Both the position numbers and the translations under genes were made by a program. A DNA stretch of 51,930 nucleotides, from contig CAOKQK010000015.1 in the NCBI GenBank assembly GCA_948470905.1, positions 1-51,930 of the forward strand, given 5' to 3'. The notes below the pieces were generated by a model. That model did no database searches, was not told where the DNA came from, and saw nothing but the letters and a program-made list of their open reading frames with translations. Below, one piece after another: positions 1 through 51,930 of the stretch. The DNA comes from an uncultured Lachnospiraceae bacterium. GTDB taxonomy: Bacteria > Bacillota > Clostridia > Lachnospirales > Lachnospiraceae. The number at the start of each line of letters is the position of its first letter. Position 1 is the stretch's first letter.

Positions 1-2
1 CC

Positions 3-725
3 GCCCCTTATGCAATGACGGATGCGGTATATGCCGCCCTGATTGACCTTTGCACTGATATTTGCAAGCGTAACGGAAAGAAAAAATTGCTTTGGTTTGG
101 GGATAAAGACAAAACCCTTGCTTACGAACCGAAAGCGGATGAAATGATTATTACCGTTCACCGCTGGTTTGCAAATAAGAGTTGTCCCGGCGATTGGCTT
201 TATAATCGTTTGGGTGATCTTGCGGAAAAGGTTACTTCCCGTTTGGGTGGTGCAGCCCCGCAGCCTTCCCCTTCCGGCACTCTTTACCGTGTGCAGACCG
301 GGGCATATAAGAGCAAAGCAAACGCTGATTCACAGCTTGCAAAGGTGAAGGCGGCGGGCTTTGATACTTACATGGTGAAGGCGGGCGGCTTGTATAAAAT
401 TCAGGTCGGGGCTTTCAGCAAAAAGGAAAACGCTGATGCTATGGCGGCAAAGCTGACAGCAGCCGGATTTGATACCTATATCACAACAGAACAGGGTGAA
501 GCCGTTTCTTCCAACGGAACAGCAACAGCTTCCCTTGCAGTTGGTGATAAGGTAAAGCTGGATTCTAATGCCCCGGTATATGGTGGAACTTCAAAATTCG
601 CTTCATGGGTTTATTCTTCCACCCTTTACTTGCGGGAACTGAACGGCAACAGGGCTGTTATTTCCACGCAGAAAACCGGGGCAGTAACAGGGGCGGTTGA
701 CAAAAAGTATTTGAAGAAAATCTGA
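3..725 (+). CDS. Phage-type N-acetylmuramoyl-L-alanine amidase with SPOR repeats (5' end outside window)
   Basis: The reading frame is open to the window edge, so the N-terminus is missing; the first ATG at 15 is internal. The visible part starts in the C-terminal half of an amidase_2/amidase_3-like peptidoglycan hydrolase; the segment TVHRWFANKSCPGDWLYNRL is typical of endolysins, with a late zinc His and the conserved K-x-CPG. It is followed by an Ala/Pro/Ser linker and two SPOR-like repeats (YRVQTGAY...AGFDTYMV and YKIQVGAFS...AGFDTYIT), which bind glycan stripped of stem peptides. A C-terminal SH3-like tail of about 60 residues follows. It acts on the cell wall, as lysis enzyme of a prophage or its remnant. 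No holin is visible because the upstream side is outside the window. Confidence 0.85.
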   Translation, partial: APYAMTDAVYAALIDLCTDICKRNGKKKLLWFGDKDKTLAYEPKADEMIITVHRWFANKSCPGDWLYNRLGDLAEKVTSRLGGAAPQPSPSGTLYRVQTGAYKSKANADSQLAKVKAAGFDTYMVKAGGLYKIQVGAFSKKENADAMAAKLTAAGFDTYITTEQGEAVSSNGTATASLAVGDKVKLDSNAPVYGGTSKFASWVYSSTLYLRELNGNRAVISTQKTGAVTGAVDKKYLKKI

Positions 726-853
726 TACTAATTTGTTACTAATTGCCCCATTTTTCACCCGCTTTATATAACATTATATATTGAACAATCTTGAAAATAT
801 CGAGGTTTTCAGGCGTTGTAAATCGGGCTAATTCATGGTACAATAAGTACAGC

Positions 854-927
854 GTAACAGTTCAGACAGGTCATTGAACTGTTACAGTACATCCCTGTTC
901 TGAAACAGGGAATGTCCGAAGGGACAT
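854..927. repeat. Three adjacent hairpins downstream of the endolysin
   Basis: This gap (726-1115) has no convincing gene. It holds a perfect 11-bp inverted repeat GTAACAGTTCA/TGAACTGTTAC (854-864/875-885), then CCCTGTT/AACAGGG (893-899/904-910), then ATGTCC/GGACAT (912-917/922-927). The loop of the first carries CAGACAGGTCATTG, which recurs in the palindromic element near 16.2 kb. No T-tract follows on either strand, so these are not ordinary terminators. Confidence 0.55.
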
Positions 928-962
928 CCGTACCATGGGGGTTTGTGCTCATGAGAAATTAG

Positions 963-991
963 AAAATAAAAAACAGCCTCGCAACGGAGGC
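963..991 (-). terminator. Possible minus-strand terminator with no gene to serve
   Basis: On the minus strand GCCTC-loop-GAGGC (987-991/976-980) is followed by TGTTTTTTATTTT. The stem is only 5 bp. There is no minus-strand gene immediately upstream, so it may be a leftover or may shield the prophage end. Confidence 0.35.
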
Positions 992-1076
992 CCCCTGGGA
1001 GAATTTTCAGAAGCGTACTGTGCAGCTGAAAATTGCTCCCCCACAAAGGGGGGGCGGGAGTGCAGAGGGCGGAAAA

Positions 1077-1094
1077 GTTCCCACAAGTGGGAAC
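1077..1094 (+). repeat. GTTCCC/GGGAAC hairpin in front of a ribosome-binding site
   Basis: GTTCCCAC-AA-GTGGGAAC is a perfect palindrome that runs directly into TGGAATAAAGGAGG, the ribosome-binding site of the M28 peptidase. Related hairpins plus the same GGGAACTGGA...GGAGG string occur at 3895-3985, and a partial version lies before gltD (10877-10894). Confidence 0.6.
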
Positions 1095-1115
1095 TGGAAT
1101 AAAGGAGGCATTGGA

Positions 1116-2390
1116 GTGGAAAAAGTAATGGATAAGGGAATGCTGGATTTTGTGAAGGAACTGAGCTTTGTCCGCATAGCCGGAAGTGAGGAGGAGAAGC
1201 GGGCGGCGGAGCTGATCATGGGAGAGGTTCGCGGAATTGTGGAGGAGACAGGAAATAAGGGCATCCTGACGGAATATATGCCTTTCAGAATTCCCCACGC
1301 GAAGGTCAGCAGGTGCTGCATACAGGCGGCGGGAAGGGAGGTTCCATGCGTGCCCTACCTACGTTCGGGCAATATTGACAGGGAGTGTGAGCTGGTCTAT
1401 CTGGACGGAGCTTCCGAGATTGATTTCGCGGGGATCGGGAGCCTGGAAGGCAAGGCGGTGCTCTTAAACAGGCTCACCGACGAAAAAGTCTATAAACGTC
1501 TGATAGAGCACAAGGCGTCGGCATTTTTGGCCATGCAGGGGAAGTATTATTTTTCAGAGGAGGAGACATCCCTGTATCCCAGAAGGCTGAGGGAGCATTT
1601 TAACAGGAATGGAGTGATACCGGGATTTATGATCACAGCAGCAGATGCGCTCTGGCTGGTCAGGGATGAGGTAGATCGGGTACGGTTGACGCTGGAGCAG
1701 GAGGATACGGAACCGGAGAGCAGGAATGTGTCAGCGGTGATCGAGGGCACGGACTTGAAGGAGGAAAGTATCGTGCTTACGGCACATTACGACTCCGTCC
1801 CGGTGGGCACCGGCGCCTGGGATAATGCCACAGGTGCGGCGGCGCTTCTGGAGATTTTCAGGCATTTTGCGGCTAATCCCTCCAGGAGGACGCTGCGGTT
1901 CCTCTGGTGCGGTAGCGAGGAACTGGGGCTGCTGGGCTCAAAAGCGTATGTGGAGCAGCAGAAAGACCTGCTTGACCAGATCGGGTTTTGCTTCAACTTT
2001 GACATGTGTGGCACGGTCCTGGGGTCAAACAGGATTATGGTGACAGGGGAAAAGGAGCTGCAGACATTTGTGGAGCAGTATTGTAAGATAGCCTGTTACT
2101 CCGCTGATATAAAGGCGGGAGTCCACTCCAGCGATTCGGCTCCTTTCTGTGACAAGGGGATTCCGGCAGTGGGGCTCAGCAGAGAAACCCCTGCTGCGGA
2201 GATACATACCATACATGACCTGCCTGCGCCGCTGGGTGAGAAGGCAATGGGCAGGAACGTAGCGTTTGCGGTGCGGATGATCGGGGATGTGGCAAATGCG
2301 GCGGTGCTTCCGGTAAAGAGGGGCATGTCAGAGGACATGAAGAAGGAACTGGACAAATATTTCCATCGGGAAGAATGCGAAAATATCTGA
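1116..2390 (+). CDS. M28-family zinc aminopeptidase
   Basis: This is a 424-residue co-catalytic di-zinc exopeptidase. The M28 ligand set is visible: H224-Y-D226 (AHYDSV), the bridging Asp236 in GAWDNATGAAAL, the catalytic Glu pair E268-E269 in GSEELGLLGSKAY, a later Asp in NFDMCG, and the last His in IHTIHDLP (around 364-367). No signal peptide is visible, so it probably acts in the cytoplasm on peptides. I chose the GTG at 1116 because AAAGGAGG (1101-1108) lies 7 nt upstream; an ATG at 1128 is possible, and an in-frame ATG at 1020 lacks a binding site. It stands alone on the plus strand; only a weak GC-rich hairpin with TTTTT follows near 2430-2455. The substrate is not predictable from sequence. 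Confidence 0.88.
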   Translation: MEKVMDKGMLDFVKELSFVRIAGSEEEKRAAELIMGEVRGIVEETGNKGILTEYMPFRIPHAKVSRCCIQAAGREVPCVPYLRSGNIDRECELVYLDGASEIDFAGIGSLEGKAVLLNRLTDEKVYKRLIEHKASAFLAMQGKYYFSEEETSLYPRRLREHFNRNGVIPGFMITAADALWLVRDEVDRVRLTLEQEDTEPESRNVSAVIEGTDLKEESIVLTAHYDSVPVGTGAWDNATGAAALLEIFRHFAANPSRRTLRFLWCGSEELGLLGSKAYVEQQKDLLDQIGFCFNFDMCGTVLGSNRIMVTGEKELQTFVEQYCKIACYSADIKAGVHSSDSAPFCDKGIPAVGLSRETPAAEIHTIHDLPAPLGEKAMGRNVAFAVRMIGDVANAAVLPVKRGMSEDMKKELDKYFHREECENI

Positions 2391-2507
2391 TTCAAAAGGA
2401 CAGTTCCTTACAAGGCACAGCGAGCCCACTGCGTGAGTGAGGCAGCCTTTTTCATCCTTTATCCCAAGTGGGTCTGGATTTGCAATTGGCATTATACTTT
2501 AAAGGTA

Positions 2508-3155
2508 TCAGAATATTCCATTTAAGGAAAGCGTAAACAGTACGCACGTTATTATGGTCAGGAGCGATACAAGTATAATGCCAATATTTACATGAGGCTT
2601 TGCAGCAGGGGCTTCGGTTTCCAGCAAGTGAGAACGTCGTAATACTGTCACGACAGGCTTATACAGAAGCATCGAAAGGGCTGCGTTCAGGCCTCCTTTG
2701 ATCAGATTAAACGGAAGAAAGGCTGGAAGCAGTAATTTTACGACAGCCTCTCTTGGATACCCCATGTAGATTGGCGCAATCAAATAGTTCCATAATAACA
2801 TTACTGGAACCATGCATCCCCATCCACAGAGAAGTCCGACAACGGCACCGTACAAAGTATGCTTTTTCTTATAAATAAATGCAGCGGTACAAGCAAATGA
2901 GCAGCTTGAAATAACATTCATTATGAACCCTAAAACTCCGTTTTCACTCATTGTAAACATTTCCACAGAGGAAACGGCCACGGCAAGCGTGAATGAGGTC
3001 AGAGGTCCAAATAGGAAACCTCCAATCGCTATAATGATGTCCTTGGGATCGTACTTTAAAAAGAGCATCATGGGGATGCGCCCCATGGCTGTCATAGCGT
3101 AGGCAAGCGCGCAGAGCATACCGATCGTTGTAATTTTTCTTGTTTTCCTGTCCAT
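2508..3155 (-). CDS. ribU: ECF transporter S component, riboflavin type (RibU)
   Basis: A 215-residue integral membrane protein with about six hydrophobic helices. The segment FLKYDPKDIIIAIGGFLFGP matches the conserved second-helix region of RibU substrate-binding components, which recruit the shared EcfA/A'/T energising module; that module is not in this window. RibU imports riboflavin, the precursor of FMN and FAD. The start at 3155 has AGGAGG 8 nt upstream. The specificity call rests mainly on the FMN riboswitch and terminator directly upstream, which independently point to flavin control. It is transcribed alone, opposite to its neighbours. Confidence 0.88.
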   Translation of the reverse strand: MDRKTRKITTIGMLCALAYAMTAMGRIPMMLFLKYDPKDIIIAIGGFLFGPLTSFTLAVAVSSVEMFTMSENGVLGFIMNVISSCSFACTAAFIYKKKHTLYGAVVGLLCGWGCMVPVMLLWNYLIAPIYMGYPREAVVKLLLPAFLPFNLIKGGLNAALSMLLYKPVVTVLRRSHLLETEAPAAKPHVNIGIILVSLLTIITCVLFTLSLNGIF

Positions 3156-3283
3156 TAAAGATACCTCCTATTTTAAGTTCCGCCTCTGCACTGCAACGCC
3201 CCCCTTATCTGGAAGAAAATTTCAACTGCGAAGGGCTGCAGCTGAAATTTCCTTCCGGGGCGTCTTATGTTCCGAGGCTGTTG

Positions 3284-3329
3284 AAAAAAATTAACACCTG
3301 AAAGCATCTAAATGCCGTTCAGGTGTTAA
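3284..3329 (-). terminator. Riboswitch-controlled intrinsic terminator of ribU
   Basis: On the minus strand TTAACACCTGAA pairs with TTCAGGTGTTAA (3318-3329/3291-3302), a perfect 12-bp stem, followed by seven T (3290-3284). It sits between the FMN aptamer and ribU, as expected for transcriptional attenuation: with FMN bound, transcription should stop here. A second long hairpin (about 3212-3257, GGAAG...CTTCC) lies between it and the gene. Confidence 0.9.
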
Positions 3330-3414
3330 TAAAATAGGTGGGTTGAAAATGTCAACAGAGCAAATGGGCAGGAAAAAAGTGCAGACCATTAGAATACCTC
3401 TAACAGTTTCAACA

Positions 3415-3525
3415 CACCTTCTTCAAATCCAGACTATACTGTCGGTTTTGGAGTTTCACCAAATCAGCATTTTCATGCTCGCGGACTTTACCGCCGATCG
3501 GGAATTTCACCCTGCCCTGAAGACA
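3415..3525 (-). ncRNA. FMN riboswitch (RFN element)
   Basis: Reading the minus strand, the conserved RFN blocks appear in order: CTTCAGGGCAGGGTGAAATT, CCCGATCGGCGGTAAAGTCC, GCGAGCATGAAAATGCTGAT, TTGGTGAAACTCCAAAACCG, and ACAGTATAGTCTGGAT. These match the six-helix FMN aptamer almost base for base, including the GGTGAAATTCC loops and the 3' strand that closes P1. The aptamer is followed by the 3284-3329 terminator and then ribU. Confidence 0.96.
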
Positions 3526-3626
3526 TTATTGCTGTTCAATTGTCTGTAACAGTATATCAAATAGAATGGAGCCTGTCAACTGCGGCAGAATTTCATATAG
3601 ATGGAACACAGCGTAGGAGGCTTTTT

Positions 3627-3648
3627 CCGTTATTCCCGCGAGCAATGA
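3627..3648 (-). repeat. Dispersed CATTGC-CGCGGGAATAACGG repeat, copy A
   Basis: On the minus strand TCATTGCTCGCGGGAATAAC-GG matches the copy at 30510-30531 with one change, and in part the copy at 51814-51830. Flanking bases (GTCAAT...ATTGAC) form a small stem. The rest of 3540-3834 holds no gene that I can support. Confidence 0.55.
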
Positions 3649-3834
3649 GCCAAGTCAATGAAATTGACTTTGCGAATTGCCGCGAGGGTCAAATACCATA
3701 GCGTCCCTTAGACGCATTGCGCTCTGCAGCGTTGCAAGCTTGATATCCCGTTGCTTGCAGCGGGGTATTTGATATTGGGATTTTTGTATCGAAACCAAAA
3801 TCAAGGGTGCAATGTGTCTGACGAAAACTGTTGC

Positions 3835-3863
3835 TTGACATTTTGACTTGCTGATGGTATGAT
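3835..3863 (+). promoter_or_regulatory. Sigma-A promoter of the AbrB-like/GT1 operon
   Basis: TTGACA (3835-3840), a 17-nt spacer, and TATGAT (3858-3863). This is close to consensus. Transcription should begin near 3870, inside the palindrome that follows. Confidence 0.8.
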
Positions 3864-3880
3864 TTGTATAACAAATCATA
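3858..3880. promoter_or_regulatory. Perfect dyad operator over the -10 box
   Basis: TATGATTTGT-ATA-ACAAATCATA is a perfect 10-3-10 inverted repeat that includes the -10 hexamer and the likely start site. A protein bound here would block the promoter. The first gene of the operon encodes an AbrB-type DNA-binding protein, so autorepression is the simplest reading (inference). Confidence 0.75.
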
Positions 3881-3894
3881 CTTGTGGGGAATAA

Positions 3895-3971
3895 GTTCCT
3901 ACAAGAGGGAACATATTGCTGCAGGAGGGAACGAATTGCTGCAGGCGGCACAAGCTCCCGCTTGCGGGAAC
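3895..3971 (+). repeat. Two GTTCC/GGAAC hairpins in the operon leader
   Basis: GTTCCTACAAGAGGGAAC (3895-3912) and GCTCCCGCTTGCGGGAAC (3954-3971) are variants of the palindrome at 1077-1094. ATTGCTGCAGG occurs twice between them. The second hairpin runs into TGGAGAATAGGAGG, the ribosome-binding site of the next gene. Confidence 0.55.
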
Positions 3972-3993
3972 TGGAGAATAGGAGGCACGAATA

Positions 3994-4212
3994 ATGAAGG
4001 CGCCAAAAGGAAAATATGCATGGACGGCTACCGTCGGAGAAAAAGGACAGATTGTGATCCCCAAACAGGCGCGGGACATATTTGGGATTAAGCCGGGAGA
4101 CACTTTGCTCATTCTCGGCGATGAGGATCGCGGTATTGCAATTCCGCCCAGGGGGGCGTTTGCCGAGCTTTTTGAAATGGCTTTTAACGAAAAGGAGGGT
4201 AATGAGGAATGA
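3994..4212 (+). CDS. AbrB/SpoVT-type DNA-binding regulator
   Basis: A 72-residue protein whose N-terminal 50 residues fit the swapped-hairpin AbrB/MazE fold: GEKGQIVIPKQARDIFGIKP followed by GDTLLILGDEDRGIAI. Such proteins bind DNA as dimers or tetramers. The start at 3994 has AGGAGG 8 nt upstream. Its stop overlaps the ATG of the glycosyltransferase (ATGA-type, 4209-4212), so the two are translationally coupled. The perfect dyad over the operon promoter (3858-3880) is the obvious candidate target. No toxin partner is adjacent, so a MazE-like antitoxin role is less likely than a dedicated operon regulator. Confidence 0.85.
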   Translation: MKAPKGKYAWTATVGEKGQIVIPKQARDIFGIKPGDTLLILGDEDRGIAIPPRGAFAELFEMAFNEKEGNEE

Positions 4213-5597
4213 AGAAGCTGGCATTTTTCTGTATACCTGCCCATGGACATACGAATCCAATGCTGCCTGTTGCCGCCGAGCTTGTGCGGCGGGGGAATAT
4301 GGTGCGTTTTTATTCTTTTGGAGAGTTTGGGGATAAGATCAGGGCTACAGGGGCGGATTTCATATCCTGTGATCCCTTCCTGCCGGAGCTGACCAAGCGG
4401 GAGGAGGCAGGTTTGAAAAAAGTCTCTACTACCGAGATGACCATACAGGATATCCGCATTACCCTTGGCATGAATGATTTCCTAGACAGGGAGTTTGCAG
4501 CTTTTGGGCCGGATGTGGTCTATACGGATTCTGTCTGCTTCTGGGGGAAGTTAAGCGCCTGGAAACATCATGTGCCGATGGTCGTATCCACCAGCACCTT
4601 TGCCTTCAATCAGCTGTCTTCCCAGTACATGAAGCACGGTCCCGGGGAGATGGCGGACGTGATTTTCGGGCTTCCCAGGATTTCCAGGGAAATGAAAAAG
4701 CTGGAGCCCTACGGCTATCATGTAAAAGGTGTCCTTTCTCTTATACAAAGTGACAATCATACGGATTCGGTCGTATATACCTCGCGGAAATTTCAGCCGT
4801 ATGCGGAGAGCTTCTCGGAACATTATGCCTTTGTGGGTCCTTCCGTATTTTCTGACATTCTGCCCGAAAAGCAAAAAGAGCGGCCGCTCATCTATATTTC
4901 CCTGGGGACCGTCATCAACGACAGGCCGGATTTCTACAATAAATGTATTGACGCCTTAAAGGATATGGATGCAGGGGTGATCATCTCCTGTGGGAATACC
5001 ATGGATCCGAAGCTTCTGGGAGCGCTTCCCGGTAATGTCAGCATTTATCCCTATGTGGACCAGCTGTCTGTCCTCTCCAGGGCGGATGTTTTTATCACCC
5101 ACTGCGGCATGAACAGCGTATCCGAAAGTTTGTACATGGCTGCGCCCATGGTTCTTTATCCACAGACCGGGGAACAATGCGCGGTAGCAAGGAGAGTCAG
5201 CGAAATCGGTGCGGGAATCCTGCTGCGGGACGATTCGGCGGAGGGCATCAGGGCTGCAGTGCAGGAAATTCTGGACAACAGCGCATATGCAGAAGCGGCT
5301 GCCGGGTGCAGTTCGGACTTCCGTGCCTGCTCAGGCGCTGCCGGCGCGGCAGAATTTATTGAAAATGCACCGCATACATCAAATGGCATTGACATAGTAG
5401 GTGAACTGAATAAGGAGAACGCGAAATTTCAGATGCTGTACTGGCTTACGGTGATCGCTGTGATCTGTCTTATGGGTATTTTCATCAGCTGGAAATATGT
5501 ATGGGTGATCGGAGCCGCTGCCGGTGTATTGTCTTCTCTCATTGGCGGGACCGTACAAAAAAGGCTTTATCAGAAAGTGCTTGGTAAAGGGGAATAG
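4209..5597 (+). CDS. GT1 (macrolide/UDP-glucuronosyltransferase-like) glycosyltransferase with C-terminal membrane anchor
   Basis: A 462-residue GT-B enzyme. The N-terminal acceptor domain starts with FFCIPAHGHTNPMLPVAAEL, typical of the MGT family. The C-terminal nucleotide-sugar site is visible around residues 294-320 (FITHCGMNSVSESLYMAAPM...QTGEQ). Unlike most macrolide glycosyltransferases (about 390-400 residues) it has a tail with two hydrophobic helices (about 405-445) and a basic end, so it is probably tethered to the inner face of the membrane. A lipid or hydrophobic small-molecule acceptor is likely (inference). It is coupled to the AbrB-like gene by a 4-nt overlap. A strong hairpin with T-tract follows at 5703-5747, though a promoter lies between. 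Confidence 0.85.
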   Translation: MKKLAFFCIPAHGHTNPMLPVAAELVRRGNMVRFYSFGEFGDKIRATGADFISCDPFLPELTKREEAGLKKVSTTEMTIQDIRITLGMNDFLDREFAAFGPDVVYTDSVCFWGKLSAWKHHVPMVVSTSTFAFNQLSSQYMKHGPGEMADVIFGLPRISREMKKLEPYGYHVKGVLSLIQSDNHTDSVVYTSRKFQPYAESFSEHYAFVGPSVFSDILPEKQKERPLIYISLGTVINDRPDFYNKCIDALKDMDAGVIISCGNTMDPKLLGALPGNVSIYPYVDQLSVLSRADVFITHCGMNSVSESLYMAAPMVLYPQTGEQCAVARRVSEIGAGILLRDDSAEGIRAAVQEILDNSAYAEAAAGCSSDFRACSGAAGAAEFIENAPHTSNGIDIVGELNKENAKFQMLYWLTVIAVICLMGIFISWKYVWVIGAAAGVLSSLIGGTVQKRLYQKVLGKGE

Positions 5598-5662
5598 TCA
5601 GATAATTAAAGATGGTCTAGTTATATTGACAAATTATCAGATAATTAAGTGAAAAGTTTATA

Positions 5663-5691
5663 TTTACAAATACCGGAAGGTATTGTATAAT
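5663..5691 (+). promoter_or_regulatory. Promoter upstream of gltB
   Basis: TTTACA (5663-5668), 17 nt, TATAAT (5686-5691). Upstream, TCAGATAATTAA occurs twice (5598-5609 and 5637-5648), 39 bp apart, which could be an activator or repressor site. The start site should fall near 5698. Confidence 0.75.
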
Positions 5692-5702
5692 TGTATACAA
5701 TG

Positions 5703-5747
5703 AAAGACGCAATGAGGCGTATGAGAGCCTTGCTGCGTCTTTTTTTA
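5703..5747 (+). terminator. Promoter-proximal intrinsic terminator / possible gltB attenuator
   Basis: AAAGACGCAATGAGGC pairs with GCCTTGCTGCGTCTTT (15 of 16 positions, allowing G-U), with an 8-nt loop and a run of T. It begins about 5 nt after the start predicted for the 5663-5691 promoter, so that promoter would give a very short RNA unless the terminator is relieved. It may also simply terminate the glycosyltransferase transcript. Confidence 0.75.
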
Positions 5748-5835
5748 TGCACAGGACCCGGATAATGGAAGAAGGACATTCCATGGAAAAAGAACATTCC
5801 AGGGAAGTTTGCTGCTGGCGCAGCATGGAAGCTGC

Positions 5836-5970
5836 GCGACGGGCAGAGGAAAACACCCATGCCGACCAGAACGTCTGCATAGACTGATGGGGCTGAGCGA
5901 CGAGCAGGGGAAAGTACCCATGCCGACCGGAATGTCTGAATAGACCGATGAGGATTGCGCGACGGGCAGA
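5836..5970 (+). repeat. 61-62 bp tandem repeat in the gltB leader, 2.2 copies
   Basis: Units begin at 5836, 5897 and 5959 with GCGACGGGCAG or GCGACGAGCAG and contain CCCATGCCGACC and TCTGNATAGAC-GATG. Two copies are full and the third is partial. No open frame with a ribosome-binding site runs through it. It ends about 35 nt before gltB. Confidence 0.8.
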
Positions 5971-6005
5971 AGTGCAGAGAGCAGAAATGATCAGGAGGAA
6001 GCCAA

Positions 6006-10661
<4,656 letters not shown>

Positions 10662-10713
10662 AGAAATTTTAAGCCAGCAAAGTACGCTGACTAAGAATTT
10701 CTAAGTTACACAC

Positions 10714-10887
10714 GGAAGAATCGCATGCGCGATTCTTCCGGATTTGCACAAATTGTTGGAAGTTTTTGCGGATGCGGAACTGGAAAACAGCATACGTCCG
10801 GACAGAGCCTCGGAATACTTGATGGCTGGAACAGACAGGAAGTATTCCGCCACGATTGGTTCTGGAAGGGCGGATGCGGAACTGGAA
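10714..10887 (+). repeat. Hairpin and exact 18-bp direct repeat between gltB and gltD
   Basis: GGAAGAATCGC-ATGC-GCGATTCTTCC (10714-10739) is a perfect 11-bp stem without a T-tract. GCGGATGCGGAACTGGAA occurs exactly at 10768-10785 and 10870-10887; the second copy runs into the gltD ribosome-binding site. The spacer carries no open reading frame with a start signal. Confidence 0.7.
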
Positions 10888-10903
10888 TGGAGGAATATGA
10901 ATT

Positions 10904-12397
10904 ATGGGAAAACCAACCGGATTTATGGAGTATAAAAGGGAGGTCAGTGCGGCACAGGACCCCAAAAAACGTATCAGACATTTTGACGAATTTCATGAAC
11001 ACATGTCCAGGGAGAAGCAGCAGCTGCAGGGCGCGCGGTGTATGGAGTGCGGCGTGCCGTTCTGTCAGTCCGGCATGATGATCTGCGGCATGGCAAGCGG
11101 GTGTCCCCTGCACAACCTGATCCCGGAGTGGAACGACCTGGTGTACAGCGGCAACTGGCAGCAGGCCTATGAACGCCTGAAAAAGACCAACAATTTTCCG
11201 GAGTTTACTTCCAGGGTGTGTCCCGCCCTGTGTGAGGCGGCATGCACCTGCGGTCTGAACGGGGAGCCTGTTGCCACCAGGGAAAACGAATACGCCATCA
11301 TTGAAAACGCCTATGAGCAGGGGTATGCGGCGGCAAACCCGCCCAAGGTGCGCACCGGAAAGAGGGTGGCAGTGGTGGGCAGCGGTCCGTCAGGGCTGGC
11401 TGCTGCGGACCAGCTCAACAGAAGGGGGCATCAGGTGACAGTGTTCGAGCGTTCCGACCGTATCGGCGGGCTTTTGATGTACGGCATTCCCAATATGAAG
11501 CTGGAAAAGCGGATTGTAGAGAGGAAGCGCAGGCTCATGGAGGAGGAAGGTGTGGTCTTTGTCACCGGCGCTGATGTGGGAAAGGACGTGAAGGCGGATA
11601 AGCTGCTGCACGACTTTGACAGGGTGGTGCTTGCCTGCGGCGCGTCCAATCCGAGGGATATCAAGGCTCCCGGCCGGGATGCAAAGGGCATTTATTTTGC
11701 TGTGGATTTCCTGAAAGCCAATACCAAGAGCCTGCTGGATTCCGGTTTTGAGGACAAAAAATATATAGACACCAAGGGGAAAAACGTGGTCATCATCGGC
11801 GGCGGTGACACAGGCAATGACTGTGTGGGCACTGCCATCCGCCACGGGGCAAAGAGTGTGACCCAGATTGAAATGATGCCCAAGGCGCCCGACAGGCGGG
11901 CGGAGGACAATCCCTGGCCGGAATGGCCAAAAGTCTGCAAGACCGACTACGGGCAGGAGGAGGCCATTGCCCTTTACGGCCATGATCCCCGCATCTACGA
12001 GTCCACGGTCAAAGAATTTGTAAAAGATAAGGACGGGAACCTTACGGCGGTCAGGATCGTCAAGCTTGCCTGGGAAAAGGATCCGGCAACGGGCCGCATG
12101 AACATGAAAGAAATACCCGGGAGCGAGCAGCTTCTGGATGCGGAGATCGTGCTGATCGCGGCAGGCTTCCTGGGCACCCAGGCCTATGTGGCGGAGGCTT
12201 TCGGCGTGGAACTGAACGAACGCACGAATGTAAAAACGAATGCCGGGTGTTATCAGACCAACCGGGACAATGTCTTTGTCACCGGGGACATGCACAGAGG
12301 GCAGTCGCTGGTGGTCTGGGCAATCCGGGAGGGCAGGGAGGCGGCGCGGGCTGTGGATGAGAGCCTGATGGGGTATTCTAACCTGGTGGTGCAGTGA
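10904..12397 (+). CDS. gltD: Glutamate synthase small subunit
   Basis: A 497-residue GltD-type FAD/NADPH oxidoreductase that feeds electrons to GltB. The N-terminal cluster-binding cysteines are present (ARCMECGVPFCQSG, then SGCPLHNLIPEWNDL and SRVCPALCEAAC), followed by the FAD motif VVGSGPSGLAAADQL and the NADPH motif VIIGGGDTGNDCVGTA. The C-terminal FVTGDMHRGQSLVVWAIREG closes the FAD site. GGAGG lies 8 nt before the ATG. Placement after gltB is the normal pairing; the 242-nt spacer with a hairpin could allow unequal expression of the two subunits. Confidence 0.96.
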   Translation: MGKPTGFMEYKREVSAAQDPKKRIRHFDEFHEHMSREKQQLQGARCMECGVPFCQSGMMICGMASGCPLHNLIPEWNDLVYSGNWQQAYERLKKTNNFPEFTSRVCPALCEAACTCGLNGEPVATRENEYAIIENAYEQGYAAANPPKVRTGKRVAVVGSGPSGLAAADQLNRRGHQVTVFERSDRIGGLLMYGIPNMKLEKRIVERKRRLMEEEGVVFVTGADVGKDVKADKLLHDFDRVVLACGASNPRDIKAPGRDAKGIYFAVDFLKANTKSLLDSGFEDKKYIDTKGKNVVIIGGGDTGNDCVGTAIRHGAKSVTQIEMMPKAPDRRAEDNPWPEWPKVCKTDYGQEEAIALYGHDPRIYESTVKEFVKDKDGNLTAVRIVKLAWEKDPATGRMNMKEIPGSEQLLDAEIVLIAAGFLGTQAYVAEAFGVELNERTNVKTNAGCYQTNRDNVFVTGDMHRGQSLVVWAIREGREAARAVDESLMGYSNLVVQ

Positions 12398-12511
12398 GGC
12401 GGACAGCCGTCAAGCGGCATTTACCGTCATAGGAATTGTCAAAAAAGTAACTGTAAGCGTCCTTTACTCATATGTATATGATATAGGAAATGAAGGAGGC
12501 ACCTATCAGTT

Positions 12512-14494
12512 ATGGATATTGGTTATTTGATCGTACAGGCACGGACTGCCCGCGACGCGCTTCCGCTGGGCGGGGTACAGATCTGGATTACGGATGATCA
12601 GGAAAAAAGTGTTTTTCATTTGACAACAGATGAAAGTGGAGAAACGGAGAAAATCGCCCTGGAAACTCTTGAACGGTCCCTGTCTCTGGACCCGGATTTT
12701 TCCGGAACGCCCTTTGTGGGTTACAATGTCCTTGCCCATGCGGACGGCTATAATTCGGTTCATATTGTCGGCATCCCGATCCTGGAAGGGGAGACTGCCA
12801 TTCAGATTATTGAATTTGTGCCCATGAGCAAGACACAGCGCGCTCCGGCCGTGACAGAAATCCGCATCGGCGCGCCCGCTGTCTCCATGAAGGGCAGCCG
12901 TGATCAGGAGGGACCCGCCGAGGAGTCCCGGGTACTCCGCCAGGTTGTCATACCGAATCCGATCACGGTGCATCTGGGCAGCCCGGGCGCATCGGCATCC
13001 AATGTACAGGTGTCTTTTCCTGATTATGTAAAAAATGTAGCCAGCAGTGAAATATATCCCACATGGCCCGATGCATCCCTGAGGGCAAATATATATGCGA
13101 TCATCACTTTTGCGCTGAACCGGATCTACACCGAGTGGTACCGGAGCCGCGGCTACAGCTTTGACATAACGAATCATACTGCCTATGACCAATATTTTAT
13201 CTATGGGCGGAATATTTATGAATCCATCAGCCTGATCGTGGATGAAATATTTAATGAATATGTCCGCAGGCAGGGGCAGAACGCCCCATATTTTACTTCT
13301 TACTGCAACGGGACCACTGCGGCCTGCGCGGGTTTGTCCCAGTGGGGTACGGTGACACTGGCAAACCAGGGACTCAGTCCCATCCAGATACTGCGTTCCT
13401 ATTATCCCAAGGATATCGAGATTGCCGAGACAAATATTATCACAGGCGTTCTGTCCTCCTATCCGGGTACAGCGCTTAAGACGGGGAGTACGGGACTTGA
13501 CGTGCAGACGATCCAAACTTACCTGGAAAGAATCCGGCGCAATTACCCGGCAATTCCTGCCATTACAGATAAAACAGGAGTGTTCGGAGAGAGCACCAGC
13601 GCGGCAGTTGCCAAGTTTCAGCATATTTTCAATCTGACTCCCGACGGCATAGTGGGAAAGGCCACCTGGAATAAGCTTTCTTACCTGTATACCTCTGTCA
13701 CCAGGCTTGCGGAGCTGGACAGCGAGGGAACCTCCCTGGGGATTGGGACTGTTCCGCCGACTTCCATTCTGCGCCTTGGCTCGTCGGGACAGGATGTCAT
13801 CACCCTGCAGTATCTTTTGAACGTAGCTGCCGAGTTTAATCCCGCAGTTCCTGCTCCGGCACAGGACGGAAAGTTTGGGCCGGGGACACAGCAAGCGGTG
13901 GCGGCATTCCAGAGTGTCGCAGGACTTGAACCTGACGGCGTAGTGGGACCGCTCACATGGCAGGCACTGTATAACACTTATCTGGGCGTGGATGATGTGC
14001 TCCCGCCCGTCATTGATACGGGAGTTACGGAATATGTTGTCCGTTCGGGGGATACGCTTTGGCTGCTGGCTCAGCGCTTTCATACAACGGTTGACGCGAT
14101 CAAAAGCCTGAACGGACTGACCGGCAACACGCTGTATATCGGTCAGATACTGAAAATTCCCACAGCGGGAGCTTCAGGCGGATCATATTTTGAATATGTT
14201 GTCCGCTCCGGAGATACGCTTTGGCTGCTGGCCCAGCGATATCACACCACAGTTGATGCGATCATGAATCTGAACGGCCTGACCGGCAGCAGCCTGAGCA
14301 TAGGGCAGATACTCAAAATCCCTTCTGGGGGAGCGACCCCCATCCCATATTTTGAGTATACCGTCCGCCCCGGAGATACGCTTTGGCTGCTGGCCCGGAG
14401 ATATGGCACCACAGTCAGCGCGATCAAAAACTTAAACGGACTTAGCAGTGATATCCTGAATATAGGGCAGATTCTGCTGATCCCCAGTAACTGA
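12512..14494 (+). CDS. SpoIID-like wall protein with two PG-binding and three LysM domains
   Basis: A 660-residue modular protein. Residues 1-110 form a beta-rich, carboxypeptidase-regulatory-like domain. About 165-310 resemble SpoIID/LytB: SSEIYPTWPDASLRA matches the region around the catalytic Glu (Glu180 here) of SpoIID lytic transglycosylases, and GLSQWGTVTLANQGLSPIQI-LRSYY matches the family's C-terminal signature. Two PG_binding_1 domains (about 325-395 and 425-490) end in TPDGIVGKATW and EPDGVVGPLTW. Three near-identical LysM domains (about 508-660) start VVRSGDTLWLLA or TVRPGDTLWLLA. No signal peptide is visible, as in several spore-coat or cortex proteins. It probably acts on peptidoglycan during sporulation (inference). 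The ribosome-binding site AAGGAGG sits 12 nt upstream, rather far. Confidence 0.8.
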   Translation: MDIGYLIVQARTARDALPLGGVQIWITDDQEKSVFHLTTDESGETEKIALETLERSLSLDPDFSGTPFVGYNVLAHADGYNSVHIVGIPILEGETAIQIIEFVPMSKTQRAPAVTEIRIGAPAVSMKGSRDQEGPAEESRVLRQVVIPNPITVHLGSPGASASNVQVSFPDYVKNVASSEIYPTWPDASLRANIYAIITFALNRIYTEWYRSRGYSFDITNHTAYDQYFIYGRNIYESISLIVDEIFNEYVRRQGQNAPYFTSYCNGTTAACAGLSQWGTVTLANQGLSPIQILRSYYPKDIEIAETNIITGVLSSYPGTALKTGSTGLDVQTIQTYLERIRRNYPAIPAITDKTGVFGESTSAAVAKFQHIFNLTPDGIVGKATWNKLSYLYTSVTRLAELDSEGTSLGIGTVPPTSILRLGSSGQDVITLQYLLNVAAEFNPAVPAPAQDGKFGPGTQQAVAAFQSVAGLEPDGVVGPLTWQALYNTYLGVDDVLPPVIDTGVTEYVVRSGDTLWLLAQRFHTTVDAIKSLNGLTGNTLYIGQILKIPTAGASGGSYFEYVVRSGDTLWLLAQRYHTTVDAIMNLNGLTGSSLSIGQILKIPSGGATPIPYFEYTVRPGDTLWLLARRYGTTVSAIKNLNGLSSDILNIGQILLIPSN

Positions 14495-14508
14495 GTTGGT
14501 CTTTATGA

Positions 14509-14535
14509 GGGCTGTCGCATTAAGTGTGACAGCCC
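14509..14535. terminator. Hairpin between convergent genes
   Basis: GGGCTGTC/GACAGCCC with an 11-nt loop lies just after the wall-protein stop and before the 3' end of the opposite lipoprotein gene. T-tracts are weak on both sides, so it is a probable but unusual shared terminator. Confidence 0.5.
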
Positions 14536-14556
14536 TGTGAAGCGGCGCTTTGATCT

Positions 14557-16011
14557 TCATTCGTTCAGATATGTGGCCGCCCTGTTCTGGATCACATGCG
14601 CCATTTCTTCCGCTGTCTTGTCTCCTGCCATATAAGCGTTCAGCTCCTCTACAAAAATATCCCAGAGAATTCTGTCCTTTGCAAGGCCGATGGATGGAAC
14701 CGCATGATCCAGAATATACAACAGCTGTTCTTTATCTGCCTCTGTAAAGTTACCTCTTTTAGGCCGGGATTCCCCGGTGTAATAGTTGTTTACCAGGTAG
14801 TTGGCAGTGAGCTCTGCTTCCACCTCATCCTGAAGCAGCCTTTCTGTAATATCCCGTCTTGCAGGGAAACCGTCGCGCCCCTTTTGCGCCATTGTCTCCT
14901 GGTAGTCCGACAGTAAATATTCCAGGAAGCACCATGCCCCCTCTTTTTTGGCAGAAGCGGCATTCATACTGTACAGGACCGTTTTGCCCAGAAAATCAGG
15001 CATTGGGTATCTTGCCTCTCCCTCCTGATTAGGCCAGCCGGCTAATTCGTATGCGTCCCGAAAAGCATCCAGGATATCCTGGTATTTTACAAAATATTGA
15101 TCATAGTCAATGGTCTCCGCCATGGTCTGGACCTGCTTTTGATACAGCCTGTCCGCAGGGGACATGGCAGGATCTACAGGCGGCGCTTCCTGGCACCGCT
15201 TTGCATAATTCTTCAGCATTTCCATGGTCTGGATAAAGTCTTCGCAGTCAAAGCGGCATGTCCTCTGATCCCAATCTACAAAGGATTCCGGCAAAGCCGA
15301 CAGCTCGTTCATCAGCCATACATAAATGGCATCTGGCAGGGCACTGGCGGACAAGGGCACATCCGGATAGCGATCTATCAGCGCCAGATATTCCTCCACT
15401 GTCCAGCCTCCGTCCTTTGTGCTGCCCTTCTCCGCCAGGATTGCGTTGACCTTAAAGCCGGGCAGGATCCCCATCAGCTTTCCGCCCGCCGTCCCGGCTT
15501 CCAGCACCCCCTCAAAGAGATCCTCCCGGTTTACCTTTCCGCTTCCTTCCAGGTACGGTGCCAGATCCTCCAGACTCCCCTTATCCGAAAGAGTCTCCAG
15601 ATAACCGGGCGTCAGCGCCAGCAGATCACAGCCCTGCCCCCTTACCAGATCCAGCAGCATGGCGTCAGCGCTCTCATACCTTTGCACCTGTACGGTATAG
15701 TCATTCTGCGCCAGGTTAAAGGCATTGATCTGATTATTGATATATTGGTAATCCCTGACCATTGCGCCGATCAGGAGGACATTATCCGGTATCTCCTCTT
15801 TGGAGGGATCAGTTTCCGGAACTTCTATGCCCAGATATTGGTTGTACTTATCTCTGTCCACCTTTCCGTCCGGAGTCAGGACGTCTTCCCACTGCAGCGG
15901 TGCGGAGGCATCTTCGGAGGACGGCTCCGCGGTTTCCTGCCCGCAGGCGCAGAAGCTGAGGTAGCCTCCCAACAGCAGTAGGAACAAAATTGCTTTAAAT
16001 GATTTTAACAT
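14557..16011 (-). CDS. Extracellular solute-binding lipoprotein (family 1-like), orphan
   Basis: A 484-residue secreted lipoprotein: MLKSFKAILFLLLLGGYLSF then a Cys-Ala-Cys lipobox region, followed by a Ser/Glu-rich linker and a two-lobe sugar-type binding domain (repeated aromatic and Asp residues, Y-P-M-P-D-F region, C-terminal helix with LSDYQETMAQKG). I chose the ATG at 16011 because the signal peptide starts there and GGAGG lies 10 nt upstream; a longer frame to 16074 would put 21 polar residues before it. No permease or ATPase genes are adjacent, so the transporter partner is elsewhere or the protein is a sensor. The promoter is at 16095-16123. Confidence 0.8.
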   Translation of the reverse strand: MLKSFKAILFLLLLGGYLSFCACGQETAEPSSEDASAPLQWEDVLTPDGKVDRDKYNQYLGIEVPETDPSKEEIPDNVLLIGAMVRDYQYINNQINAFNLAQNDYTVQVQRYESADAMLLDLVRGQGCDLLALTPGYLETLSDKGSLEDLAPYLEGSGKVNREDLFEGVLEAGTAGGKLMGILPGFKVNAILAEKGSTKDGGWTVEEYLALIDRYPDVPLSASALPDAIYVWLMNELSALPESFVDWDQRTCRFDCEDFIQTMEMLKNYAKRCQEAPPVDPAMSPADRLYQKQVQTMAETIDYDQYFVKYQDILDAFRDAYELAGWPNQEGEARYPMPDFLGKTVLYSMNAASAKKEGAWCFLEYLLSDYQETMAQKGRDGFPARRDITERLLQDEVEAELTANYLVNNYYTGESRPKRGNFTEADKEQLLYILDHAVPSIGLAKDRILWDIFVEELNAYMAGDKTAEEMAHVIQNRAATYLNE

Positions 16012-16094
16012 GAAAGATTCGTCCTCCGATTCCTTATTTAATCTCATTACGCTATCAAACTTATAGAATTTCAATGTGTTGCTTCTATGTCTTC

Positions 16095-16123
16095 ATAATA
16101 CCACATGCTTGTTTTGCCTTCAA
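16095..16123 (-). promoter_or_regulatory. Promoter of the solute-binding lipoprotein gene
   Basis: On the minus strand TTGAAG (16123-16118), 17 nt, TATTAT (16100-16095). It lies immediately next to the palindromic repeat that starts at 16135, which may therefore affect it. Confidence 0.7.
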
Positions 16124-16134
16124 TATCTTTTTAG

Positions 16135-16237
16135 AAAAATACCACCTGTGTGGTTGCTAATCCAACACTCCGTCTGCATTGCCATTAATGGCATGCAGAC
16201 AGGTCATTGGATTGCAACCGTACAGGTGGCAAAATTT
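16135..16237. repeat. Palindromic MITE-like element, family A, copy 1
   Basis: The ends are inverted: ACCACCTGTGTGGTTGCTAA on the left and TTGCAACCGTACAGGTGG on the right, flanked by AAAAAT and AAAATTTT. The centre is GTCTGCAT-TGCCATTAATGGC-ATGCAGAC, a near-perfect palindrome, so the whole element can fold into one long hairpin. The same ends and core are found at 49447-49657. It has no coding capacity. Confidence 0.75.
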
Positions 16238-16337
16238 TGGTTCCGGCTTGTCCGGGCAGGAATTTCCTCCAGGATCTCCGTAAGGAGTTCCGGAGTGACA
16301 GGGGGCTGGCAGCTTTCCCTGTGCAGGCGTAGACAAT

Positions 16338-16763
16338 TCAATCATTGACAACATCAATTTGCAGTTCTCCCCATAACTTTATCTTAGAGGGTAACTGCAT
16401 TGGCAGCTGTTTTTCAAACTCCACTATTATGGGGGCGTCGTAACCTTTCAGATAGGCGCTGATTGAAAAACTGTCAATTACATTTATCAGCTCAACCACT
16501 GCTTCCATGTGGGGAGAATTGGCTGTGTTCTGATAATATGATAATTCTTCATTGGAATCCTGGAAATCCATAACCAGCGCAATCTTTAGATTTCCCTTTA
16601 TCCTGTCGCCGATCATTCTTTTTGTACTTTTGCCTGTTTCCATGTATTCATCATACTCAAGAAAGCTCACAAAAAACTCTTTTGCGGAATCGGCTGTGCG
16701 TATATGGGCAATTCGTCCATAACCATCAGCCCATATGTTAAGGATTGAAAAGACTGTCGGCAT
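16338..16763 (-). CDS. Protein of unknown function (141 aa)
   Basis: I do not recognise a family. The ATG at 16763 is preferred because GGGGGA lies 6 nt upstream; the frame extends to 16808 but without a binding site. The protein is mixed alpha/beta, soluble, with acidic patches (EYDEYMETGK, MDFQDSNEEL), no signal peptide and no membrane segment. It stands alone on the minus strand between the family A element and ansA. It could be a small immunity-type or stress protein, but nothing in the sequence settles it. Confidence 0.6.
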   Translation of the reverse strand: MPTVFSILNIWADGYGRIAHIRTADSAKEFFVSFLEYDEYMETGKSTKRMIGDRIKGNLKIALVMDFQDSNEELSYYQNTANSPHMEAVVELINVIDSFSISAYLKGYDAPIIVEFEKQLPMQLPSKIKLWGELQIDVVND

Positions 16764-16955
16764 AATGTTCCCCCTGATGTTTTGACTTTCACTTACAGTG
16801 TACCACAATGGGCAGGAAATTTCAAAGTGTAGAGCTCATGCGGACTATACAAACAAATTCATTCTATGCTATACTAAGGAAACGATGATGGAATCAAGGT
16901 CTCCCTGATGAGGAAACAGCAGGGAGCAGGATCAGGCGGATAAAAGGAGCGACTT

Positions 16956-17990
16956 ATGAAAAATGTGTTATTGATAGCCACAGGGGGTACGATCGCATCA
17001 GGATATACGGAGGAAGGGCTGGCGCCGAAGATCGCGGCGGAGGACCTGCTGCAGTATGTGGAGGAGTATCAGGAGTTCTGCCGGGTGAATATTGTCCAGC
17101 CCTTCAGCCTGGACAGCACAAATATTTACGCAAGGCACTGGCTGGAGCTGGCGGGGCTGATCGAAGAAAGGTATTCATACTATGACGGATTTGTAATCTG
17201 CCACGGCACGGACACCATGGCGTTCACGGCGGCGGCACTGTCTTATCTGGTCCAGAACAGCAGAAAGCCCATTGTCATAACCGGTTCTCAGAAGCCGATC
17301 AATCTGCCGGTGACGGATGCCAGGACGAACCTGCTGGACAGCCTGCGCTTTGCCTCGGATGACAGGGCTCATGGGGTAAATATTGTGTTTGGAGGCAATG
17401 CCATTGCAGGCACCCGGGCGAAAAAGGAGCGCTCCAAGAGCTACAATGCCTTTTCCAGCATCAATTATCCCAATGTGGCGGCGCTGTGTGACGGGAAGAT
17501 TGTGTTTTATATTGACGATAAGGACCGGATAAGCGGGCCGGCGGTCTTTTATCATGCGCTCAATGAGAAAGTTTTGTTGTTAAAGCTGATGCCCGGCATG
17601 GACGGGTCAGTGCTTGAGAGGCTGTTCCCTCATTATGATGCCGTGGTGATAGAAGCCTTTGGTGTGGGCGGCCTTCCGGAATATGGCCAGGTGCCTTTTT
17701 ATACGGAAATACGCCGCTGGACAGATGCGGGGAAGATTGTCATGATGGCTACCCAGGTGACGCATGAGGGGAGTGACATGGAGGTTTACCGGGTGGGCAG
17801 GGTCATCAAGGAGGATTTTCATCTGATGGAAGCCTATGATATGACGTTGGAGGCGACGGTGACGAAGGTCATGTGGGCTTTGGGGCAGGCGGAGGCAGTG
17901 GGACAGCCGAGGGGACAGGAGCGGTCTGGGTTGTTCCGCCGTCTGTTCTACAGGACGGTAAACCATGATCTGCTGCTGTTTTCCCTGTGA
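16956..17990 (+). CDS. ansA: Type I L-asparaginase
   Basis: A 344-residue cytoplasmic asparaginase that hydrolyses asparagine to aspartate and ammonia. Both catalytic threonine motifs are present: TGGTIASG with nucleophile Thr12, and HGTDTMAFTAAAL with Thr85-Asp86. The absence of a signal peptide fits type I. AGGAG is 6-8 nt upstream, and an extended -10 (TGCTATACT, 16868-16875) with a weak -35 lies about 80 nt before the ATG. The C-terminal tail (FRRLFYRTVNHDLLLFSL) is typical of the AnsA branch. It stands alone, but with gltBD nearby it fits nitrogen metabolism. Confidence 0.93.
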   Translation: MKNVLLIATGGTIASGYTEEGLAPKIAAEDLLQYVEEYQEFCRVNIVQPFSLDSTNIYARHWLELAGLIEERYSYYDGFVICHGTDTMAFTAAALSYLVQNSRKPIVITGSQKPINLPVTDARTNLLDSLRFASDDRAHGVNIVFGGNAIAGTRAKKERSKSYNAFSSINYPNVAALCDGKIVFYIDDKDRISGPAVFYHALNEKVLLLKLMPGMDGSVLERLFPHYDAVVIEAFGVGGLPEYGQVPFYTEIRRWTDAGKIVMMATQVTHEGSDMEVYRVGRVIKEDFHLMEAYDMTLEATVTKVMWALGQAEAVGQPRGQERSGLFRRLFYRTVNHDLLLFSL

Positions 17991-17997
17991 CCGCAGG

Positions 17998-18145
17998 GCG
18001 GGCCGGAGCTGGGCAGCGAGGGAAACTCTCTGGGGATCGGGATCGTTCCGTCGGCTTCCATTCTGCGCCTTGGCTCGTCGGGACAGGATTGAAAATTTGG
18101 GGCAGGGACACAGCAATCGGCAGCATATTCCAGAGTGCGGCAATA
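17998..18145 (+). pseudogene. Decayed fragment of a wall-protein PG-binding domain gene
   Basis: GGAGCTGGGCAGCGAGGGAA through GCTCGTCGGGACAGGAT closely follows the wall-protein gene at about 13710-13795, then jumps about 80 nt and resumes as AAATTTGGGGCAGGGACACA...ATTCCAGAGTG, matching 13870-13918. The reading frame is broken. It is either a recombination scar or the remnant of a second copy of the gene. This and 18146-18205 contain no other gene. Confidence 0.8.
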
Positions 18146-18205
18146 CATAAAGCAACAGGAAAAATAAGTGAAAAAATACGAGCTGTAGAATTGGAATAAA
18201 GTGGC

Positions 18206-18234
18206 TTGCGTCGGAGAAGTTTTAATAGTATAAT
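18206..18234 (+). promoter_or_regulatory. Promoter of the M60 peptidase gene
   Basis: TTGCGT (18206-18211), 17 nt, TATAAT (18229-18234). The leader of about 100 nt contains a GCACAC/GTGTGC hairpin near 18262-18280. Confidence 0.65.
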
Positions 18235-18340
18235 TTTATGCGTAATATGTCGTGAAGGCTGGCACACCCATTGTGTGCAGCGGGTTGCTGGCAGGAGATC
18301 ACGGCATAAAAAGACTTAGGAGGCGAAAAGCAGATAAAGT

Positions 18341-21300
18341 ATGAGGAAGATTGACAAAAGAGGCAGGATGAAGAAAGGAAGCGCATTTTTGCTTGCGGCG
18401 GCTCTGTGCCTGCAGGCAGGGTTCCCTTCGTATGCCACGAAGGCAGGCAGCGGGGGTGTGGGACAGGTGGATGTGTCCATAGGCAGTGCTTTGCTGTTGC
18501 AGAGGCCGGTGGATTTCTCTGTGAGCCTGAGTGGCGGAAGCGGCAGGGCAGGCAGCGAGCCCGGCATAGTCCGGCTGGAACCAGACGGTGCCTCGGAGGG
18601 CAGCGTGCGGTTTGACGGCCTGGAAGCGGGAGTATATACCCTGACTGTGTCCGGGAAGGGCTTTGCTACATATACGCAGGAGGTCCAGGTGTCGGACAGG
18701 GCGTGTGACGTGAGCCTGAAGACAGGTTTTCTGGGGGGGCTGAACTATGAGGCAGGCGCCTCACATCCGGGAGTTTTATTGATCGGCGATGTGAATGGGG
18801 ATGGCAGGGTCGATGAGGCTGACCGGACGGAGCTGGTGGAAGCCATTAATCGCGGAGTTTATGTTGAGAATGCAGATTTAAACGGCGACGGAGCAGTCAA
18901 TCTTGTGGATCTGGAGTATCTGGCGAAGGGGTATGCCGTGACAGGGGATACCCGGGCGGAGATCATAAGCCTTGTCCCGGCGGCGGTCATTGAGTCCAGG
19001 CAGGGTGAGGGCACGAAGGTGGAGGGTGAGCTGTCTGCCCTGCTGCGGGACGGGGAAAGCGTGAGACTGACTCCCAGGCAGGGTGGTTCCATCCTGGAGA
19101 ATCCGGTGTCTCTGGAATTTGATTTTGCTGGGGACAACGCCCAGGCTGACGGTATTATCATAGAGACGAATAATGAAAATCCCATCAGCAAGGCGCAGAT
19201 CGTAGTCCGTTACCTGGATGGGGGCGGGGAGCAGGAGGTGACGATCCCCGTGGAAGATGATGTGCATTATCTTCTGCGCAGCGCCCAGATAAGGGCAGAG
19301 CGGGACGGCGCGGGCAATATTTGTCTGCATCTGGGTTCCCAGGTGGCATTGAAGAAGGTGACTTTGACCATCATGGGGATGCGGAATAACAATAACCTGG
19401 CGGAAATTTCCAAGGTGGAATTCCTTAACGGCATGGAAGAAAGGATACCGGCTCCGGAAATGGATATCCCGCAGAACCTGTCAGCAGCAGCGGGGAGCCA
19501 GGTGATCGATCTGACATGGGATGCCTGTGTCAATGTCACCGGCTATGAGGTACAGATCCGGCAGGGCGGCAGGCAGCAGGTGGTGTCCACAGCCAAAAAC
19601 TCTATCTCTGTCCGTTCTTTTAATGGGAAGGAGCTGGAGAATTACAAGGAATATCAGATCAGCGTACAGTCCGTCAACGGCAGCTGGCGCAGCGGGTACG
19701 GCGATACGGTGACGGCGGTGCCAAAGCCAAGCGGCAGGCCGGATAAGCCGGATAATGTATCAGCCACAGGAAAGTACCAGAGTGTCCAGGTATCCTGGAA
19801 AAAGATGGACGACACTCTTTCCTACAATCTCTACTATAAGAAAAGTGCAGAAGAGTCCTATCAGGTTATAAAGGGCATTGAGGCAAACAGCTATACGGTT
19901 GAGAATCTGGCAGATCTGACAGAATATACGTTTTATGTCACAGGGGTCAATGACTTTGGGGAGAGCGCGCCTTCCCTGGCGGTTTCAGCTGTTACCACGG
20001 ACATGAATCCTGCGGAAATGCCAAAATATAATCTGATCAATATCGGCAAGGCGGGTGAGGTCGGGGCGCATATTATCAGCGCGACCACTAAGGGAACCAT
20101 GACAGACAGCAGCCTGGACACTCAGGCGGGCACGGCGTGGGGGACAGTGGATCACGATCCGTCGTCCTATTATCAGAAGAACACCTGGGATGACGGCGGA
20201 TTCAATAATCTGGGGCAGAACGGGCTTATCTATGAGTTTGACCAGGCATATAAGCTGGACACCATTGCCCTGCAGGAATTCGTTCCTCAGAGCATGGGAT
20301 ATTTTTATGCGAGAGTACGTTATTGGGATGAGGACGGGAAGCAGGTGGATATTGGCAGAGACAGTATCAGCGTGCAGAGAAAGACGGATGCCCAGGGACG
20401 TGTTTATTATGTGTTGAAGCTTCCGGAGCCTGTCAATGCGAAGAAGATCCAGTTTGGACTGGCGCGTTATCTGGCAGGAAACATCGGAACGACCATTTCA
20501 GAGGTGTACTTCTATTATTATGATACTCTGATGGATGAGGTAATGGCACTCTACGAGGATGACCTCCATACAGTCCTGCGGGCGGACGTGACACAGAGCG
20601 TCATTGATGCACTGCGGGTTAAGATTCATGCAAAGGATGAGGTCAGCGGGGAATATCACCCTGACAGAGAGCTGCTGGAGAAGGAGCTGCAGACAGCAGA
20701 GGCTATCCTGAAGGATGGAAAGCTGAATGCTTCCGTGGAAATATACAGCGGCATCAGCACCAAGGATACGGGCAGGGGCTTCGGCGGCATCAACGCATGG
20801 CAGCCTCTGGGTGTAGTGGCGGCAGCGGAAGAGGAGATCATGGTTTATGTGGGTCATAACAGCTTGAAGACCGGTGCAGACACCAGCCTCCAGCTGGTGG
20901 CGACACAGTACCATGCGGAATCTTCGCCTATGAGCAAGGTGGTGGCTACGCTGAAGGTGGGCGCAAACAAGGTTACGGTGCCCAAGATCTGGAATACCAC
21001 GGGATATGAGTCCGGCGGCGCCCTTTACGTCCAGTATACCGGCAGCAATGCCAATGACCGGTATGCTGTCCGTGTCAGCGGCGGCGTGCAGGTTCCACGG
21101 CTGGATCTGTATCGGGTGACGGATGCCGGGGAGCGTCTGTCGAGGACGGAAGCCTATGTGGAGGCACTGAAGGAATATACAGGTAAAATGGAGAACATAC
21201 ATAAGGAAGCCCATCAGGGCTCCGGGAACAAACTGGCGGCGTATGATTATGACAGCCATAACTGTATCCTGGGGGCAACCGATATCATGCTGGATACCAT

Positions 21301-23449
21301 GATGCTGTCGCTTCCGGCGCAGCAGGTGTTAAACGGTGCGGGAAGCGTCGGAACCCGGGAGCAGGCACGTAAGATCCTGAATTCCATGGATGCCATGGAG
21401 GATATGATGTATTTGTTCTATCAGCACAAGGGGCTGAATGCCAATGCTGCAGCCGAGTTGGACCGGATACCCAAGGGGCATTTGAACATCCGTTACCAGA
21501 GAATGTTCTCAGGCGCGTTTATGTATGCTTCCGGCAATCATATCGGTATCGAATGGAATGAGACAGCCGGAATGATGGGTGCGACGCCGGTGGTGTCCGA
21601 TGATGCCGGCAGATATCAGAGCGGTTCTTATTTCGGATGGGGCATTGCCCATGAGATCGGGCATTGCATAAACCAGGGCGCATATGCGGTGGCGGAGGTC
21701 ACTAACAATTATTACGCTCAGCTCGCCCAGGCGAAGGACCGCAATGAGGGCATGCGCTTCCAGTACGGGGAGATTTACAAGAAGGTGACTTCCGGCGCGA
21801 AAGGACCTTCCTCCAATCTGGCGACCCAGCTGGGTATGTACTGGCAGCTTCATCTTGCCTATGACAGGGGATATAATTACAAGACCTATGAAAACCATGG
21901 GGAGCAGCTTGCAGGCCTGTTCTACGCGAGAGTGGACACCTATGCAAGGGATACTGCAAAGGCGCCCGCACCGGGCGGCGTGAAGCTGGCGTTGTCCGGC
22001 GACAAGGATCAGGCGCTCATGCGTCTGGCATGCGCTGCCGCGGAGAAGAATATCCTGGAATTCTTTGAGCGCTGGGGAATGACTCCGGATGGAGACACAA
22101 AGGCTTATGCGGGACAGTTTGACAGGGAGACCAGGGCGATATATTACGCAAACGATGACGCAAGGGTTTACAGTCTCCAGGGCGGCGTGAGTAAGCTGAG
22201 CGCTGCCGGCACGACGGAAGCCGTGGGTGACAATGTGACTGCTGCGGTGAACAAAGATATTGCAAATCAGGTGGACTTCACCCTTGGTTCCAAGAACATT
22301 CCGGCTCAGGATGTGCTTGGCTATGAGATCGTGAGATGTATGATATCAGGCGGAGTGACTAACAGGGAAGCTGTGGGATTTGCCACGGAAGGCACCTTCA
22401 GCGACACGGTCTATGTGAACAATCGTGTGGTATGGTATGAGGTTACGCTGGTGGACAAATACCTGAACCGTTCGGCTGCAAAGGTTCTGGAGCCCATGAA
22501 GATAGAGCACGACGGCAATCTGGATAAGACCTTCTGGACCATTGGGACGGAGGGGCTGACTGTGCCCGGAGAGACGGAAGTTGCGGCGGGCAGCGATTCC
22601 CTGTGTACGCCCGAGAAGGAAAATCTTGCGGCGACGATGATCGACGGGGATTCGGGAACCATATATGAGGCAGTGTGCGGTAATTCTGCTGAGATTACCA
22701 TAACCTTTAACAAGGAGCTGACGGTGGCAGGCTTTGGGTATCGGCTGGGGGCAGCTGCTTCCGGTGACTATGAGATCCAGGTCCTGTCGGATGACAAATG
22801 GATCACGGCGGCAGCCGGAAGCTTTGGGCAGTCCCAATCCGAGACGGTCTGCTTTGAGAATGAAGACGGAAAGTATGTGAGTACTTACGGTGCATCTGCG
22901 CTGAAGCTGGTCCTGAAGGGACAGGGCGGAAGACAGGTGGCGATAGCGGAGCTGGATGTGCTGGGTGTGACCGGCGATAACGTGGACTTTGGAAGGACCC
23001 AGGACAGTGGGGCAGTGATCGGCACGCTGAAAGAGGCGTATCGTTATGGAGACCAGGAGGGCGATGTGATTCCGGCAGGTTCCATGATATTCACAGGGAC
23101 TTACAAGGGCAATCCTGCCTATAACGTCGTGATTCTCTATGACCAGAATGGAGAAATTGTAGGCGGTGTGGATGAAGAAGGAAATCTCGTGGCGCAGCAG
23201 ATCATCCTGGCGGACGTGCCGGAGGAGGGAGATATCAGGAATGTGTCACAGGGCACATGGATTTACTGGATAGAGCCCGAGAAGCAGGTGAATCTGGCGG
23301 GAAGCCGGGTGCGCGCAGAGCTTTACCGGGTAAATAATGCCCTGACCAATGAAGGACAGAGGATGGTCAGCGATTCGCTGGCGGAAACGGTACCGGAGAG
23401 CCTGCCGGAAATTACCATTGACAGCAGTAAAACACCAGAAAATCTGTAA
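18341..23449 (+). CDS. Secreted M60 (mucin-type) zinc metallopeptidase with dockerin, FN3 and carbohydrate-binding-like domains
   Basis: A 1702-residue secreted protein. A signal peptide occupies about 1-32. A type I dockerin lies at about 148-197 with two Ca loops, D150-VNGDGRVDEA-D161 and D179-LNGDGAVNLV-D190. Two FN3 domains (about 370-465, 466-556) are followed by an F5/8-C-like domain (about 560-720). An M60 N-terminal region and the catalytic domain carry HEIGH (H1104-H1108) plus Glu1119, the HExxHx(8-24)E signature. A second F5/8-C-like domain lies at about 1425-1545. M60 enzymes cut mucin-type O-glycoproteins next to glycans. No LPXTG or membrane anchor is present, so cell attachment should come through the dockerin and its neighbour. 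The start at 18341 is 17 nt from AGGAGG; the ATG at 18368 is an alternative. Confidence 0.9.
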   Translation: MRKIDKRGRMKKGSAFLLAAALCLQAGFPSYATKAGSGGVGQVDVSIGSALLLQRPVDFSVSLSGGSGRAGSEPGIVRLEPDGASEGSVRFDGLEAGVYTLTVSGKGFATYTQEVQVSDRACDVSLKTGFLGGLNYEAGASHPGVLLIGDVNGDGRVDEADRTELVEAINRGVYVENADLNGDGAVNLVDLEYLAKGYAVTGDTRAEIISLVPAAVIESRQGEGTKVEGELSALLRDGESVRLTPRQGGSILENPVSLEFDFAGDNAQADGIIIETNNENPISKAQIVVRYLDGGGEQEVTIPVEDDVHYLLRSAQIRAERDGAGNICLHLGSQVALKKVTLTIMGMRNNNNLAEISKVEFLNGMEERIPAPEMDIPQNLSAAAGSQVIDLTWDACVNVTGYEVQIRQGGRQQVVSTAKNSISVRSFNGKELENYKEYQISVQSVNGSWRSGYGDTVTAVPKPSGRPDKPDNVSATGKYQSVQVSWKKMDDTLSYNLYYKKSAEESYQVIKGIEANSYTVENLADLTEYTFYVTGVNDFGESAPSLAVSAVTTDMNPAEMPKYNLINIGKAGEVGAHIISATTKGTMTDSSLDTQAGTAWGTVDHDPSSYYQKNTWDDGGFNNLGQNGLIYEFDQAYKLDTIALQEFVPQSMGYFYARVRYWDEDGKQVDIGRDSISVQRKTDAQGRVYYVLKLPEPVNAKKIQFGLARYLAGNIGTTISEVYFYYYDTLMDEVMALYEDDLHTVLRADVTQSVIDALRVKIHAKDEVSGEYHPDRELLEKELQTAEAILKDGKLNASVEIYSGISTKDTGRGFGGINAWQPLGVVAAAEEEIMVYVGHNSLKTGADTSLQLVATQYHAESSPMSKVVATLKVGANKVTVPKIWNTTGYESGGALYVQYTGSNANDRYAVRVSGGVQVPRLDLYRVTDAGERLSRTEAYVEALKEYTGKMENIHKEAHQGSGNKLAAYDYDSHNCILGATDIMLDTMMLSLPAQQVLNGAGSVGTREQARKILNSMDAMEDMMYLFYQHKGLNANAAAELDRIPKGHLNIRYQRMFSGAFMYASGNHIGIEWNETAGMMGATPVVSDDAGRYQSGSYFGWGIAHEIGHCINQGAYAVAEVTNNYYAQLAQAKDRNEGMRFQYGEIYKKVTSGAKGPSSNLATQLGMYWQLHLAYDRGYNYKTYENHGEQLAGLFYARVDTYARDTAKAPAPGGVKLALSGDKDQALMRLACAAAEKNILEFFERWGMTPDGDTKAYAGQFDRETRAIYYANDDARVYSLQGGVSKLSAAGTTEAVGDNVTAAVNKDIANQVDFTLGSKNIPAQDVLGYEIVRCMISGGVTNREAVGFATEGTFSDTVYVNNRVVWYEVTLVDKYLNRSAAKVLEPMKIEHDGNLDKTFWTIGTEGLTVPGETEVAAGSDSLCTPEKENLAATMIDGDSGTIYEAVCGNSAEITITFNKELTVAGFGYRLGAAASGDYEIQVLSDDKWITAAAGSFGQSQSETVCFENEDGKYVSTYGASALKLVLKGQGGRQVAIAELDVLGVTGDNVDFGRTQDSGAVIGTLKEAYRYGDQEGDVIPAGSMIFTGTYKGNPAYNVVILYDQNGEIVGGVDEEGNLVAQQIILADVPEEGDIRNVSQGTWIYWIEPEKQVNLAGSRVRAELYRVNNALTNEGQRMVSDSLAETVPESLPEITIDSSKTPENL

Positions 23450-23466
23450 GGATCAAGAGGTATGTA

Positions 23467-24684
23467 ATGAACAGTAAAAGATGGAAAATAATAGTTATGG
23501 CGGTACTGTTCGCCTTTCTGATGCCAGTGGAGACACTGGCACAGGAGGGTGATGCAGTCCGTCTGGATGAGACAGGGACAGTCACACTGACTTCTCAGGA
23601 AGCTGCCAGAGAGGAGGTTTCTTCTTTACAGATTGGTCTGCGGGTGGATTCTGCGGAGGGTGAAAAGGTAGAGTTCATCTTTGCCGACAGTAACGCGAAG
23701 ATTTCCGAATTCCGCTATGATGAGGGGGCGAAGCAATGGAACCTCTATCTGGCGGGGACGGAAGCACTTTTTGCAAAGGGTTCGGATACTTTGACATTGG
23801 GTCGGGTGGTGGTCCTGGATGGAAGCGGCAGAGCCGCAGCGGCAACGGTCAGCGTGGCGGAAGATTCCGTGAAGTATGTCTATGGCACGGAGCTGAGATC
23901 CATTGGCGCGCTGAAGCTGCCGGAACCGGTGAGGCTCAATGAGCAGGAGGATTCAGGGGAGGATGATGGAGAAGATGATCCCGGCTGGGATGATGAAGAA
24001 GATGATCCTGACTGGGATGATGGTCCGGATCAGGATGATACTTCAGATGAGGAGGATTCCGGCAATGAAGGCGTCCCAGGCGCAGGCGACGGCTCTGGGG
24101 GAGGCGGAAGCCAGATACCGGTGAGCACGCCCGAACCGTCGGAGGTACCGGTGAGCACGCCCAAACCGTCGGAGGTGCCGGTGAGTACGCCCAAGCCATC
24201 AGGAGGTGGAAGCCAGGCATCGGTAAGTACGCCTAAGCCGTCGGGAGGCGGAAGCCAGGTGCCGGTGAGCACGCCCAAGCCATCAGGGGGTGGAAACCAG
24301 GGAACGACTGGAAGCACTGGAGGAAACGAGGCGTCGGTAAGCACGCCCAAGCCATCAGGAGGCGGAAGCCAGGGAATACCCGGCAGTGGTGAAGGCAGTA
24401 ATCAGGGCACTGGCAGCGGTTCCCTGGGGGATCTGAGTACTTCCCCCACATCTGCCCCGCAGGAAGGCGCGGACGGAGCAGGTTCGCCGTCGCCCAGTGT
24501 TCAGCCCACTAATGGGGAAGCCACAGACAGTGAAAAGGAAGACGCCGGGATAAACTGGGTGGTGTTAATAGTGCTTATACTTGCAGTGGCTTTAGCCATA
24601 GAGATTGCGGTGATGGTAGTGACAGTCCGGCGCAGGAAACCAAGAAAACCTGGCCAGGGAAAAGATAGGAAATTTGGGGAATAA
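23467..24684 (+). CDS. Membrane-anchored protein with cohesin-like head (possible dockerin receptor)
   Basis: A 405-residue surface protein, 17 nt after the M60 gene and probably in its operon. A signal peptide (1-25, ending VETLAQ) is followed by a beta-rich domain (about 30-150) with cohesin-like spacing: VSSLQIGLRV, VEFIFADS, KISEFRYDE, NLYLAGTEALF, TLTLGRVVV, ATVSVAED. An acidic Asp/Glu linker (about 158-205) and a long Pro/Ser/Thr/Gly linker with repeated STPKPSGGGSQ follow, then a C-terminal membrane helix (about 358-380) and a basic tail. This is the architecture of an anchoring scaffoldin. The cohesin assignment is by pattern only. The adjacent dockerin makes it plausible. Confidence 0.7.
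   Translation: MNSKRWKIIVMAVLFAFLMPVETLAQEGDAVRLDETGTVTLTSQEAAREEVSSLQIGLRVDSAEGEKVEFIFADSNAKISEFRYDEGAKQWNLYLAGTEALFAKGSDTLTLGRVVVLDGSGRAAAATVSVAEDSVKYVYGTELRSIGALKLPEPVRLNEQEDSGEDDGEDDPGWDDEEDDPDWDDGPDQDDTSDEEDSGNEGVPGAGDGSGGGGSQIPVSTPEPSEVPVSTPKPSEVPVSTPKPSGGGSQASVSTPKPSGGGSQVPVSTPKPSGGGNQGTTGSTGGNEASVSTPKPSGGGSQGIPGSGEGSNQGTGSGSLGDLSTSPTSAPQEGADGAGSPSPSVQPTNGEATDSEKEDAGINWVVLIVLILAVALAIEIAVMVVTVRRRKPRKPGQGKDRKFGE
24115..24370 (+). repeat. Tandem GTGAGCACGCCCAAGCC repeat in the surface linker
   Basis: About six copies of a 30-48 nt unit containing GTGAGCACGCCCAAGCC-TC encode the STPKPS repeats of the linker. Unit lengths vary, so the number may differ between strains. Confidence 0.85.
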
Positions 24685-24703
24685 ACTTTCCCCATGGACG
24701 CAT

Positions 24704-24750
24704 AACGGCTTTATCGTACAGTTCATATTACAGTACGATAAAGCCGTTTT
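24704..24750. terminator. Bidirectional terminator between surface protein and hemerythrin
   Basis: AACGGCTTTATCGTAC (24704-24719) pairs perfectly with GTACGATAAAGCCGTT (24733-24748), followed by TTTT and CTGCTTT on the plus strand. It separates convergent genes. Confidence 0.85.
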
Positions 24751-24770
24751 CTGCTTTAACAGAGCTTGTT

Positions 24771-25583
24771 TTATGTAGTACCGATCTTTTTGTCGCTGTG
24801 CAGGATGTGGTTGATCAGCCACTGGGTCAGAAACTGCATGAGCTCCTCCAGGGATTCCTGTTGGTTCGCATCAATCTGATCCAGATCCATCTCGCCCAGC
24901 CGCTGCACGAAGGCTTCATGGGCTGCTTTTTGTGCGGGGAGCCCAGAATAGCCTATGCTTTCCATATATTGTTCTTCATCCTTAAAGTGGACCGCGGTGT
25001 ATTGGAACAGCTCATCCAGAAGATGCACGATCTCATCATATTTGTCAGGGATGAACTCGTTTTTGATTAGGTTGTTCACTTCCCCAATGATACGGAACAA
25101 TTCCCGGTGCTCCTGGTCTACCAGTTCAATCCCGGTGAGGTATTCATCTGTAAAAAGAAAATCCTTCTCCTTCTCCCATTCTCTGGCAGGGACAAGCTTC
25201 CCGATCATCATGTCCGAGCTGATGATGTGGCGGTACAGCCATGTCACCAGATATTGGAGCAGGTCGTCCAGGAAAGCCTGCTGGTCATTGCCGGGGAGTA
25301 TGATATCCATCTCTGAAATTTTTGCGGTGAAAGCGTTATGCTGCCTGCGCTGGAGCTCCAGTTCAGGATGTCCGATGCTTTCCATGTAGGCTTCTTCATG
25401 TGCGAAATGGTTCCCGGCATAATCCTTTAAGCGATCCAGAAGCTCTCTTGTCTGGTCATATTTGTCTGAGACGAATTCGTTGGCAAGCAGCTCGTGAAGC
25501 TGGTTCAATATGCGGAACAGCTCGCGGTGTTCGTCGTCAATCTGTGACATGCCTGTCAGACAATCCTCTGTAAAATAATACAT
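24771..25583 (-). CDS. Tandem bacteriohemerythrin
   Basis: A 270-residue soluble protein made of two hemerythrin domains (about 1-135 and 140-270), each usually a separate protein of about 135 residues. Domain 1 has DDEHRELF (His19), HFAHEEAYM, HNAF and WLYRHIISSD; domain 2 has DQEHRELF, HFKDEEQYM, HEAF and WLINHILHSD. These supply most di-iron ligands. In both domains the His four residues before the HNAF/HEAF His is replaced by Gln. The protein probably binds or scavenges O2 or senses redox in an anaerobe. The start at 25583 has AAAGGAGGG upstream. A repeat element separates it from the TGTAAA-17-TATACT promoter near 25949-25977. Confidence 0.9.
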   Translation of the reverse strand: MYYFTEDCLTGMSQIDDEHRELFRILNQLHELLANEFVSDKYDQTRELLDRLKDYAGNHFAHEEAYMESIGHPELELQRRQHNAFTAKISEMDIILPGNDQQAFLDDLLQYLVTWLYRHIISSDMMIGKLVPAREWEKEKDFLFTDEYLTGIELVDQEHRELFRIIGEVNNLIKNEFIPDKYDEIVHLLDELFQYTAVHFKDEEQYMESIGYSGLPAQKAAHEAFVQRLGEMDLDQIDANQQESLEELMQFLTQWLINHILHSDKKIGTT

Positions 25584-25688
25584 GGGTCTTTCCCTCCTTT
25601 GGTCAGTTCATATAATATTGTTTTGCGGTTTTCTGAGATAGATGTCAGTCGTCAGTCGCCGTACCCCAGTACGACCCCCTTCTTCCGC

Positions 25689-25854
25689 CTAGTACTGTGT
25701 TGCGCAATTAACAGTGAATTCAGCACCGCCTATTTGCACCAGTGCTGCGTTGTCATCAGTCAGCGATGGAGCCACATCGCTTCCTTCTTCCGCCTTGCCC
25801 TGGCACAAATATTCAGCACTGATATTCACCGTTATATGCGCAACGCAGTACTAG
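25689..25854. repeat. MITE-like element, family B, copy 1
   Basis: The ends CTAGTACTGTGTTGCGCA (25689-25706) and TGCGCAACGCAGTACTAG (25837-25854) are inverted with one mismatch. Inside is a GCGATG-GAGCCA-CATCGC hairpin. The right two thirds (25754-25853) match 45434-45533. A related half unit (GTCAGTCGCC...TTCTTCCGCC) abuts on the left at about 25650-25690. There is no coding capacity. Confidence 0.75.
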
Positions 25855-26022
25855 TCTATGCGGATTTATCCTGCGCCATCTGTTCAAGTTATTTTCCAAC
25901 AGAGCCTAAATAAATCTTTACAATGGTATTGACTTACAGCTCCTTAAAATCAGTATAACATGATATGAAAAGTTTTACATTATAATTTGTTTTTTTCTCA
26001 ATTAATGTTTACAGCCCGCAGG

Positions 26023-26044
26023 CCTTTTTGGGATGCCAAAAAGG
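26023..26044. repeat. CCTTTTTGG/CCAAAAAGG hairpin in the hemerythrin-PadR gap
   Basis: A perfect 9-bp stem with a GATG loop. The gap 25855-26286 contains this hairpin, a promoter, and no supportable gene. Confidence 0.5.
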
Positions 26045-26136
26045 GGCGCTGACGCCTTAAAAGACCCGTGAATTGTATATAATAGACAAGAAAGCAAAGG
26101 CGTTTTTGTATAAAATACTGAATTATAAAAAGTATA

Positions 26137-26165
26137 TTGCAATATATAATAGTATATGATATATT
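26137..26165 (+). promoter_or_regulatory. Possible promoter of the PadR operon
   Basis: TTGCAA (26137-26142), 17 nt, TATATT (26160-26165) in a very AT-rich stretch. AATATAT and ATATATT form a short inverted repeat over it, a plausible site for PadR autoregulation. Confidence 0.5.
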
Positions 26166-26286
26166 AAACATGACAAAGAACAGTACTGAGCAATGATAAG
26201 GCAGAACGCCTGAGCAGCCACAGTGTGGAAAAGTGTGTGTGGGTGCCGGATTCATTGTCCATGGAACCATGAAAGGAGGAGCTGCA

Positions 26287-26592
26287 ATGAATACGCAGTT
26301 AAAAAAAGGAGCGTTGGAGCTGTGTGTGTTATCACAGTTGGTTCGGGGAGACATGTATGGCTATGCGCTGACAGAGAAGATATCCGGTGAGATGTCAATT
26401 GCCGGCGGTACGCTGTACCCTATCTTAAGGAGGCTTAAGGAGGACGATTATGTGAGCACTTATCTGGTGGAGTCAGGTTCGGGGCCTGCCAGGAAGTATT
26501 ATCAGCTGACGGAGAAGGGCAGGCAGCGCCAGAGCACCGTGAGAAAGGAATGGGAAGATTTTGCGGCGGCAGTGAACAGGCTGCTGGATTGA
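26287..26592 (+). CDS. PadR-family transcriptional regulator
   Basis: A 101-residue winged-helix repressor of the short PadR type. MNTQLKKGALELCVLSQL, MYGYALTEKIS, GGTLYPILRRLKEDDYV and ARKYYQLTEKG are standard PadR features. The ATG at 26287 has AAAGGAGGA 6 nt upstream; an upstream in-frame ATG at 26233 has none. It is followed after 60 nt by a HAAS/DUF4097 protein, a very common pair in which PadR represses itself and the membrane-associated partner. The ligand is unknown. Confidence 0.93.
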   Translation: MNTQLKKGALELCVLSQLVRGDMYGYALTEKISGEMSIAGGTLYPILRRLKEDDYVSTYLVESGSGPARKYYQLTEKGRQRQSTVRKEWEDFAAAVNRLLD

Positions 26593-26652
26593 CAGGAGCT
26601 TCAAACCACAATATAAAAACAGCGCGTATGCGGCGCGGAAATGAGGAGAAAG

Positions 26653-27963
26653 ATGACGAGAGAAGAATATTTGCGCAGGCTGCAGGAACAGTTGGAGAAG
26701 TTTGGAAATGAGCTGCAGCAGGAGATTATGGAGGATTATGCCCAGCACTTCGCAGAGGGCGAGGCAGAGGGCAGGACGGACGAGGAGATCATCCAGGAAT
26801 TGGGTAATATCGAGGATATGATCCGGGAGCTGCGTTATACGGAAGCAGAGGTACAGCAAGACAGGAGCGGAGGGCTTTCCGTGCAGGCACAGGGCGGGCA
26901 GGTATCAGGCGGAGCCAACGCGGACGGCACAACCGGGGGCACTGGAAGCGCGGCACAGGGAAGTGGAAACACCGCTTGGGGAGCTGAAAATGCGGCACAG
27001 GCAGATAACACGGAGCAATCCGACGACAAGGCGGGTGGAAAGGAATACAAGAGTATTGTCCTGAAGTCATGCGTGGCGGATGTCTTCCTGGTTAAGTCGG
27101 AGGATAACGCAATCCACGTGGATTACAAGAATGACGGTTCCATGGTAGATAAGATGAAATATGAGTTTTATCAATATGAAAAGGATGGCGTATTCTATGC
27201 GGGAGTCAGGAAGAACAGGAATTATAACGATGGGACGCAGCGTTCTTTCAGCTTTGGGCCGACTACGATCACTTTCCACAACAATTTCAGCGCAGGCTGG
27301 AGGAACGAAGATATTGTATTGACCGTCAGGGTGCCGGAGAGGATTCCGGAGGTCAAGGTTGAGGCAGGCAGCGGCGATATTCAGATGAACGGGCTCATCC
27401 TGCCAAAGGTCAAAGCAGTGACAACCAGCGGCGATGTGAATATGTCTGGAATTGTGCTGGAAAAACTGGATGTCACCACAGCCAGCGGAGACATAACGCA
27501 GGACGGTGTTGTGGTGGATACGCAGAATTTTACCACGGCCAGCGGGGATTTTGATATGAAAAATGTCAAGAGCTGTAAGACAAATATTGTGACAGCGTCT
27601 GGGGATGTGTCATGCGTGAAGGCAACTTTTGAAAAATTAGATGTGAAGACCGCCAGCGGAGATGTGAACCTGCAAGTGGACGCAGGGCAGTATCATCTGG
27701 TAACAGCCAGCGGAGACGTGAACCTGATCACAGGGACAGCGCCTGAGAAGGTGGAAGCCAATACAGCCAGCGGAGATATCTATTTTACACTGGCAAAAGT
27801 TGAGGGGGCGGAAGTCAAGGTCAGCAGCCGCTCCGGGGATGTATCCGTCAGCCAGAAAGGCAATGACATAAAGGTCCAGAACGGAAGTGTGTATACGTTC
27901 GGCGACGGCGCCTGCAAGGTGTCTGCGGGAACCGTTTCGGGGGATATCGGCATTATATTGTAG
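26653..27963 (+). CDS. HAAS-DUF4097 protein (PadR operon partner)
   Basis: A 436-residue protein. Residues 1-65 form a HAAS/DUF1700-type helical domain (MTREEYLRRLQEQLEKFGNE ... GNIEDMIREL). A variable Gly/Ala/Gln-rich linker (about 75-135) follows, then a long DUF4097-type beta-solenoid of about 300 residues whose turns repeat the TASGDV or TTSGDV motif about eight times. It has no signal peptide or membrane helix. The ATG at 26653 is preferred over 26641 because AGGAGA lies 5 nt before it. In related operons these proteins respond to envelope stress or small molecules; the function here is not defined. Confidence 0.85.
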   Translation: MTREEYLRRLQEQLEKFGNELQQEIMEDYAQHFAEGEAEGRTDEEIIQELGNIEDMIRELRYTEAEVQQDRSGGLSVQAQGGQVSGGANADGTTGGTGSAAQGSGNTAWGAENAAQADNTEQSDDKAGGKEYKSIVLKSCVADVFLVKSEDNAIHVDYKNDGSMVDKMKYEFYQYEKDGVFYAGVRKNRNYNDGTQRSFSFGPTTITFHNNFSAGWRNEDIVLTVRVPERIPEVKVEAGSGDIQMNGLILPKVKAVTTSGDVNMSGIVLEKLDVTTASGDITQDGVVVDTQNFTTASGDFDMKNVKSCKTNIVTASGDVSCVKATFEKLDVKTASGDVNLQVDAGQYHLVTASGDVNLITGTAPEKVEANTASGDIYFTLAKVEGAEVKVSSRSGDVSVSQKGNDIKVQNGSVYTFGDGACKVSAGTVSGDIGIIL

Positions 27964-27973
27964 GAGCCAGGCA

Positions 27974-28096
27974 GGGACCTGCGGGTCGGTAAATGCCTGC
28001 CCCGGGCAGACCGGGGACCTGCGGGTCGGTAAATCCTGCACCCGGCATGCCGGGGTCTGCAGGTTGGAAAATCCTGCCCCGGGCAGACCGGGACCT
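27974..28096. repeat. 39-40 bp tandem repeat, three copies
   Basis: Units beginning GGGACCTGCGGGTCGGTAAA at about 27974, 28013 and 28052, each with a CTGCCCCGGGCAG-like palindrome. The last copy runs into the stop codon of the minus-strand gene at 28095, so it may also act as the shared terminator of both convergent genes. Confidence 0.8.
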
Positions 28097-30203
28097 AAAA
28101 GCCGGTTTTGTACAGGGTCAGCTGATCTGTGGAATAGACAGGTGTGAACAGCTCAGCAAAGGCAGGATCACTGATCTGGTAGCTCCCCCGTTCAAAGGAA
28201 GAAATGACCACATAGGATACCCTGTATTTTTCATATAGTTCCAGATGCTCTGCGGGCTTCTCAAACATGAGCCGCAGGGCATTTTTGCGCTCTGTGGTAT
28301 CCAGCCCATGGAAATACAGGAAGGAGTCAGAGCCGCAGACCACATTCCGCCCGGTCAGGGAGGCAATCTCGTTGTTGTGGCGGTTGGTGGTCAGGAAGAC
28401 TGCGTCGGCGGGTGTGTTTTCTATTACATATTGGGCAAGGGAAACCTGTTCCGTATTGTAAAGCTGGTATTTGGAAACCCATTCCCGTCCCAAGGTCAGC
28501 ACGCCGGAGAAAGCGGCAAAAAACAGGAAGGACGCGGCAAAAAGCTTCCTGCCCTTCACATCCTTGATTTTTCCATAGAGTTCCACGCCAAAGTCGGCGG
28601 CGCCCAGACACAGCAGCAGGTATGCCACATAGAGCAGCTTATTGTTGTCATAGGTGTTTGGGGTAAAGACGATCAGTTCGCCGATCCACCAGAGGAACAG
28701 GGGCGGCAGGAAAAGTGGAGCCTTCCTGCGGTTGCAGGCACAGATTCCGCCGAGGATCAAAAGGAGCGGCATGCCGATGTTCTTGATGTAGAACCAGGGA
28801 TAGAAATCGCCCAGGTTGCCCCAGTTGAAGTGGCCCCTGACGAAACCGCCCTCCGCCACCTGCCCGAAAGTCCAGAACAGGAGCTGGGGGAGGGCAAGCA
28901 TTAAGACGGGCAGCAGATATAAGCCCCAGCCGGACAGCAGCTCGCCGGGACCTTTTTCCTTAAGATAACGTATCAGCAGACAGATCCCATAAATAACAGC
29001 AGCCAGGAAGAGTGATATCCCTGCCAGCATCAGAACGTTTGCCGTAATCCTGCCTTTTTTATCCATATATTGGAGCAGGCACATGACAGCCAGGAAGACA
29101 CCCAGGATAAAACCGCCTGTGATCCCTGTCCTTTTGGTCTCAGGGATGACCCTGCCCCACAGCCAGAGAAGGAGCCAGACCGCGCTGACAATCCCTGCGC
29201 CGAGAAAGGAATGGGTGTGGATCATGGGCAGTGCGGCAACGAAGATCCCTGCCAGGGGAAAATATTTCCGACGGTTGTGAAAGGCAGCCTGATACAGGAG
29301 CCAGAGTGTTGGGAACAGCGCCGCATAGCCAAAGAGGGTAGCGCGCTGGGGAAGGAACATGTCTGCGATCACGTTGACCCAGCGGATGTTCTGATCCACC
29401 AGGTTGGTGGGAGTCAGATAAAAGCCCGTGAAAATATCGGAGAAGGCATAGCCTTGATTCCTTGACCAGTTCACGAAATATGCAAAGCCAAAACCTCCGT
29501 TGAGGAAAAACAGGAGCAGGGTCAGCAGGGATTTGCTCAGGGAATGGAAAAGGCTGCGGGCAAACAGATAGACAGTGCCAAAAATCTGCCCCATGGCAAA
29601 TATCATGGGAAGAATGTAGGCAAAGCGCAGGGAGGAGCCAAACAGATAAAGGCTGGAGGATATACTGTCCGACAAAAAGGGGTAGGAGAGCTTCATGCCG
29701 GGCATGATGGAATATTCGGGAGGAAAGGTTTGCTGCCCGGCAATGCTGGTGATAAAGCCCAGATGCATATTCATGTCACCGTAGGCACACTGCCCTGTCC
29801 AGAGGCTGCCGTCATCCTGGGGCAGAAGGGTGTGGGTATACAGCAGACGGCACCAGACTCCCATAAAGAGAAGCAGGAGAATAAAAAATAACATATGTTT
29901 TCTAATGCATCCGGACAGCTGGCCAAAACCGGCGGCGACAGCATTCCTCCGCCGAAGGGCAAAGACAAGGACGGGAATTGCAGCCAGTGCCGCAAGTATG
30001 TGGGAAATCAGGGTAAAATCAAGGAAAAAGGAAAAAAGTACAGGAAACCACGCCAGCATAAGGGAACCGGCGGCGCTGCCGATAAGCAGCTTCGCCAGGG
30101 GCTTCTCTTTTGGATATATGGCAAAGATCAGCAGGATACCTGATAGCTGGAAGAAAAGAAAGTATGCAGCTGCCATGATGTCGCCTGTTATTGTACCGTA
30201 CAT
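28095..30203 (-). CDS. Large polytopic membrane protein, GT-C glycosyltransferase-like
   Basis: A 702-residue protein with about 14 hydrophobic helices and a C-terminal soluble domain of about 130 residues (AQYVIENTPADAVFLTTNRH onwards). The mix of an early extracellular loop with acidic residues (LLPQDDGSLWTG, YGDMNMHLGF) and a late soluble domain resembles polyprenyl-phosphate-dependent GT-C enzymes and DUF2298-type proteins, though I cannot name the family. It probably modifies a surface glycan or lipid. The ATG at 30203 is preferred: GGAGG lies 11 nt upstream and the promoter at 30299-30327 fits; a TTG-initiated frame to 30263 is less likely. Confidence 0.7.
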   Translation of the reverse strand: MYGTITGDIMAAAYFLFFQLSGILLIFAIYPKEKPLAKLLIGSAAGSLMLAWFPVLFSFFLDFTLISHILAALAAIPVLVFALRRRNAVAAGFGQLSGCIRKHMLFFILLLLFMGVWCRLLYTHTLLPQDDGSLWTGQCAYGDMNMHLGFITSIAGQQTFPPEYSIMPGMKLSYPFLSDSISSSLYLFGSSLRFAYILPMIFAMGQIFGTVYLFARSLFHSLSKSLLTLLLFFLNGGFGFAYFVNWSRNQGYAFSDIFTGFYLTPTNLVDQNIRWVNVIADMFLPQRATLFGYAALFPTLWLLYQAAFHNRRKYFPLAGIFVAALPMIHTHSFLGAGIVSAVWLLLWLWGRVIPETKRTGITGGFILGVFLAVMCLLQYMDKKGRITANVLMLAGISLFLAAVIYGICLLIRYLKEKGPGELLSGWGLYLLPVLMLALPQLLFWTFGQVAEGGFVRGHFNWGNLGDFYPWFYIKNIGMPLLLILGGICACNRRKAPLFLPPLFLWWIGELIVFTPNTYDNNKLLYVAYLLLCLGAADFGVELYGKIKDVKGRKLFAASFLFFAAFSGVLTLGREWVSKYQLYNTEQVSLAQYVIENTPADAVFLTTNRHNNEIASLTGRNVVCGSDSFLYFHGLDTTERKNALRLMFEKPAEHLELYEKYRVSYVVISSFERGSYQISDPAFAELFTPVYSTDQLTLYKTGF

Positions 30204-30257
30204 TGCCTGAGCTACCTCCGTTGTATTTAGGAACTGTGCCTGTGCAGATTTATTTCC

Positions 30258-30296
30258 GGACAATTCTTTATCATTGAATTTGCATCCGAATTGTCC
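30258..30296. promoter_or_regulatory. GGACAATTC/GAATTGTCC dyad at the start of the GT-C gene transcript
   Basis: A perfect 9-bp inverted repeat with a 21-bp spacer, just downstream of the minus-strand promoter. It is placed where a repressor or an RNA structure in the 5' leader would act. Confidence 0.55.
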
Positions 30297-30298
30297 TA

Positions 30299-30327
30299 AT
30301 TATAGCATCTTCCGCGCTGTGATGCAA
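30299..30327 (-). promoter_or_regulatory. Promoter of the GT-C-like gene
   Basis: On the minus strand TTGCAT (30327-30322), 17 nt, TATAAT (30304-30299), with a TGC extension. It diverges from the promoter at 30348-30376. Confidence 0.75.
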
Positions 30328-30347
30328 TGGGGCGGTCAGGTTGTCTA

Positions 30348-30376
30348 TTGTACATTTGGGACGGGTTTGGTATAAT
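30348..30376 (+). promoter_or_regulatory. Promoter of the acyltransferase gene
   Basis: TTGTAC (30348-30353), 17 nt, TATAAT (30371-30376) with a TTGG extension. The predicted leader is about 190 nt and contains several hairpins and the repeat at 30510. Confidence 0.75.
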
Positions 30377-30509
30377 ATCCGGGTAAGGAATGTTCCGGAG
30401 GCGCCGTGTCAAAGCGACAGCCGGAGCGCGGAAATATCCGGACGGATGACGGCTGAAAGAAGGTACGGCATGCAAAAAGTCAAATACTCGTGCAGGCACG
30501 GCATTTGAC

Positions 30510-30531
30510 TCATTGCCCGCGGGAATAACGG
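30510..30531 (+). repeat. Dispersed CATTGCCCGCGGGAATAACGG repeat, copy B
   Basis: TCATTGCCCGCGGGAATAAC-GG. It is preceded by AGTCAAAT...ATTTGACT, which makes a stem-loop. It lies in the leader of the acyltransferase gene. Confidence 0.6.
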
Positions 30532-30572
30532 CCTGCTGTGTTCATGTCTGCGGAAAGATAAGGGGAAGGTTT

Positions 30573-31742
30573 ATGGAGAGAGAGGCAGTGTCGGAAGGGC
30601 AAAATAAACGGATGGCAAATCTGGAATTGCTGCGGTGTGTGGCAATGATGATGGTGGTAGTGCTGCACTTTCTGGGAAAGGGCGGGCTGCTGCCGGAGCT
30701 GGCAGGAGAAGGCATGGGCGCATATGGCGTGACGGCGTGGGCGCTGGAGACGCTCAGCATCGCTGCAGTGAATGTGTATATGTTTATCAGCGGGTATTTT
30801 CTGAGCAGCTCGGCTTTTAAGCTGAGCAGGCTGCTGCAGCTGTACCTTCAGGTGTGGGTGTATTCCGTGGCTTTTGGGCTTTTGGGGGCGTTCACAGGGG
30901 TGCTGTCGGAGACAGCATTTGACACTCATTATATCCTCACATTGATCTTTCCTGTGACAATGGGGCATTATTGGTTTATGACGGCTTATGTGTTCCTGTA
31001 TCTCCTGCTGCCCTTTGTGGGAATGGCGGTAAGGCAGATGACAAAAAGGCAGCTGCAGACGGCTGTGGTGCTGCTTTTCCTGGTATTCTGCATTGCAAAA
31101 AGCATACTGCCTGTCCGGCTGGAGATGGATGCACAGGGTTATGACTGCCTGTGGTATCTGTGTGTGTTTGCGGCGGCGGCTTATGTGCGAAGGTTCGGAG
31201 TGGGCTTTCTGGACAGTAAGGGCAGAAGCTTTCTTTTATATATCGGCAGCTGCGGGCTGATCCTGGCCGGGACGTTGGGACTGCGTGCGGTATACTTACG
31301 GACGGGGAGCCTGGGAAGGATGCTGGGAATGTTCCTGGACTATAATCATATATTGCCTTTCCTGGCGGCTGCGGGACTTTTTGGGGTTTTTAAGGGAATG
31401 CATATCAAGGGCAGAATGGCGGGAATCATCAATCGCGTGGCACCCTGTACGCTGGGGGTCTACCTGCTTCATGAGAATCTTGGTCTGCGCTATTCCTGGC
31501 AGAAGTGGCTGGGGGCGGAGCGGATAAGCACTGTGCCGGGGCTTTTGATGGGGACGCTTGGGGCTGTGGCGGCTGTGTTTGCATGCGGCATCCTGGCTGA
31601 TATAGTGAGAAGGTGGATTTTTGGCCTTTTAAATAAAGTTTTCAGCAATATTAAGTTATACAGACGGATAGTGGAGGGGATTGCAAAGATAGACAGTGAC
31701 TTTGCGTTAAAACAGACTCAGGATAAAGAGGGCAGGGCTTAA
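30573..31742 (+). CDS. Acyltransferase 3 family membrane protein
   Basis: A 389-residue protein with about ten membrane helices. The N-terminus (NLELLRCVAMMMVVVLHFLG) carries the family's R-C and the catalytic-type His (LHF). Members O-acetylate or succinylate surface polysaccharides, teichoic acids or peptidoglycan. The ATG at 30573 has AAGGGGAAGG upstream; the frame extends to 30513 without one. It sits between two large GT-C-like proteins, so it probably belongs to a surface-glycan modification cluster (inference). Confidence 0.88.
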   Translation: MEREAVSEGQNKRMANLELLRCVAMMMVVVLHFLGKGGLLPELAGEGMGAYGVTAWALETLSIAAVNVYMFISGYFLSSSAFKLSRLLQLYLQVWVYSVAFGLLGAFTGVLSETAFDTHYILTLIFPVTMGHYWFMTAYVFLYLLLPFVGMAVRQMTKRQLQTAVVLLFLVFCIAKSILPVRLEMDAQGYDCLWYLCVFAAAAYVRRFGVGFLDSKGRSFLLYIGSCGLILAGTLGLRAVYLRTGSLGRMLGMFLDYNHILPFLAAAGLFGVFKGMHIKGRMAGIINRVAPCTLGVYLLHENLGLRYSWQKWLGAERISTVPGLLMGTLGAVAAVFACGILADIVRRWIFGLLNKVFSNIKLYRRIVEGIAKIDSDFALKQTQDKEGRA

Positions 31743-31843
31743 GAGGGATTGGCTTTAGGGAAACATGATCATCGGGGACGCCTGTTTGATCATATAAAAA
31801 CCCAAATCGCACTTTTGTAAAGTGAAATTTTTTGCTGGGAATA

Positions 31844-31872
31844 TTGCAATTGGAACTTGCATATGCTATAAT
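31844..31872 (+). promoter_or_regulatory. Promoter of the antitoxin RNA
   Basis: TTGCAA (31844-31849), 17 nt, TATAAT (31867-31872) with a TGC extension. A strong terminator follows about 90 nt downstream, and there is no ribosome-binding site. Confidence 0.75.
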
Positions 31873-31878
31873 GCCGAT

Positions 31879-31969
31879 AGGCAAAGGAAAGTGGTAATGT
31901 TTCCACTTAGGCAAAGAACGAACCCCCCGACCGTAGTGGAGTACAGTCGAGGGGTTCTTCTTTTCTTTT
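31879..31969 (+). ncRNA. Probable type I antitoxin RNA
   Basis: The transcript from the 31844-31872 promoter would run about 90 nt to the terminator at 31920-31969. Its 5' part (31883-31913, AAAGGAAAGTGGTAATGTTT onwards) is a direct repeat of 32067-32098, the strand opposite the toxin ribosome-binding site and start codon, so the RNA can pair with the toxin mRNA there. It also overlaps the toxin mRNA tail by antisense. This matches the Fst/RNAII arrangement. Confidence 0.75.
31920..31969. terminator. Shared terminator of toxin mRNA and antitoxin RNA
   Basis: GAACCCC...CGAC pairs with GTCG-AGGGGTTC across a 14-nt loop, followed by TTCTTTTCTTTT on the plus strand. It is likely used in both directions. 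Confidence 0.85.
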
Positions 31970-31992
31970 ATAGTGGTAAAGCACCCACTCGG

Positions 31993-32091
31993 CTATTCGT
32001 TGTCCTTATTGTGTCTGTCAAGCCATTTGCTGATGAGGTGGCAAACCACACCAGCTGCGACAGTCACAAGGAAAGTGGCAATTATGTCCAT
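31993..32091 (-). CDS. Fst-like type I toxin peptide (32 aa)
   Basis: A short hydrophobic peptide: MDIIATFLVTVAAGVV, then CHLISKWL and a charged tail DRHNKDNE. This is the plan of Fst/TxpA/holin-like toxins of Firmicutes: one membrane helix and a charged C-terminus that together damage the membrane or interfere with division when overproduced. GGAGGAGG lies 7 nt before the ATG. An extended -10 promoter (TGCTATAAT, 32143-32138) precedes it, with a poor -35. The convergent antitoxin RNA is described at 31879. Chromosomal copies of this module are common. No other gene lies in 31743-32372. Confidence 0.85.
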   Translation of the reverse strand: MDIIATFLVTVAAGVVCHLISKWLDRHNKDNE

Positions 32092-32137
32092 TTAAGCACC
32101 TCCTCCCGTTGCCAGGTATCGGTAGGACAACAATAAA

Positions 32138-32146
32138 ATTATAGCA
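32138..32146 (-). promoter_or_regulatory. Extended -10 promoter of the toxin mRNA
   Basis: On the minus strand TGCTATAAT ends at 32138. The -35 region 17 nt upstream (TAGAAC) is weak, as expected for a toxin promoter kept below the antitoxin promoter. The predicted leader is about 40 nt. Confidence 0.55.
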
Positions 32147-32372
32147 TACATTTTGGCATAGTTCTACATTTTTTGGTATTTATCTATGGAAGAAAAACGT
32201 ATGTGGAAGAGTAGCTGCAGATATGTTACAAAAGTGCGAATTTAATGATACTGCGCAGCATAGGGGACAAGGTTTAAAAGAGACCGGATTTTGAAAACAG
32301 GTTCATCGGGACTGGGCTTAAGAAGACAGGCAGAAGCAGGCAGGCTCCGGTTAAATTCAGAAGGGACAGGCA

Positions 32373-34535
32373 ATGGAAAAAAGGATAAAAAAGAATTTCC
32401 GCCCGGCGGCGGGGGGAAAAAATATACTGGAAAATATAGCTTTAGTGCTGCTGGCCTTTTACCCGCTGCGACACATCGGCTGGGGGCTGGACTTGTGGGA
32501 CACAGGCTATAATTATGCCAATTTTCAATATATGGGAATGGATCACATGGATCCCATGTGGCTTTTCTCCACCTATTTGGCGACCGCGGCGGGGAATCTG
32601 CTTACCAGGCTTCCAAACGGCGGGACGTTGTTCGGCATGAACCTGTATACAGGGCTGTTCGCCAGCGTGTTGGGGCTGATGGGATATTTCTTCTGCACAA
32701 GAGGCTTGAAGATGCCCAGGTGGCTTGCTTTTGCGGGGGAGTTTACGGCGCTTGGCCTCTGCTGGTGTCCCACGGCGCTTTTGTATAATTATCTCACATA
32801 TATCCTGTTCCTGGGATGCGTGATCCTGCTGTATTATGGTCTCACGAAAGAGAAAAAGGTCTGTCTGGCCGCGGCGGGGTTCTGTCTGGGAGCCAATGTG
32901 CTGGTGCGGTTCTCCAATCTGCCCGAGATGGCAATGATCGTGGCTGTGTGGGCATACGACGTGATCCTCTGGCTGGAGGAGCGGAGGAAAATCCCAGGAA
33001 AGCGCGGCACTGGGGATAAGGGCAGGGAGCCGGGCAAAGACAGGAAATCGGAAATAGCACGGAATCTGTCTGTGAGGACGCACGAAGCGGGAGGAGGCGG
33101 AAAAGGCGGGGCGGCACACAGCTTCTGGCGCAGGACGCTCGCCCACACAGGCTGGTGTCTGCTGGGGTATGCGGCGGCAGTCATAATCCTGCTTGGATGG
33201 ATACAGCTCCGCTATGGGCTGGATGAGTACGCGGCAGGGATCAGAAGGCTGTTTGCCATGACAGACAGGGCTTCTGACTACAAGCCGGCGTCAATGATCA
33301 TGGGAACAGTGGGCATCTATGTGGAAAACCTGTACTGGGTTGTGCGGATCATGGCAATCCTTGCCGCCGGGCTGCTGATGTTTATGGCGGCAGGCTTTGT
33401 GGAGGGGCTGCTGAACAGCGCAGGAGAGAAGCGGGCAGCAGCTGGCGAAGCACAGGGAGGGAAGCAGGAGGCGGAGAGCCGCAGCGCCGGGACTTTGGCC
33501 CGCAGGCCTCAGACCATGGCGCGTGTCATCCATATCGCGGTCAGAGTCCTGTGGGCGGCGGTCAGCGGCGCCATGCTCTGGTGGCTCTATCGCAGGGGAT
33601 TTTGCTCCTTTTTATTTTATACCTATGATTCCATGCTGCGTCCAGGCATTTTGTTTCTGATGCTTGCAATGCTGATCGGGGTTATCCGTATTTTCCACAG
33701 GGACAGCCCCAGGGAAGAAAAGCTGATAAGCGGCATGGTGATCCTGGTGATCCTCTTGACCTCCCTGGGCAGCAATAACCATGTCTATCCCAGCCTGAAC
33801 AACCTGTTCGTCGCAGCGCCCTATACGTTATGGGAGAGCTGGCGGTTTATCAGGTATGCGAAGAATATAAGGCTGAAACATAATCTGGTCATCTCTCCCT
33901 ATCCGGCGAAAGGGCTGCTGACGGCATTCCTGGCAATGTGCCTGTTCCAGTTCTGCCTGTTTGGAGCCAAATTCTCGTTTGCGGAGGCAACGGGGGTACA
34001 GGATGTGTCCGCCAGGGTGGAGAACAACGAAGTCCTGAAAAATATAGGCATGAGCCCCCGGAAAGCACAGTGGATGACGGAGATCAGCGCCTACGTAGAG
34101 GAGAATGGGCTGCGGGGAAAGGAAGTCATACTGTACGGAAACATTCCGGCGCTGTCCTTTTATCTGCAGATGCCCTCCGCCTTTAATCCCTGGAGTAATC
34201 TGGATTCCTACAGCCGGAGCGCGATGGAGGAGGCGCTGGAGAGAACAGCCGCCGGGATGACGGTAAGAGAGCCTTCCGGAGAACCGGGATCCGGGAAGTC
34301 GGAGAAGGAGCCTTCCGGAGGAGCCCCTGTTATTATAATGGATTGGGAATATGTGCTGTATGTGCGGGGTGGAACGGCGGCATTGGAGGCAGCGGATATA
34401 GAGGAGCGCAGACGGGACAAGATAGCAGGGGATGAAAAGCTGCTGTTATTGCTTGATTTTATGGAGAATTGGGGCTATCAGCAGACCTTTGACAACGGGA
34501 AATTTGTGGTGTACCGCAGTCTGGCGGCAGAGTAA
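32373..34535 (+). CDS. Large polytopic membrane protein, GT-C-like
   Basis: A 720-residue protein with about 11-13 hydrophobic helices, a conserved-looking first loop (WDTGYNYANFQYM) bearing Asp and Tyr as in GT-C enzymes, a charged cytoplasmic insertion (about 205-260), and a C-terminal soluble domain that starts after QDVSARVENNEVL. A linker in that domain repeats a REPSGEP/KEPSGGAP-like segment. It is probably a lipid-linked-sugar transferase or an assembly protein of the cell surface. It is a different family from 28095-30203. The start is supported by a weak AGGGAC. It ends 36 nt before the response regulator, but they have no clear link. Confidence 0.7.
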   Translation: MEKRIKKNFRPAAGGKNILENIALVLLAFYPLRHIGWGLDLWDTGYNYANFQYMGMDHMDPMWLFSTYLATAAGNLLTRLPNGGTLFGMNLYTGLFASVLGLMGYFFCTRGLKMPRWLAFAGEFTALGLCWCPTALLYNYLTYILFLGCVILLYYGLTKEKKVCLAAAGFCLGANVLVRFSNLPEMAMIVAVWAYDVILWLEERRKIPGKRGTGDKGREPGKDRKSEIARNLSVRTHEAGGGGKGGAAHSFWRRTLAHTGWCLLGYAAAVIILLGWIQLRYGLDEYAAGIRRLFAMTDRASDYKPASMIMGTVGIYVENLYWVVRIMAILAAGLLMFMAAGFVEGLLNSAGEKRAAAGEAQGGKQEAESRSAGTLARRPQTMARVIHIAVRVLWAAVSGAMLWWLYRRGFCSFLFYTYDSMLRPGILFLMLAMLIGVIRIFHRDSPREEKLISGMVILVILLTSLGSNNHVYPSLNNLFVAAPYTLWESWRFIRYAKNIRLKHNLVISPYPAKGLLTAFLAMCLFQFCLFGAKFSFAEATGVQDVSARVENNEVLKNIGMSPRKAQWMTEISAYVEENGLRGKEVILYGNIPALSFYLQMPSAFNPWSNLDSYSRSAMEEALERTAAGMTVREPSGEPGSGKSEKEPSGGAPVIIMDWEYVLYVRGGTAALEAADIEERRRDKIAGDEKLLLLLDFMENWGYQQTFDNGKFVVYRSLAAE

Positions 34536-34571
34536 AGAGGCGGATGAGGAAGAAAACATTGAAAAATAATC

Positions 34572-35285
34572 TTGCAAGGGGGCTGGATTGTTACGAAAAA
34601 TATTCTGATCGTAGAAGATGACATACACATAGGGAACGCCCTGGAAGAAACCCTCACGGGTGAGGGCTACGGGGTCCTGCGCGCCTATTCCGGCACGGAG
34701 GCGGTGCTTGTCCTGGCCGGGACAAGCCCGGACCTGGTGCTGCTGGATCTGATGCTGCCTGGCTTAAACGGTCAGGAGGTGCTGTCCCGCATCAGGGAAC
34801 TCCGGGGCGCCAGGGAGATTCCCATTATTGTCATGAGCGCCAGAGCCGATGTGGACAGCAAGGTGGAACTGCTTCTTGGGGGCGCAGTGGACTATGTGAC
34901 AAAGCCTTTTCAAATGAAAGAATTGCTGGCGCGCATTTCGGTTCATCTGAGGACTTTTCATGTGGAAAGGGATGCGGAGAGACTTCGTTTCGGGAGCCTT
35001 GAGATTTGCACGGATACCCGCAGGGCCACGGCGGGCGGGGCGGACTTAAAGCTTACAAGGACAGAGTATGCAATTTTAAAACTTTTGGTAGAGAACAGTT
35101 CCCGCGTGCTGACGAAATCCGTCCTGTTGGACAGTATCAGCCAGGATACGCCGGACTGTTCGGAGAGTTCCCTGAAGATGCATGTCAGTAACCTGCGCAG
35201 GAAACTGAAAGAGACAGGCTGCAGGGAGTATATAGAGGCGGTGTGGGGAATCGGCTTCCAGATTAAGGACGGGCAAAACCAATAA
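34572..35285 (+). CDS. OmpR/PhoB-family response regulator
   Basis: A 237-residue protein with a receiver domain (ILIVEDD; phospho-acceptor Asp in LVLLDLMLPGLNG, residue 59; Lys in VTKPFQ) and a winged-helix DNA-binding domain (LKLTRTEYAILKLLVENSSR ... LKMHVSNLRRKLKETG, then YIEAVWGIGFQI). It is the first gene of a regulator/ABC/ABC/kinase operon. The start is unclear: TTG at 34572 has no ribosome-binding site, while AAGGGGG (34577-34583) sits just before ATT at 34587, which would give the short MVTKNILIVEDD N-terminus usual for the family. A rare ATT start or an altered start codon is possible. Confidence 0.92.
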   Translation: MQGGWIVTKNILIVEDDIHIGNALEETLTGEGYGVLRAYSGTEAVLVLAGTSPDLVLLDLMLPGLNGQEVLSRIRELRGAREIPIIVMSARADVDSKVELLLGGAVDYVTKPFQMKELLARISVHLRTFHVERDAERLRFGSLEICTDTRRATAGGADLKLTRTEYAILKLLVENSSRVLTKSVLLDSISQDTPDCSESSLKMHVSNLRRKLKETGCREYIEAVWGIGFQIKDGQNQ

Positions 35286-35327
35286 TCTTTACCATATCTT
35301 TACGAATCTTATGACCGGAATCTTTAC
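35286..35327 (+). promoter_or_regulatory. Direct TCTTTAC repeats, likely response-regulator boxes
   Basis: TCTTTAC at 35286, 35297 and 35321, with TCTTATG at 35307, spaced by about one helical turn (11, 10, 14 bp). AT-rich CATATAACATTATAAG follows as a probable activator-dependent -10 region. The site sits in the 276-nt gap between the regulator and the ABC genes. The rest of this gap holds no supportable gene. Confidence 0.7.
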
Positions 35328-35561
35328 CTTTTGCTGATAACATATAACATTATAAGCTGTATTGCTGCTTATGAAAGACGGTTGTCCCTACAGCCAGACT
35401 TCCGCCGGGAGCGTGCGGCAGGATCAGCACATCTGCCAGCAGCGGGACGGTGTTGATACCTGCTGTCAGCGGCGGGACTGTTGGATTCCCGCGGAGAATG
35501 TGTCTGCGGCAGGGCTGCTGGCTTCAGGAGAGGAATCGGGAAAGGAAGGCAAAGAGCAAAA

Positions 35562-36476
35562 ATGGAATATGTTCTCCAAACGCACAATTTGAAAAAGAGA
35601 TATGGAAATTACCGGGCCCTGGACGGGCTGGACATGAATGTTCCCAGAGGATCGATTTATGGGCTGATAGGCAAGAACGGCGCCGGCAAGACCACGCTGA
35701 TCCGCCTGATCTGCGGGCTGCAGAGCCCCACGGAGGGAGATTACGAGCTTTACGGCATAAACAGCCGGGATAAGGGGATCGTGAGAGCCCGCCGCAGGAT
35801 GGGGGCGGTGGTGGAGGTGCCGTCCATCTATCAGGACATGACCGCGACGGAGAATCTGGAGGAACAGTACCGCATATTGGGCATGCCAGATTTTGAGGGG
35901 ATACCGGAGCTTTTGAAGCTTGTGGGGCTGGAAGGCACGGGAAAAAAGAAGGCTGGAAACTTCTCACTGGGCATGCGCCAGAGGCTGGGGATTGCAGTTG
36001 CGCTTTCCGGGAGTCCTGATTTCCTGGTGCTTGACGAGCCCATTAACGGGATGGATCCCCAGGGCATCGTGGAGATCAGGGAGCTGATCCTGAAGCTCAA
36101 TAGGGAGCAGGGGATCACACTGCTGATATCCAGCCACATCCTTGACGAGCTGGCCCGTATTGCCACCTATTTCGGCTTTGTGGACAAGGGACAGATGGTA
36201 AAGGAGATCAGTGCGGCTCAGTTGGAGGCGGCCTGCCGCAAATGCATCCATTTGAAAGTATCTGACACCGGGATTTTGGGCAGGGTGTTGGATGAAATGG
36301 GACTGGAGTATGCCATATTGTCCGAGAAAGAGGGGGAAATCTATGGGAAGATCGGGGTGACGGAGCTTACCCTGAAGCTTTCAGCCCAGGGCTGTGAGGT
36401 GGAATCCATGCAGGAGCGTGACGAGAGCCTGGAGAACTATTATATCAATCTGGTGGGAGGTGGAAGCCATGAATAA
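35562..36476 (+). CDS. ABC transporter ATP-binding protein (antimicrobial-peptide type)
   Basis: A 304-residue ATPase with Walker A GKNGAGKTT, signature NFSLGMRQRLGIA, Walker B FLVLDEPINGMDPQG and the His switch ISSHILDELARIA. The C-terminal extension after residue 220 is like that of the BcrA/LanF branch. It drives the ABC-2 permease encoded next, whose start codon overlaps its stop by 8 nt. I chose the ATG at 35562 because the N-terminus MEYVLQTHNLKKRYG matches the family; the ribosome-binding site is AAGGAAGG about 12 nt upstream. Confidence 0.93.
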   Translation: MEYVLQTHNLKKRYGNYRALDGLDMNVPRGSIYGLIGKNGAGKTTLIRLICGLQSPTEGDYELYGINSRDKGIVRARRRMGAVVEVPSIYQDMTATENLEEQYRILGMPDFEGIPELLKLVGLEGTGKKKAGNFSLGMRQRLGIAVALSGSPDFLVLDEPINGMDPQGIVEIRELILKLNREQGITLLISSHILDELARIATYFGFVDKGQMVKEISAAQLEAACRKCIHLKVSDTGILGRVLDEMGLEYAILSEKEGEIYGKIGVTELTLKLSAQGCEVESMQERDESLENYYINLVGGGSHE

Positions 36477-37329
36477 AAATTCCTACGCGTCCATAAACAA
36501 TCTTTTTTCCGCACACCTGGCCAGACTGAAAAAGAGCAGGATGTTCTGGGGGCTTGCGCTGCTCATGGCGGGCTTTGGAGTGGCCGCGCCCCTGATCGCG
36601 CATTTTGAGATGCAGAAATATGGGGTATCCTACAGCAGTGAAAGCCGTCTTGCATGGCATGCGCTGCTCACCGGGTATTTCACGGCGGCTTTCACCGCAT
36701 GGTTTTTGGGAACGGAGTATTCTGACGGCGCCATCCGCAACAAGCTGATTGCAGGGCATACCAGAAGAAACATTTATCTTTCCTCCCTGGGAATCTGCGT
36801 GCTTGCCCATACCGCCCTTCTGCTTCTGCATATGGTCATCATCAGTGTGATGGGGCAGTGGCTGATTGCTCCTTTTGAGCTGAAAGCGGGGGGCATTGCG
36901 CTGTTTTATCTGCTCAGCCTTTTGGTAGGGCTTAATTTTACAGCCATCTACACCATGATTGTCATGCTGAACCAGAATAAGTCTGCATCCGTAACAATCT
37001 GTATGCTGGTCTGCTTTGGTCTGTTTGTGGCGGCTTTCTATATATACGCAATGCTGGCAGTGCCGGAGATGATTCCCTCCGGAGATAATATTGTGTATGT
37101 AGACGGTGAAGCGCTCAGTCAAGAACTGGAACTTAACCCCAGGTATGTGGGGGGTGTCAGGCGGATCGTGTACAAATGGCTTTTGGATATCATTCCCTTT
37201 GGTCAGTCCATCAAGCTTGCGGAGATGAAGCTGGAAGACAGTCTGCGGATGATAATCTGCAGTCTGTGCCTGACGGCAGGCGCCACCCTTGCGGGACTGT
37301 GCTGCTTTCAGAGGAAAGACTTGAAGTAA
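36469..37329 (+). CDS. ABC-2 type permease
   Basis: A 286-residue membrane protein with six predicted helices, paired with the ATPase at 35562-36476. Together they resemble BcrAB or LanFE transporters that remove peptide antibiotics such as lantibiotics or bacitracin from the membrane. The ATG at 36469 has GGAGGTGG upstream and overlaps the ATPase stop. The extracellular loop is small, so it is unlike the large-loop BceB permeases. Confidence 0.9.
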   Translation: MNKNSYASINNLFSAHLARLKKSRMFWGLALLMAGFGVAAPLIAHFEMQKYGVSYSSESRLAWHALLTGYFTAAFTAWFLGTEYSDGAIRNKLIAGHTRRNIYLSSLGICVLAHTALLLLHMVIISVMGQWLIAPFELKAGGIALFYLLSLLVGLNFTAIYTMIVMLNQNKSASVTICMLVCFGLFVAAFYIYAMLAVPEMIPSGDNIVYVDGEALSQELELNPRYVGGVRRIVYKWLLDIIPFGQSIKLAEMKLEDSLRMIICSLCLTAGATLAGLCCFQRKDLK

Positions 37330-37336
37330 AGCCTTT

Positions 37337-37430
37337 GGAGCAAGGGTGGAATGAGTAAGCCTGAAACAGGGAAAGTAAGACCCATGGAGCAAGGGCGGAA
37401 TGGGTAAGCCTGAAACAGAAAAAGTAAACC
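37337..37430 (+). repeat. 49-bp tandem repeat before the kinase gene, two copies
   Basis: GGAGCAAGGGTGGAATGAGT...GAAAGTAA and GGAGCAAGGGCGGAATGGGT...AAAAGTAA, starting at 37337 and 37386. It fills the spacer between permease and kinase. There is no coding potential of note. Confidence 0.85.
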
Positions 37431-37452
37431 ATAAAAAGGGGGAGGGAGCAGA

Positions 37453-38343
37453 ATGCTCATACTGGCGGCGGCCGCCTTGTTGATAATAAATATCATATTG
37501 CTTGCCAAGATTGCCCTGATGCGGAGGGCGGCGCGGGAGATCGCGGAGGAGTTTTCCGATAAGCTGGCGGGAGATACCAATACCCTGATCGTCATTTCCA
37601 GCCGTGACCGGGCGATGCGCCGTCTGGCAGGCGAGATCAACAGACACCTGAGGGAACTGCGCAGGCAGCGACGCCGCTTTGTCCAGGGGGACAGGGAGTT
37701 AAAGAATGCCGTGGCAAATATCTCTCACGACCTGCGGACGCCCCTTACCGCTATCAGCAGCTACCTGCATTTATTAGAAAAAACCGAGAAGAGCGAAGCT
37801 GCGGAGCGTTATCTGGAGATCATACAAGCCCGCACGGAATGTCTGAAACAGCTCATGGAGGAATTCTTTCAATATTCTTTCATAACCTCCCCGGACGTGG
37901 ATACCGCCACAGAACCTGTGGCGGTAAACGCCGTCCTGGAGGAGAGCATCTTAAGCTTCCAGGCCGCTCTGGAGGAGAACAAAATAACACCTGATATACA
38001 AATAACGGAAAAAAAGATTATAAGAAATCTTAACCGCGCGGCGCTTTCACGGATTTTTTCCAATCTCCTGAGCAACGCCGTCAAGTACAGCGACGGCGAC
38101 CTGTGTATCGGGCTGGAGGAATCGGGAGAGATCACCTTTTCCAACAGCGCCCCGGATTTGAGCGAGGTGCAGGTGGAGCGGCTCTTTGACCGCTTCTACA
38201 CCGTGGAGAACGCCCGGAAATCCACGGGCCTGGGACTGTCCATCGCCCGGATCCTGGTGGAGCAGATGGGCGGGAGCATCCGCGCGGAGTATACGGGAGG
38301 CAGGCTGAGCATCCGGGTGCGGTTCCCCCTTCCGCTCTCATAA
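37453..38343 (+). CDS. Sensor histidine kinase of the ABC operon
   Basis: A 296-residue kinase. One N-terminal membrane helix (about 2-22) with no extracellular domain is followed by a linker, the phospho-acceptor His92 in ANISHDLRTPLTAIS, the N box SNLLSNAVKYS and the G box STGLGLSIARIL. With no sensor domain, it probably senses through the membrane or through the ABC transporter. Its partner is the OmpR-type regulator at 34572. GGAGG precedes the start by about 7 nt. Confidence 0.93.
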   Translation: MLILAAAALLIINIILLAKIALMRRAAREIAEEFSDKLAGDTNTLIVISSRDRAMRRLAGEINRHLRELRRQRRRFVQGDRELKNAVANISHDLRTPLTAISSYLHLLEKTEKSEAAERYLEIIQARTECLKQLMEEFFQYSFITSPDVDTATEPVAVNAVLEESILSFQAALEENKITPDIQITEKKIIRNLNRAALSRIFSNLLSNAVKYSDGDLCIGLEESGEITFSNSAPDLSEVQVERLFDRFYTVENARKSTGLGLSIARILVEQMGGSIRAEYTGGRLSIRVRFPLPLS

Positions 38344-38472
38344 TACTGCGCCTGCGGGCCGAAGTCTGTTCCCGCATAAGGTTATCCGCCCTGTCTTTTC
38401 CAGCCTGTCCAAGGACGGGAACGGCAGAATGCCGGATTCCTGTAAGCAATCCCATAAAGAAAAATCTGTCGC

Positions 38473-38502
38473 GGCCTCTCCAAGTGTTCAGAGGGCTTTT
38501 TG
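38473..38502 (+). terminator. Terminator after the kinase operon
   Basis: GCCTCT...AGAGGGC with one bulge, followed by TTTTT. It is a weak but plausible end of the four-gene operon. Confidence 0.5.
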
Positions 38503-38603
38503 GACTATCAAGAAATCATATGAAATATCCGATACATAATATGTAGGAATATACCATGCAAACGGAATTGCATTAGGAATTCAATGGAATGGAGGAAAAT
38601 GGT

Positions 38604-39914
38604 ATGCAGATCAGATCGATCACAGTAAACGCCGCGGGTCTGGCAGCGGGGACGGACATGCAGGGGAACAGCCCTGTGGTAAAACAAGCCTCTCCGGGGA
38701 AAACGGTTTCTGCCGGTACAGGTCAGACACAGGCAGGGGGCAGGAATACGTTTGGTGCCGAGTGTAAGGTGACAATCTCGCAGAAGGGGAAGGAACTGGG
38801 CAGCCTGCAGCAGGCGGCCCGGACAGAAAAGAGCCAACAGAGCGTGAAAGCGGAGAGAATGATACGCCGCAGTCTGGAGGAAGCTGAGAGCGATAAGAGT
38901 ACGAAGGAAGGGTATCGCGATAAGCTGGATGAGATCGACAAGAAGATCAGCGCCTTGAACAGCTCCTATAGCAAGAAAAAGGACAGGGACGAGACTATAG
39001 GGAAACAGCAGGAAGTGCTCAGAGCCATGAGGAATCTGAAGGAATTTCAGGCTGAGCAGAGCCAGCGTCTGGAGAAAGAAGCAAGGCAGGCGGCTATGCA
39101 GTCTGCGGGATATCAGGATGAGATAGATGAAAACAACAGGGAACTGCTGACTCTGCTCAAGACCATGGAAGAAGCGGAAAAAGCGGAGGAAGAACGTGAA
39201 AACGGCGGGGAGGCAGAAAGCGGCAATGACGGCGGTACGTCTGCGCCCGGCACGGCAAATTCCGTGAGTGATGTGATCAAAAATTCGGCGGCTCATTATA
39301 TGATATCTTCGGCAGGACGGGAATGGGGCATACAGGAAGCGATTGCAGGTCTGGGTGACGAGGGTCGCCAGCGTCTGAAACTGGCGGATACGATCACCCG
39401 GGACATTCTGGATGCAACAAGGAATATCAGGACTGCCATGGACGACAAGCTTTACACGGATGAGAAGATAGCGGAGATGATGAAGCTTCTTGAGGATGGC
39501 ACAACAAAGCCGGGGTTTGCCGAAGAATACCGTAAGCGCGGCTGGAAGACGGGGATGCAGCTGAATTATGATGACGTGGAATACGCCAGAGGCTGGGGAC
39601 TGCAGAATCTGCAGGATGCACAGGAAGTTAAGATACTGCATTTTGGGGAAAGCACCGGGAGAAATGCGCAGGAAGTCCAAAAGAGCCTGATGCTTTCGGC
39701 GGTTGACGCTGCCCTTGGGGAGGCGAGACAGAGCGGCATTGACAAAGCGTCTCAGGAGCTTGAGGAAGAAGTGGAGAAGCTGCTGGAGGAGCGCAGCGAT
39801 GCGGACAGGATCCGGCAGGACAAAGAGCTGGACGAAGAAGAACAGGAGAAGAAAACGGAGGAAAAAGAAGAACAGACCGAGATGGAGGAGAAGCTGTCAC
39901 AGACAGGGAGATAA
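38604..39914 (+). CDS. Unrecognised coiled-coil protein (436 aa)
   Basis: I do not recognise this protein. It has no signal peptide or membrane helix. Residues about 60-190 are charged, heptad-like coiled coil (repeated Lys/Glu/Gln, e.g. LDEIDKKISALNSSYSKKK), a Gly/Glu-rich hinge follows, then a helical domain (about 230-380, with DTITRDILDATRNIRTAMDD and EEYRKRGWKTGMQ), and finally an extremely charged Glu/Lys tail. The opening MQIRSITVNAAGL resembles flagellar hook- or filament-associated openings, but no flagellar gene is near. The ATG at 38604 has GGAGG 8 nt upstream; the ATG at 38589 is the alternative. Confidence 0.75.
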   Translation: MQIRSITVNAAGLAAGTDMQGNSPVVKQASPGKTVSAGTGQTQAGGRNTFGAECKVTISQKGKELGSLQQAARTEKSQQSVKAERMIRRSLEEAESDKSTKEGYRDKLDEIDKKISALNSSYSKKKDRDETIGKQQEVLRAMRNLKEFQAEQSQRLEKEARQAAMQSAGYQDEIDENNRELLTLLKTMEEAEKAEEERENGGEAESGNDGGTSAPGTANSVSDVIKNSAAHYMISSAGREWGIQEAIAGLGDEGRQRLKLADTITRDILDATRNIRTAMDDKLYTDEKIAEMMKLLEDGTTKPGFAEEYRKRGWKTGMQLNYDDVEYARGWGLQNLQDAQEVKILHFGESTGRNAQEVQKSLMLSAVDAALGEARQSGIDKASQELEEEVEKLLEERSDADRIRQDKELDEEEQEKKTEEKEEQTEMEEKLSQTGR

Positions 39915-39921
39915 CCGCATT

Positions 39922-39955
39922 CTGCCGGGCTTTTGCCCGGCAGTCTTTTATTTCT
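39922..39955. terminator. Bidirectional terminator between convergent genes
   Basis: CTGCCGGGC-TTTT-GCCCGGCAG, a perfect 9-bp stem, followed by TCTTTTATTT on the plus strand. It overlaps the last codons of the minus-strand ABC gene. Confidence 0.88.
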
Positions 39956-41792
39956 CATAATACTGTGCCTGTGCGTTCCACAGCTCCCGGTACAGCCCCT
40001 CCTGCTGTTCCAGTTCTTCGTGGCTGCCACGCTGGATCACCTGCCCCTTGTCAAAGACCAGGATATCCTGGCAGAAACGGCAGGAAGCCAGACGGTGAGA
40101 GATATAGATGGCGGTCTTGCTGCCCACCATCCGGTCGAAGCCCGCGTAGACCTCGCATTCCGATTCCGGATCCAGAGCCGCCGTGGGTTCGTCCATGATG
40201 ATGAAGGGGGCATTCTTGTAGATTGCCCGGGCGATGGCCATCTTCTGTTTCTCGCCGCCGGAGAAGTTCACTCCGGAGGGGTCGAAGTCCGTTCCCACAT
40301 AAGTGTTCAGTTCATCCGGAAGCTTCCGCATGTGCTCTCCCAGACCAGCCCTGTCCAGGGCGTCCAGAGCCTTCCCGGGATCCACATCCACGGATGCTGC
40401 CACATTTTCTCCCACGGAGATGGCAAACATGCGGAAATCCTGGAACACCACGGAGAACAGCCTGCAGTATTCCTGATAATCATACTTGCGGATATCCACG
40501 TCATTTACCTTGATGCAGCCCTCTGTTACGTCGTAGAGGCGGCAGAGCAGTTTGATGAAGGTGGTCTTGCCGGAGCCGTTCCGGCCTACGATTGCCATCC
40601 GCTCCCCGATGATAAATTCCAGGTTGAGATCTTTGATGATGTCGGTATCGGTGCCGGGATATCGGAAGGACACATGCTCGAACTGTACCTTGAACTTATT
40701 GTCGCGGCGTTTTTCCACAGGGATTGTCCCCTCATATTTCCGCTTTTCCAGATTCATGAACTCCGTCTGGTCGGCGCACAGGCGATAACATCTCTCCCAG
40801 GAGCCGAGATATGAGGCAAGGAGGGCTACCTGTGAGGAAAGGCGTATGATGCTGGAAGCGTAGGTCACTACCTGTCCTATGGTGATCAGTCCCATAAAGG
40901 CCTGTATGCTGGTAAAGAGATAGACGATCAGCGTGGACAGATCCGACAGGGTCGTCTCCATAAGCGATTTCCTGGCAAGGATACGCCCGTAGGTCCAGCC
41001 CAGCTCCTTATATTTGTCCAGCAGCCGCCCAAGATCCCGCAGGATCGTTTCCTGCTGCCCGAATATCCTCAGATCCTTCTGGCTTTCCGCCGCTGACAGG
41101 ATATCGTGATAATACTTTTCCTTATTTCCCATCTCCCCCATATGGTTGTAGATATCCTGGACTGCTTTTGTGTACTTGACTCCTTTGGCATAGCCGAATA
41201 AGGTCATACCGGCGATCACCAGGAGCATCAGGGCCGTGGCGAGGCCAGGGAGGGCAGAACCGTTCCAGCCGAAGATCAGGGGCAGCAGGATCACAATTGC
41301 CGCAATGATGCCGATGACAGCGGTAAGGATCATTTCAGATTCATATAAGACAAAGGAACAGACACCCTGCCAGGTCCTTTCTCCTCTGGAGCGCAGTTCC
41401 TGCACATGCACATCCTCCAGATATTCATAATCCATGGAGAATGCCTTGCGGTTGAGCCAGCCGTTCTCAATCTCATTCATGTACTCCGCTTTCTGGTTAA
41501 AATACTGTCTGGCGGCATCGTGGGTCCACTGCATGAAAACCTGCAGCCCCAATGCGATCAGGACATATCTTGCCGCGAGGGAGAAAGCTGCGCCTTCCCT
41601 CAGGGCATCCAGCACACGTCCCATCAGCACTACCTGTACGTAGGGAGTGACAGCCCGCATGAACACGGAATAGATCAGACAGGCAAAGGCGGGTTTGTTT
41701 TCCCGGAGGAAGTATCCGGCCACCAGCATGGCGGGTTCCAGTTTCTGTTTCAGTTTCTTTATTTGCTTCTTGTCACGGTTGTCAGTTTTCAT
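39948..41792 (-). CDS. ABC exporter half (membrane plus ATPase), partner B
   Basis: A 614-residue type IV ABC half-transporter: about six membrane helices (about 30-325) and a C-terminal nucleotide-binding domain with Walker A GRNGSGKTT, signature VNFSGGEKQKMAIA, Walker B FIIMDEPTAALDPES and the His loop YISHRLASCRFC. It is most likely a heterodimer with partner A upstream, whose stop overlaps this ATG by 11 nt. The ATG at 41792 has AAAGGAGG 10 nt upstream; a frame to 41825 is less well supported. The cargo is unknown; the LytTR regulator pair nearby suggests a peptide or bacteriocin-like molecule. Confidence 0.9.
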   Translation of the reverse strand: MKTDNRDKKQIKKLKQKLEPAMLVAGYFLRENKPAFACLIYSVFMRAVTPYVQVVLMGRVLDALREGAAFSLAARYVLIALGLQVFMQWTHDAARQYFNQKAEYMNEIENGWLNRKAFSMDYEYLEDVHVQELRSRGERTWQGVCSFVLYESEMILTAVIGIIAAIVILLPLIFGWNGSALPGLATALMLLVIAGMTLFGYAKGVKYTKAVQDIYNHMGEMGNKEKYYHDILSAAESQKDLRIFGQQETILRDLGRLLDKYKELGWTYGRILARKSLMETTLSDLSTLIVYLFTSIQAFMGLITIGQVVTYASSIIRLSSQVALLASYLGSWERCYRLCADQTEFMNLEKRKYEGTIPVEKRRDNKFKVQFEHVSFRYPGTDTDIIKDLNLEFIIGERMAIVGRNGSGKTTFIKLLCRLYDVTEGCIKVNDVDIRKYDYQEYCRLFSVVFQDFRMFAISVGENVAASVDVDPGKALDALDRAGLGEHMRKLPDELNTYVGTDFDPSGVNFSGGEKQKMAIARAIYKNAPFIIMDEPTAALDPESECEVYAGFDRMVGSKTAIYISHRLASCRFCQDILVFDKGQVIQRGSHEELEQQEGLYRELWNAQAQYYEK

Positions 41793-43695
41793 CGAATGCC
41801 AGCCTCCTTTGCTCCTCCGATTCATTATGGGTATCGCCCATCTTCATCGCCCGCTCCCTGCGCTCCTTATCCTCCCTGTAATAACGGCTTTGGATCTCAT
41901 AGAGCGCGGCATATCGGGTATCCCCGGCAATCAGCTCCTCATGGGTGCCTTCTTCAATGATCCTGCCGTGCTCCAGCAGGACGATGCGGTCGCAGAAGCG
42001 TGTGCTGGACAGGCGGTGGGAGATATAGATGGATGTCCTGTCCTTTACCGCGGCGTTGAAATTCTGGTACAGCTCGCTTTCCGCGATAGGATCCAGGGCC
42101 GCCGTGGGCTCGTCCAGTATGAGAAAAGGAGCTTCTTTATAAAGAGCCCGGGAGAAAGTGAGCTTCTGCTTCTCGCCTCCGGAGAAATCCACCGCCTGGC
42201 CGTTTACCTCTTTGACCAGCAGGGAATCGCCCTGCTCTTTCAGGGAGCGGTATTTTTTCGCAAAGCCGGATAATTCCAGGGCTCTGTCCAGCCGTTCTCT
42301 CTCCACAGCCCCGCCCTGCTGCCCGGTAAGGTTCTCGTCCAGGGTAAAAGGGAGCAGGGTGGAATCCTGGAAAAGCACGGAGATCAGGCTGTAATAATCC
42401 TCTCTGTCATAATCGCCCACAGGGATTCCGTTTAACAGGATTTCACCCTCGTCAGGCACATAGAATCCGCAGATCAGCTTGACCAGGGTAGTCTTGCCGG
42501 CGCCGTTTAAGCCCAGCAGGGCGAGCTTTTCCCCGGGGCGGAGGGTCAGGCTGATGTGGGAGAGGGCAGGTTCTTTCCTGCCTGCATAAGTATAGGACAC
42601 GTCCTTAAGCTCCAGTTTTACCCCGTCCTTCTTAAGCTGTGCCATTTCCTGTTCCCCCAGCCTGTCACGTTTCTGCCATCTGGCGGGAAGCTCCAGAAAT
42701 TCGCGGATAGTGTTGACAGAGGCAAAGAAGGGGTTCAGCGTCATCAGAGAACCGTTCAGAGTGTTGAAGTAGGAGGAAAAATCACGTACCAGCCCCACAT
42801 ATAGCACAAAGGATGAAATGCTTAAATCCCCGTTTATCACCATATAGACAGGATATAGATAGAGAAAAATGTCCACTGCGCAGGATATCAATATACCTGT
42901 GACGCCGGTGAGATGGTACCACCTGTGGATGTTATGGAAGATACGGTCCATCTCCTTTAACGCTTCCCTGTATTTGGTCAGGAACAGGTCTGCCATCCCA
43001 TAAATGCGGATATCCTTGCCTGCGCTGCTTTCCTTGGACTGTCTTGTGATGTAGGCTGTCTCTTTCGCATATCGGCTCAAATGGGCGTGCTGCTTTCTGT
43101 GCCTGCGCCGTACCATGGCGGTAAGCCTGCCTCTGACGATCACAGCGGCCAGCGGGGGGATCAGGAGCAGGGCATTTTTCTGTATGACCAGGATGCCGCA
43201 GAATATCATACCCAGGAAGCTTAAGAGGATCTGGGGCAGCAGCGTGGAGCTGTTCTCAAAGTCGTTTCCGTTCCGGACTGCCTTCCACATATTCCCTCCC
43301 AGGACCTGTTCCCGTTCCATTACATCATAATCAAGGTACATCATCTTGTGTACCACCTTTTTTTCGTAATGCAGTCTGACGAAATCCCCCATCATTACCA
43401 TGAACTGGGTTAATCCTGTTATGGCTGTGTTGCATATCCACAACAGCGCTGCCAGCAGGATGATCCACAGTACCAGTTTCTCCAGGGGCCATGCGTTCTC
43501 CAGTCCTCTCACCGCCTCGGAGGGCAGGAGAGTGCGCAGGAAGCCCTGCAGTATGGTGGGTAGGATCAGGGAAAACTGCAGGATCGGAAGTCTCTTGTCC
43601 GTCTCCCACTCCGTCCGCAGATGATAGCGGAAGGTATTAAGTATCCCATGTTTCTGATTTTTCTGTGCTCCAAAAACCTTGCTTTCTTCAATCAA
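41782..43695 (-). CDS. ABC exporter half, partner A
   Basis: A 637-residue half-transporter with six predicted helices, Walker A GLNGAGKTT, signature VDFSGGEKQKLTFS, Walker B FLILDEPTAALDP and the His loop YISHRLSSTRFC. The TTG at 43695 is chosen because AAAGGAGG lies 5-6 nt upstream; the in-frame ATG at 43731 has none. It is the first gene of the two-gene export operon, behind the repeat-rich promoter region at 43778-43815 and separated from the LytTR operon by the terminator at 43826-43867. Confidence 0.9.
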   Translation of the reverse strand: MIEESKVFGAQKNQKHGILNTFRYHLRTEWETDKRLPILQFSLILPTILQGFLRTLLPSEAVRGLENAWPLEKLVLWIILLAALLWICNTAITGLTQFMVMMGDFVRLHYEKKVVHKMMYLDYDVMEREQVLGGNMWKAVRNGNDFENSSTLLPQILLSFLGMIFCGILVIQKNALLLIPPLAAVIVRGRLTAMVRRRHRKQHAHLSRYAKETAYITRQSKESSAGKDIRIYGMADLFLTKYREALKEMDRIFHNIHRWYHLTGVTGILISCAVDIFLYLYPVYMVINGDLSISSFVLYVGLVRDFSSYFNTLNGSLMTLNPFFASVNTIREFLELPARWQKRDRLGEQEMAQLKKDGVKLELKDVSYTYAGRKEPALSHISLTLRPGEKLALLGLNGAGKTTLVKLICGFYVPDEGEILLNGIPVGDYDREDYYSLISVLFQDSTLLPFTLDENLTGQQGGAVERERLDRALELSGFAKKYRSLKEQGDSLLVKEVNGQAVDFSGGEKQKLTFSRALYKEAPFLILDEPTAALDPIAESELYQNFNAAVKDRTSIYISHRLSSTRFCDRIVLLEHGRIIEEGTHEELIAGDTRYAALYEIQSRYYREDKERRERAMKMGDTHNESEEQRRLAFDEN

Positions 43696-43777
43696 AATTA
43701 CCTCCTTTCTGCCGGGAATCCTGTCCGGCAACTTAATCCTGTGCTCATGCCGCCGCCGGCGGAGGCGGCTGATGGGC

Positions 43778-43815
43778 CGGTGTCTGGAACCATAACACCG
43801 GGGTGATCATAACAC
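43778..43815 (-). promoter_or_regulatory. Probable LytTR-regulated promoter of the exporter operon
   Basis: On the minus strand GTGTTATG occurs at 43815-43808 and again at 43798-43791, 17 bp apart, within a CCGGTGT/ACACCGG hairpin context. The first copy contains the -10 like TTATGAT. LytTR regulators bind pairs of direct repeats, so this is the likely target of the regulator at 44690 (inference). Confidence 0.5.
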
Positions 43816-43825
43816 AGTCTGCCCC

Positions 43826-43867
43826 GAAAAAGAAAAAACGTGCACGAACGGTATGCCCTCGCGCACG
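43826..43867 (-). terminator. Terminator of the LytTR/kinase operon
   Basis: On the minus strand CGTGCGCGA pairs with TCGTGCACG (9 bp, one G-U), followed by TTTTTTCTTTTT. The exporter operon downstream therefore has its own promoter. Confidence 0.88.
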
Positions 43868-43888
43868 AATTGCGGTTTTAATATATTT

Positions 43889-44626
43889 TTATGGATTAAT
43901 CAGCGGCAGCATTACCTCCGTGGCAAATATGCCGTTTTCTGTCTGGCGGTTCAGATATCCCCGGTGTTTTGCTACGATATCGTCAATGCGCAGCAGCCCG
44001 AAGCCGTGATGTCCCTGCTTGTCCGAAAGGAAGCGCCCGCCTCTTTTTCTCGCGCGGCCTGACATGGAATTGGTCACGGAGATATAGAGCTGTTGCTTGA
44101 TCACGTCTATATATATGCGGATAAACCGCTCGTTCTCCGGAAGCGCTGTACAGGACTCCATGGCATTGTCCATAAGATTGCCGATCAGAACCGACAGGTC
44201 GATGTCTGGCAGGGCAATATCTTCCGGTACAATGGCGGTGGCATCTACCCGGATGTTCCGTTCCTGTATCAGTGAGAGCTTGCTGTTTAAGATGGCGTCT
44301 ACCATCACATTCCCTGTCTTCAGCACGGTATCCACGCTGACCAGGTCATCCTCCAGGCGGTCCAGATAGGCATCTGCCTCCTCATACTGCCCCATGCTCA
44401 TATGTGCTTTCAGAGTCTGGATATGGTTGTGGTAATCGTGCCGCCAGCCCCGCATCTTGCGGTACATGGTTTCCACCTCATCATAATGCCTGTTCACCAG
44501 ATCGTCCTGAAAACGCGTGATCCTGCGGCTCACGTACCTGGGCATGGCAAAAAGCCACAGCAGAAGGTTTGCCAGCAGCATGAGCAGGAAAAAAAGTGTA
44601 TTTAAGATCAGTGCATTCGATAACAT
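43889..44626 (-). CDS. GHKL-type sensor kinase (AgrC/LytS-like)
   Basis: A 245-residue kinase with one N-terminal membrane helix (about 5-30), a His motif WRHDYHNHIQTL, and a GHKL ATPase (NLMDNAMESC, GFGLLRIDDIV). The N-terminal sensor is very short compared with AgrC (six helices), so an AIP-like peptide is unlikely to be recognised directly. It is preceded by an ATAGGTGTCAA repeat region in which AAAGGA serves as ribosome-binding site of the ATG at 44626. Its partner is the LytTR regulator at 44690. Confidence 0.9.
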   Translation of the reverse strand: MLSNALILNTLFFLLMLLANLLLWLFAMPRYVSRRITRFQDDLVNRHYDEVETMYRKMRGWRHDYHNHIQTLKAHMSMGQYEEADAYLDRLEDDLVSVDTVLKTGNVMVDAILNSKLSLIQERNIRVDATAIVPEDIALPDIDLSVLIGNLMDNAMESCTALPENERFIRIYIDVIKQQLYISVTNSMSGRARKRGGRFLSDKQGHHGFGLLRIDDIVAKHRGYLNRQTENGIFATEVMLPLINP

Positions 44627-44700
44627 AGGTGTCAATCCTTTATATAGGTGTCTGTCTTTTGCATAGGTGTCAATTTTTCACATAAATGCCTATCCTTTAT
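44626..44700 (-). repeat. ATAGGTGTC tandem repeat between regulator and kinase
   Basis: ATAGGTGTC occurs three times (about 44626, 44644 and 44663), followed by a degenerate ATAAATGCC, spaced by about 18 nt. It forms the whole short spacer between the genes and overlaps the regulator's stop region and the kinase's start. Confidence 0.75.
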
Positions 44701-45391
44701 ACAGTTTCAGAAAAGCCTCATTGACTTTTTTCACGGCAGTCCGGCTAAGCGGCAGCCTGCGCCTGTCATCCAGGAACAGTTCAGCCTGCGCGATGGCGCC
44801 GATATGCCGCATGTTCACCAGATAGGAGCGGTGACAGCGGATGAATTCCCTGTAATTGCGCAGATATGCCTCTATTTCGCCAATGGAGGAGGACAGGAGA
44901 TATTCCTCGGCTTCGGTGTACAGGACACAGCGGTGGGCCCTGGCCTCCACATACCAGATCCGGGAGAGCGGCAGGGAGATGCTGCCGTTTTCTGTCTGGA
45001 ACAACAGTCTGTCCTCCGGCTTTTTTTCTTTCAGCCTGTCCAGGACAGAAAAAAGCTTCTCTTTTTCAAAGGGCTTCAAGAGATAATGCAGAGCCGACAC
45101 TTCGTATCCAAGCGGCATATATTGCTCATAGCCCGTGATGAAAAGGATGGGAACGGAGTCACCCTGGCTGCGGAGATGGGCGGCAAGCTCCATACCGCTT
45201 AAACCGCCCATCTCGATATCCAGGATCAACAGGTCATAATCCCGGTCGTCCTCCCAGGCAAAGAGAAGGCTTTCGCTGTTTGGATAAGCTTTCGCCTCCA
45301 ACATTATTTTGTTACGCTCTGCCCATTCGACCAGGCAGTTGTTCAGCAGCTTTTGCTGCGCTTCCTCATCCTCGCAGATCGCAATCCGCAT
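44690..45391 (-). CDS. LytTR-family response regulator
   Basis: A 233-residue regulator: a receiver domain (MRIAICEDEE, phospho-acceptor Asp in LLILDIEMGGLSG, Lys in HYLLKPFEKE) and a LytTR DNA-binding domain (YVEARAHRCVLYTEAEEY ... FIRCHRSYLVNMRHI, then LPLSRTAVKKVNEAF). It pairs with the GHKL kinase downstream, 63 nt away across ATAGGTGTC repeats. The likely target is the exporter promoter 1 kb downstream. Upstream of its start sits a copy of repeat family B (45434-45533), which may have displaced or brought part of its promoter. No signal-peptide gene was found nearby. Confidence 0.93.
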   Translation of the reverse strand: MRIAICEDEEAQQKLLNNCLVEWAERNKIMLEAKAYPNSESLLFAWEDDRDYDLLILDIEMGGLSGMELAAHLRSQGDSVPILFITGYEQYMPLGYEVSALHYLLKPFEKEKLFSVLDRLKEKKPEDRLLFQTENGSISLPLSRIWYVEARAHRCVLYTEAEEYLLSSSIGEIEAYLRNYREFIRCHRSYLVNMRHIGAIAQAELFLDDRRRLPLSRTAVKKVNEAFLKLYKG

Positions 45392-45433
45392 TTTGCCTCC
45401 CCTCCGGGCATCCGAAACAGCTTCCCTCGGATA

Positions 45434-45533
45434 CGTCAGTCAGCGATGGAGCCACATCGCTTCCTTCCTCCGCCTTGCCCTGACGCGAACATCGAGCACT
45501 GATTACTTCAAGGTTAATGCAACGGTGTACTAG
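45434..45533. repeat. Repeat family B, copy 2 (left end missing)
   Basis: CGTCAGTCAGCGATGGAGCC...CGCCTTGCCCTG and AGCACTGAT...GTACTAG match 25754-25853 at about four of five positions. The left inverted end found in copy 1 is absent. The remaining gap to 45909 has no supportable gene: the 20-codon ATG frame at 45800-45862 lacks a proper binding site. Confidence 0.7.
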
Positions 45534-45909
45534 ATTGCATCATACTACATTTGGCTTTGCGCGTCAAGATAAGCGGGGGGAAGCGGGTTTTGCGGAATCA
45601 GTCCATAACGGTGACAGACACGGAACAGCCAGGACGGTTCGGCAGAAAGGGAATTAATGGCATTCTGTTCCTGCGGCATGCTGCGGGGGTATGATAGGTT
45701 TTGATTTGCAGCTTTTTGTGGATAATCGCAGTCAACTGTGGTAAAATGTTGGCACGGGAGAGTGATGTGTTACTTTCCGCTTCCATATGTACAGGGGGCA
45801 TGGCATTTGTGAAAAATCAGAGGCAGCTGGATGCGTTAGATGAAAAATATAAGCTGTCCTGATGCCAACATCCCTGCATTATAAAATTAACTTAGGAGGT
45901 AATGAACAA

Positions 45910-47058
45910 ATGTTTACGCAAAACTTACAAAAAGAGTTTTCCAAAGTTCAGCAGGAGTTTCTTGCATGCACGAAAAGCCCTGAACTTCTGCCGGGAGAAT
46001 TAGAACAGGCAAGCGTATTTTTTCAGTCTCCCGCTGTCAAAAATCTGATCGCGTTCGGCGCGGAACATAATGAATTTCTGGAACAGATTGCAGAGACCTT
46101 TTCTTCCATTGGCTCCATGGACATTTATCGTGGATGCCTGACAGGATATCTTATAGGTCTGTACGGCGAAAGCGAGATAACATCTGAGAATGCGGACCGG
46201 GCGTTAGGGGCATTTTTTGAGCATGTTCTTGGGCTTTGCGAGCAATACATGGCGCTGGTCTGCCAACGGATAGGTGCTACAGTGGAGCAGCTGGAAGAAG
46301 ATGATGAACTGGCAGAAGCGTTCTGTCAGTTCTCACCGGATTCTCTATGGGAAGAACAGCCTGTGCTTGTGAAAGCATGGAAGGGTGTCGGTATGCTTTC
46401 CCTGGGACTGATGTCGCGTATCTCCAGCAGCCGTCCCCTGCGTGATCTGCTGCGCGGCGCGGACAGGATTGCAGAACGCTGCTTTTATCTGGACGGATAT
46501 TGTGACACCATTGGATTTGTTCCCGGCATACTGAATATGGTGGAGGAAGAAAACGTTCTTCTGCTCTCGCCGGCTGCCGGTATTGGTGTGGAAGTATCCC
46601 TGCGGGAAATTGATTCCAACAATCTCTTTTTCACCCTTTTACAGTTTACCCTGTACCATGAACATCTTCTGGAGCCGTTGGGCGCACAAAGCTTTACCTA
46701 CCGCGAGATAGTGGAGCGAATTGCCCGTCATGAACCGGTGGAGGAAGAAGAATGGCCGGAACAGCTCTACGAAAGCGGCTGTTTTGGGTATTATACTTAT
46801 CCGGCCCTGCAGCCGGACGGCAGTTATAATGAAATGGGAGCCGTATGGGGAGAAGGAACCCTATATGAAGTGCCAAAGCTGGATGGACGATATGTCATTC
46901 TGTTGACAAAACCAAACATACAGCGGAGCTGGGGAAATGCCTTTATCACATCCACACATTCCCGGCTGCGCCCTGAAGTAAAACTGATACGCAGGCTGTC
47001 CGGAGAAGAAACTCAGGAATGGCTGGAGAAAATAGGTCAGGGAAATAGGGCAAAATAA
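45910..47058 (+). CDS. Unrecognised protein (382 aa) upstream of the reverse transcriptase
   Basis: I do not recognise this family. The ATG at 45910 has TAGGAGGT 9 nt upstream. It is a soluble protein without a signal peptide, rich in acidic residues in the middle (QLEEDDELAEAF) and with an alpha-helical N-terminal half (about 1-190) followed by a mixed domain carrying FYLDGYCDTIGFVPG, PVEEEEWPEQLY and a C-terminal region around LLTKPNIQRSWGNAFITS. It lies 92 nt before the next gene, in the same direction, and 0.9 kb before the reverse transcriptase. The three may form one unit, but no shared promoter is proven. Confidence 0.75.
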   Translation: MFTQNLQKEFSKVQQEFLACTKSPELLPGELEQASVFFQSPAVKNLIAFGAEHNEFLEQIAETFSSIGSMDIYRGCLTGYLIGLYGESEITSENADRALGAFFEHVLGLCEQYMALVCQRIGATVEQLEEDDELAEAFCQFSPDSLWEEQPVLVKAWKGVGMLSLGLMSRISSSRPLRDLLRGADRIAERCFYLDGYCDTIGFVPGILNMVEEENVLLLSPAAGIGVEVSLREIDSNNLFFTLLQFTLYHEHLLEPLGAQSFTYREIVERIARHEPVEEEEWPEQLYESGCFGYYTYPALQPDGSYNEMGAVWGEGTLYEVPKLDGRYVILLTKPNIQRSWGNAFITSTHSRLRPEVKLIRRLSGEETQEWLEKIGQGNRAK

Positions 47059-47149
47059 ATAAGACATGGTTGCCAAGCCTGCTTTCATATGGTATGATGT
47101 AGGACAGGATTTACATTCAGCTGCCAGGGCAGGCAAGGGGGATAGAGAG

Positions 47150-47692
47150 ATGGGATTTTTGGGCGATCTGTTGAAAAGAGAAACCCGCAAAATGGTGTCC
47201 ACTGTTGTGGACGGCGTAGTAGACAGTGTAATGGACCATGTTAATGGTGCTTTCAAGGGAAATGATTCTTCTGCGCAGGCGCAGGCGGCTCCAAACGTCG
47301 CCATGAATGTCGGCGGTAGAGAGGTATCGAAGCGCCGTGAAAATGAGACGGGGGATGACAGGGACTGCCTGGGTGATAGGAATATAGTGCGTCAGCGGAT
47401 TGAAATGGCTGCCGCCGAAGGCTGGTCCGGCTATGAGCTGCGCCGGGACATTCCCGCTGCGGAAGTCGGCGCCGACCAGCGGGCACACGGCTTTGACTAT
47501 GGCCTTTATCTGAATGGGCAGCCTAAGGTCATGATCATGCTGCTAGATCACTACCAGTACCGCAACCAATCGGTGCAGCGCGCCCACGCCGCCTGCAAAA
47601 GCAGGGGTATCGGTTCTTTCAACCTGCTGATGCACCTGCCGAACCGCAAAACATATATTGCGGAACGAATCAAGGCAGTCATGCCTTCCTGA
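47150..47692 (+). CDS. Unrecognised protein (180 aa) with possible nuclease-like C-terminal domain
   Basis: I do not recognise this family. The ATG at 47150 has AAGGGGG 8 nt upstream. Residues 1-35 are an amphipathic helix region (MGFLGDLLKRETRKMVSTVV), followed by a polar linker and a compact C-terminal domain of about 105 residues. There GFDYGLYLNGQPKVMIMLLD and RAHAACKSRGIGSFNLL recall the core of PD-(D/E)XK-like or DUF2726-like folds, but the catalytic Glu/Lys pair is not visible, so any nuclease activity is doubtful. It precedes the reverse transcriptase by 258 nt. Confidence 0.7.
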   Translation: MGFLGDLLKRETRKMVSTVVDGVVDSVMDHVNGAFKGNDSSAQAQAAPNVAMNVGGREVSKRRENETGDDRDCLGDRNIVRQRIEMAAAEGWSGYELRRDIPAAEVGADQRAHGFDYGLYLNGQPKVMIMLLDHYQYRNQSVQRAHAACKSRGIGSFNLLMHLPNRKTYIAERIKAVMPS

Positions 47693-47740
47693 GATCAGAC
47701 AATACCATATATTTGATATAATCATAAAAAAGAAAGAGAA

Positions 47741-47954
47741 ATGCAGTCTTTGCTGTACCCGCGAAGGGCCAAGCGCTTCCGTTACCGATGCTTTTGCACC
47801 GGCGCTTTACGGGCAGTGGGAAGCCGTTCAGTCCGGTGGAATTCAACACGATTTGATTCCTTCAAATTATTTTCTCTTTCTTTTTTTGTACCTGTTCGGC
47901 CATGGGAAGGATCCCAAACATTCTACATGGCGGATATTTGAGGAAATGATATGA
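47741..47954 (+). other. Possible remnant ORF ending at the reverse-transcriptase start
   Basis: A frame (47700-47954) with a protein-like tail, QWEAVQSGGIQHDLIPSNYF then FGHGKDPKHSTWRIFEEMI, ends in the ATGA overlap of the reverse-transcriptase ATG. It has no start codon after the previous gene's stop. The only ATG with a purine-rich site (47741) is in another frame. It could be a frameshifted small gene or chance. Confidence 0.35.
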
Positions 47955-49219
47955 CCGCTCTGCAAAGCATTCTCTGTGAAGCCGCAAGCCACGAAAGCTG
48001 GCAGCGCTTCTACGAATATAAATTATGGAACCGGCACTTAAATGCCGCCGAAGACAAGGCACTCCGTGACTTTATCGACAGGAAAGCTTATCTGCCCCTT
48101 TGCGCTCTGTGGGAACAGGGCTGTTTTCCTGCGCATCTTCCTGTAAAACGGACCGTTAATAAAGGAGGAACCGGGAAAAAGCGCATTGTCTATTCCTTTG
48201 AGGGAGATGAGGGGCTTTTCCTGAAATACATTGCCTGGCAGCTGTTCCGTTTTGATGATTGGTTCTGTGAGAATTGTTATGCCTTCCGACGCTCCCGCGG
48301 AGTGAAGGATGCCATGGGCATGATACGCAGAAGTCCCCGGCTGGGCGGACAATATTGTCTGAAGGTGGATATCAGCAACTATTTCAACTCCATTGATGTG
48401 GAAAAGCTTCTGGCGAAGCTTTCCTTTGTCCGGGAGAGGGATCCGGCGCTGTATGAGCTGTTTGCGCGCATTCTGAGGGAGGACAGGGTGCTGGAAAACG
48501 GTCATATTGTCAGTGAGCGGCACGGAGCCATGGCAGGTACGCCCATCTCGCCTTTTTTTGCAAATGTATACCTGCGGGAAACAGACCGTTATTTTTACAA
48601 TCATAATGTAACATATTTCCGCTATTCCGACGACATCCTCCTGTTTGCGGACAGCGAAGAAAAGCTGGCGGAATACAAAGCCAGGCTGTGCTTGCAGATA
48701 CAGGAACTGGGGCTTCGGTTAAACACCGACAAAGTATATACCGCCGCCCCCGGCGAAACCTGGGAGTTTCTGGGCTTCTGTTATCGGAAGGGTGAGATTG
48801 ATCTGTCTGACAATACCCTGCGCAAGATGAAAGCAAAAATAAAGCGCAAGGCGGAAGCCCTGCGCCGTTGGCAGCGAAAGAAAGGGCTGGAACCCGAAAA
48901 GGCTGCAATCGGCCTGATCCATGCTATGAACCGCAAATTTTACGGACATTCCGGTACAGACGACGACTTCAACTGGAGCCGCTGGTTTTTTCCCTGTCTC
49001 ACGGTAGATACCGGGCTTCGGGAGCTGGATGCCTATTTCCTGCAATACATCCGTTATGCTGTCACAGGCAGGCATTACAAAGGGAACTTCCGCATACGCT
49101 ACCAGACCGTGAAAAAATGGGGCTACCAAAGCCTGGTTCATGCCTATTATGAGAGCCGCTCAGGTATGCCTGTCAGCAAACAGGCTCCGGCACTGACTTC
49201 CAAAAACGACGAAGTTTAG
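47951..49219 (+). CDS. Stand-alone reverse transcriptase, unassigned class
   Basis: A 422-residue RNA-directed DNA polymerase. RT motifs: AFRRSRGVKDAMGMI, the first catalytic Asp140 in LKVDISNYFNSID, HGAMAGTPISPFFANVYL, the YxDD core Y225-SDD-I, and WEFLGF. The C-terminal 130 residues are basic and end in RIRYQTVKKWGYQSLVHAYY. There is no HNH domain, and no intron RNA structure, retron msr/msd or DGR template repeat was seen. It may belong to the group-II-like or unknown-group RTs tied to phage defence (inference). The start at 47951 has GAGGA 6 nt upstream. The two unrecognised genes upstream may be its partners. Confidence 0.85.
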   Translation: MTALQSILCEAASHESWQRFYEYKLWNRHLNAAEDKALRDFIDRKAYLPLCALWEQGCFPAHLPVKRTVNKGGTGKKRIVYSFEGDEGLFLKYIAWQLFRFDDWFCENCYAFRRSRGVKDAMGMIRRSPRLGGQYCLKVDISNYFNSIDVEKLLAKLSFVRERDPALYELFARILREDRVLENGHIVSERHGAMAGTPISPFFANVYLRETDRYFYNHNVTYFRYSDDILLFADSEEKLAEYKARLCLQIQELGLRLNTDKVYTAAPGETWEFLGFCYRKGEIDLSDNTLRKMKAKIKRKAEALRRWQRKKGLEPEKAAIGLIHAMNRKFYGHSGTDDDFNWSRWFFPCLTVDTGLRELDAYFLQYIRYAVTGRHYKGNFRIRYQTVKKWGYQSLVHAYYESRSGMPVSKQAPALTSKNDEV

Positions 49220-49332
49220 TCTCTGTATCCGGGATATTCTCCCGCTTCCCCGAACTTTCCGTAATTTTTTCTTTCCAGACGGTTTGCGCCATTTGCCTGT
49301 AAGGAGAACACGCCCAGCCGTCTGCTGCGGAT

Positions 49333-49454
49333 AAAAAATTTCCACCTGTGCGGTTGGACGTTCCAAGGAACATCCAACCTGACTCCCACATTCACAAAAC
49401 TCGCACTTACGCGCTCTTGCGTCTGCTTTCGCAACCGCAAAGGTGGAAAAATTT
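49333..49454. repeat. Palindromic MITE-like element, family A, copy 2a
   Basis: Left end AAAAAATTTCCACCTGTGCG-GTTG (49333-49356), right end GCAACCGCAAAGGTGG plus AAAAATTT. Inside are GTTCCAAGGAAC, a perfect small palindrome, and TCACAAAACTCGCAC. It shares its right end with the next element. Confidence 0.75.
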
Positions 49455-49657
49455 ACACCTGTGCGGTTGGACGCTCCAAGGAGCATCCAACCTGATTCCC
49501 GCATTCACAAAATCCGCGCTTCCGCGCTTTTGCGTCTGCTTATGCAGCCGCATTTTGTTCATTTGGGAATGGGTTGCTAATCCGCCATCGCATTTGCATT
49601 GCCATAAATGGCATGCAAATGTGTTGCCGAATTGCAACCGCACAGGTGGAAAAATTT
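49447..49657. repeat. Palindromic MITE-like element, family A, copy 2b
   Basis: It starts AAAAATTTACACCTGTGCGG and ends GCAACCGCACAGGTGG plus AAAAATTT. The left half repeats copy 2a (CTCCAAGGAGC, TTCACAAAATCCGCGC); the right half carries GGTTGCTAATCC and the core TTGCATTGCCATAAATGGCA, which matches the 16.2-kb copy. It ends 80 nt before the sigma-factor gene. Nothing else lies in 49220-49332. Confidence 0.75.
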
Positions 49658-49737
49658 CAAAAAAGTGTGACGCGAAGAAAGGACTTGCTGTGTATTAGAG
49701 TGAAGGCACTTAGTTCGTTTGGAAAGGAGATGGGATT

Positions 49738-50298
49738 TTGGAAGACGAACAAATTGTAGACTTATATTGGGAGCGTTCCGAAGCTGCATTATCTGAAACG
49801 GCAAAAAAGTATGGAAGGTATTGCCGCTGTATTGCGTTTCATATTCTGCATAACAGCGAGGACAGTGATGAATGTGTCAATGATACATACCTGAATGCAT
49901 GGAACAGTATGCCGCCTCACAGACCTGCTGTCCTGAAGGCGTTTCTTGGAAAGATTACGCGTAATCTCTCGCTGAACAGGTATAGAAAATTGACTGCAGA
50001 AAAGCGTGGGAGAGGACAGATGCCATTGGTGATGGAGGAGCTGCACGACTGTCTGCCCACAGCGGATCATATGGAAAATGTTGTTGACGATATGGCTTTG
50101 GTTGAGGCGCTGAACAGCTTCCTGGGATCACTTCCGATGGAAAAAAGAAAGATTTTCATGCGGAGATATTGGTATATGAGTTCCATAAAGGAAATCGCCG
50201 GGGATTACAGATTGAGCGAAAGCAAGGTAAAAATGATATTGCTGCGTGTGCGGAAGGATTTGAAACAACGATTGCAGAAAGAGGGTATCAATATATGA
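49738..50298 (+). CDS. ECF-type RNA polymerase sigma factor
   Basis: A 186-residue sigma-70-family factor with region 2 (AKKYGRYCRCIAFHILHNSE ... DECVNDTYLNAWNSMPP) and region 4 (EKRKIFMRRYWYMSSIKEIA, then a helix-turn-helix LSESKVKMILLRVRKDLK). It starts with TTG at 49738; AAAGGAGA lies 7 nt upstream. The stop overlaps the start of the next gene (ATGA), so the two are coupled. The target promoters are unknown. Confidence 0.92.
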   Translation: MEDEQIVDLYWERSEAALSETAKKYGRYCRCIAFHILHNSEDSDECVNDTYLNAWNSMPPHRPAVLKAFLGKITRNLSLNRYRKLTAEKRGRGQMPLVMEELHDCLPTADHMENVVDDMALVEALNSFLGSLPMEKRKIFMRRYWYMSSIKEIAGDYRLSESKVKMILLRVRKDLKQRLQKEGINI

Positions 50299-51020
50299 AA
50301 GAAGACAGGATTCTGGACCTGCTGGGTGAGGTGGATGAGAAGTATATCAGGGAGGCTGACCCTGAGGGGCAGGGGATGTCAAAGTTTTTTGACTGGAGAA
50401 AGCTGGCTGCCATAGCGGTGTGCCTGTTCCTGGTTCTGGCTGTTGGGAGAATAGCAGCCAATTTAAATCTTACAGGTCATTCATCCAACAGCATTTTACA
50501 TCTATCGGTTGCAGCCGCAGAGCTGGGAATGGAGGAATATATGACAGGCGTCTCTTTGCCTGATATTGTTTATGCGGATGCCGGGAAAGTTATCATGTAT
50601 GATTTCAGGGGAATTTATGTGTACAACATTGTAAAGGAAGAATTGACAGGCTTTTCGGATTTCCGTCCAATAGACATGACCCTGATCCAGGGCAGTGATC
50701 CCACACAGGTTCTGGCTGACAAAGACGGTAAGACAGTCAGGTTTTTTAACAGTGAAAAAAAGTTTGTATATGATACGGAAAAAAACGAAACGCTTAAAGT
50801 CGATGAATATGAGGGGCAGTTTGATGAATGTAATATACAACGGCTGCCTTATGGGGACGGGGATTCTATCTCGGATGTGCAGCTCACCTACATTGGGTCA
50901 AATGGCAATGCGGTGAGCCTGGATCTCAGATATGACGGGCAGGACGTGGTGCGGTATAAGGATTTGGTATTGCTGATAAAGGATAAAGACAAGATCAGGG
51001 AATATGAAATATTCAAATGA
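50295..51020 (+). CDS. Putative anti-sigma or sensor partner with one membrane helix
   Basis: A 241-residue protein coupled to the sigma gene by a 4-nt overlap. A short cytoplasmic N-terminus (MKEDRILDLLGEVDEKYI, as in many anti-sigma partners) is followed by one membrane helix (about 36-55, AAIAVCLFLVLAVGRIAANL) and an extracellular beta-rich domain (about 70-241). No zinc-binding HxxxCxxC motif is present. The operon layout supports an anti-sigma or co-sensor role; the sequence alone does not prove it. Confidence 0.75.
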   Translation: MKEDRILDLLGEVDEKYIREADPEGQGMSKFFDWRKLAAIAVCLFLVLAVGRIAANLNLTGHSSNSILHLSVAAAELGMEEYMTGVSLPDIVYADAGKVIMYDFRGIYVYNIVKEELTGFSDFRPIDMTLIQGSDPTQVLADKDGKTVRFFNSEKKFVYDTEKNETLKVDEYEGQFDECNIQRLPYGDGDSISDVQLTYIGSNGNAVSLDLRYDGQDVVRYKDLVLLIKDKDKIREYEIFK

Positions 51021-51088
51021 AAGATCATAAAAGAAAATAAACCTGGTGAGAAAAGGAGGTAAGCGCAGTATAAATTATTGCCTGTCTG

Positions 51089-51122
51089 AACGAACTATGA
51101 CATAATGGTGTCATAGTTCGTT
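51089..51122. promoter_or_regulatory. 14-bp dyad typical of WYL/YafY operators
   Basis: AACGAACTATGACA (51089-51102) and TGTCATAGTTCGTT (51109-51122) form a perfect inverted repeat with a 6-nt spacer. TGACA/TGTCA cores next to a WYL regulator are the usual autoregulatory site. An orphan AAAGGAGGT at 51052-51060 precedes it with no start codon. Confidence 0.7.
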
Positions 51123-51430
51123 TGCTATACTGGAAGGCGATTGCAAAAGCAAAGTGCAGGGAATATTTAAATGGACGTATTACACAGGAATTTGAAAACG
51201 GTGATTTTGAGTTTTGTTTTTCTGTGCCGGAGCATGAGACTTTTTGGTATGGGGTGATTCTTTCTCTCGGAAATAAGGTTAAGATCATGGAACCGCAGGA
51301 AATGAAAGAACGTATTATAAAGACCTGTAAAGAGATTCTAATGGAATATGAGGAAGAAGGCGGGCAGTCTTTTGTAACAAAAAATAAAAAATCAGGAGGG
51401 CAGCAAAATGGGAGAAATCAAAAGGTATGA
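51122..51430 (+). pseudogene. Truncated WYL-domain regulator (C-terminal end only)
   Basis: The frame encodes only the last part of a WYL/YafY-type regulator: REYLNGRITQEFENGDFEF, WYGVILSLGNKVKIMEPQEM and the C-terminal helix. The N-terminal helix-turn-helix and most of the WYL fold are missing; complete members have about 300 residues. The operator/promoter region at 51089-51131 is joined directly to this fragment, so a deletion within the gene is likely. There is no start codon with a binding site. It overlaps the next gene by 23 nt. Confidence 0.8.
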
Positions 51431-51767
51431 TGTGAATGAGAAGTGGGCACATGCGGGAATGGTACAGGCAGGAAATTTTTACTTTCTCAATTACTGTGTC
51501 CGTAATATAGGCGGTACGGTTGAAGAACAGATTGAGGGTGCTTTTGACGAAATGGAGGAACGGCTGGCATTGGCGGGATTGACTCTTGAAAATGTTGTGC
51601 AGATGAATTGCCTGTTTAAGAATATTTGGGACATTCCGGTAATGGAAAAAGTGATCAAGCGGAGGTTTCATGGCAAATATCCCGCACGAAAGTCAATTCA
51701 AACTGTGTTTGCAGACTCCGGTAATCTTTGCTTCCAGGCAGATGCTATAGCCTATTCGGCAGAATGA
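51408..51767 (+). CDS. RidA/YjgF-family protein
   Basis: A 119-residue RidA-type enamine/imine deaminase, which removes reactive 2-aminoacrylate-type intermediates. Typical features are GGTVEEQIEGAFDEMEERL, LENVVQMNCLFKN and the Arg in PARKSIQTVFA. The usual C-terminal Glu (Ile-Glu-Ile-Glu region) is replaced by FQADAIAY, so the activity may differ from E. coli RidA. GGAGGGC lies 6 nt before the ATG. It follows the broken WYL regulator, often a neighbour of small metabolic genes. Confidence 0.88.
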   Translation: MGEIKRYDVNEKWAHAGMVQAGNFYFLNYCVRNIGGTVEEQIEGAFDEMEERLALAGLTLENVVQMNCLFKNIWDIPVMEKVIKRRFHGKYPARKSIQTVFADSGNLCFQADAIAYSAE

Positions 51768-51813
51768 TGTAATTTTTATGTCAGGGCGGCTTTGGAGGAA
51801 TCGTTGTTTTCCC

Positions 51814-51830
51814 CATTGCCCGCGGGAATA
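51814..51830 (+). repeat. Dispersed CATTGCCCGCGGGAATA repeat, copy C
   Basis: CATTGCCCGCGGGAATA matches copy B exactly over 17 bases; the flanks differ. No gene was seen in 51768-51930. Confidence 0.6.
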
Positions 51831-51848
51831 AATTTATATAAAAAGGTA

Positions 51849-51877
51849 TTGACATATGCGTGCATATACTGTATATA
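51849..51877 (+). promoter_or_regulatory. Promoter at the window end
   Basis: TTGACA (51849-51854), 17 nt, TATATA (51872-51877). TGCATATACTGTATATATAC forms an imperfect dyad over the spacer and -10. The gene it serves is outside the window. Confidence 0.65.
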
Positions 51878-51930
51878 TACACCAGTTTACAACTTTATAG
51901 ATGAACGCCTTGCCTCAAACACAGATGTTT

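Follow-up and report, generated by a model that had tools for sequence, protein, structure and literature searches.

How is a secreted peptidase that lacks an anchor of its own retained by the cell that produces it? This question is raised by two adjacent genes on the + strand of a 51,930-nucleotide stretch of DNA (the window) from an uncultured Lachnospiraceae bacterium. The first gene encodes an M60 metallopeptidase bearing a dockerin, and the second encodes a membrane-anchored protein with a small head domain. In a survey of M60-like proteins published in 2012, the anchor of the Clostridium and Bacillus sequences was entered in a figure as a question mark, and a dockerin was recorded in 2 of 415 proteins (PMC3267712).

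The M60 gene (18341..23449) encodes a protein of 1702 amino acids that is predicted to be secreted. Near its N-terminus lies a type I dockerin (residues 149-195, 18785..18925), which scored 34.5 bits against a cut-off of 22.9 with the Pfam model Dockerin_1 (PF00404, E 2.4e-8) and gave a weak match to the solved dockerins 1daq and 2mte in a PDB sequence search (E 2.5e-4). The dockerin is preceded by a CarboxypepD_reg/PEGA-like stretch (residues 85-120, 18593..18700; Pfam E 7.7e-7, under the family cut-off), and two fn3 stretches are present, one of them at residues 468-549 (19742..19987). The M60 catalytic domain (residues 1019-1246, 21395..22078) matched Peptidase_M60 (PF13402) with 38.3 bits against a cut-off of 25.8 (E 1.4e-9) and contains the zinc motif HEIGH-x10-E, with HEIGH at residues 1104-1108 (21650..21664) and the glutamate at E1119. 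Its relatives in the PDB are 7jfs and 5kdj (presumably ZmpB), 6xsx and 9pl8, and two PDB relatives bear the name O-glycopeptidase. F5/8-like matches were found in some M60 relatives. The zinc motif of M60-like proteins has been defined as HEXXH-x(8,28)-E, and BT4244, which degrades mucin, is described as a lipoprotein (PMC3267712), unlike the anchorless enzyme of the window. The catalytic domain and a gluzincin motif are common to BT4244, 7jfs, 5kdj and the present enzyme. By analogy, mucin may be a substrate of this enzyme as well.

The original prediction placed two intact type I calcium loops in the M60 protein, and both are where it put them, at D150-D161 (18788..18823) and D179-D190 (18875..18910), within a dockerin that Pfam recognizes above its cut-off. 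Of 103 aligned M60 rows, 102 are ungapped there; D161, D179, N181, D183 and D190 never vary among them, and D150 is kept in 100 of the 102. This conservation of the calcium ligands argues that the dockerin is functional. The accompanying claim that the enzyme has no anchor also held, as a simple hydropathy and motif scan of the 103 rows detected neither an LPxTG tail nor a membrane helix at the C-terminus in any of them. Within its own genome (3.7 Mb, 89.9% complete), the M60 protein is the sole match to PF13402 and its dockerin the single match to Dockerin_1; the head, too, occurs there once.

Separated from the M60 gene by 17 nt, the second open reading frame (23467..24684) encodes a protein of 405 amino acids that matches no Pfam family. 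As had been predicted, it begins with a signal peptide and ends with a linker and a membrane helix. A head of ~120 residues (residues 24-146 by the head HMM, 23536..23904) is followed by a linker that is at first acidic and then rich in Pro/Ser/Thr/Gly (23935..24550), a hydrophobic helix at residues ~363-387 (24553..24627, hydropathy 3.1), and the basic tail RRRKPRK. Downstream of the gene is a strong, terminator-like hairpin on the same strand (24704..24748); RNA folding of 24695-24775 gave -28.4 kcal/mol with a z score of -5.67, and the hairpin is missing from the output of a simple terminator scan.

The gene pair recurs in other genomes. A search for relatives with the entire 405-residue head protein as query confirmed none; the M60 alignment retrieved 445 relatives, the best 80 of which are the named loci considered here, and a head profile was built by combining the window head with four relatives. 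Most of these 80 loci are assigned to uncultured Lachnospiraceae and Ruminococcus; Acetatifactor muris and Dorea sp. 5-2 are also represented, and the majority are probably of gut origin. The head HMM detected a head no more than 368 nt 3' of the M60 gene, or fused to it, in 74 of the best 80. Among the six without a downstream head, three contigs stop within 152 nt, and the other three (L071, L080 and L083) are a single paralog type; in L083 a protein ending in LPQTG and cut by the contig start lies 5' of the M60 gene, suggesting an M60-head-M60 order. Of the best 80 loci, 77 have the dockerin, and the remaining three are cut at the 5' end before it. A strict dockerin regular expression left 41 of 74 M60 rows blank, 38 of which were recovered by HMM and the other three of which are cut. 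Intergenic distances in 88 separate M60-head pairs ranged from -86 to 368 nt, with a median of 18 nt over 93 pairs when fused pairs are entered as 0, and a simple hydropathy rule found a signal-peptide-like N-terminus in 90 of 94 separate heads. Each listed protein carries one head, and no second head was found at E<=0.01 by the head HMM in the 74 head-bearing loci of the best 80.

A survey of 397 genomes of the family related the head to the dockerin. This draw overlaps with the 80 named loci (L051 and L007 encode an identical protein), and the two samples are therefore not independent. PF13402 identified 42 genes, 41 of which exceed the cut-off, in 41 of the 397 genomes, and the head profile matched 32 genomes. 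A weak match to the head profile in G149, with an E-value of 6e-4, fell within a 2184-residue open reading frame in a genome without M60 and was rejected as chance. Thirty-eight of the 42 M60 genes are of the dockerin type; the dockerin was seen in 37, and the other gene is truncated by a contig end. The HMM found a head for 36 of these 38, either directly downstream, fused to the enzyme or, in one case, on the far side of a contig break, four of the 36 being detected only when the HMM was run on locus DNA; in G042 the M60 and head genes are on separate short contigs. In the two dockerin-type loci without a head, L097 and L098, another secreted protein occupies the slot. None of the four dockerin-less M60 genes has a head beside it, and the protein of one of them, L092, has its own C-terminal membrane helix. 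The draw includes two other members of the source genus, and as neither gene is present in them, the pair is accessory.

Similar organization extends to the class. Fifteen of 196 Clostridia genomes have an M60 match, the source genome included, and loci were taken from 10 of the 14 others (not G431, G439, G575 or G583); G584 (L160), which yielded no open reading frame under the filter used, was left out, so that nine were evaluated. These hold five M60 proteins with a dockerin and five without. All five dockerin genes, and none of the five dockerin-less genes, are followed by a gene for a secreted slot-mate whose N-terminus resembles the head by eye. The A3 head profile itself had no match in the 196 genomes besides the window's own head, and the resemblance was instead recovered by hhalign comparison of a ten-member slot-mate profile with the head profile (E 1.2e-7, or 1.7e-6 in the reverse direction); the ten include L097 and L098, the latter assigned by eye. 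Three of the five class slot-mates have an SLH-like tail by eye, and Pfam agreed in both that were scanned.

The C-terminal part of the head protein varies. A membrane helix forms the C-terminus in 53 of 99 distinct head proteins, and LPxTG plus a helix in eight; five are fused to M60, nine are cut and 24 have other tails. Pfam was run on 11 of these 24, revealing choline-binding repeats in seven (one under the cut-off), a dockerin in one (L058), and Fn3 or Big_2 domains only in three; no attachment domain was recognized in 16 of the 24, three of which were covered by the Pfam scan. In all five fused members a dockerin-like C-terminal stretch can be seen by eye, although the Pfam model, applied to two of them, matched L029 and not L031. 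Because the relatives hold the head constant and exchange the tail, we take the tail for the anchor and the head for an adaptor, and this swap of anchors around a constant head is the strongest argument for the head as the docking part.

Is the head a cohesin? The cohesin fold is a nine-strand jelly-roll, a fold common to cohesins and several carbohydrate-binding module (CBM) families. The original prediction described a beta domain with cohesin-like spacing, a description that direct searches did not bear out and profile comparisons weakly support. The Pfam cohesin model (PF00963) is absent from the window head and from 76 heads, and PDB sequence searches with heads returned nothing or unrelated weak matches and no cohesin. 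In hhalign comparisons, whose E-values refer to single comparisons and not to a database search, the head profile aligned to 70 Clostridia cohesins with a score of 28.1, an E-value of 3.9e-4 and a probability of 33-38%; in global mode the alignment was collinear, with an E-value of 6.6e-5. Against 30 cohesins the probability was 16-40%, and against six classical cohesins alone there was no signal (under 1%). The ceilings set by decoys for the heads were 16.9 for 12 M60 blocks, 14.6 for reversed controls and 13.3 for CBM3. The slot-mates scored 27.0 or 20.7, depending on direction, against the 70 cohesins, and 20.9 against the 30 cohesins, yet they reached 22.4 against a PEGA-like decoy; cohesins scored up to 22.7 against the M60 C-terminal block, and with these two values the margin over background is modest. 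Comparison of one cohesin subset with another gave 99.6%, indicating that the head, if a cohesin, is a remote one. Thus, profile comparison places the head nearest to cohesins, at a level that is suggestive and under the usual certainty. Most likely, though with weak support from these sequence profiles, it is a compact, diverged cohesin.

The lack of an identified Pfam family, together with the sharing of the jelly-roll fold, might also fit a head that is a carbohydrate-binding or adhesin domain, with the two proteins being merely co-expressed mucus-degrading surface proteins. This we consider improbable: the comparison with CBM3, the sole CBM family compared, is at noise, the head accompanies dockerin-type M60 enzymes and was seen beside none of the dockerin-less ones, and its anchors vary while its partner stays constant. 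Still less credible, to the point of being very improbable, is that the dockerin of the M60 enzyme has its partner in an ordinary scaffoldin cohesin encoded elsewhere in the genome and that the neighbor has some other role. PF00963 does occur at E<=0.01 in 23 of 37 genomes with a dockerin-type M60 (over the cut-off in 19), including three in which the head is fused, but the other 14 have none; among these is the source genome, which at 89.9% completeness has no match even at E<=10.

Whether the head varies together with the dockerin or with some other part of the enzyme was examined by a mirror-tree analysis. An M60 gene and a head gene counted as a pair if they shared a strand and lay -200 to 600 nt apart; 103 M60 rows and 98 heads gave 93 pairs, of which 91 were used. 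M60 sequences that contain X, are shorter than 1600 residues, or lack the motif HE[ILVM]GH were left out. In a partial mirror-tree with the rest of M60 fixed, run purely as a ranking of windows, the dockerin window came first of 162 with the 91 pairs, holding rank 1 at each of the widths of 40, 56 and 80 residues, and it also ranked first of 162 when fused members were removed. Upon thinning to 57 sequences, the 56-residue dockerin windows ranked 2, 6 and 14 of 162, and with 18 sequences they ranked 9 to 53 of 162. Mutual information between columns of the two proteins showed no dockerin enrichment (Neff 25). Other windows also rank high, namely 246-321, 1606-1671 without the fused members, and 746-801, which is the top window at 57 sequences. 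These windows speak for a different arrangement, in which the head tethers M60 through another domain and the dockerin is an internal, calcium-stabilized module that packs against the PEGA-like domain before it. Such packing would agree with the PEGA-like stretch found N-terminal of the dockerin in all eight sequences inspected, and with the N-terminal dockerin retained in four of five fused relatives (the fifth is cut), where the head is on the same chain. Set against these observations are the near-invariance of both calcium loops, the four dockerin-less M60 genes of the family survey that have no head, and the resemblance of the head profile to cohesin, and we consider tethering through another domain unlikely.

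We therefore return to the head as receptor for the dockerin, and consider it likely that the two genes form a one-enzyme, one-receptor surface display system in which the anchor is provided in trans via the cohesin-like head. The M60 enzyme would be secreted with its dockerin, whose two calcium loops are evident from motif and conservation, and the neighboring protein would present a single receptor head on the membrane-anchored stalk seen in its sequence. The head would bind the dockerin and tether the enzyme to its producer cell; the binding is proposed by analogy with the domain families, and the resulting surface display is likewise inferred. The tethered enzyme would then cut O-glycosylated host proteins, such as mucin, as may be expected from its family. 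Good support for the minimal two-gene surface complex in the original prediction comes from synteny, from the joint occurrence of head and dockerin, and from the interchangeable anchors, while the identity of the head as a cohesin is suggested by profiles and unproven. A broader reading, towards which we lean slightly, is that the head represents a compact new cohesin type outside Pfam that has co-evolved one-to-one with the N-terminal M60 dockerin, giving an autonomous, Clostridia-wide cassette of one enzyme and one socket, with a fixed socket and an anchor (membrane, sortase, choline-binding, S-layer or dockerin) that is freely swapped.

The closest published system that we found is the mucinolysome of Limousia, in which dockerin-bearing peptidases and CAZymes act on mucin and the scaffoldin cSca5 has a cohesin at its N-terminus and LPxTG at its C-terminus (PMC12997984). 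The dockerin peptidases and the LPxTG-anchored N-terminal cohesin are points of likeness; the mucinolysome differs in having many enzymes and multi-cohesin scaffoldins found by the Pfam cohesin model, compared with one enzyme, one head and one dockerin here, and the string M60 is absent from the main text of the article (PMC12997984). The source genome (89.9% complete), with its one Dockerin_1 match, does not have the several dockerin enzymes of a cellulosome or mucinolysome, nor was a multi-cohesin scaffoldin found in it, there being no Pfam cohesin and one head per protein. The cohesin (X82)-dockerin glycosidases of Clostridium perfringens, as described in the same article, likewise have a single cohesin per protein and a dockerin partner, but their cohesin proteins also carry a glycoside hydrolase, whereas the receptor here is a non-catalytic anchored stalk (PMC12997984). 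The literature search, which mostly did not extend to subscription journals, found no publication joining an M60 peptidase or O-glycopeptidase with a dockerin, and none on M60-like proteins in Lachnospiraceae or on Acetatifactor muris with mucin and cohesin. The anchoring scaffoldins of cellulosomes are attached to the cell surface by SLH domains or sortase, and serve scaffoldins or many plant-fiber enzymes. They resemble the present system in placing a cohesin-type receptor on a surface anchor, and SLH and LPxTG tails recur here; they are unlike it in that a dedicated pair of adjacent genes is involved here.

The pair offers a candidate answer to how anchorless M60 peptidases stay on Gram-positive cells, the matter marked for Clostridium and Bacillus by the question mark of 2012 (PMC3267712). 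It is also a small, natural candidate binding pair that is open to direct tests of specificity. If the proposed reading is true, the standard family model overlooks the receptor, and the logic of cohesin and dockerin would be at work beyond cellulosomes, serving single enzymes in many Lachnospiraceae as well as in other Clostridia.

Downstream of the pair formed by the dockerin-bearing M60 peptidase gene and the gene of its anchored neighbour, the window encodes a tandem hemerythrin protein on the minus strand (24771-25583), in which two Pfam Hemerythrin stretches lie on a single chain. At 26233-27963 a PadR-like regulator precedes a HAAS-DUF4097 protein. Elsewhere, a single protein (12512-14494) combines a weak, below-cut-off SpoIID-like stretch with two peptidoglycan-binding and three LysM stretches. 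The product of 4209-5597 scores above the cut-off of the macrolide-family glycosyltransferase model TIGR01426, a general subfamily model whose match carries no claim of resistance. The reverse transcriptase ORF at 47951-49219 (RVT_1) perhaps derives from a group II intron or another retroelement.

Among relatives, the largest M60-to-head gap of all pairs, 368 nt, occurs in locus L082 (L082:5668-6037) and contains a 111-aa ORF, possibly reflecting a frameshift or an additional small gene. Genome G281 encodes a second dockerin M60, with a head of its own, at L103:2946-8294. Its PF13402 score falls below the cut-off and a search of this protein for the HE[ILVMF]GH motif gave no match; it may be an inactive paralog. 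At locus L083, a protein tail ending in LPQTG (L083:2-691) lies immediately 5' of a dockerin M60 (L083:841-5997). This M60 has no head downstream, and the locus suggests an M60-head-M60 order in which one head is common to both M60s.
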